In this document: piece by piece, positions 1-35,189 of the stretch
Position numbering within the stretch: position 1 is the first letter of the stretch
Layout of the letters: each line of letters opens with the position of its first letter
Assembly (NCBI GenBank): GCA_026398175.1
Contig: JAPLTJ010000003.1
Coordinates: 1-35,189, forward strand
Reading direction: 5' to 3'
DNA from: Verrucomicrobiia bacterium
GTDB lineage: Bacteria > Verrucomicrobiota > Verrucomicrobiia > Chthoniobacterales > UBA6821
DNA: 35,189 bases
Program-made: the position numbers and the translations under genes
Notes under the pieces: generated by a model
Databases searched by the model: none
Seen by the model: the letters and a program-made list of their open reading frames with translations, nothing else
Told to the model about the DNA's origin: nothing

Positions 1-107
1 CTATAAGACGCTGGAAGTTTGGTGTTGAGCAAGGCGGAAGAGTGCAGCGCTATGCGAACATAACGCCAGATCTGACAACGAAGCTCAGCGCCAAAATAAC
101 AAGTCAG
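1..107. repeat. Structured hairpin repeat, family RC, copy 1 (left-truncated by window edge)
   Basis: This is a non-coding palindromic sequence. An outer stem pairs TTTGGTGTTGAGC (18-30) with GCTCAGCGCCAAA (83-95) through Watson-Crick and G-U pairs. An inner stem pairs GCGCTAT (47-53) with ATAACGC (60-66), with one mismatch. A second copy lies at about 31786-31884 with the same architecture and different stem bases, so the structure appears to be what is conserved. It lies directly against the broken end of the IS4-type transposase. Confidence 0.7.
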
Positions 108-125
108 ATGGTCCAGTTATTTTAG

Positions 126-776
126 GGAGATGGTATAAGATGGTTGGATGATCTCATCTTTGAGCCGGGTTCTTTCTACATTATGGATCGTGGTTACATC
201 GACTTCAAAAGACTTTTTGGCATTGCTGAAGTTCAAGTTTTTTTTGTGACTCGTGCCAAGGACAACTTGCGTTTTACTCGTCACTACTCCACGCCAAACG
301 ATGATTCTACGGGCATTCGCAGCGATCAAGCAGGAAAATTAACTCTTCCAAAAGCTCGTGAAGATTATCCAAATCAGCTGCACAGAATTCGATTTCATGA
401 CGCTGAAAACAAACGCTATTTTGTCTTCCTCACAAACAATCTTCAGCTTCCCGCAGAAGTCATTGCCAAGCTCTACAAGATGCGTTGGGGTGTTGAGCTC
501 TTCTTCAAATGGATAAAACAAAACTTACGAATTAAGCATTTTTATGGCAACAGTCTCAATGCGGTAAAAACTCAAATATGGATTGCCATTGCCGTTTATC
601 TCATTATTGCTATCCTTCACAAGGATCTCAAACTGCCTGGAAGCTTGCACAAAAGTTTGCAACTTTTGAGCGTTCACCCATTTGAAAAGATTCCTATAGA
701 TCAACTGCTTGCAAAAAGAGACTTCAAAAATGACGAGGTGTCGGCTTGCAACCAGCTTATATTAAACGGCTTTTAA
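126..776 (+). pseudogene. IS4-family DDE transposase, 5'-truncated remnant
   Basis: This is the C-terminal part of a cut-and-paste transposase, about 210 residues. The second catalytic Asp lies in the block YIMDRGYIDF. The IS4 signature Y-(2)-R-(3)-E-(6)-K is complete in YKMRWGVELFFKWIK, followed by the usual NAVKTQIWIAIAVYLI helix. Homology seems to begin near 139 (residues WLDDL). The N-terminal half with the first catalytic Asp is missing, and a stop codon at 123-125 closes the frame upstream, so no active enzyme can be made. A TTG at 144 is only the first available start, not a genuine one. The sequence ACCGGACAGTTGTGA (777-790 region) just after the stop resembles the right end of this IS type. 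Repeat sequence 1-107 replaces the lost 5' half. Identification of the family is firm; the exact IS boundary is inferred. Confidence 0.85.
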
Positions 777-815
777 CCGGACAGTTGTGACATTTAATTG
801 CAAAAAAAAACATAA

Positions 816-989
816 AAACAAAGCGTTATTGATTTCTACAGATACGCAGAAGAGCCGAAAGCTTTTGCGACAAAACACTTTTTGAACCATGCCGGATTTG
901 AAATTCCTGATGAATTTGTTGTGGGATATGGCCTCGACTACCAGGAATATTATCGGAACCTTCCAGAAATTCGCGCTCTAAAGCCGTAA
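816..989 (+). pseudogene. hpt: Remnant of hypoxanthine phosphoribosyltransferase (3' end)
   Basis: An open frame without its own start encodes the C-terminal tail of a purine-salvage phosphoribosyltransferase. The segment [16 protein letters not shown] followed by YYRNLPEI is the conserved C-terminal block of HPRT ([26 protein letters not shown]). It ends at TAA 987-989. A stop at 813-815 closes the frame on the left, and the residues before GFEIPDEF do not look like HPRT. The catalytic PRPP-binding loop is absent. The IS4-type remnant ends only about 25 bp upstream, so IS insertion followed by deletion is the simplest cause. A full hpt elsewhere in the genome cannot be excluded. Confidence 0.75.
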
Positions 990-1027
990 ACCATCTCTGA
1001 CAAAGCTACGTTGGTAGAGACAACTCT

Positions 1028-1052
1028 TCTCAAATTTTTAAGAAATTTGAGA
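1028..1052 (-). terminator. Inverted repeat over the tkt stop codon (possible terminator)
   Basis: TCTCAAATTT (1028-1037) and AAATTTGAGA (1043-1052) form a perfect 10-bp stem with a 5-nt loop. The tkt stop codon (1038-1040) lies in the loop. Termination at the end of tkt is plausible, but there is no U-tract beyond the stem on the minus strand. Confidence 0.4.
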
Positions 1053-3014
1053 AACTGCTGCGATCACTGCCTCCGCCGTCATGCCTAATTCAGTAAGCGC
1101 AATAGGACCTGGAGCACTTAACCCAAAACGATTGATCCCAAGACTCTTTCCATCGAGACCAACAAATTGGAACCAAGGTTGAGAAATTCCTGCCTCAATC
1201 GAAACACGCTTGCGACAAGCTTTTGGCAAGACCTCTTCTTGATAAGCTGCATCTTGGCGCAAGAAGCGTTCCATGCAGGGCATCGAAACAACACGAGTCC
1301 CCTCACCTAGTGTTTTAGCGGCTGCGAGAGCAAGTTGAAGTTCGCTTCCTGTTGCCATCACAATTGTCTCAAGATTTTTTGTCTCCTTGCGCGCAATGTA
1401 ACCACCAAGCGCCACGCCTTGACGACGTGTCGCGACAGAAATCTCGCTGAGGTTTGGAAGATTTTGACGACAGAGCGCTAGAAGCGTTGGGCCATCGGTT
1501 CTCAAATAGGCAGCGGCAAAAGCGCCTGCCGTCTCTTCTGAATCACCAGGACGAATGACATCTAAGCCGGGAATTGCGCGCAATGCGGCGACTGTTTCTA
1601 CCGGCTCATGCGTTGGACCATCTTCACCAACAGCAACCGAGTCATGAGTGAAAATATAAATCGTTGGCAAATTCGAAAGCGCTGCTAAGCGAATCGAAGG
1701 ACGCGCATAATCACTAAAGACCAAGAACGTCGCACCACTTGGTTGGAATATTCCATCGTAAGCAATACCATTCATGATTGCTGCCATCGCATGCTCGCGA
1801 ATACCAAAGTGAATGTTGCGACCAGCTGGATTTTCCCGAGTGAGATCACCAAGTCCTTCCAGATAGTTCATTGTTGATCCAAAAAGATCAGCACTGCCGG
1901 TCACTAAGAATGGCATTTTTTTAGCAATGGCATTTAAAACAACGCCGCCGGCTTTACGCGTAGCGATGGCTTCAGCTGGTGCAAACTCAGGAATAGCAGC
2001 AAGCAGGTCAGGAACTTTTTTATTCAAAGAATTGTCGAGGTCCTTTGCCATATCAGCATTAGCAGCACGCCATGCTTCATAAGTTTTTTCCCAAACTTCA
2101 TAGGCTTTGACTTGCTCCTCTTGGTGCTGCTTGAAATAAGCGCGAACCTCAGGAGAAACAAAAAACTTTTCATCGGGCAGCCCTAACGCTTTGCGCGCAG
2201 CTTCCGTGTACTTCACGCCAGCTTCACCGTGAGCCTTGTTGGTTCCAGCAACTTCAGGAATACCTTTTCCAATTAACGTCCGAGAAACGATGAACTGTGG
2301 TTTGCCAACAGCGGCTTTCGCTTTGAGGAAGGCTGCTTCAACCTCCTCAAGATTCTGTCCATCGATTTCTTGCACTTCCCAACCATAGGCGCGATAGCGA
2401 GCAGCAGTATCATCGCTCTCGCTGACGGCGAGCATCGCATCAAGCGTCACGCGATTGGCATCATGAAAAAGAATAAGGTTATCGAGCCCAAGATGTCCTG
2501 CGAGCGAGGAAGCTTCCGCTGAAACTCCTTCTTGCAAACAACCATCACCTGCCAAACAAACGATGTGGTGATCTATGATGGCATGCTCCGCAGTATTAAA
2601 ACGAGCCGCCGCCATACGCCCTGAAATGGCCAATCCCACAGCATTAGCAACACCTTGACCGAGCGGACCAGTCGTGGCCTCGACACCAGGAGTATGATGA
2701 AATTCAGGATGCCCTGGCGTCAAACTATGAAGCGCACGAAATTTTTTGAGATCCTCCAAAGAAATCGCAAAGCCAGCAAGATGCAGCCAGGAATAAAGAA
2801 ACATACTTCCATGCCCCGCAGAAAGAACAAAGCGATCGCGATTAAGCCAACGTGGCTCCGCAGGATTGAGTTTCAATAGTTCTCCAAAAAGCACTGCTCC
2901 CAATTCTGCGGAACCAAGTGGAAGACCTAGATGTCCTGACTTACAGGTGGTGACAGCATCCATGGCAAGGCCACGAGCATCGCGAGCAGCTTGTTGAAGT
3001 ATTGGTTTATTCAT
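1038..3014 (-). CDS. tkt: Transketolase
   Basis: This cytosolic thiamine-diphosphate enzyme transfers two-carbon ketol units between sugar phosphates in the non-oxidative pentose phosphate pathway. The length of 658 residues is normal. The N-terminal TPP domain shows [10 protein letters not shown] near residue 25, the GPLGQG block near 116 and the TPP/Mg motif GDG at 156-158 followed by the DANRVTLD segment. The central pyrimidine domain carries [19 protein letters not shown], with the conserved Glu of the FGxREH motif, and the C-terminal domain follows. The ATG at 3014 places the reading frame at the usual family N-terminus; no Shine-Dalgarno sequence is visible before it. It lies 42 bp downstream of the broken LOG-family gene on the same strand and may have its own promoter. 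Confidence 0.96.
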
Positions 3015-3055
3015 CTGAAAAAGTTAGCAGAGATCGAAACGATAGAAAAGATGAT

Positions 3056-4238
3056 TTATAGAATAGTAGCAACAAAGGAAAATCCTTTAATAAATGCTTC
3101 AATTTCTTCAACGCTATCTCTCTTTAAAGGCGTATGTTTAAAATTACTCTCTTGAGCAATTTTAGATATCAGAGGCCACACTGGCACTGTATGTTTGGGA
3201 TAGTTACCACCTTGATCGAGCGCTGGATCCCAATAGTCCTTTTTAAAAAAGATCATAGGGCTGTAGTAGCCATACTTACTTTTGGTGTAGTGATTTTGAT
3301 AAGCCGCACGAAATATTTCCTCAAAGGTACCGGTACTTCCTGGCCCATAGATTAAGCCTTGCTTGGCAATAGCAATGAGTGTTTTTTCCCTCAACTCATA
3401 ATTAAAAAAACTAGCAATATCTGTTGAAAAAATATTTTGTTGTTCAAATTGCCATGTAGAAATACTCAAGCTACGTCTCAAATTAATATCAGCTTGTAAT
3501 GTTTGATTTCTTACATTCCAAGCAGCACTCAACCACAAAGGATCATTGGATGCATTTGCACCATCAACACAAAGCATGTCGACGGCTTTTTTTAATTCTT
3601 CATCAGGTAATGGGGCCAACCAAGCGCCAAGGTTAGCCGCTTCCATCAATCCATTACCACCTCCTGTTGCAATGAGAAAACCATCCCTCGTCAATTGACG
3701 ACAAAGAGTAGCAACCTCAAAATATAAAGGCGAACTCCGTAACGCCCGATGACCTCCCATGAATGCTACAACCCCACGATGTTTAGGCTGTTTTTGATTT
3801 TCTAAATAAAAGTTGCTCTTGAATAAAATGATCATGCAGGCTGCTAGAAAAGTGTTCTTCAGTACTTAATGCCGTGACAGGCAATGCAAAAAAAGTTTTT
3901 TTATCATTGGCAATTTCTTGTGCATCGAGATAGATGCGCGAATAAAGCGTCTTTCTATAACTTTCCAAAGAGGCAGGTGAATATTCTGAAAAGAGCTCTT
4001 CGACCGTATAGAGGCCCTTTCGGTAAAGCTGATAAGATTTTCCAGGGATATCAGGAAAAACAAGCGCATGATGCTTCGTAAGGAGACTACCTAAGAGAGG
4101 ACCAATATGACATCCTAAGAAGATAGCTGACTCTTGATGTCGTACAGCATGTGATAAGGCCGCCAGCTACTCATCATAAGGCTTTAAATCGATTGCAAAA
4201 AAATAACATTGCAACAATCGCGTGCGGTTAAAAGCCAT
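3056..4238 (-). pseudogene. LOG-family nucleotide-binding protein gene, broken by amber codon and frameshift
   Basis: Reading from ATG 4238 gives 23 residues ending in DLKPYDE, then an in-frame TAG (4167-4169). The same frame continues without interruption from LAALSHAVRH through ESYRKTLYSRIYLDAQEIA to QEQLLF. Near 3790-3830 the reading frame must shift by one base, in A/T homopolymer runs, to enter the 259-residue frame 3056-3835. That frame holds the Rossmann-type LOG signatures: GGHRALRSS, then the GGGNGLMEAANLGA loop, then GPGSTGTFEEIFRAAYQ, equivalent to the family's PGGxGTxxE motif. The intact gene would encode roughly 394 residues. Members of the superfamily hydrolyse nucleoside monophosphates, but the long N-terminal extension here has no function I recognise. 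Two independent lesions make decay more likely than recoding. The 259-aa ORF could still be expressed from its ATG at 3835. Confidence 0.75.
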
Positions 4239-4307
4239 TCTTGAAAATTGGCGTCAGTGACTCTTTTTTTGAAAATTGGTTTTTGAAGCGACGCCATATT
4301 TTCCAAC

Positions 4308-5366
4308 TTAGTAACTCGTATCCGTCAACTTTGTCTTCCCTCGGAAGATCCAATAAACACTCGTTGTATAAGTCAGCACCATCGGAACACCAATCACAAC
4401 GATGACGGAAAGTAACCCCAGCGTGTAATTCGTCGAAGAACAATTAAAAATTGTTAAGCTATTCTCAGGATTGGGTGAAGAAAGCACCATGTTGGGATAA
4501 TAAGAAATTCCAAACGTCATCATGAGCAGAGCCATCATGAGGCAGGAGAAAAGAAAAGCTGCAAACTCTTTCCCAGCCTTGATCAGAAGCCAAACGTTAA
4601 GCAAGACAATCATATCAAGAGCGAGGACCACAAAAATAAGTGGTCGTGAAAAAACAACTTTAGCTAGGTAAGGAGAAACAAAAAGTGTTGAGATATTAAA
4701 AATGAAGTAACACCCAACAAAAAGCAGGATCAGCCTGAGCGCCCAACGTTTCACTTGTTCTTGCAATGCTCCCTCCGTTTTCATCGTTAGATAAATGGCA
4801 CCATGCATCGCAAAGAGAAACACGACCGTGATTCCAAGAAAAACACTGTAAGGATTGAACAGACCCCAAAACGTTCCGGCAAATTCTCCACTGTCATCTA
4901 GAGGAATACCGCGCGTGATGTTGCCAAGCGCAACTCCGATGACAAAGGAGGAAAAAATACTTCCTACTGAAAATAAAACATCCCACGTCTGACGCCATAT
5001 TGTTCCAGGTTCTTTGCTGCGAAATTCAATGGCCACCGCACGAAAAATCAGCGAGACCAAGAGCAACATGAAGGGCATATAAAATCCCGAGAAGACCGTC
5101 GCATAAGCCCCAGGAAAGGCTGCGAAGAGGGCCCCTCCTCCCACTACCAACCAAACTTCATTTCCATCCCAGACAGGCCCAATGGCATTAAGCAAAATCC
5201 GCCGATCGTGATCATTCTTCACAAAAAGATGCAGCGCTCCCACGCCCAAATCAAAACCATCGAGCACCGCATATCCGGTAAAAAGAATACCAACGAGGAT
5301 AAACCAAATCGTGGTGTAGTAAGGAGCGATCGTTGCTACGCAGCTGTTCAAGAGATTTATGATCAT
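4308..5366 (-). CDS. cydB: Cytochrome bd ubiquinol oxidase subunit II
   Basis: This is the integral-membrane partner of CydA in the bd-type quinol oxidase, a high-affinity, non-proton-pumping terminal oxidase of the inner membrane. The protein has 352 residues and multiple membrane spans. It shows the family's first-helix signature WFILVGILFTGYAVLDGFDLGVG (residues about 21-43) and GPVWDGNEVWLVVGGGALFAAFP (about 63-85), both very conserved in CydB. The C-terminus is normal. It lies downstream of cydA on the same strand with a 139-bp gap that contains the AACCGC repeat at 5398-5467. No CydX-like small ORF is obvious between cydB and the following pseudogene. Confidence 0.96.
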   Translation of the reverse strand: MIINLLNSCVATIAPYYTTIWFILVGILFTGYAVLDGFDLGVGALHLFVKNDHDRRILLNAIGPVWDGNEVWLVVGGGALFAAFPGAYATVFSGFYMPFMLLLVSLIFRAVAIEFRSKEPGTIWRQTWDVLFSVGSIFSSFVIGVALGNITRGIPLDDSGEFAGTFWGLFNPYSVFLGITVVFLFAMHGAIYLTMKTEGALQEQVKRWALRLILLFVGCYFIFNISTLFVSPYLAKVVFSRPLIFVVLALDMIVLLNVWLLIKAGKEFAAFLFSCLMMALLMMTFGISYYPNMVLSSPNPENSLTIFNCSSTNYTLGLLSVIVVIGVPMVLTYTTSVYWIFRGKTKLTDTSY

Positions 5367-5397
5367 AATTTTTTGCCAATATTACTGGAAAAATTTA

Positions 5398-5467
5398 AAC
5401 CGCGAAATACGCAAAATAACACGAAAAAGAAAATTTATTTTAGCGAGTTTTAGCGAATTTAGTGGTT
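5398..5467 (+). repeat. AACCGC/GCGGTT dispersed element, copy A
   Basis: A 70-bp copy of a dispersed repeat that starts AACCGCGAAATACGC and ends TTTAGTGGTTT, with ends that are imperfect inverted repeats of each other. The inner part carries a degenerate 9-10 bp period (CGCGAAA, CGCAAAA, CACGAAAA) and then TTTTAGCGA repeats. Copies B (23686-23753, reversed) and C (29736-29795) match over their full length. Copy A lies in the cydA-cydB gap, in the orientation opposite to transcription. Confidence 0.75.
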
Positions 5468-5505
5468 TCTTTTTTACGGTGAATTCTTTTCCGTCACACA
5501 GCGGC

Positions 5506-7044
5506 TCACGAAGAAGCCCGAGACTCATCTGTTCCTATCACAAGTTGAGAGAGGAATGATTTTTCGCCAGGTGCTGGTGCTTCTGGATCTTCTTCAGGAT
5601 CATCTGGACCATGTTGAATTTTTAAATTGAGCAAGTAGATAAAAGCAAAAAAGAGAAGCGAGTAAATTGCAAAAAAGAGAAAGAGCGATCCCAGGACTTG
5701 ATCCGAGGAAACCTTTCTAGAAAGAGCTTCTGAGGTTTTTAAAAGGTTATAAACAATCCATGGCTGCCGCCCCATCTCTGCGGTGAACCATCCTGCTTGA
5801 TTGCAAATCTGTGGACCGAGCACCGAAAAAATCAGCAAGAAGAGCCAACAACGAATAAAAAAAGAATCGGCACGAAAGAGCCATCCTTTTATTAGCAGAA
5901 GGAGCGAGAGAAAAGCTCCTGCAAAAACCATGGATCCCACAATGACCATGAGATGATATGTTTGAAAGACAGCGCTAATTTGAGGCCAGTACCGAGGACG
6001 GAGCGCGGCTAACTCTTGAGATGATTTTCCAGGATTGCGAGCAGCAAGAAACTCATCAGAAGGAAGCTGGTCAAGTCCTGTAACTGGTTTTTCAAAATTA
6101 TGAAACGCCAAGAAGCTGAGCAGTCCTGGAATTTGAAGTGAGTAAACTTTTTGTTGCTTTGTATCAACCACTCCAATGAGATTCATCGGCGTGTAAGGAA
6201 CCGTATGATAGACTCCTTCCATCGAGGCCAACTTAATCGGTTGATTTTTGACCACGCCACGTGCTGTTGAATCTGCACTGATTGATTGGCAAAGAGAAGC
6301 CACCGCGGCAAAAATCACTGCTATTGTCATGGAAGCTTGAGCAAAAGTACGGTGCCGCCCCCGAATTAAGTAGTAGGCACTAATGCTGATGATGAGAAAA
6401 GCCCCCGTCAACCAAGTTGCAAAAATAACATGGGTGAGTCGCTGCATGGAAGAGGGATTGAAAACCATTCCCCAAAAACTATCGATCACCGCACGCACAT
6501 GCCCGATATCTTCTGGTTGCAAAATATAGCTGGCTGGAAGCTGGGTATGAATTCCATTTTTAATCAACTCGAGATGATAGCCTGCTGGTGTCTGCATCCA
6601 AGAATTCGCAACCACAATCCAAATGGCGCTGAAATGAGAGCCGAGACAAACCATGCAGGTTGCAAAAAAGTGCATCTTCTTTCCCACTTTATCCCAACCA
6701 AATAAAAGAAGGGAAAGAAATCCAGCCTCGAGCATGAAAGCAAAAATTCCCTCTGCGGCTAAAGCACTCCCAAAAATATCGCCGACAAATCGAGAGTAGG
6801 TCGCCCAATTTGTTCCAAACTCAAACTCCATGACAATCCCTGTTGCTGTCCCAATAGAAAAAATCACCGCAAAGATGCGCGTCCAAAAATGAGCTAACCG
6901 ATGGTAAAGACGGTTGCCCGTGACCAAATAAGTTCCTTCCATGAGAACTAGCGCCAAACCAAGCCCCATGGTCATTGGCGGGTAGATGTAGTGAAAGGCT
7001 ACGGTAAAAGCAAATTGAATTCTTGCGAGTATTTCAACGTCCAT
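5506..7044 (-). CDS. cydA: Cytochrome bd ubiquinol oxidase subunit I
   Basis: This is the haem-bearing catalytic subunit of the bd oxidase; it oxidises quinol and reduces O2 to water at the inner membrane. The length of 512 residues is normal. The N-terminus [22 protein letters not shown] contains the conserved His ligand of the high-spin haem (about residue 18). The block [27 protein letters not shown] is diagnostic, and the GRQPWIVYN segment near residue 415 follows the Q-loop region ([18 protein letters not shown]). The start at 7044 matches the family N-terminus. Directly upstream is an array of TTTACTC heptamers rather than a Shine-Dalgarno sequence. It is probably co-transcribed with cydB. 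Confidence 0.96.
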
Positions 7045-7050
7045 TACCGA

Positions 7051-7273
7051 AGAGTAAAGCGTAAAGAGTAAAGAGTAAAGAGTCAGAAAATTTTTCTGCT
7101 ATTTTTTATTTTCAAAAAGCACACTCTTTAAGATCCGAGTTTCGAAATATTGATTTTATTTACAATCTAAAAATACTCTTTACCCTTTACTCATTACTCA
7201 TTACTCATTACTTCTTCTGTCCATCAAGTTGTCATCAAACAATAAAGGTCATTAACTTTAAAAATAATGATTC
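7051..7273. repeat. Inverted heptamer-array element E1 with conserved tail
   Basis: This element fills the divergent cydA/phosphatase intergenic region. Left arm: five tandem heptamers of type AGAGTAA (7051-7085). Right arm: six tandem heptamers of type TACTCTT/TACTCAT (7174-7215), complementary to the left arm, with an 88-bp AT-rich spacer between. A tail at 7217-7273 (CTGTCCATC to AATGATTC) matches the tail of element E3 (33840-33896) at 47 of 57 positions by hand count with no gaps. Read toward either flanking gene, the array has pyrimidine-rich sense. The promoters of both genes should lie in or near it. Confidence 0.8.
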
Positions 7274-7279
7274 CCGAAT

Positions 7280-7876
7280 ATGCACTCTCCTCTTCCTAAA
7301 ATTTACCTGGCGCGTCACGGCGAAACCATTTGGAGCCTTTCAGGACAACACACCGGAATGACGGATATTCCTCTCACCGATCATGGAAAAGCAGATGCCC
7401 TCCATCTTGGCAAGCGGCTTCATGGTCTGACGTTCGCTAAAGTTTTTTCAAGCCCTCTTCAGCGTGCCCTCAAGACCTGCGAGCTCGCTGGATTCGATTC
7501 GATGGTCATTCCTGATCCTCTGCTCGAAGAATGGAACTATGGTGACTACGAAGGCCTCACGACAACGCAAATTCAACAGACTCAACCCGACTGGTTTGTT
7601 TTTCGCGATGGTTGTCCTGGCGGAGAACTTCCTAAGCAAGTCGCTCAGCGCTGCGATCAGATGATTGAAAAAATGAAAGCGATCAATGGTGACATTCTCA
7701 TTTTTGCTCATGCTCATATTTTAAGAATGCTCACCACACGCTGGCTAGGCCTCCCCGCCGAAGAAGGACGACTCTATTTTCTCAGCACAGCTAGCCTCAG
7801 CATCCTCGGCTACGAGCACAATCTTTCTGAACCGGTCATTAGATTGTGGAATGACACAAGTCATTTGGCCACCTAA
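7280..7876 (+). CDS. Histidine phosphatase family protein (phosphoglycerate mutase-like)
   Basis: A 198-residue single-domain member of the histidine phosphatase superfamily. The catalytic motif LARHGET (residues 10-16) supplies the phospho-accepting His. Further family residues are the Arg in the SSPLQRALKTCEL block (about 55-67), Glu in EWNYGDYEGLTT, and the second catalytic His in IFAHAHILRMLTTRWLGL. The length and the EWNYGDYEG block resemble the GpmB/PhoE/CobC-type small phosphatases rather than the 230-250 residue GpmA mutase, so the substrate cannot be assigned. It is divergent from cydA and stands 150 bp upstream of the isocitrate dehydrogenase gene. The stop codon lies inside a small hairpin (7864-7885). 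Confidence 0.85.
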   Translation: MHSPLPKIYLARHGETIWSLSGQHTGMTDIPLTDHGKADALHLGKRLHGLTFAKVFSSPLQRALKTCELAGFDSMVIPDPLLEEWNYGDYEGLTTTQIQQTQPDWFVFRDGCPGGELPKQVAQRCDQMIEKMKAINGDILIFAHAHILRMLTTRWLGLPAEEGRLYFLSTASLSILGYEHNLSEPVIRLWNDTSHLAT

Positions 7877-7885
7877 GCGGCCAAA
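7864..7885 (+). terminator. Short hairpin over the phosphatase stop codon
   Basis: TTTGGCC (7864-7870) pairs with GGCCAAA (7879-7885), and the stop codon is in the loop. A second small stem, AAAGTT/AACTTT, follows directly. No U-tract is visible, so function as a terminator is uncertain. Confidence 0.3.
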
Positions 7886-7980
7886 GTTGAGAAGAACTTT
7901 AGAAGCTGCCTCACAGCTTGATCAAAAAGAACTTTTCAGAATCGTTTTGCATTTTGTGTTAAAGTATTCAAGAATTTTTC

Positions 7981-8020
7981 CCCTCAACGCCTCAACCCAT
8001 CAACTTTTCAACCTCTCAAT
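7981..8020 (+). repeat. Five tandem octamers (NNNTCAAC) in the icd leader
   Basis: Five consecutive octamers, CCCTCAAC, GCCTCAAC, CCATCAAC, TTTTCAAC and CTCTCAAT, end 6 nt before the ATG of the isocitrate dehydrogenase gene at 8027. No Shine-Dalgarno sequence is present there. The array resembles the TTCAAC-rich leaders of atpA, atpD and accA. Confidence 0.75.
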
Positions 8021-8026
8021 TTTCTT

Positions 8027-9475
8027 ATGAAAACTCCAATCACAGTAGCATACGGCGATGGCATTGGCCCCGAAATCATGGAGGCCACGCTCCACATCAT
8101 TCAATCAGCAGGCGCGCAGCTTGACATGGAGTGCATTGAAATTGGAGAAAAAGTTTACTTGGCTGGAAATCCTGCTGGTATCGAGCCTTCAGCATGGGAG
8201 TCACTGCGCAGAACAAAAGTTTTTTTGAAAGCTCCGATCACCACGCCTCAAGGTGGTGGTTTCAAAAGCCTCAATGTCACAGCCCGCAAAGCCCTAGGCC
8301 TCTATGCTAACGTACGTCCTTGCGTGAGCTACGCACCGTTTGTTGCAACCAAACATCCCGTCATGGATGTCGTCATTGTTCGTGAAAATGAAGAAGATCT
8401 TTACGCCGGCATTGAGCATCGTCAATCGCAAGATGTTATTAGCTGCACCAAGCTCATCTCTCGTCCAGGAAGTGAAAAAATTATTCGTTACGCTTTTGAA
8501 TATGCACGGGCCAACAATCGTAAAAAAGTCACCTGCTTCACCAAAGACAACATCATGAAGATGACCGATGGTCTCTTCCACAAAATCTTTGATGAAATCG
8601 CAGCGCAATATCCCGACATCGAAAACGAACATTGGATCGTTGATATAGGCGCCGCGAAGCTCGCAGACACGCCAGAGGCTTTCGATGTCGTCGTGCTTCC
8701 GAATCTTTATGGCGATATCCTTTCCGACGTAGCGGCTCAAATCGCAGGTTCTGTCGGCCTCGCAGGCTCATCGAATATCGGGGTCAATGCCGCGATGTTT
8801 GAAGCCATTCACGGCTCTGCCCCTCGTCGTGCTGGACAAAATCTCGCCAACCCATCTGGACTTTTCCTCGGAAGCATCTTGATGTTGCTTCACATCGGTC
8901 AAACTGAAGTCGCCGAGAAGGCCCACAACGCCTGGCTCTGTGCGATTGAAGATGGGATTCACACTTACGATATTTTCAAAGAAGGAGTCAGTAAACAAAA
9001 AGTCGGCACAAAGGAATTTGCTCAAGCGGTTGTCGATCGCCTTGGCAAAAAACCGCACCTCTTTAAACCAGCTTGTTACAAAAAAGGAGAAAACAATCTT
9101 GGCAAAGTTCTTCCTTATGTTCGGCCTACTGAAAAGCGGGAGCTTGTCGGCGTTGATATCTTTGTCGAGTTCACCAAAGGTTCTGCTGATGATCTCGGTG
9201 ACATCTTGGTAAAATGCCAAGATGAGCACCTCAAACTCGAAATGATCGACAATCGTGGCATGGCTGTCTGGCCAAAAGGAATGCCTGGCATCTTCTGCTC
9301 TGATTCTTTCCGTGCTCGCTTCAAATTGCCTGATGGAACAGCCGGAACAGTTGATCATCGCGCCACCCTTGCACTCCTCGAACGCATCACAGCAGCTGGT
9401 ATCGAATTCCTCAAAACAGAATTGCTTTACAACTTTGATGGCAAGCCAGGATTCACGCGTGGGCAAGGACAGTAA
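8027..9475 (+). CDS. icd: NADP-dependent isocitrate dehydrogenase (Rickettsia/Thermus type)
   Basis: This enzyme decarboxylates isocitrate to 2-oxoglutarate in the TCA cycle. The N-terminal part shows the beta-decarboxylating dehydrogenase signatures AYGDGIGPEIM, the VRENEEDLYAGIEHR block, KVTCFTKDNIMKMTDGLF, and LPNLYGDILSDVAAQIAGSVGLAGSSNIG with metal-binding Asp residues. GSAPRRAGQNLANPSG is the cofactor region. The 482-residue length and the extra C-terminal domain (from about residue 345, KKPHLFKPACYKKGENN onward) mark the longer Rickettsia/Thermus-type enzyme rather than the 416-residue enterobacterial form. The ATG at 8027 follows the octamer array directly. NADP use is inferred from family and not proven by a residue I can single out. 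Confidence 0.9.
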   Translation: MKTPITVAYGDGIGPEIMEATLHIIQSAGAQLDMECIEIGEKVYLAGNPAGIEPSAWESLRRTKVFLKAPITTPQGGGFKSLNVTARKALGLYANVRPCVSYAPFVATKHPVMDVVIVRENEEDLYAGIEHRQSQDVISCTKLISRPGSEKIIRYAFEYARANNRKKVTCFTKDNIMKMTDGLFHKIFDEIAAQYPDIENEHWIVDIGAAKLADTPEAFDVVVLPNLYGDILSDVAAQIAGSVGLAGSSNIGVNAAMFEAIHGSAPRRAGQNLANPSGLFLGSILMLLHIGQTEVAEKAHNAWLCAIEDGIHTYDIFKEGVSKQKVGTKEFAQAVVDRLGKKPHLFKPACYKKGENNLGKVLPYVRPTEKRELVGVDIFVEFTKGSADDLGDILVKCQDEHLKLEMIDNRGMAVWPKGMPGIFCSDSFRARFKLPDGTAGTVDHRATLALLERITAAGIEFLKTELLYNFDGKPGFTRGQGQ

Positions 9476-9483
9476 CAGCAAAA

Positions 9484-9728
9484 GAGGTTGCAGATCGCAG
9501 GCACGAAATATTTTATGAGAGATCATACCAAATCGGGTGCTTTTCAATGAGCTGATGAAGCCGCTATTCTTATTCACAAAAATACAAAAAAAATTTCCCA
9601 AAGAAGAGGTTTGTGAACTGACTTCACAGTTAAAAAAGCTCTTTATTTTCTTATAAAATCAGTACATCTACCAAAATAACTTTTCCTAGAAAATTACCTG
9701 TAACCTGTAACCTGCAACCTGTAACCTG
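9484..9728. repeat. Heptamer arrays between icd and carB (inverted pair E4)
   Basis: The 258-bp icd-carB gap holds no gene. Its right end has five tandem heptamers: TTACCTG, TAACCTG twice, CAACCTG, TAACCTG (9694-9728), ending 5 nt before the carB ATG at 9734. Near the left end, GAGGTTG CAGATCG CAGGCAC (9484-9504) is a degenerate inverted counterpart, and it matches a similar sequence at 18647-18669. No Shine-Dalgarno sequence or clear terminator is visible. Confidence 0.65.
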
Positions 9729-9733
9729 CTAGA

Positions 9734-12700
9734 ATGCCCAAAGATCCTACTCTCAAAAAAATTCTTCTCATCGGCGCCGGTCCTATTGTCATTGGACAAG
9801 GATGTGAGTTTGATTATTCAGGAGTACAAGCTTGCAAAGCCTTGGCAGAAGAAGGCTACGAGGTCGTCCTGGTGAATTCTAATCCAGCGACAATCATGAC
9901 GGATCCGGAGTTTGCTCAGCGAACTTACATCGAGCCGATCACTCCAGAGATCATCGAAAAAATTATTGAGCGAGAAAAGCCCGACTCATTACTTCCAACA
10001 CTAGGAGGCCAAACGGCCCTCAATGTCTCCATGGAGCTAGTACGACGAGGCATCCTCAAAAAACATGGCGTTCGCCTTATCGGAGCCAATGCAGAAGCAA
10101 TTCAGCGAGGAGAAGATCGTTCCCTTTTCAAAAAGTTAATGTTGGAGATTGGATTGGAAGTGGCCAACTCAAGAACAGCTCACACCATAGAAGAGGCATT
10201 AGTTGAAGCTGATAACATCGGAACTTACCCTTTAATCATTCGTCCTGCTTACACACTCGGCGGCGCTGGTGGTGGTATCGCTCGCAATCGTGAAGAACTT
10301 GAGACGATAGCACGTCATGGTCTCGATCTCTCTCCAACAAGCGAGGTCCTCATTGAAGAATCACTGCTGGGTTGGAAAGAATTTGAAGTGGAAGTCATTC
10401 GCGACTGTGCTGACAACTGCATCGTGATCTGTTCGATTGAGAACGTTGATCCGATGGGCGTTCATACTGGCGACTCGATCACGGTGGCTCCTATTCAAAC
10501 GCTCACCGACAAAGAATATCAACGGATGCGCGATGCCTCTTTTGCTGTGATTCGCGCCGTTGGCGTAGAAACAGGAGGATCGAATATCCAATTTGCAGTT
10601 CATCCTAAGACAGGACGCATGATCGTCATCGAAATGAACCCCCGCGTCTCACGCTCTTCAGCACTCGCTTCCAAGGCGACGGGTTATCCCATTGCAAAAA
10701 TTGCCGCTAAGCTTGCTGTCGGTTATCGCCTGGATGAACTCAAAAACGACATTACTCAAAACACCACCGCTTGCTTTGAACCAACGATCGATTATTGCGT
10801 TGTCAAAATTCCTCGCTTTACGTTTGAAAAATTTCCACTTGCTGATGCCACCCTCACCACGCAGATGAAAAGTGTTGGCGAAGTGATTGCGTTGGGTCGC
10901 ACTTTTAAACAATCCCTTCAAAAAGCCCTGCGCTCCCTGGAAACAGGCCGCTTTGGCCTGGGCGCCGATGGTCGCGATGTAGAGCCTCGCCTTTCCGATG
11001 GAAGTTGGGATCTCCAAACCATCGAACAAAATTTGCGTGTTCCTTGCGCAGAGCGAATTTTTATGGTTCGCTACGCCTTCCTCGCTAACCTTTCTGTTGA
11101 AGAAATCCATGAATGGAGCGGCATTGATCCTTGGTTTCTCCATCACATTTTGGAATTGGTTCAAGAAGAACAAGAGTATCTCTCCCAGCCTGATCAAATT
11201 CCGCTACATCGTGCTAAAAAGTTAGGGTACTCGGATCATCAGCTCGCCTTCCTCACAGGCCGCCCAGAAGATGAGATCAGAGCGGAGCGAAAACTCAAAG
11301 GAATCGTTCCAACGTATCGCCTCGTTGACACCTGCGCTGCGGAGTTTGAGGCTTCGACACCTTACTACTATTCGACCTATGGCGAAGAAGATGAAACGCG
11401 CACTAGCGATAAAAAGAAAGTTTTGATTCTCGGGAGCGGTCCTAACCGCATCGGCCAAGGAATTGAATTCGATTACTGCTGCGTGCACGCCAGCTTTGCG
11501 CTGCAAGAGGCCGGCTATGAAACGATCATGGTCAATTCGAATCCGGAAACAGTTTCCACTGACTATGACAGCAGTGACAAACTCTACTTTGAACCACTGA
11601 CTCTCGAAGATGTCCTCAACATCTATGAGCGCGAGCAATGCAATGCAGCCGTGGTGCAGTTTGGTGGACAGACTCCTTTGAACCTTGCTGCAGCGTTGCA
11701 AGCGCGTGGCGTCACCATTATTGGAACACAGCCGCAAGACATCGAGAAAGCAGAAGATCGCAAGCGCTTCTCGGCGATGATCAACAAACTAGGACTTCGA
11801 CAAACGCTCGGAGAGACCGCAATCAACGAAACAGAGGCTGTCGCTATCGCGGAAAGAATTGGCTATCCTGTTTTAGTGAGACCCTCCTTTGTACTTGGTG
11901 GTCGCGCCATGGAAATTGTCTACGCAGAGTACGACCTCCGACGTTACATCAAAATAGCTGTTGCCATCAGCCCCGAGCGACCAGTGCTCATCGATCGCTT
12001 TTTAGAAGATGCTACTGAAGTTGATGTCGACTGCCTCGCAGATGGCCACCAGTGCGTCATTGGAGGGATCATGGAGCATATTGAAGAAGCTGGCATTCAC
12101 AGCGGCGATAGCGCTTGCGTCATTCCACCCTTCTCACTCTCAACTTCTGTATTGGAAAAAATTCGCAGTGCAACAAAAGCGATGGCCCTGGAACTCAATG
12201 TCCGCGGTCTCATGAATGTCCAGTTTGCGGTAAAAGATGAAGAGGTTTATATTTTAGAAGTCAATCCTCGGGCTTCTCGCACCACTCCTTTTGTGAGCAA
12301 AGCCATCGGCGTTCCTCTTGCTAAGCTGGCAGCCAAGATCATGTCCGGTCAAACATTAGAAGCACTCGGTTTTACCAAGGAAGTAGCGCTCTCCCATTTT
12401 TGTGTCAAAGCACCGGTGATGCCTTTCATTAAATTTCCAGGTACCGATACGGTGCTCGGTCCTGAGATGCGCTCGACCGGCGAAGTCATGGGCCTCGACC
12501 ATGACCTGGGACATGCTTATGCCAAAGCACAGATGGCGGCGCATCCTTCTCTGCCACTCAAAGGAAATCTTTTCGTCAGTGTTAAGGATTCTGATAAAAA
12601 AGCGATCATTCCGATTGTGCAAGAATTTATAGAATTAGGCTTCGATCTCTTTGCGACCCGTGGAACGGCTGCTGTCCTCCAAGAAGCGGGCATCAAAGTA

Positions 12701-12976
12701 ACTCAGCTCAACAAACTGAGCGAAGGGCATCCCAATGTCCTCGACATGATCAAAGGAGGCTCGATGCACCTCTCCATCAATACCCCAACCGGCAAGCAAC
12801 CACGCCGTGATGAAATCATCATTCGCAGCGCCGCCGTGGCTCATGGAGTTCCAACGATCACGGTTCTTCGCGCTGCCATTGCTAGCATTGCTGCCATTCG
12901 CAGCATGCAAGCTGGACCTTTTGAGGTTTGTAGCATCCAGGAATTTCATGCTTCGCTAAAGGAAAAAGGAGATTAA
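9734..12976 (+). CDS. carB: Carbamoyl-phosphate synthase large subunit
   Basis: This enzyme makes carbamoyl phosphate from ammonia (supplied by CarA), bicarbonate and two ATP, feeding pyrimidine and arginine synthesis. The 1080-residue length is normal. The two homologous synthetase halves are both intact. In the N-half these include [39 protein letters not shown] and [20 protein letters not shown]. In the C-half they include [48 protein letters not shown] and [18 protein letters not shown]. Each half has an ATP-grasp fold. The C-terminal MGS-like allosteric domain (about 940-1080) contains [15 protein letters not shown]. The ATG at 9734 follows a CTGTAAC-type heptamer array instead of a Shine-Dalgarno sequence. 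carA is not in the window. Confidence 0.97.
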
Positions 12977-13034
12977 CTGCAAAAAGAGAATGGCCACAAA
13001 GAGTACAAAGAAATCAAAGAAAAAATAAGATTTC

Positions 13035-13883
13035 ATGATACTACTAACTTACAGCCCCTATATTGCACTACTGATCGGCATCATCACATTATGGCTGCCT
13101 GGTAAAAAAACAGGGTGTTGGAAATTCTTTTTATTACTGGCACTGCTGCTCAGTTTTTTCAGTGGCGCTGCCCATCTCATTGGGATTATCGCCATTGTTT
13201 TATTCTATGATTTCGTTCAGCAATACCACTCTGCGCTGCGACGAAAATATTTTTACTGGGGAGCCATCTTTGTTCTGGGCTTTGCATTTCAAATAGACAA
13301 GGTTCCCGGCTTTCAACCGTTGTGGGTCATCAAACAATTTCAATTCACCTCCGATGCGATCCCATTTAGTTTAGGTTTTAATTTAGGAAAAATTTCTACG
13401 GAACTGATTCTTCTTGGAGTGCTCTTGCCGCTTGCTTCCAATCAAAGCGACTGGAAACAACTATTGCGGCAAACGCTCCCACGATTGCCACTCGTGCTTG
13501 CATGCCTTTCTCTCCTCTCGATGGCACTTGGTTATATTCGATGGGAACCAAAACTCCCTTCTCATCTCCCGCTCTGGATGATGAGTAATTTATTTTTCTG
13601 CTGCGTTGCTGAAGAAGGTTTTTTTCGAGGATTCCTTCAACAATCATTGAGCAAGTATAGCCATCGCTCTGCGCCCCTCATCGCCATTCTTGTTTCAGCC
13701 CTCTTCTTTGGATTGGCTCACTACCAAGGCGGAATCTACTACATCCTTCTAGCAGCAATCGCCGGAATTTTTTATGGATGGATTTATCATGTCACCAAGC
13801 GGATTGAGGCCAGCATCATCACTCACTTTTTATTGAACTTAACGCACCTGCTGTTGTTCACCTATCCTGCATTGAATCGATAA
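13035..13883 (+). CDS. CPBP (CAAX/Abi) family intramembrane metalloprotease
   Basis: A 282-residue polytopic membrane protein with about seven to eight hydrophobic segments. The C-terminal half carries the three motifs of the CPBP/Rce1-like glutamic protease family. These are EExxxR (E193, E194, R198 in VAEEGFFRGF), the FxxxH motif (FGLAH, H229), and HxxxN (H264, N268 in THFLLNLTH). Members process prenylated or other membrane proteins, or act in bacteriocin immunity; the substrate is unknown. The N-terminal half has no motif I recognise. It follows carB by 58 bp. That gap contains a degenerate ACAAAGA-type short repeat (about 12997-13026). Confidence 0.88.
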   Translation: MILLTYSPYIALLIGIITLWLPGKKTGCWKFFLLLALLLSFFSGAAHLIGIIAIVLFYDFVQQYHSALRRKYFYWGAIFVLGFAFQIDKVPGFQPLWVIKQFQFTSDAIPFSLGFNLGKISTELILLGVLLPLASNQSDWKQLLRQTLPRLPLVLACLSLLSMALGYIRWEPKLPSHLPLWMMSNLFFCCVAEEGFFRGFLQQSLSKYSHRSAPLIAILVSALFFGLAHYQGGIYYILLAAIAGIFYGWIYHVTKRIEASIITHFLLNLTHLLLFTYPALNR

Positions 13884-13963
13884 TAGACCTCTCAATCATG
13901 ACTATTGCCAAACTCTACGAAGGCATACAATCTGTGCTCGCTTGACCAAGAGTCATTTCAAAT

Positions 13964-13979
13964 ATACATTATGATGTAT
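13964..13979. promoter_or_regulatory. Palindromic operator overlapping the antitoxin start codon
   Basis: ATACAT (13964-13969) and ATGTAT (13974-13979) form an inverted repeat around TATG, and 14 of 16 positions are palindromic. The right arm enters the ATG at 13978. A possible promoter is TTGACC (13942-13947) with TATACA (13963-13968), spaced 15 bp, which would give a nearly leaderless transcript. Autorepression by the ribbon-helix-helix antitoxin at this site is an inference from other vapBC operons. Confidence 0.6.
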
Positions 13980-14211
13980 GGATCGCACTCAAATTTACCT
14001 TACCTCTCATCAAACAGAAGCACTCTTGCAGCTTTCTCACACGTTGCACCAAGGGAAAAGTGAACTTATTCGTAGCGCTATTAACGAGTTTTTATCGCGC
14101 CGTACTGTTTCTAACAAACTCAAAAAATTACGCGCTGCACGTGGCCTGTGGAAGCATCGTAAAGATGTTTTAGATATTCAAAAATTACGTGCTACTTTTG
14201 ATCGCTTTTAG
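13978..14211 (+). CDS. vapB: Ribbon-helix-helix antitoxin (VapB/CopG-like)
   Basis: A 77-residue protein with an N-terminal ribbon-helix-helix DNA-binding domain: the strand RTQIYLTSHQTEALLQLS, then the helix KSELIRSAINEFLSR (residues about 3-42). The C-terminal tail GLWKHRKDVLDIQKLRATFDRF resembles the VapC-binding tails of VapB proteins. Its role would be to neutralise the toxin encoded next to it and repress the pair's promoter. The ATG lies in the palindromic operator described at 13964-13979. The gene ends 4 bp before the toxin start, so the two should be co-translated. Confidence 0.85.
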   Translation: MDRTQIYLTSHQTEALLQLSHTLHQGKSELIRSAINEFLSRRTVSNKLKKLRAARGLWKHRKDVLDIQKLRATFDRF

Positions 14212-14215
14212 TCTT

Positions 14216-14566
14216 ATGGCTTACCTCATCGATACTGATATTCTCATCGATTATCTTCGAGATCACGCAAGTGCTGTGACAAGCATTGAAAACAATCTCA
14301 ACGATCTTTATCTCTCAGTGATGAATGTCGCTGAACTCTATCAAGGCGTGCGCAATGACAAAGAACGTAAAAATTTAGCCTCGATGCTTTCTATTTTTAC
14401 CATCTTGCCAATCACTCTTGAAATTGCCACACAGGGAGGAACCTACTCTTCCAAATATCGTGCAAGCCATGGCTCAGGACTTGCTGACTGCTTAATTGCA
14501 GCGACCGTCGACCTTCACGGTTTAACATTACGCACATTGAATGTGAAGCACTATCCAATGCTATAG
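14216..14566 (+). CDS. vapC: PIN-domain ribonuclease toxin (VapC-like)
   Basis: A 116-residue PIN-domain endoribonuclease. The acidic catalytic residues are visible: D6 in YLIDTDILIDYL, E40 in MNVAELYQG and D91 in GLADCLIAATA-like sequence, with the C-terminal TLNVKHYPML motif typical of VapC. The ATG at 14216 is preferred over an in-frame TTG 27 bp upstream because it gives the standard VapC N-terminus and lies 4 bp after the antitoxin stop. VapC toxins cleave tRNA or rRNA; which one here cannot be told. All active-site residues are present, so the module looks functional in spite of decayed neighbours. Confidence 0.88.
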   Translation: MAYLIDTDILIDYLRDHASAVTSIENNLNDLYLSVMNVAELYQGVRNDKERKNLASMLSIFTILPITLEIATQGGTYSSKYRASHGSGLADCLIAATVDLHGLTLRTLNVKHYPML

Positions 14567-14598
14567 GAAGTAGAAGTTCCTTATAAAAAAAATCACCA

Positions 14599-15759
14599 TT
14601 GAAATTACTCTTACAACAACTACTCCCAGAGATCATCGAACTGCGTCATCACCTTCATGCGCATCCCGAGTTGGCTCATGAAGAGCACGAGACAGCTGCT
14701 TTAGTCGGCAAGACACTTAAAAAATTTGGTTATGAAGTGACTGAAGGAATTGGAGGGACAGGCGTCTCTGCTGTTTTAGATTCTGGCAAGCCGGGAAAAA
14801 CCGTTGCACTGCGTGCCGACATGGATGCTCTTCCTATCCATGAAGAGACAGACTTAGCCCATCGCTCTACACGTGATGGAAAAATGCATGCCTGCGGGCA
14901 CGATGGCCACACAGCGACGCTTTTAGCGGCTGCAGGAGCCTTGATGCAATGCAAGGATCAGTTCCAAGGAAAAATAAAATTCATTTTTCAACCTGCTGAA
15001 GAGACGGGAACTGGCGCAGCAGCGATGATTGAAGATGGCGTTTTAGAAAATCCTAAGGTCGATGCTATTTTCGGTTATCACAATTCTAGCAAATCTGACT
15101 TTGGTGTTTTCAAAACAAAAATGGATTGCCTCTTCGCATCACAAGATGTTTTTACGGTTGTGATCCATGGCAAAGGCGGTCATGCCGCCTACCCTCACTT
15201 GACGGTTGATCCAATCTACATTGGCAGCATGATCATTCAGGCACTGCAAGGAATCGTCAGTCGTTGTAGCGCTCCAGTAGAACCCGTTGTTCTTTCTGTC
15301 ACCCAATTTCATGCGGGCAACACTCATAATGTGATTCCTTCCGAAGCAACATTTTAAGGGACTCTTCGAGCCATTACCCCTGCGAATCGAGCCATGCTTA
15401 AAGAAAAGTTAATTGAGATTACAACGAACATCGCCACTTCTTTTGGAGCAACAGTCACGATTAATTTTTCCTGCTCCTTTCCTCCCACCTTCAATCATCG
15501 TCAAGAAACTCAATTGTCTTATGACGTCGCAAAAAAAGTTTTAGGAGAAGAGCGTGTGGCTCTCCTGACTGAACCAGGCATGGCATCGGAAGATTTTTCT
15601 TACTATCTTGAAAAAATTCCAGGTTCCTATTTCTGGATGGGCATCGGTCCAAAAGAATATCACCCTCATCATTCTCGTTATGAATTCAATGATGCCATCA
15701 TCCCGATTGCCGCTGAAATACTGGCTCAGGTGGCGATTGATTATTTGAATCAAAATTGA
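14599..15759 (+). pseudogene. M20 family amidohydrolase (hippurate hydrolase-like) interrupted by one ochre codon
   Basis: A full-length 386-residue M20 metallo-amidohydrolase frame that is open except for TAA at 15355-15357. The part before it has IELRHHLHAHPELAHEE, the metal site ALRADMDALPIHEE and MHACGHDGHTATLLAAA, the catalytic FQPAEETGTGAAAMI, and a dimerisation domain ending NVIPSEATF. After the stop the same frame continues with GTLRAITPANRAMLKEKL and the C-terminal metal-site block MASEDFSYYLEKIPGSYFWMG with HHSRYEFND. A single base change can account for it. The truncated 252-residue product lacks the C-terminal His-containing block and should be inactive unless the stop is read through. 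The TTG start at 14599 gives the normal N-terminus but has no Shine-Dalgarno sequence. Confidence 0.85.
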
Positions 15760-15762
15760 ATC

Positions 15763-16212
15763 CTATTCTCGAGATTGTCTCTTCTTCCAGACAGCAGCAG
15801 CTGTTTTCATTCGTGTTAGCAAATAGTAAACGGTGTGGCTGCGGATCCTCACCAGCTCTGCGCCGACAATCTTAGGCACAAAATCTTGAGGGACCGCTTG
15901 CAACTCTTCCAGCGTTAATCCACTAAGTCCTTTGCAAAGAATGCTCGTCATAGCACGCGTCAAGGTCTGCACTTGCGGCCCCAGCTTAATGCGAAAGTGA
16001 CAGCCTCCCGCTTCATCGACTTTCAGAAAAACGCCAACCGAATCGGTACATTCTTCGTCTTTGCGAATATCTTCTAAGTCAAAAATCTCTCCCTCGCGCG
16101 GCTCGTACTTCTTGGCTTGATCAGCATAAGCCACCAGCATCTCACGCCGCTCTATTTCAGGAAGCCCCTGCATGAGGGTGATAATGTCAGCTAATTTTTT
16201 TGGGTAAGACAT
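15763..16212 (-). CDS. sufE: SufE-like cysteine desulfuration protein
   Basis: SufE accepts the persulfide sulfur from the cysteine desulfurase SufS and passes it to the Fe-S scaffold. The 149-residue length is normal. The acceptor Cys is probably C55 in DEECTDSVGVFL, matching the family pattern of a Cys followed by two to three polar residues and a hydrophobic strand. GLSGLTLEELQAVP and a C-terminal SRE-containing helix complete the fold. No sufS, sufB or sufC is next to it. The gene is instead downstream of a thiosulfate sulfurtransferase, from which it is separated by heptamer element E2. Its ATG directly abuts the E2 array, and no Shine-Dalgarno sequence is seen. Confidence 0.88.
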   Translation of the reverse strand: MSYPKKLADIITLMQGLPEIERREMLVAYADQAKKYEPREGEIFDLEDIRKDEECTDSVGVFLKVDEAGGCHFRIKLGPQVQTLTRAMTSILCKGLSGLTLEELQAVPQDFVPKIVGAELVRIRSHTVYYLLTRMKTAAAVWKKRQSRE

Positions 16213-16215
16213 AAC

Positions 16216-16383
16216 AGACTAAAGGCTGAAGGCTGAGGGCTGAAGGTAAAAAAGCTAAAGTTAGAAGGCAGCACCACTATAATAGTTAACACAATAAATA
16301 TTGGATTCAAAAAATCGTATGTTTGATTTCAAGCAATTACAGCCTTTAGTCTTTCGCCTTCAGCCTTCAGCCTTCAGTCTTTT
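16216..16383. repeat. Inverted heptamer-array element E2 (sufE / sulfurtransferase gap)
   Basis: Left arm: AGACTAA, AGGCTGA, AGGCTGA, GGGCTGA, AGGTAAA (16216-16250). Right arm: GCCTTTA, GTCTTTC, GCCTTCA three times, GTCTTTT (16342-16383), reaching the sulfurtransferase stop codon. The arms are complementary and would form a long stem around a 91-bp loop in a transcript from either strand. The whole 170-bp gap is the element. Confidence 0.8.
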
Positions 16384-17243
16384 TAAACCCGCTCAATCGG
16401 CGCTCCAACACGGTTTCCCCACTCGGTCCACGATCCATCATAATTGCGCACATTTTTAAATCCAAGGAGGTAGGTCAACACAAACCATGTGTGACTCGAG
16501 CGTTCACCAATGCGGCAGTAAGCGATGACATCATCGTCCGGTTTGAGACCAAGATCTTCTTGATAAATTGCACGAAGCTCTGCGGCTGATTTGAAAGTTG
16601 CATCTTCATTGACGGCCCGCTTCCAAGGAACACCATGAGCTCCTGGAATATGTCCTCCACGCAATACACCCTCTTGCGGATAGTCAGGCATGTGAGTCAC
16701 CTCTCCAGAAAATTCACCAGGAGAACGGACATCTACCAAAGGAAGATGTTGTTGACTCTGTTTTAATGCATCTTCAAAAAATGCTCGGATCTCTTTATCG
16801 AGGCGCTTAGGAGGAACAGGATAATTGCTAGGAGAAAATTTTGGCACCTCGCGTGTCAAAGGCCGTCCTTGGCTAATCCAGAGATCGCGACCACCATTCA
16901 TGATCTTAACATTAGTGTGCCCAAAAAGTCGGAACACCCAAAGCGCATAGCAAGACCACCAATTGGACTTATCTCCATAAAACACACACGTTGTTTCAGG
17001 AGTAATTCCATAGCGAGAACAGAGCGCCGCAAAATCACCAGGTTGGATGTAATCTCTTACGAGTTGATCTTGCAGGTCGCGTCGCCAATCGATGTGCACG
17101 GCTCCTGGCACATGCCCTGTATCGTAAAGCAAAATATCTTCGTTGCTCTCAATAATCCGAATCGATGGATCATTGACATGGGAGGCAACCCATTCTGTGG
17201 AAACAACAATCTCTGCGTGAACATAGTTAGAATCAGGAATCAT
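16383..17243 (-). CDS. sseA: Thiosulfate/3-mercaptopyruvate sulfurtransferase (tandem rhodanese)
   Basis: A 286-residue protein with two rhodanese domains. The N-terminal inactive domain (about 15-130) contains [17 protein letters not shown]. The C-terminal catalytic domain (about 160-283) contains [12 protein letters not shown] and [11 protein letters not shown]. The active loop [19 protein letters not shown] has the nucleophile at C243. The CRIGER loop favours thiosulfate as donor over 3-mercaptopyruvate (CGxGxT loop), which is why the gene symbol is tentative. It transfers sulfane sulfur to acceptors such as cyanide or thiols. Its neighbour sufE suggests a role in sulfur mobilisation. The start at 17243 is the first ATG and has no Shine-Dalgarno sequence. 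Confidence 0.88.
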
Positions 17244-17280
17244 CCAGGTAAGATAAAGTTGATCTCCTGAAAAACCAATC

Positions 17281-17316
17281 CTAAAAAAAGAAAAGACCCA
17301 GTTAATTACTGGGTCT
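17281..17316 (-). terminator. Intrinsic terminator after the rpmB/small-protein operon
   Basis: AGACCCAGT (17294-17302) and ACTGGGTCT (17308-17316) form a perfect 9-bp stem with a 5-nt loop. On the minus strand it is followed by a T-rich run (17281-17293). This is the only canonical rho-independent terminator I see in the window. It lies 32 bp after the stop of the 67-residue gene and would end the operon that begins near 21.4 kb. Confidence 0.85.
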
Positions 17317-17347
17317 CATCTTTTGTAACAAAAATTTTGAAATTTTT

Positions 17348-17551
17348 TTATCTCTTTTTCTTTAAGAGAGGAAGTCCTGTTCGAGCATTTTCAGAAATCT
17401 CGTACCCTTCAGGAAGACTATCGATAGCATCTTTCCCTGCTGCACCTGCGAAATAATAAAGAGTTACTTTCTGACCACCTCTCAGCTCTTGAAGGCGAGC
17501 ATGGAGAAAATAGGACTTACCACTTTTTTTACTAATAGCGCTAAATGACAT
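17348..17551 (-). CDS. Small conserved protein of unknown function
   Basis: This encodes 67 residues, starting MSFSAISKKSGKSYFLHAR and including GGQKVTLYYFAG and a charged C-terminus LPLLKKKR. It is basic, has no signal peptide or membrane segment and may be nucleic-acid or ribosome associated, but I do not recognise a named family. Similar short proteins with the pattern SGKxYYLH and LPxGYEVxENxRTGLPxLKK exist in other bacteria as far as I recall. It follows rpmB by 40 bp, and the strong terminator 17294-17316 comes next, so it is most likely the last gene of that operon. The ATG at 17551 is the only good start. Confidence 0.7.
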   Translation of the reverse strand: MSFSAISKKSGKSYFLHARLQELRGGQKVTLYYFAGAAGKDAIDSLPEGYEISENARTGLPLLKKKR

Positions 17552-17591
17552 AGTTTTTTCTTGGTTGAAGTTAATGTTCTGTAAAATTAAA

Positions 17592-17855
17592 CTAAATTAA
17601 ACCGGCTTTTGAAAGAGTTACATAAGCACCACGTTTTGAAATGGTCTTCAAAGCACGCACATTAAGCTTGACGGCAACAAATTTCTTAAGCTCAGGAACC
17701 CAAATTCTTTTATTTTTTAAGTTAGGGCTGAAGTAACGAGCGGTAACAGCGGTAATATGCATACCGATACCTCCCTTTTTCTTAGCGAGACCTCTGCGGT
17801 GAATTTTTGAGCCGCGAGTTGGAACGGAACCGGTAATAGAGCATTTACGTGACAT
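17592..17855 (-). CDS. rpmB: 50S ribosomal protein L28
   Basis: An 87-residue ribosomal large-subunit protein. The N-terminus MSRKCSITGSVPTRGSKIHRRGLAKKKGG has the two family landmarks: CxxTG and the basic stretch. NKRIWVPELKKFVAVKLNVRALKTISKRG is the conserved core. An in-frame upstream start would add 14 residues, but the ATG at 17855 is chosen because it gives the family N-terminus. Only one Cys remains near the N-terminus, so it is not the zinc-binding form. It is 59 bp downstream of RNase PH. Confidence 0.93.
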   Translation of the reverse strand: MSRKCSITGSVPTRGSKIHRRGLAKKKGGIGMHITAVTARYFSPNLKNKRIWVPELKKFVAVKLNVRALKTISKRGAYVTLSKAGLI

Positions 17856-17914
17856 AAGATATGATGTGATAGTGCCTTGTTGACAAGGACTGGTCAAGAA
17901 CTTTTCAAAAAAAA

Positions 17915-18640
17915 TTACTTCTGAAGTATGATTCGTTGCTTTTCTAGCAGCTGAGCAATCCCAGTACGTCCATAGTCCAACATAGTTGTGAGTTGGCTAT
18001 TATTAAAAACACTCTCTTCACCAGAAGCTTGGATTTCAATAAATTCGAGTGATTCATTCATGACCAAGTTAAGATCAACTTCTGCATCTTTATCTTCACT
18101 ATAATCGAGATCAAGTAACACCTCAGACTGATGAATGCCGACGCTAACAGCAGCGACTAATTGTTTCATCGGATTAGTTGCGACTTGTTTGGTAGCGACT
18201 AAATGTTGACAAGCAAGCGCCATAGCCACGCTAGCACCAGTAATGGAGGCTGTACGTGTACCGCCATCGGCTTGAAGCACATCGCAATCGACCCACATCG
18301 TGCGAGGACCGAGAGCTTCTAAATTGATAGCAGCACGCAACGAACGTCCGATCAATCGTTGAATTTCAGTAGAGCGTCCGTCAACTTTTCCACGCGTGCT
18401 ATCGCGTTGTTTTCGCGGAGAAGTCGAATAGGGCAACATAGAATACTCGGCTGTCATCCAACCTCCTGAAACATGTTGCTCCTTCATCCAACGAGGAACG
18501 CCAACCTCCACAGAAGCTGTGCAGATGACTTGAGTTTTACCAAAAGAAATCAAAACAGAACCCATTGCTTGAGGAGCAATGCCTGTTTGAATAGTGATAT
18601 CGCGCAAGGCGTCGGGAAGGCGGTTTTGGAGTCGTGGCAT
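17915..18640 (-). CDS. rph: Ribonuclease PH
   Basis: A phosphorolytic 3'-5' exoribonuclease that trims tRNA and rRNA 3' ends, active as a hexamer. The 241-residue length is normal. The conserved segments GSVLISFGKTQVICTASVE, GWMTAEYSMLPYSTSPRKQRDS, GRSTEIQRLIGRSLRAA and DCDVLQADGGTRTASITGA are all present, including the phosphate-binding RxxR region and catalytic Asp residues. An upstream in-frame ATG (18670) would overlap the end of the amidohydrolase gene. The ATG at 18640 is chosen because it gives MPRLQNRLPDALR at the usual position. Directly upstream lies a degenerate heptamer array (18649-18676). Confidence 0.94.
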   Translation of the reverse strand: MPRLQNRLPDALRDITIQTGIAPQAMGSVLISFGKTQVICTASVEVGVPRWMKEQHVSGGWMTAEYSMLPYSTSPRKQRDSTRGKVDGRSTEIQRLIGRSLRAAINLEALGPRTMWVDCDVLQADGGTRTASITGASVAMALACQHLVATKQVATNPMKQLVAAVSVGIHQSEVLLDLDYSEDKDAEVDLNLVMNESLEFIEIQASGEESVFNNSQLTTMLDYGRTGIAQLLEKQRIILQK

Positions 18641-18648
18641 AAGCAAGA

Positions 18649-18676
18649 GGTTACAGATTACAAGCGGCATGTTACA
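18649..18676. repeat. Degenerate heptamer array at the amidohydrolase/rph junction
   Basis: GGTTACA, GATTACA, AGCGGCA and TGTTACA (18649-18676) are four 7-bp units. On the minus strand they read as CTGTAAC-type units ending 8 nt before the rph ATG. They include the last six codons (PVTCRL) and stop codon of the amidohydrolase gene. The same unit type occurs before carB and rsmI. Confidence 0.5.
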
Positions 18677-19887
18677 GGAAAATTTTTATTGTGAAGCACT
18701 ACTTCGGCTGCTTCTCTCTTTTTTCCTGAAAAAGGAATAGCAATCATATCTGCAAAAGCACCGGCATTAAGCTCTCCTAGCTTTCCCTTCATTCCAAGGG
18801 CTTCTGCGGGGTTCAGTGTAACCATTTTTAAAATCTCTTCCGGAGCGAGCTCTGGTGCCGTCGCAGCAAAAAGTTGTATTTCCGAAAAAAGATTGAGCTC
18901 GTCATTGCTTGCGAGACTGTCAGTGCCTAGCAAAAGACGATATTTATTTTGTTGAAAAAATCTCCAATCAAACGGCGCGCGTTCAAAAAACCGATGCGTC
19001 TTGGGACAATGAATAATAAAAAAATCATTTCCACGTTGCGCAAGCAATTCGCGATCTTTGCTCGTGAGACAGTTCATATGGACGAGCAGTGCTCCGCGTG
19101 GCAGCAGATCATTGTTTAAGAGCGCTTGTAGAGGCGTTTGAAAACCACAATCACTCATGTCGCGTCCAAAACTTTTTAAAAAATTAAAGAGCACTCCACT
19201 CCCTTGCATGAACATTTCAAATTCCTCTTCTGACTCTGCAAGATGCGTGCAAAAAGGAATGTGATATTGTTGAGCAAGGTACGCAGAACCTCGGTAAAGC
19301 TCTTGGGATGTCGTTGGCGGAGCATGAGGTGAAATACCAACTTTTATTTTTTCACCACCATCACTCTCATTATTTTTGTTAAAAAAACTTTCTGCAATTA
19401 GCAACCCCTCTTTTCCTTGCTGAGGCCCACGAATGTCCATGACTTCAATCAGCTGCCAGAGACGCAGCGGAGACGCAGGAAGTTTTTCTAACAGTCCTGG
19501 AAAAGAAACGATGTTGGCAACAGAGGTGCAGCCCCATGAATAAAGTTCTTCCCAACCTTGCACCATTGCTGCGACAACATTTTCTTCTTGAAGCGAAAAT
19601 TTTATTTTATTGAGGCCCTGAATCCATTTCGTGAAGCTAATTCCAGGCTGCAGCTGATTTCTCATCATCGTATAATCGAGATGACAATGAGCATTGATGA
19701 GACCTGGCATTAAAATAACATCGCCAAGATCGTGATAAATTGCAGAAGGAAATCGGCACTTCAAATCAGCATAATTTCCAACAGCAACAATCACTCCATT
19801 TTGCACGACCACTGCACCATTCTCGAGAAGCGGAGTGCTCATCGGCATGGCATAACGAGCTCGATAGAGTACAGGCTGAAGAAGCAT
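18658..19887 (-). CDS. ATZ/TRZ-type metal-dependent amidohydrolase or deaminase
   Basis: A 409-residue member of the amidohydrolase superfamily with a TIM-barrel catalytic domain flanked by the small beta domain at both termini. Metal ligands are visible: HCHLD in GLINAHCHLDYT, the next His in THLAESEEE, and Asp in GTDSLASNDELNLFSE. HCPKTHRFF matches the HCPxSN block, and the C-terminal VTLNPAEALGMKGKLGELNAGAFADMIAI is typical. The substrate is unknown; aminofutalosine deaminase, guanine deaminase-like and chlorohydrolase-like enzymes share these motifs. It starts 5 bp after the DR2241-like gene, so the two are surely co-transcribed. Its last codons fall in a heptamer repeat, which suggests that repeat sequence replaced the original 3' end. 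Confidence 0.85.
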   Translation of the reverse strand: MLLQPVLYRARYAMPMSTPLLENGAVVVQNGVIVAVGNYADLKCRFPSAIYHDLGDVILMPGLINAHCHLDYTMMRNQLQPGISFTKWIQGLNKIKFSLQEENVVAAMVQGWEELYSWGCTSVANIVSFPGLLEKLPASPLRLWQLIEVMDIRGPQQGKEGLLIAESFFNKNNESDGGEKIKVGISPHAPPTTSQELYRGSAYLAQQYHIPFCTHLAESEEEFEMFMQGSGVLFNFLKSFGRDMSDCGFQTPLQALLNNDLLPRGALLVHMNCLTSKDRELLAQRGNDFFIIHCPKTHRFFERAPFDWRFFQQNKYRLLLGTDSLASNDELNLFSEIQLFAATAPELAPEEILKMVTLNPAEALGMKGKLGELNAGAFADMIAIPFSGKKREAAEVVLHNKNFPVTCRL

Positions 19888-19892
19888 GATAT

Positions 19893-20498
19893 TTATTTTT
19901 CTTGCTTCACAATTTTACGAGCCTCGGCCACCAAGAGATTACAAGCCTCTCGGCAGAGGAGCGGTATTGTTTGTTCGTCTTGAAAAAATGTTGTCGTTTC
20001 TTGATCAGCAGTCACAGGCCAAAAAATTTTTCTGAGACAACCTTCATGACATGTTTTATTGATCAGCAACTGCGATTGATTATCACTCAACTTCTGAGTC
20101 ACACGATACATGCCAGTCTGACGATCAAGCGTCTCTCGCAACGAAGTTATTTCTAACTTTTTTTGCAACCAAGCTCCATAAAGACTCAGCGCTGCGGGAT
20201 AAAAAAAATCGAGCGCTAAAGCCATCTCTTCCACATTTCGCAGCTGCAGCAGCCAACTTCGACGCAAGTCGGGAGCGGTCTTCAACGGTCGATAGTTTCC
20301 CTTTTCATCATAGCGAGCAATCTCACGCGCAGCCTCAGGATACTGATAGAGCTTTAGTTTGCTCTCATCAACATTGCTATCTTCACGATGCCTCAAGGAA
20401 AAATTATTTCCTAATGCAACTTCGCCAATGAAGTTTTTTCCTTCAGTAAGAAGCTGTGCTAACAATTCCGAAGATGAAGAACAAAAGGACAAGCTCAA
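19893..20498 (-). CDS. DR2241-like protein with four-Cys (probable 4Fe-4S) domain
   Basis: A 201-residue protein that resembles the DR2241 stabilising and Fe-S domains normally found fused behind the chelatase CbiX. The diagnostic blocks are NYRPLKTAPDLRRSW (about 68-82), FFYPAA, and LRETLDRQTGMYRVTQ (about 120-135). The C-terminal pair is TCHEGCLRKIFW (C150, C154) with PLLCREACNLL (C182, C186), in a Cx3C ... Cx3C arrangement. The CbiX chelatase part is absent, so a chelatase role is unlikely without a partner. The start is the TTG at 20498, 7 bp after the preceding stop, because no in-frame ATG lies nearby upstream. It belongs to the operon with the amidohydrolase. The family assignment is from memory of the motifs. 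Confidence 0.65.
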   Translation of the reverse strand: MSLSFCSSSSELLAQLLTEGKNFIGEVALGNNFSLRHREDSNVDESKLKLYQYPEAAREIARYDEKGNYRPLKTAPDLRRSWLLQLRNVEEMALALDFFYPAALSLYGAWLQKKLEITSLRETLDRQTGMYRVTQKLSDNQSQLLINKTCHEGCLRKIFWPVTADQETTTFFQDEQTIPLLCREACNLLVAEARKIVKQEK

Positions 20499-20504
20499 AG
20501 GAAT

Positions 20505-21416
20505 TTATTTCACTTTGTCAGGATTAAAAGTCAGATAAGTCTCCATCCGATCTTTGAAATATTCATTCGTTTCTCGAGAAGGAAACATTGCAATAGCAGC
20601 ATTCACAAAAGTAGTAATTGCTCCTTTTTTAGCTGCAATCTTGTCATCCATCTGCTCTAGGGCTTGACGCAATCCCCAACCGACACCATTGATCGTTTCC
20701 GTAGAAAGCACTCCCTCTCCTTTAAAATGAACATAGTCCATCAAGGCATACAATCCACGAGGATAGTCAGCAGTTGCTACCAGATAAAAATTCTCATTCA
20801 CCATTTGCTTCAATACAGTCTTCTCACCCTCAGTAATGCCACTCTCTGTATCGATGGCTGCTTTCATTTTATCTAGCGACTCATCAAGTCGTGTCGCAAT
20901 GCAACGTGCTTGCTCAATAATGAGGTATTTCTTCGCAAGTGTTTTTCTCAAGGACTTCAAACGATCACCGTTAAAGTCGGCAAAAAATTCTTCGCTGTTA
21001 TTCCAAGGACAAGCTCGCAACATCCAGTCCTCAATAGGATAACCTTTGTCTTTCAAAGCTTGAGCAACGCGAGGCCAATCTTCTTGAAAATTTTTATCTT
21101 CATCCGCTGGATACCAAATGCATTGACCAATTCCAATCTGAGCATAATCAGCTTCCCAATCAGTAATGGACTGCTTCATGCCATGGGTAACTTTTCCCGG
21201 ACGATCCCAGATACCACACTGATTTTGCCAAATCTTAATTCCGATCTCGAGGAGTTGATCATCCGTTAAGTCACTAGCTTGCGGCATCGGAAGCACAGGC
21301 CCAGGTTCTAGCAACACAGAAGTAAGGCCTTGGTTCTTAATAACAGATGCAAGGAGCATCGAAGAAAACGTCATTGCACCAAAAAGCACGCACCCAGCAA
21401 TAAGAGTTTTTTTCAT
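20505..21416 (-). CDS. Secreted protein of unknown function
   Basis: A 303-residue protein with an N-terminal signal peptide (MKKT, hydrophobic stretch to about residue 24, possible cleavage after SMLLA). The mature part is mostly charged and likely helical, with Trp-rich segments: KIWQNQCGIWDR, the segment from SITDWEADYAQIG to QCIWYPADE, and DWMLRACPWNNSEEFFADF. Five Cys residues occur in the mature part, so disulfides are possible in the periplasm. It has no lipobox and no family I recognise. It is the first gene of the four-gene stretch with the DR2241-like protein (6-bp gap), the amidohydrolase and rph, and lies downstream of the repeat-filled region after atpC. Confidence 0.75.
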   Translation of the reverse strand: MKKTLIAGCVLFGAMTFSSMLLASVIKNQGLTSVLLEPGPVLPMPQASDLTDDQLLEIGIKIWQNQCGIWDRPGKVTHGMKQSITDWEADYAQIGIGQCIWYPADEDKNFQEDWPRVAQALKDKGYPIEDWMLRACPWNNSEEFFADFNGDRLKSLRKTLAKKYLIIEQARCIATRLDESLDKMKAAIDTESGITEGEKTVLKQMVNENFYLVATADYPRGLYALMDYVHFKGEGVLSTETINGVGWGLRQALEQMDDKIAAKKGAITTFVNAAIAMFPSRETNEYFKDRMETYLTFNPDKVK

Positions 21417-21494
21417 AGGCCCAAAACCTAAATCCCAATGCTTATTTTTTCAAGGAAATTATCATTAAAAAAACAGCAACAGCAAAACTTGGGC

Positions 21495-21635
21495 TAGAGC
21501 GTTTTAAATGAAGTTGCAGCCGATGCAGTGCCAGGAACGAGAAGCGCAGACCCGCAGTGTATATCTAATACTCGAGGACGCGAGCACCGGAGTGACGCCG
21601 CAATGCGCGGCTACAACTTTAGTGAAAATGCTCTA
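21495..21635. repeat. Modular palindromic element, copy RA1 (141 bp)
   Basis: Terminal inverted repeats of 28 bp (21495-21522 and 21608-21635) match at about 23 positions; the outermost bases are TAGAGC and GCTCTA. The core (about 21530-21600) holds TGCCAGGAACGAGAAGCGCA, a small hairpin around GTGTATATCTAATACTC, and CGAGCACCGGAGTGACGCCG. Copies RA2 and RA3 share the core but not the arm sequence. It lies in the 361-bp gap after atpC, which has no gene. Confidence 0.8.
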
Positions 21636-21638
21636 AAC

Positions 21639-21765
21639 TGACTCAGGAATTCGCTAATACATGCGGCGTGGAGCCGCCGGATCGACTACCGAAGGCAGCC
21701 CCGTAGGGGGCGCCTCGTGGGCGCGAGCACTGGCAGAACACAGCTCTTCGCCGCAGCAGTACAAT
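21639..21765. repeat. Modular palindromic element, multi-hairpin module RB1
   Basis: A run of small hairpins, including GCGGC/GCCGC (21663-21667 and 21673-21677) and CCCC/GGGG (21699-21702 and 21706-21709). The same order occurs at 31608-31743 with compensatory base changes. It begins with the left-arm sequence GGAATTCGCTAATAC and ends inside a truncated core. It stands directly after the stop of atpC (minus strand) and could act in the 3' end of the atp transcript. Confidence 0.7.
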
Positions 21766-21777
21766 TAATGAGGTAGT

Positions 21778-22188
21778 TTAATGATGGTGCCTACGCTTGA
21801 CGCGTAACTTCGCGAGAGATTTTTGCAACGAAGCCTGAACGGTCGCCAATTCTTCATGGCCCAGAGTGTGATCCCTCATCTCTTTTTCTGCACGTGCTAC
21901 TGCCTCTTCAACGGCCTTCTCATCGATATCGGCCTCATGAATGGCCATGTCGGTCAAGACAGAAACTTTGTCAGGACGCACTTCAAGAAATCCTTCCCCA
22001 ACCGCAAGCCGACTCTCTTTGCCATTTTGATAAATGCGCAGTTCGCCTGGTTGAAGTTGAGTCATGAGAGGAACGTGCTGCGGAAGAATGCCGAGCTCGC
22101 CTTCGACACCAGGCACGACAACTTGATCGACATCTGCTTCGTAAATACGTGCGTCAGGAGTAACGATTTCTAAGTGTAACGTGGCCAT
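21778..22188 (-). CDS. atpC: F1Fo ATP synthase subunit epsilon
   Basis: A 136-residue F1 central-stalk subunit that couples gamma rotation and inhibits ATP hydrolysis. The N-terminal beta-sandwich shows HLEIVTPDARIYEADVDQVVVPGVEGELGILPQHVPLMTQLQPGELRI, the standard epsilon signature. The C-terminal helical pair is present and ends in a basic, His-rich tail (KRRHHH). It is the last gene of the atp operon, 28 bp after atpD. Confidence 0.96.
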   Translation of the reverse strand: MATLHLEIVTPDARIYEADVDQVVVPGVEGELGILPQHVPLMTQLQPGELRIYQNGKESRLAVGEGFLEVRPDKVSVLTDMAIHEADIDEKAVEEAVARAEKEMRDHTLGHEELATVQASLQKSLAKLRVKRRHHH

Positions 22189-22216
22189 AAGAAAAATTTA
22201 GAAGTTCAGAAAAAAC

Positions 22217-23753
<1,537 letters not shown>

Positions 23754-23785
23754 GAGATTCTTTGTGTTCTTTGCGGCTAATTTTC

Positions 23786-24700
23786 TTAGCCCAAGGCCAT
23801 CTGCGCTGTTGAGATTTCGAGAAGCTCCGTCGTAATACCAGCTTGACGAGCTTTGTTGTATTCCAAGGTCAGATCTTTCACGAGGCCCTTTGCGTTGTCG
23901 GTAGCTGCTTTCATTGCAACCATACGGGCACTCTGTTCCGAGGCACGTGAATCAAGGATCTTTTGGAAAATTTCAAAATGAAAATAGTAAGGCAAGATGG
24001 CATGAAGCACTTCTTGGGAAGAGGGCTCAAAAAGATATTCGCTAATGGATTGTTTCACCTCAGCAGAAGCGGGTCCAGCAGGAGCAGCGACTGACTCTGA
24101 ATGATGAGGAAGCGGAATCGGAGCTGTTCCTTGAACTTTTTCAGCAGTGATGGGAAGCAATCCGAGATGAACTGGTTTTTGTACCAGCGTGTTCACAAAC
24201 TGGGGATAGAGCACAGTGACTTTATCGACTTCACCAGAAAGAAACTTTTCCATGCAAAGCTTGGAAATAGGTTTCGTTTGCAAAAAAGTAGGATGATCCG
24301 GAAGGATGAAGTCAGCAATCATCTTGCGCCCTGTCCGCGCTAGGAAAGAAGCCCCTTTCTTACCGATGACCACAAACTCAGTGGCCTCCACATCGAGCTG
24401 AGAAGCATCACGCAGCACGTTAGTGTTGAGAGCACCGCAAAGTCCTTTGTCGGAAGTGATGAGGAGCACTAATGTTTTCTTCACCTCACGCACTTCTAAA
24501 AGAGGATGTTCTGTAGCATCGACGCGATCTCGCAAGGAAACAAGAACGTGATTGAGTACTTCCGAATAAGGACGCCCCGCAACAGCAGCTTGCTGTGCGC
24601 GTCGCATTTTCGAGGCAGCAACCATCTCCATCGCTTTCGTGATCTGAGCGGTGTTCTTAACCGACTTAATGCGTCGGCGAATGTCGCGAGTGTTGGGCAT
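23786..24700 (-). CDS. atpG: F1Fo ATP synthase subunit gamma
   Basis: The central rotor shaft of F1, 304 residues. The N-terminal helix is MPNTRDIRRRIKSVKNTAQITKAMEMVAASKMRRAQ and the C-terminal helix RMVAMKAATDNAKGLVKDLTLEYNKARQAGITTELLEI; both are the conserved coiled-coil parts. SDKGLCGALN marks the Rossmann-like domain. A Pro/Ala-rich insertion (LPHHSESVAAPAGPASAEVKQ, about 195-215) is longer than in E. coli. The gap to atpD is 150 bp because of the inserted repeat element. Confidence 0.97.
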   Translation of the reverse strand: MPNTRDIRRRIKSVKNTAQITKAMEMVAASKMRRAQQAAVAGRPYSEVLNHVLVSLRDRVDATEHPLLEVREVKKTLVLLITSDKGLCGALNTNVLRDASQLDVEATEFVVIGKKGASFLARTGRKMIADFILPDHPTFLQTKPISKLCMEKFLSGEVDKVTVLYPQFVNTLVQKPVHLGLLPITAEKVQGTAPIPLPHHSESVAAPAGPASAEVKQSISEYLFEPSSQEVLHAILPYYFHFEIFQKILDSRASEQSARMVAMKAATDNAKGLVKDLTLEYNKARQAGITTELLEISTAQMALG

Positions 24701-24732
24701 GCTAGGAAATTAAAAAAAGAAGTTACTACGAA

Positions 24733-26268
24733 TTATCGTACAGAAGCTTTAAATTCATCGAGTGCGGCACCCAACTCTTTCTCGACATCTGCATCAATAG
24801 CTTTTTTAGCAAGGATCGAAGCCAAGATAGGGGCTTTACGTGTCGTTAGGAATTCTTCCATTTCGTTTTGATAAACTTTTACTTTATCCACTGGAGTCGC
24901 ATCAAAATAACCTTTCTGCATCGCCCAGAGGATGGCCGATTGAAGCTCGACAGCAAGCGGACGGTATTGCGTCTGCTTAAAGAGTTCAACAATGCGTTGA
25001 CCACGGTCCAATTGAGCTTTGGTGCGGGCATCAAGGTCGCTTCCAAATTGAGCAAAAGCCGCCAACTCGCGGAATTGAGCAAGATCACCTTTGAGTTTTC
25101 CAGCAACTTGTTTCATCGCTTTGATCTGAGCAGCAGAACCGACACGAGAAACAGAGAGACCAACTGAAATCGCAGGACGAATTCCTTGATAGAAAAGATC
25201 CGTCTCGAGATAAATCTGACCGTCGGTAATCGAAATCACATTCGTCGGAATGTAGGCAGAGACGTCACCAGCTTGAGTTTCAATAATCGGAAGCGCCGTG
25301 AGAGAGCCGTTACCAGCTTTTTCACTGAGGCGCGCAGAGCGCTCTAACAAGCGGCTGTGCAGATAAAAAACATCTCCAGGATAAGCCTCACGACCTGATG
25401 GACGCTTGAGCAAGAGAGAAATTTGACGATAGGCGACAGCATGTTTTGAAAGATCATCAAAAACAATCAATGCATCCATTCCGTGATCCATGAACCACTC
25501 ACCCATCGCAGCTCCAGAAAACGGAGACAAGTATTGATCCGCAGCGGCATTGGAAGCAGTCGAGGCAAGAATGATCGTATATTTGAGAGCATCATTTTTT
25601 TCAAGCACACCAACAACACGAGCGATGTTAGCCACACGTTGTCCGATACCAACGTAAATAGAATACATCGGACGGAATGCAGGATCACCACTCTCTTCGC
25701 CAGCGCGATTGATGCGGGCTTGGTTAATGATCGTATCAATGGCAATCGTAGTCTTTCCTGTTGCACGATCTCCAATGATCAATTCGCGTTGACCACGCCC
25801 GACAGGAACCATCGCATCGATCGCCATGATACCAGTCTGCACGGGTTGAGTAACACCTTGACGTTTGATGATACCAGGAGCAATTTTTTCAACAGGGTAA
25901 AATTCAGTAGCCCCAACCTCTCCTTTTCCATCAATCGGACGACCTAAAGCATCTACAACACGACCGAGGAGCTGCTTGCCAACAGGAACCTGGAGGAGGC
26001 GGCCAGTCGTTGTCACTTCATCTCCTTCACTAATCTTGGTATAATCACCAAGGATGATCGCACCAACTTCAGTCTCTTCTAAGTTCAAGGCAATGCCATA
26101 AACATCACCTGGAAACTTTAACATTTCGTTGAGCATGACGCCGCTCAGGCCTTCGATGCGGGCGACACCATCACCAATTTCACGAACGGTGCCGACATTG
26201 CTTTTAGTAACGGTCGCATCGCGAAGGGCGCCAATTTTTTGTTCCAGGTCTTGTAGAAGAGTGCTCAT
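24733..26268 (-). CDS. atpA: F1Fo ATP synthase subunit alpha
   Basis: The non-catalytic nucleotide-binding F1 subunit, 511 residues. Walker A is GDRATGKT (about 170-177). The [13 protein letters not shown] block, [47 protein letters not shown] and the arginine-finger region [19 protein letters not shown] are present. The leader (26269-26316) consists of CTTTTCAA/TCTTTCAA/CTCTTCAA units up to the ATG, related to those before atpD and accA. Confidence 0.98.
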
Positions 26269-26310
26269 TTGAGAATTGAAGTTAAAAGTTGAAGAGTTGA
26301 AAGATTGAAA
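26269..26310 (-). repeat. CAA-unit array in the atpA leader
   Basis: On the minus strand the 48-bp atpH-atpA gap reads as units CTTTTCAA, TCTTTCAA, CTCTTCAA, CTTTTAA, CTTCAA, TTCTCAA and then ATG. It shares the core TTCAACTTTTAACTTCAA with the atpD leader. It carries no Shine-Dalgarno sequence. Confidence 0.65.
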
Positions 26311-26316
26311 AGAATA

Positions 26317-26700
26317 TTAATTTTTTAATTGTTCGAGGCGTTTGAGGATCGTTCCATCCCAAACATCACTCCCCAGGCGAATCCGCGTGCCACCAATGAG
26401 AGAAGTGTTGATGGTCGTTGTTACCTCCATTTGAGGATCACGTGCTTTCAAAGCAGCAGTAATGATTGTTTGAGAAGCCTCGCTCAAAGCGACAGCACTT
26501 TCAATAAGCGCTGTGTGTTTTTGGATTTCTAAACGAACGAGACGGACAAATTCCTTCAAAATTTGAAATCCATGACGCGGTCTTGTTGCAACTAGAGCAT
26601 CAGCCACATCAAGGCTGCGCTTAGCATCAAGGCGTCCTTCGACAAACGACGCGTCAAACAGACGACGTGCATGGCGTTGGGCTTCGCGAGGAATTTTCAT
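26317..26700 (-). CDS. atpH: F1Fo ATP synthase subunit delta (short form)
   Basis: The peripheral-stalk subunit that links the b subunit to the top of F1. Position between atpF and atpA and the C-terminal block INTSLIGGTRIRLGSDVWDGTILKRLEQL (the family's GGxxIRxGDxVxDxSIxxRLxxL) identify it. At 127 residues it is clearly shorter than the usual ~175-185. The N-terminal helical bundle is reduced, with only PREAQRHARRLFDASF and about 85 further residues before the C-terminal strand block. Either the lineage has a naturally short delta or the gene has an internal deletion; no frameshift is visible. The ATG at 26700 is the family start. Confidence 0.85.
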   Translation of the reverse strand: MKIPREAQRHARRLFDASFVEGRLDAKRSLDVADALVATRPRHGFQILKEFVRLVRLEIQKHTALIESAVALSEASQTIITAALKARDPQMEVTTTINTSLIGGTRIRLGSDVWDGTILKRLEQLKN

Positions 26701-26726
26701 GTGAGAATTTTAAAAGTGGAAAAAAA

Positions 26727-27236
26727 TTAGGAAGCAAGCACTGCTGCTGCTGCTTTATTGAGTCGCTGTTGATCGTCAGCATTAAGAACTTTGCCAGCAA
26801 CTTTTTCAGTGGTGGCTACGACCAAGCTGATCATATCGCGTTTCACTTCTTCAATCATCCGTTGACGATCGATGATAATGGCTTCTTTGGCATGAATAAT
26901 AATGAGTTCAGCATCTTTGATAGCACGCTGAAGCTCCTTGTTCGTGGAAGCCTCTGCAGCTGCACGAGCCTCTTCAATGAGGGCCTTGCTGTCAGCATGA
27001 GCCTTACGTAAGACCTCCTCGTAACGCAACTCTGCTTCTGCAAGCTGTTTCTTAATCTTCTCAGCATTCAGTTGTCCTTCTTCAATACGGCGACGACGCT
27101 CTTCCAGCATATTAATCACGGAAGCAAAAGCAAAACGGCGCAACACCAAATAGACAATCAGAAAAAGGATTGTCTGAGCCAAAAACTTGGGCCAATCGAC
27201 ACCAAAGTTTTCAAAGAGTTCAGTCAAAATATGCAT
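26727..27236 (-). CDS. atpF: F1Fo ATP synthase subunit b
   Basis: A peripheral-stalk subunit of 169 residues. One N-terminal membrane span (FLAQTILFLIVYLVLRRFAF, about 18-37) is followed by a long charged coiled coil rich in Glu, Ala and Lys (MLEERRRRIEEGQLNAEKIKKQLAEAELRYEEVLRKAHADSKALIEEA). The C-terminus is LNADDQQRLNKAAAAVLAS. The ATG at 27236 is clear. Palindromic element RA2 fills the 183-bp gap to atpE upstream. Confidence 0.95.
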   Translation of the reverse strand: MHILTELFENFGVDWPKFLAQTILFLIVYLVLRRFAFASVINMLEERRRRIEEGQLNAEKIKKQLAEAELRYEEVLRKAHADSKALIEEARAAAEASTNKELQRAIKDAELIIIHAKEAIIIDRQRMIEEVKRDMISLVVATTEKVAGKVLNADDQQRLNKAAAAVLAS

Positions 27237-27278
27237 GGGAAAAAATAAGTCAGTTTGCGGCGATACGATTCAAATCAG

Positions 27279-27420
27279 AAACTTTCTTCAAAATTCGCTG
27301 ATGCCAAGAAGTACCAGGAACCTCGCAGCGCAGACGCTGAGCGTATATTAATACGTGAAGCGGAAAGCACCGGAGTGACGCCGTAATTCTTGAGCATCAG
27401 TAAAATTTTCAGGGAAGTTT
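27279..27420. repeat. Modular palindromic element, copy RA2 (142 bp), between atpE and atpF
   Basis: Terminal inverted repeats of about 33 bp start AAACTTTC (27279) and end GGAAGTTT (27420), and include CTGATGC/GCATCAG. The core has TACCAGGAACC, AGCGCAGACGCTGAGCGTATA and AAAGCACCGGAGTGACGCCG. Total length is almost the same as RA1 (141 bp). The right end coincides with the first base of the atpE stop codon complement, so the element was placed precisely between two genes of an essential operon. Confidence 0.8.
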
Positions 27421-27662
27421 TATTGATTGCTAAAGGCACGAATCAGGGCGTAAATCGCGATGGACTCTGCGAGCGCCATACCGATAATAGCAAGTGTAAG
27501 AACACGACCGAAAGCGCCTGGATTGCGGCCAACGGATTCAACTGCTTTTGCGCCGATCATGCCGATACCGAGAGCAGCACCTGCTCCAGCAATAGCGAGG
27601 GTAAAGCTACCAGTGATGCCAGGAGCGGCAACTGCTTGAGCAATCATTGTAGGAATAATCAT
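27420..27662 (-). CDS. atpE: F1Fo ATP synthase subunit c
   Basis: The 80-residue rotor-ring subunit with two membrane helices and a polar loop (RNPGAFGR). The ion-binding carboxylate is E66 in GMALAESIAIYALI. The Gln found in Na+-binding rings (first helix, GQG in Ilyobacter) is replaced by Ile here (ALGIGM), which favours proton coupling; this is an inference by alignment in my head. The start at 27662 is supported by the family N-terminus, and some upstream Met residues could also serve. Confidence 0.95.
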   Translation of the reverse strand: MIIPTMIAQAVAAPGITGSFTLAIAGAGAALGIGMIGAKAVESVGRNPGAFGRVLTLAIIGMALAESIAIYALIRAFSNQ

Positions 27663-27751
27663 AATTTTAGAATTTAGGATGGATGTTTAATGTGATGTTG
27701 GTTCGTTCTTGCTTGCACGCTTGGCACAATCCCAAGAACAAAAATGATAGT

Positions 27752-28603
27752 CTAGTGCTGCTCTGCCTCCTCCTCGTCGTGGCTCGTTGATAGGTTCAGA
27801 TAAACAGCGCAGAGAAGCGCAAAGACAAAAGCTTGCAGAACTCCAATGAGAAGCTCGAGAAAATAAAACGGAATCGGAAGCAAAACACTCGAGAGATGTG
27901 CAAGCCAATCAGGAAAATGAAGCGTATGGCCCAGGGACATCATCGTGGTCAACAAATTTTCTCCTGCAAAAACGTTACCAAACAAACGTAACGAGAGAGA
28001 AACAGGACGAATGAGAATGGAGACGACTTCAATGATCCCGACAAAAAAGAAAATTGGCATCAGGGCAACGGCCATAAAACCTTTGACTCCTCCCTTAACT
28101 CCAAAAAGGTGTTTCAAGAAAAATACCAATCCCACTTCCCTCAAAGTCCAAACTATCCAAAAAGCCATGAAGACAATGGCCAAACCGATGGTCGTATTCA
28201 TGTCGGCAGTTGTCGGACGAAGGAGTGGAATTAATTCGCCATGCTCTTTCCATCCTATAGAACCTACCCCAGGAAGTAATCCAAACCAATTGGCCGCTAC
28301 GATGTAGAGAAAGAGAGTCGCCAGGAGACTGAACGATTTAGCAATCATGTGATGCCCTACGATCCCTTCAAAAAATTCATACAATCCCTCCACAATCAAT
28401 TCGAAAAAATTCTGGGCTTTTCCTGGAATCAACTCCATACGGCGCGTGGCACGTTGAGCCCATGTAACGAGCAGCACCACAAGAATCATTGAGACCAAAA
28501 TCGAATTGGTCATCGAAGAGAGCAGCCCAAAAAGCCCGTGAAGCTTCGCCAGGATCGGCTCTGCTTCAATGGGAACAGTGGTAGCTAGAGTGAAAAGTAA
28601 CAT
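27752..28603 (-). CDS. atpB: F1Fo ATP synthase subunit a
   Basis: The stator membrane subunit carrying the ion half-channels, 283 residues and five to six membrane spans. Conserved Arg is in the helix with SILIRPVSLSLRLFGNVFAGE (SLRLFGN motif), followed by LPIPFYFLELLIGVLQAFVFALL. The N-terminal segment precedes AQRATRRMELIPGKAQNFFELIVEGLYEF. The ATG at 28603 is preferred over an in-frame TTG four codons upstream. It is the first gene of the atp operon; no atpI or atpZ is seen upstream. Confidence 0.96.
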   Translation of the reverse strand: MLLFTLATTVPIEAEPILAKLHGLFGLLSSMTNSILVSMILVVLLVTWAQRATRRMELIPGKAQNFFELIVEGLYEFFEGIVGHHMIAKSFSLLATLFLYIVAANWFGLLPGVGSIGWKEHGELIPLLRPTTADMNTTIGLAIVFMAFWIVWTLREVGLVFFLKHLFGVKGGVKGFMAVALMPIFFFVGIIEVVSILIRPVSLSLRLFGNVFAGENLLTTMMSLGHTLHFPDWLAHLSSVLLPIPFYFLELLIGVLQAFVFALLCAVYLNLSTSHDEEEAEQH

Positions 28604-28731
28604 TTTAAATCGCAAAAAATTTCTCCGTTAAAAATCTAAAAATCATCTGAGGCGTTGATCATTTTCTATCTCAGTCGCCCAAAGAACCAGATTGGCTATC
28701 AGTGACCTTACTCAAAGTTAAGATATCTTGA

Positions 28732-28760
28732 TTTCAGATTGAAAACGGGAGCGATATAAT
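28732..28760 (+). promoter_or_regulatory. Possible sigma70-type promoter for the LysM gene
   Basis: A perfect TATAAT lies at 28755-28760, 86 bp before the chosen start. The best -35 at 17-bp spacing is a weak TTTCAG (28732-28737). The 243-bp divergent gap between atpB and this gene must also hold the atp promoter, which I could not locate. Confidence 0.35.
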
Positions 28761-28846
28761 AAACTTGCTTTCTTACTAAATTGCAAGCTGATTTTTTAAA
28801 AAAAATCTCTTTCCAAAATCACTTCTTTCACCGCAAACTACAACTT

Positions 28847-29725
28847 ATGCGTTCTTCAAAAATTTTCATTCTTGCCGGTGTTGCTTTTCTTATCTTTGGT
28901 TCAGCCGCCTTGTGCGCTTATCTGCTTTTCGTCAAACCGTATTCCTCTTTTCATCTTTTTCGCTCCAAACAAGCAGCCGTCAAAGCTGTTCCTGCTCCAG
29001 ATCAAGGAGAGACCGCCTTTAACTCAGCGCTAACTCTTCAAAATTCAGGAAAATCGGAAGAGGCCATCACAGCCTGGAAAGCCTGGTTACAAGCCTATCC
29101 CGGGAGCAAGAAAACATCAGAGGGGCTCAGCAATCTTGGAAAAGCCAACCTCGATCTACTTCGTTCTCCTAGCGTCGCAGGAGGCAAGGAAAGTTACCTG
29201 GTTGTTAAAGGCGACTCGTTAGACCGCATTGCCAACAAGAAAAAATCAAATGCCGAGTTGATCCAGCAAGTCAACTCCCTCCCCAACATTAATCTTCAAA
29301 TTGGACAAGAACTCTTCATCCCTCAACTTCAAATGACCATCGTTCTTGATCGTGCTAAGAAATTACTGACACTCCAGAATGGCGATCAATTTTTTAAAAG
29401 CTACTCCTTGCTTTCTACACCACCTGCCACCGCTAAAGAAACAACAACGCTCATCGTGGATAAGGTTGCCATCACTACCAATAAACGTGTTGCTTTTGGA
29501 GATAAAAAATATCCTGCAAGTGAAAGGATCATCATCCTTCGCTCCTGCGGCAACATCGTTACTGCACCTGCTGAAGCCGCATCAGCAGCTCCTGCCACGG
29601 CCGATGGAACTAATGCAGCTGCTGCCACACCTGCAGCAATGCCTCCTGGTTTTGTGATTTCCACATCAGACATGAGTGAAATTTTTCCTCTCGTTAACAA
29701 AGCAGCTTCGGTTACGGTAAAGTAG
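28847..29725 (+). CDS. Membrane-anchored TPR/LysM protein with YkuD-like but non-catalytic C-terminus
   Basis: A 292-residue envelope protein. Residues about 5-28 (KIFILAGVAFLIFGSAALCAYLLF) are a signal anchor. One TPR-like unit follows (ALTLQNSGKSEEAITAWKAWLQAYPGS). The LysM peptidoglycan-binding domain follows it (YLVVKGDSLDRIANKKKSNAELIQQVN to QELFIPQ). The next segment (MTIVLDRAKKLLTLQNGDQFFKSYSLLS) resembles the first strands of a YkuD L,D-transpeptidase. The catalytic HxxxxxxxxSxGC motif is not present, and an Ala/Pro-rich linker and ISTSDMSEIFPLVNK tail end the protein, so a cell-wall-binding rather than crosslinking role is likely. The ATG at 28847 is chosen over an upstream in-frame start because it opens directly into the anchor. 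Confidence 0.8.
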   Translation: MRSSKIFILAGVAFLIFGSAALCAYLLFVKPYSSFHLFRSKQAAVKAVPAPDQGETAFNSALTLQNSGKSEEAITAWKAWLQAYPGSKKTSEGLSNLGKANLDLLRSPSVAGGKESYLVVKGDSLDRIANKKKSNAELIQQVNSLPNINLQIGQELFIPQLQMTIVLDRAKKLLTLQNGDQFFKSYSLLSTPPATAKETTTLIVDKVAITTNKRVAFGDKKYPASERIIILRSCGNIVTAPAEAASAAPATADGTNAAAATPAAMPPGFVISTSDMSEIFPLVNKAASVTVK

Positions 29726-29735
29726 AAAAAAGACA

Positions 29736-29848
29736 AACCGCGAAAGACGCGAAAGAACGCGAAAAAGGCTTTTTTATTTAGCGAGTTTAGCGGTTAAATA
29801 TTTCATGCGACAACAATTCTTCAACTTCAACTTTTAACTTTAACTTTA
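29736..29848 (+). repeat. Composite AACCGC element (copy C) plus CTTCAA leader of accA
   Basis: 29736-29795 is a 60-bp copy of the element (AACCGCGAAAGACGC to TTTAGCGGTT). It is followed by TTAAATATTTCATGCGACAA and units TTCTTCAA, CTTCAA, CTTTTAA, CTTTAA, CTTTA up to the accA ATG. The order and sequence closely match the atpD leader, although accA and atpD are unrelated genes. Confidence 0.75.
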
Positions 29849-30793
29849 ATGACCATCCAACCCCTCGATTTTGAACAGCCACTGATTGATTTAGAAAAGG
29901 GCCTAACCGAACTGACTTCCAACTCCCCTTCTGATCACAAAAAAATCGAAGATATTCGCGAGCAATTAGCATTGATGCGCACAGATCTCTACAAGAATCT
30001 CACTCCTTGGCAACGCATCCAAATCGCACGCCATCCAGCACGCCCCTACGCTCTCGACTACATAGAAGAGTGCTTCACTGATTTTATCGAGCTTCATGGA
30101 GACCGGCTCTTCGGGGATGATCAAGCAATGCCAGCAGGGCTAGCTAAAATCGGCAATCATCATTGTGTGGTCTTAATGCAGCAAAAAGGCCGCAGTGTGA
30201 AAGAAAACATCAAACGGACTTTTGGAAGCCCTCACCCCGAAGGTTATCGAAAGGCCCTTCGTCTCATGCGCATGGCTGAAAAATTTTCTCTTCCCGTTAT
30301 CGCTTTTATTGACACTCCTGGCGCTTATCCTGGCATCGGCGCTGAAGAGCGTCACATTGCAGAAGCCATTGCAGTCAACCTGCGAGAAATGATGCTTTTA
30401 AAAACGCCCATCCTCTCCGTCATTATCGGCGAAGGAGGAAGCGGAGGAGCCCTTGGCATCGGGGTTGCCGACCGAGTCATTATAATGGAAAATTCTTACT
30501 ACTCGGTCATCAGCCCTGAAGGTTGCGCCGCGATTCTCTGGAAACATCGCAACCACCGCGCAGAAGCTGCTGACGCCTTGAAGCTGACAGCAGCTGATCT
30601 CAGTGAATTTGAATTGATCGATGGCGTCATTCCAGAACCGATGGGAGGAGCACATCGTGATCCTAAGGCAGCAATGGCGACCATGACTCAAACCATTCTC
30701 TCCACCTTGGAAGAACTTTCTAAAATTCCCATCGACAAACTCCTGCACCAACGCTACGCCAAGTTCCGCAAGATGGGCGTCTTTGCGGCTTAA
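29849..30793 (+). CDS. accA: Acetyl-CoA carboxylase carboxyltransferase subunit alpha
   Basis: Together with AccD it transfers the carboxyl group from biotin carboxyl carrier to acetyl-CoA, the first step of fatty acid synthesis. The 314-residue length is normal. DFEQPLIDLEKGLTEL is the AccA N-terminus. The crotonase-fold blocks DRLFGDDQAM, QQKGRSVKENIKRTFGSPHPEGYRKALRLM, FIDTPGAYPGIGAEERHIAEAIAVNLREM, EGGSGGALGIGVADRV and SVISPEGCAAILW are complete. The ATG at 29849 follows the CTTCAA leader. It converges on rsmI with only 5 bp between the stops. Confidence 0.96.
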   Translation: MTIQPLDFEQPLIDLEKGLTELTSNSPSDHKKIEDIREQLALMRTDLYKNLTPWQRIQIARHPARPYALDYIEECFTDFIELHGDRLFGDDQAMPAGLAKIGNHHCVVLMQQKGRSVKENIKRTFGSPHPEGYRKALRLMRMAEKFSLPVIAFIDTPGAYPGIGAEERHIAEAIAVNLREMMLLKTPILSVIIGEGGSGGALGIGVADRVIIMENSYYSVISPEGCAAILWKHRNHRAEAADALKLTAADLSEFELIDGVIPEPMGGAHRDPKAAMATMTQTILSTLEELSKIPIDKLLHQRYAKFRKMGVFAA

Positions 30794-30798
30794 AAAAG

Positions 30799-31515
30799 TT
30801 ATTCCCACCGGGACGGCGGGAGCACCGCCATCTCACTCTGTGAGTCTTTAGTTGGATCAGGATGAAAAACCAACGTGATCTCTCCACGCACATTTCCTTT
30901 CTTGAAATGATCCAGTACGTCTTGCGGTCTCCCATGACGATATTCTTCAAATTTTTTACTCAGCTCGCGAGCCACGCAGAGCCTTGATTCAGGGAGGAGC
31001 TTCACAAAATCTTCTAGCGTCTTAAGCAAACGATGAGGCGATTCAAAATAGATAGTGGTCACGTGCCGTTCTGCGGCCTCCTTTAATTCAGCCCGACGTC
31101 GCGATCCCGAGGCTGGAAGAAAACCGCCAAAATAAAACGGAACAGGAGGCAATCCGCTTCCCACGAGCGCTGTAACTACAGCTGATGGTCCAGGCAACAC
31201 CGTATATTCTATCTGCCCCTCAATGCACGCCGCAATCAAGCGATAGCCAGGATCGCTAATCGATGGAGTCCCTGCATCCGTGACCAATGCCACATGCTTT
31301 CCAGAACGAAGCTCTTGCAGTAAGCGTGGAAGGCGCTCTCGCTCGTTGTGCTCATGAAAACTGATCAGCTGCTTTTTGATTCCAAGATGATTGAGCAACT
31401 GCTCCGCCCGCCGCGTGTCTTCAGCAACAACCACATCACATTCTCGCAGCACGAGCTCCACTCGATGTGAGAGATCGCCGAGATTTCCGATGGGAGTGGG
31501 AAGAATCGATAACAT
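30799..31515 (-). CDS. rsmI: 16S rRNA (cytidine-1402-2'-O)-methyltransferase
   Basis: It methylates the ribose of C1402 in the 16S rRNA decoding region with S-adenosylmethionine. The 238-residue TP-methylase-fold protein is somewhat shorter than the E. coli form (286). It starts LSILPTPIGNLGDLSHR and has the family blocks VVVAEDTRRAEQLLNHL, LISFHEHNERERLPRLL, VALVTDAGTPSISDPGYRLI, LPGPSAVVTALVGSGLP, YFESPHRLLKTLEDF and CVARELSKKFEEYRHG. The ATG at 31515 is 8 nt downstream (minus strand) of a CTGTAGC-type heptamer array. Confidence 0.95.
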   Translation of the reverse strand: MLSILPTPIGNLGDLSHRVELVLRECDVVVAEDTRRAEQLLNHLGIKKQLISFHEHNERERLPRLLQELRSGKHVALVTDAGTPSISDPGYRLIAACIEGQIEYTVLPGPSAVVTALVGSGLPPVPFYFGGFLPASGSRRRAELKEAAERHVTTIYFESPHRLLKTLEDFVKLLPESRLCVARELSKKFEEYRHGRPQDVLDHFKKGNVRGEITLVFHPDPTKDSQSEMAVLPPSRWE

Positions 31516-31522
31516 GGAAAAA

Positions 31523-31550
31523 GGCTACAGGCTGCAGGCTGCAGGCTACA
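31523..31550. repeat. Four tandem heptamers in the rsmI leader
   Basis: GGCTACA, GGCTGCA, GGCTGCA, GGCTACA (31523-31550) lie 7 nt upstream of the rsmI ATG. On the minus strand they read CTGTAGC/CTGCAGC-like and resemble the arrays before carB and rph. Confidence 0.75.
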
Positions 31551-31589
31551 GAAAAAAATTCACACAAGTGAAGTGCCTCATCAACAAGC

Positions 31590-31743
31590 TGAGAGTGTGT
31601 TTTAAATTCGCTGAGGCAAATACGTACGGCGTGGTAGCCGTCGGATCGACTGCCAGAAGGCAGCCTCAAAGAGGCGAGCCTCGCGGGAGCGAGCGAGTTG
31701 CATACAGGACAAGGAACGGCGGCGCACAGCGGCTGAGTGTTAC
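31590..31743. repeat. Modular palindromic element, multi-hairpin module RB2 with truncated core
   Basis: The left arm GTTTTAAATTCGCTGAGGC is followed by hairpins ACGGC/GCCGT (31626-31630, 31637-31641), CTGCC/GGCAG (31650-31654, 31659-31663) and GCCTC/GAGGC (31663-31667, 31671-31675). It then runs into GGCGCACAGCGGCTGAGTGT, the first half of the RA core, before breaking off. The changes relative to RB1 keep base pairing. The 373-bp gap between rsmI and lptE holds this copy and RC copy 2, and no gene. Confidence 0.75.
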
Positions 31744-31785
31744 AGGAAAATTGAATTAGAGATTCGTTGAAGCTAGTGAAGTACA

Positions 31786-31884
31786 AGGCGCAGGAGTTTT
31801 CGTGCTGAGCAAGGAGGAGAAGCGAAGCGCTATCTTAAACATAGCGCGAGCGCACGACGACAACGCTCAGCGCGAAAAGAACAA
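31786..31884. repeat. Structured hairpin repeat, family RC, copy 2
   Basis: Outer stem TTTTCGTGCTGAGC (31797-31810) pairs with GCTCAGCGCGAAAA (31865-31878), with one G-U. Inner stem GCGCTAT (31827-31833) pairs perfectly with ATAGCGC (31841-31847) over a CTTAAAC loop. Copy 1 at 1-107 has the same layout with compensatory stem changes. It ends about 5 bp before the stop codon of lptE and may serve as its 3' structure. Confidence 0.75.
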
Positions 31885-31888
31885 GCCT

Positions 31889-32413
31889 TTACCAGCCTTC
31901 TGATACTTTGCCGACTAACCTCTCCGCCATTCTCTGCGCTGCAATCGGATAATTAATATTCTGATCAGTCACCAAATCAGAATTATAGCTGTCAGAGTTG
32001 ACAAAGAACGGCGTACGGCCTTCTGCCACTCCTTTACAAAGAATAGCACCAGTCACACGATCTTTGACAATGTACTCAACCATCAATACAAGATCAAATT
32101 CGGAGGTTTGAAGAACGTTGCTTCCATAAACACGCATCGGTTGCCGCTGAAGATTGATAATGGTTCCGGTTAAGATGGCATCAGCACGATCGGATGTCTC
32201 AATGCGATAAGTCCCATCTTGCTGAAATTGCTTCACGACAGCATCGGCTGTCTGCGCTTCCAAGCGAGGCACAACGGTCCTATTTTGAAACGTCGTTACC
32301 GCAATCGTATTAACACGTCGCATGCTAGAGGGCTTGATTTCACCAAGCGTGTAGCCGCATCCGGAAAGAAAAAGAACAGAGAGTAATAAAAGAGTTAAAA
32401 AAAATATTTTCAT
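31889..32413 (-). CDS. lptE: LptE-family LPS-assembly lipoprotein
   Basis: This is probably the outer-membrane lipoprotein that plugs the LptD barrel during lipopolysaccharide export. The protein has 174 residues. The signal peptide ends in the lipobox LSGC (C19). The mature part starts GYTLGEIKPSSMRRVNTIAVTTFQNRTVVPRLE, then has the DADAILTGTIINLQR-like block (DRADAILTGTIINLQRQP) and QTSEFDLVLMVEYIVKDR, the usual LptE/LPS-assembly family pattern. It is 21 bp downstream of the BamD-like gene in the same direction. lptD is not in the window. Confidence 0.8.
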   Translation of the reverse strand: MKIFFLTLLLLSVLFLSGCGYTLGEIKPSSMRRVNTIAVTTFQNRTVVPRLEAQTADAVVKQFQQDGTYRIETSDRADAILTGTIINLQRQPMRVYGSNVLQTSEFDLVLMVEYIVKDRVTGAILCKGVAEGRTPFFVNSDSYNSDLVTDQNINYPIAAQRMAERLVGKVSEGW

Positions 32414-32434
32414 GAGTGAGGCGATCCGCTGTTT

Positions 32435-33604
32435 TTAGTGACTCGTTGTTGCTGAATTTTGCGCCGGAACAGCAACAGGTTCTACCGTTGGCACTGTTTG
32501 AACTTCTTTAATATCCGTCTTCATTTCAGGAGGAGACATCTGCAGGTCTTTTCCTTTGATCAGATTTTTGGAAGGGCCATCGTAATTCGCCAGGCTTGTC
32601 GTCTCTACCTGAGCTTGCAGCTTGCGTCGAAAAGCGAGTTGCCCTCCGCTCAATGCCTTCTGTTGTCCAGAACGCAACGCATCTTCACCCACTAAATCTT
32701 TTAACTCTGCTAACCGGGTTTTTGCATCAGATGCTTCTGGCGTCTGCCCAAACTTACGAATCACTTCATTGTAGTAAATTGCAGATGATTGATAATTTTT
32801 TGAAAAATCGTAAAACCGCGCGATCCGCATGATATCTTCACTTTCGCGGTGGACCATCGATTTCATATTGTCGTTAGCTTGAAAGGATTTTTCGTCGTTG
32901 GGATATTGAACCAAGAAATCTTCAAAATTATTTTGAGACTCCTTAAGCGCAGAAAGATCTTGCGATTTTCCCGCCATCCCAACTCTCATGTAGACATAAC
33001 CAATTTGATAGAGCGCCGTGTTAGTAATGGAGCTATTGGGATATTTGTCGATTAATTTTTGATAAGCTGCTGTTGCTTCATTTCCTTTTCCCTGACGTTC
33101 GAGAGAGAGCCCTAAATTAAATTGAACGAGTGGTGCATATCTGCTGTAGGGGGCTGCAGCGAGAATAGCCGCATACATCTCCTCTGCTTTTTCCATCGAA
33201 GGATATGCCGGAATACCAAAAACCTTAACCTTCCTCCCCTTCAAATAGGCATTAGCAATGATGACCTGCTCGGCAACAGCATTTTCAAAATGAGAAGTGT
33301 CAGGATATTTGTTTAAAAGTTTTGTGTACTCTCTAAAGCTCCCTTCAAAATCTCCGCTCTTTTGAAGAAGCTGTGCTATTTGAAATTGAGCCTCCGCAGC
33401 ATTTTTTGAAAAAGGGTAGGCTCGTACGAGTTGACGATATTGTTGAATAGCTTCCTCTGTTTTTCCAGAAGCCGCCGTTTCTTGAGCAGCAGAAAATTCC
33501 GAAGCCGCCGGCAAAGCAGCTTCTGGAGCCGCTTGAAGGACCACTCCACAGAACAACAAAACTCCTAACAATAATTTTTGAAAATCTGAGAAAAAAACAT
33601 TCAT
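32435..33604 (-). CDS. Periplasmic TPR protein (BamD/YbgF-like)
   Basis: A 389-residue exported TPR protein. The signal peptide (hydrophobic residues about 10-25, GVLLFCGVVLQAAP) has no clear lipobox, so it is probably periplasmic and not a lipoprotein like BamD. At least five helical repeats follow: EEAIQQYRQLVRAYPFSKNAAEAQFQIAQLL, DFEGSFREYTKLLNKYPDTSHFENA, KGNEATAAYQKLIDKYPNSSITNTALYQIGYV and others, with the YPxS/N spacing of the YfiO/YbgF group. The C-terminus is Pro/Val/Ala-rich and low complexity. Its neighbour lptE supports a role in outer-membrane biogenesis. Confidence 0.75.
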   Translation of the reverse strand: MNVFFSDFQKLLLGVLLFCGVVLQAAPEAALPAASEFSAAQETAASGKTEEAIQQYRQLVRAYPFSKNAAEAQFQIAQLLQKSGDFEGSFREYTKLLNKYPDTSHFENAVAEQVIIANAYLKGRKVKVFGIPAYPSMEKAEEMYAAILAAAPYSRYAPLVQFNLGLSLERQGKGNEATAAYQKLIDKYPNSSITNTALYQIGYVYMRVGMAGKSQDLSALKESQNNFEDFLVQYPNDEKSFQANDNMKSMVHRESEDIMRIARFYDFSKNYQSSAIYYNEVIRKFGQTPEASDAKTRLAELKDLVGEDALRSGQQKALSGGQLAFRRKLQAQVETTSLANYDGPSKNLIKGKDLQMSPPEMKTDIKEVQTVPTVEPVAVPAQNSATTSH

Positions 33605-33682
33605 AACGAGATTCTGTCCAAGATAAACTAATTTTTAAAATGAATATTTATTTTTGTTTTGATGACCGACTCGACTACAGAA

Positions 33683-33896
33683 AAGTAACGAGCAATGAGT
33701 AACGGGCAACGAGTTTATTTTGTGCCTTCGGCAAATACGAACTAAAAGAACAGTATCAGCACGCATTAATTTTACTAAGAATACTATTTCTCCTGTTTAT
33801 ATTCACACGTTACTCATTACTTGTTACCCATTACTTTGCCTGTACATCCAGTTATTATCAAGCAATGAAGGCCATTAATTTTGAAAATAACGATTC
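33683..33896. repeat. Inverted heptamer-array element E3 with conserved tail
   Basis: Left arm: AAGTAAC, GAGCAAT, GAGTAAC, GGGCAAC, GAGTTTA (33683-33717). Right arm: GTTACTC, ATTACTT, GTTACCC, ATTACTT (33809-33836), complementary to it, with a 91-bp spacer. The tail 33840-33896 is the counterpart of the tail of E1 (7217-7273). The element fills nearly the whole 293-bp gap between the membrane-protein stop and the BamD-like start; no gene is present. Confidence 0.8.
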
Positions 33897-33897
33897 T

Positions 33898-34947
33898 CTA
33901 ACAGCGCACTAACAGGGATAACAAAGCACCAAAAAACAAAACTTGATCAGCCGCAAGAGCAGCAACTTCATAACCCCAACGCCGCCCTATCATCGGAAGG
34001 AGCATTAATCCAACGAGACTCCAGCAGAGAGCTTTCAGGATTGAAGGAAATGGAAAAACAAAAAGAATTAAAAATAACGACAGCCACAAAACTGATCGCG
34101 GAGAAAAAAATATTTTTGGAGCCAATGGTAAAACTAGATTTCTTTCCAAACTCGCTTCTGGCGATAACCGAGCCTCTTGGGAAGAGGCGAGATGCCTCTC
34201 ATCAGAGAGCCCAGAAGGCGAGCAGTCGGGCAGACTGCGAGGCCAAGTGCCAGGAGCCTCCGGCGCACAGCGGCTGAGTGTATAGTTAACACTCGATGAC
34301 GCGAGCACCGGAGCGACGCCGCAATTCGCGTCAGAAGTAGAGTTTCGAAAGAAATCTATCCGCTCCATCCGAGCAATCAACGTGCAGTTGATCAAAGCAA
34401 CTGCTGCAAAAGCCATCATCCATGGCAAAAGCAACCAAGGTCGATCACCTTGAACTAGCGCTACAAAAGCACATCCAAGTGAAAAAATAATGGAAATGAC
34501 AATTTCTCTCCCCTTCAACCAACGCCCTCTTCGCAGAAAAAAATGATTGAGCAGAAGATAACTCAACGTGATCACTGCCAATCCCATTCCAGCTATCAAG
34601 AGCCTTAATCCGAGATGCCATAACAGCAAAACATTAGCAAACGAGGCCAGCACAAGAAAACTTCCTAATAGCAAACGATGAGACCTGACATAATGATGCC
34701 GCGGCGCTTTGTTGGAAAAAAAACCTGCCGTGGAACGAAGATCTACCATGGCGTCCAGCCAGTGGTCGATGACATATACAATCCAAATAGAAATCGCTAA
34801 AAAAGCTCTTTCTTCCCATCGCAAAGTAACGGTAGCCGTGCGAGCAAAAACCTCTTGCCATGCTAGAGCGATCAAAACGACATCAAGCGAAAGAAGATTC
34901 AGCCAGCGAAAAAAAGAAAGAAATAAGCCAACGTCTAGAAACCTCAC
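33898..34947 (-). CDS. Polytopic membrane protein (possibly UbiA-superfamily-like) containing an in-frame palindromic element
   Basis: A 349-residue membrane protein with about eight hydrophobic helices. The segment FLAISIWIVYVIDHWLDAMVDLRS (about 49-72) contains an Asp-rich xDxxxDxxxD pattern loosely like the first motif of UbiA prenyltransferases, and HHYVRSHR follows; the family call is weak. Residues about 198-271 are not membrane-like. They are encoded by palindromic element RA3 (34136-34356) and are rich in Ser, Pro, Arg and Glu. The helices resume at PRSVLWLSLFLILFVFPFPS. Without the element the protein would be about 275 residues. The start is GTG at 34947; no Shine-Dalgarno sequence is seen. 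Whether the product works with the insert is unknown. Confidence 0.6.
   Translation of the reverse strand: MRFLDVGLFLSFFRWLNLLSLDVVLIALAWQEVFARTATVTLRWEERAFLAISIWIVYVIDHWLDAMVDLRSTAGFFSNKAPRHHYVRSHRLLLGSFLVLASFANVLLLWHLGLRLLIAGMGLAVITLSYLLLNHFFLRRGRWLKGREIVISIIFSLGCAFVALVQGDRPWLLLPWMMAFAAVALINCTLIARMERIDFFRNSTSDANCGVAPVLASSSVNYTLSRCAPEAPGTWPRSLPDCSPSGLSDERHLASSQEARLSPEASLERNLVLPLAPKIFFSPRSVLWLSLFLILFVFPFPSILKALCWSLVGLMLLPMIGRRWGYEVAALAADQVLFFGALLSLLVRC
34136..34356. repeat. Modular palindromic element, full copy RA3 (221 bp), inside a coding region
   Basis: Terminal inverted repeats start AGATTTCTTTC (34136) and end GAAAGAAATCT (34356), and include CTTCTGGCG matched by CGTCAGAAG. The left part is the multi-hairpin module (CCTCTT/AAGAGG, GCCTCTC/GAGAG, CAGTC/GACTG). 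The right part is the core (TGCCAGGAGCCTCC, the GAGTGT/ACACTC hairpin at 34275-34292, CGAGCACCGGAGCGACGCCG). The membrane-protein frame runs through it without a stop. This is the only copy here with both modules and both arms. Confidence 0.8.
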
Positions 34948-35058
34948 GAGAATTAGTTTTACAAGTTTTGTATTCCAAAAAGTTTAATGCTGCTTCGCAG
35001 CTGTTTATAGGTTCATGGGTTTAAAATACACTTCCAACCTAAATTTATAAACGGCCCT

Positions 35059-35090
35059 TTCAACCGCGAAGTGCAACACGTGAAAAAAAA
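35059..35090 (+). repeat. Possible partial AACCGC element before the IS30-type gene
   Basis: AACCGCGAAGTGCAACACGTG, followed by an A-run, resembles the left half of the AACCGC element, but the right half is missing. It may instead be part of the insertion sequence's own left end. The 199 bp between the membrane protein and the transposase start contain nothing else I can identify. Confidence 0.3.
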
Positions 35091-35146
35091 TAGAAAGGCT
35101 ACATGATGATGGTAATCTTTAAGGTGTCAAAACCAAGGAGATTATC

Positions 35147-35189
35147 ATGGCCAGAGGCTATCATCATGTAACCAGAGACAAACGATCTC
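35147..35189 (+). CDS. IS30-type transposase, first 14 codons (cut by window edge)
   Basis: ATG at 35147 follows a good Shine-Dalgarno sequence (AAGGAG, 35135-35140), one of very few in the window. The frame begins MARGYHHVTRDKRS and runs off the end. The pattern RGYHHVTxDxR matches N-termini of IS30-family transposases (xYHxLTxEERxxI). The real Shine-Dalgarno, unlike those of the resident genes, fits a mobile element of outside origin. Only 14 residues are visible, so this is a tentative call. Confidence 0.5.
   Translation, partial: MARGYHHVTRDKRS

What the first reader, a model, noticed from the sequence alone, without database searches (positions are those of the whole stretch)
34136..34356. 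Palindromic repeat inserted in frame inside a membrane-protein gene (RPE-like)
The 221-bp element RA3 has terminal inverted repeats and a core that recurs in intergenic regions at 21495-21635 and 27279-27420. Here it lies inside the 349-codon membrane-protein gene and is translated without a stop as about 74 hydrophilic residues between membrane helices. This is the behaviour known for Rickettsia and Wolbachia palindromic elements, but the core sequence does not resemble any such element I remember. It would be a new coding-compatible palindromic family.
Basis: partly seen in the sequence, partly recalled or inferred. Interest (0 to 1): 0.85.

Follow-up and report, generated by a model that had tools for sequence, protein, structure and literature searches.

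The report
RPE1-like palindromes inside freshwater bacterial genes
A 147-base hairpin repeat inserts without breaking the reading frame into dozens of essential genes of a freshwater Verrucomicrobiota genus, and its encoded peptide matches RPE1, a selfish element described from the intracellular bacterium Rickettsia, so this odd lifestyle appears to have crossed phyla.

Summary
Window 34135-34358 is a palindromic repeat lying in frame in a prenyltransferase-like membrane-protein gene. Orthologues in three sister species lack the insert.

The repeat is a family of about 145-bp imperfect hairpins. At least 83 copies score in the window's genome and at least 83 in a sister species. Of 120 copies examined, 56 lie inside long ORFs (SecA, LeuRS, MetRS, aconitase, DnaX, Tgt, MiaB, PriA, TIM and others). 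All 56 have a frame-preserving length and one codon register, which is open on either strand. Clean empty sites in the sister species show a net insertion of 147 bp (49 codons).

"A new family" is not supported. Read on the element's sense strand, it matches TIGR01045, the Rickettsia RPE1 peptide model, end to end (best copy 40.5 bits; cut-off 30). Among 213 genomes of the order, only this genus matches. The best reading is an RPE1-related mobile coding palindrome in Chthoniobacterales (Verrucomicrobiota), read from both strands and recently active.

Caveats: only two copies exceed the RPE1 cut-off. The window copy itself does not match, because its gene reads the antisense strand and it carries a nested repeat. 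No Rickettsia DNA was available for direct comparison. The mobilising enzyme is unknown.

The parts
34135..34358 (+). RPE1-like palindromic element, composite copy; strand given is the element's sense strand (the host gene reads the other strand)
   Evidence: (core 86.7 bits)
34166..34245 (+). nested 78-80 bp repeat inside the element, also in frame; only other copy seen is L197:4096-4175 (95% identical)
33898..34947 (-). host gene: 349-aa LA_0991-family prenyltransferase-like (UbiA-like) membrane protein; insert about residues 198-271
27278..27420 (+). intergenic copy of the element
   Evidence: 91.1 bits
21496..21633 (+). intergenic copy of the element
   Evidence: 92.3 bits
31720..31740 (+). 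21-bp exact fragment of the element core (truncated copy)
   Evidence: family D12
31620..31700 (+). copy of a second, 81-bp repeat family that also nests inside RPE1-like copies elsewhere
21657..21727 (+). copy of the second, 81-bp repeat family

Best explanation
An RPE1-related mobile palindromic element in a Chthoniobacterales (Verrucomicrobiota) genus. Shown: about 145-bp hairpin copies insert at many sites as a net 147 bp (49 codons). They are tolerated inside genes only when they fall in the one codon register that is stop-free on both strands, so the ORF continues through 49 extra, mostly hydrophilic residues. Inferred: the insert is translated and remains as a flexible surface loop, as was shown experimentally for an RPE in Rickettsia guanylate kinase (reported in PMC2229807). 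The element copies itself in trans through a strand-specific folded single-stranded (RNA or ssDNA) intermediate, using an unidentified enzyme. It entered this genus by horizontal transfer, or it shares an old mobile ancestor with Rickettsia RPE1.
For: RPE1 model: P0002 40.5 bits, E 2e-10, 48/48 positions; reversed and scrambled controls give nothing. G003:C108 38.7 and G005:C44 32.4 bits are over the cut-off of 30. Five gene-borne sense-frame inserts score 17-30 bits, nearly end to end. Hits at E<=0.01 occur in 4 of 213 order genomes, all in this genus; 0 of 14 controls exceed the cut-off. Insertion: 56/120 copies in long ORFs, all of length 1 mod 3 versus 25/64 others, Fisher p 7e-15; read frames open, other frames mostly closed. 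DNA-level empty sites between two species with net 147 or 228 bp. Conserved hosts; PDB homologues of SecA and Tgt break exactly at the insert, those of aconitase at the block that holds it. Window host: orthologues lack it; model confidence is below 50 only around the insert, at the N-terminus and at 72-79. Structure: 33 of 46 pairs with compensatory changes; the sense strand folds better in 31 of 32 copies whose gene reads the antisense strand.
Against: Only two copies exceed the RPE1 cut-off, neither in a long ORF. The window copy does not match RPE1 in either frame. No Rickettsia RPE1 DNA could be compared. No transposase or autonomous parent was found. Orthologous copies are 97.7% identical against 89.0% for flanks, which plain neutral selfish DNA would not predict. 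No expression data.
Confidence: 0.82

Rival explanations
1. An unrelated coding palindrome family that evolved independently in this genus; the RPE1 model match is convergence imposed by a stop-free hairpin of the same length.
For: Most copies score below the RPE1 cut-off, antisense-frame peptides do not match at all, and the window copy does not match. Independent coding palindromes exist in Wolbachia and Methanocaldococcus (cited in PMC2996958).
Against: 40.5 bits over all 48 positions, same length and same register, with ends coinciding with the DNA element's ends. Reversed and scrambled peptides give nothing. 207 order genomes outside this genus and the 14 control genomes give no comparable hit.
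Confidence: 0.12
2. The inserts are removed from RNA (intron-like) or skipped by the ribosome (byp-like), so the proteins are uninterrupted.
For: Very stable hairpin with compensatory changes; essential genes such as SecA and LeuRS tolerate it.
Against: Gene-borne copies keep length = 1 mod 3 in 56/56 and a stop-free register, whereas other copies do not. Removal would free both. Copies sit in either orientation, so many mRNAs carry the weaker-folding strand.
Confidence: 0.04
3. The copies are domesticated: they have a host function (for example as RNA stability or regulatory hairpins, or as useful protein loops) that keeps them.
For: Copies shared by two species, including intergenic ones, are 97.7% identical against 89.0% for flanks, p 1e-25.
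Against: Many sites are polymorphic between sister species, with clean empty sites; hosts are functionally unrelated; flanks were compared over 400 bp only and few shared pairs were available.
Confidence: 0.15
4. Assembly or binning artefact, such as contamination with Rickettsia DNA in the MAGs.
For: The named relatives are metagenome-assembled genomes.
Against: Copies lie inside genes whose orthologues and empty sites are found in sister species. Independent MAGs from different sites carry them, and the window's genome shows 0.12% contamination.
Confidence: 0.02

Closest known systems
Rickettsia palindromic element RPE1 (NCBIfam TIGR01045)
   Same: About 48-codon palindrome with terminal inverted repeats, intergenic and in-gene copies, in-frame insertion into conserved genes, peptide model matched end to end. 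RPEs are 105-146 bp with TIRs according to PMC2229807.
   Different: Other phylum; in-gene copies read from either strand (35 antisense, 21 sense); at least 83 copies per genome in two species; recent polymorphism; most copies below the RPE1 cut-off; nested in-frame secondary repeats.
Other RPE families (RPE2-RPE8) and the Wolbachia palindromic elements
   Same: In-frame coding palindromes inside conserved genes, according to PMC3767692 and PMC2996958.
   Different: No NCBIfam match to any palindromic-element family other than RPE1; DNA not compared.
Methanocaldococcus jannaschii coding palindromic repeats
   Same: Coding palindromic repeats in housekeeping genes (cited in PMC2996958).
   Different: Archaeal; not compared in sequence.
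Bacterial MITEs with ORFs (ERIC, Correia/NEMIS)
   Same: Small non-autonomous hairpins with occasional in-frame fusions (PMC2229807, PMC10969869).
   Different: No consistent target-site duplication seen (microhomology 0-10 bp in the usable cases) and no parent transposase found; in-gene, frame-keeping copies are about half of those examined here.
REP/RAYT systems
   Same: Structured palindromes; Y1_Tnp genes occur in the three copy-rich genomes.
   Different: Element about four times longer; Y1_Tnp genes are not flanked by copies.

Membership tests
Rickettsia palindromic element RPE1 | about 100-150 bp dispersed palindrome with terminal inverted repeats and a long stem-loop | tested here: met
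   145-position hairpin, 46 pairs, 33 with compensatory changes
Rickettsia palindromic element RPE1 | copies both between genes and inside ORFs without breaking the frame | tested here: met
   56 of 120 copies in long ORFs, all frame-preserving
Rickettsia palindromic element RPE1 | encoded peptide matches TIGR01045 above its curated cut-off | tested here: met
   Family level: two copies over the cut-off (38.7 and 32.4 bits), one more peptide at 30.1 when scanned alone; most copies below it
Rickettsia palindromic element RPE1 | the window copy's own peptide matches TIGR01045 (a test of this single copy, not a defining feature of the DNA family) | tested here: not met
   Neither the translated antisense insert nor the interrupted sense frame matches; the window copy joins the family through DNA identity of its core (91-96% to the nearest copies), not through its peptide
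Rickettsia palindromic element RPE1 | DNA and hairpin homology to Rickettsia RPE1 copies | not testable with these tools
   No Rickettsia records could be reached
Rickettsia palindromic element RPE1 | insert is a clean addition relative to orthologues | tested here: met
   DNA empty sites; protein orthologues of the window gene
IS-derived MITE | fixed-length target-site duplication and TIRs shared with an autonomous IS | tested here: inconclusive
   No constant duplication; arms found with at most 2 mismatches mostly coincide with known copies
RAYT/REP system | Y1_Tnp gene flanked by the repeats | tested here: not met
   Y1_Tnp loci of G000, G002 and G005 carry no copy
Structured RNA family in Rfam | match above the gathering score | tested here: not met
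   no match in the window

The most novel reading that the evidence does not exclude
RPE1 is not a Rickettsia speciality but one branch of a broadly mobile hairpin superfamily that moves between phyla as a folded single-stranded intermediate. It has evolved to be readable as protein on both strands, and it is still transposing in freshwater Verrucomicrobiota. A shared core in a distant genus of the same phylum may be another branch.
Probability: 0.5. Interest if true: 0.9.

Novelty: new variant of a known kind. Interest (0 to 1): 0.8.

Why it matters
Coding palindromes of the RPE type have been treated mainly as a peculiarity of Rickettsia and Wolbachia, and how they move is unknown. A second, unrelated host phylum with at least 83 copies per genome in two species, empty sites in sister species and in-frame inserts in SecA, LeuRS, DnaX, PriA and many other core proteins shows that this way of remodelling proteins is not restricted to that lineage. 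It also gives a group not known as pathogens in which to look for the mobilising enzyme and the protein-level cost. No paper found in the held library describes RPEs outside Rickettsiales and Wolbachia, although that library lacks most subscription journals.

Tried and rejected
Rfam: nothing. Pfam for the host protein and inserts: nothing useful. RPE1-like peptides or element DNA in plasmids, phages, PDB and viral contigs: no relative. Rickettsia plasmid accessions tried from memory are not in the plasmid collection. The original Ogata 2002 paper is not held. Reverse transcriptase as mobiliser: present only in G000 (a frame with a stop) and G002 within the genus, so it does not track copy number. 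RAYT-type Y1_Tnp: tracks the copy-rich genomes but is not flanked by copies. Arm sequences without a core, as a sign of an autonomous parent: no clear case. ATP/ADP translocase as a sign of intracellular life: nothing found, but the control genomes did not ring either, so this is uninformative. RNA-level excision was rejected on frame and stop statistics.

Full report
Observation. The core recurs at 21496-21633 and 27278-27420. The own genome holds about 43 BLAST-visible copies of the core. A covariance model built from 36 copies scores 83 copies in the own genome and 83 in G005 (both at the scoring cap), 56 in G002, 27 in G001, 25 in G003 and 7 in G004, against only two weak single hits in 16 genomes of the sister genus.

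Taxon. The named relatives carrying the core are MAGs, several from lakes or ponds, labelled Chthoniobacterales, Verrucomicrobia or Spartobacteria. A 388-genome sample of the phylum gave strong hits only in this genus, plus weaker hits (up to 57 bits) in one distant genus whose copies share the core GCACAGCG..GAGTGTAC..GTACTCGA..GCGAGCA. Those copies lie in short ORFs or tandem arrays, with no sign of in-gene insertion.

Anatomy. A standard copy is about 145 bp and folds as one long hairpin (z about -7 to -10 on the sense strand). 33 of 46 consensus pairs show compensatory changes. G-U pairs outnumber A-C mismatches 187 to 86, leaving out two conserved G-U pairs, and the sense strand folds better even in 31 of 32 copies whose gene reads the antisense strand. 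This points to selection on a single-stranded form of the element itself rather than on host mRNA. A caution: the alignment was fitted to the model, and correction between the arms of a quasi-palindrome could also make arms covary. The window copy is composite, with a 78-80 bp nested repeat at 34166-34245.

Insertion into genes. Of 120 copies examined in G000 and G005, 56 lie in long ORFs. The 120 are mainly the best-scoring copies, not a random sample. All 56 have length 1 mod 3 in model coordinates, against 25 of 64 others (Fisher p 7e-15). All use one codon register, on the sense strand in 21 and the antisense strand in 35. In gene-borne copies both strands of that register are mostly open (0.74 sense, 0.98 antisense), whereas in other copies the sense register is open in 7%. 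ORF openness was part of how in-gene copies were recognised; length was constrained only indirectly.

Hosts include SecA, LeuRS, MetRS, aconitase, DnaX, HolA, IspH, Tgt, MiaB, PurF, NuoG, PriA, PEP carboxylase, UDP-galactopyranose mutase, TsaC, a CoaE-Rho ORF with two inserts, RsmE, homoserine dehydrogenase, a PBP2-like protein, RibD, TIM, PurD, TatD and acetate kinase. PDB homologues of SecA and Tgt break at the insert, and those of aconitase at the region that holds it.

Empty sites. DNA of G000 and G005 is mostly about 80-95% identical in shared loci. For 14 gene-borne copies the other species has the empty site. The clean cases give a net insertion of exactly 147 bp, or 228 = 147 + 81 for a nested (intergenic) copy, with breakpoint microhomology of 0-10 bp and no constant target-site duplication. 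For the window gene, orthologues in G001, G003 and G004 lack the insert. The host is an LA_0991-family prenyltransferase-like protein whose profile match ends at residue 196, with a weak fold similarity to UbiA. AlphaFold gives pLDDT below 50 for residues 202-280, while most of the rest scores 70-90.

Relation to RPE1. In the element's sense frame the inserts match NCBIfam TIGR01045 (RPE1): 38.7 and 32.4 bits for two copies, over the cut-off of 30; 40.5 bits, E 2e-10, for the best peptide, with reversed and scrambled peptides blank; 17-30 bits for five gene-borne inserts. Among 213 genomes of the order, only species of this genus hit at E <= 0.01, and none of 14 control genomes exceeded the cut-off. 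The best match spans the whole profile and the whole element, in the register used by the genes. I therefore file the family as RPE1-related; the window copy joins it through DNA, not through its own peptide. No Rickettsia DNA could be reached, so DNA-level homology remains untested. That TIGR01045 was built from Rickettsia sequences is my own knowledge.

Literature. RPEs are described as 105-146 bp palindromes with TIRs, fused in frame in Rickettsia genes, with translation and activity shown for guanylate kinase (PMC2229807). RPE-1, -2 and -3 are the ones frequent in ORFs (PMC3767692). Coding palindromes are otherwise cited for Wolbachia and Methanocaldococcus (PMC2996958). A 2024 review says a similar mechanism in other prokaryotes is conceivable (PMC10969869). 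I found no report outside these groups.

Mechanism. Shown: repeated, recent, frame-selected insertion. Inferred: translation of the loop, a folded single-stranded mobile form, mobilisation in trans, and transfer between phyla. Unexplained: shared copies are 97.7% identical against 89.0% for flanks, so selection or conversion may act on the copies themselves.

Noticed in passing
window 31620-31700 and 21657-21727; L143:3025-3105: A second repeat family of 81 bp (27 codons), about 18 copies in the loci held, also nests in frame inside RPE1-like copies; in the TsaC gene G000 has the nested unit while G005 has the same outer copy without it.
   Followed up: partly
L145/L165, L129/L184, L160/L190, L132/L194, L147/L169: Copies shared by two species, intergenic ones included, diverge about five times less than their flanks (97.7% against 89.0% identity).
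   Followed up: partly
L247-L261 (genomes G508, G533, G590): A distant genus of the same phylum carries hairpins with the same core motif, some in tandem arrays; possibly another branch of the superfamily.
   Followed up: partly
L196:486-2675: One ORF joins CoaE (dephospho-CoA kinase) and transcription terminator Rho and carries two RPE1-like inserts.
   Followed up: no
L197:4096-4269 (G005:C52): The window's composite copy, nested unit included, has an 85% identical counterpart in G005, apparently at another site, so the composite may have moved as one unit.
   Followed up: no
window 35149-35189: Start of an ORF (MARGYHHVTRDKRS...) that looks like an IS30-type transposase at the contig end; identification from memory only.
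   Followed up: no
window 5389-5467, 23636-23762, 29727-29845: Further dispersed AT-rich repeats (AACCGCGAAAKACGC...) in both orientations.
   Followed up: no
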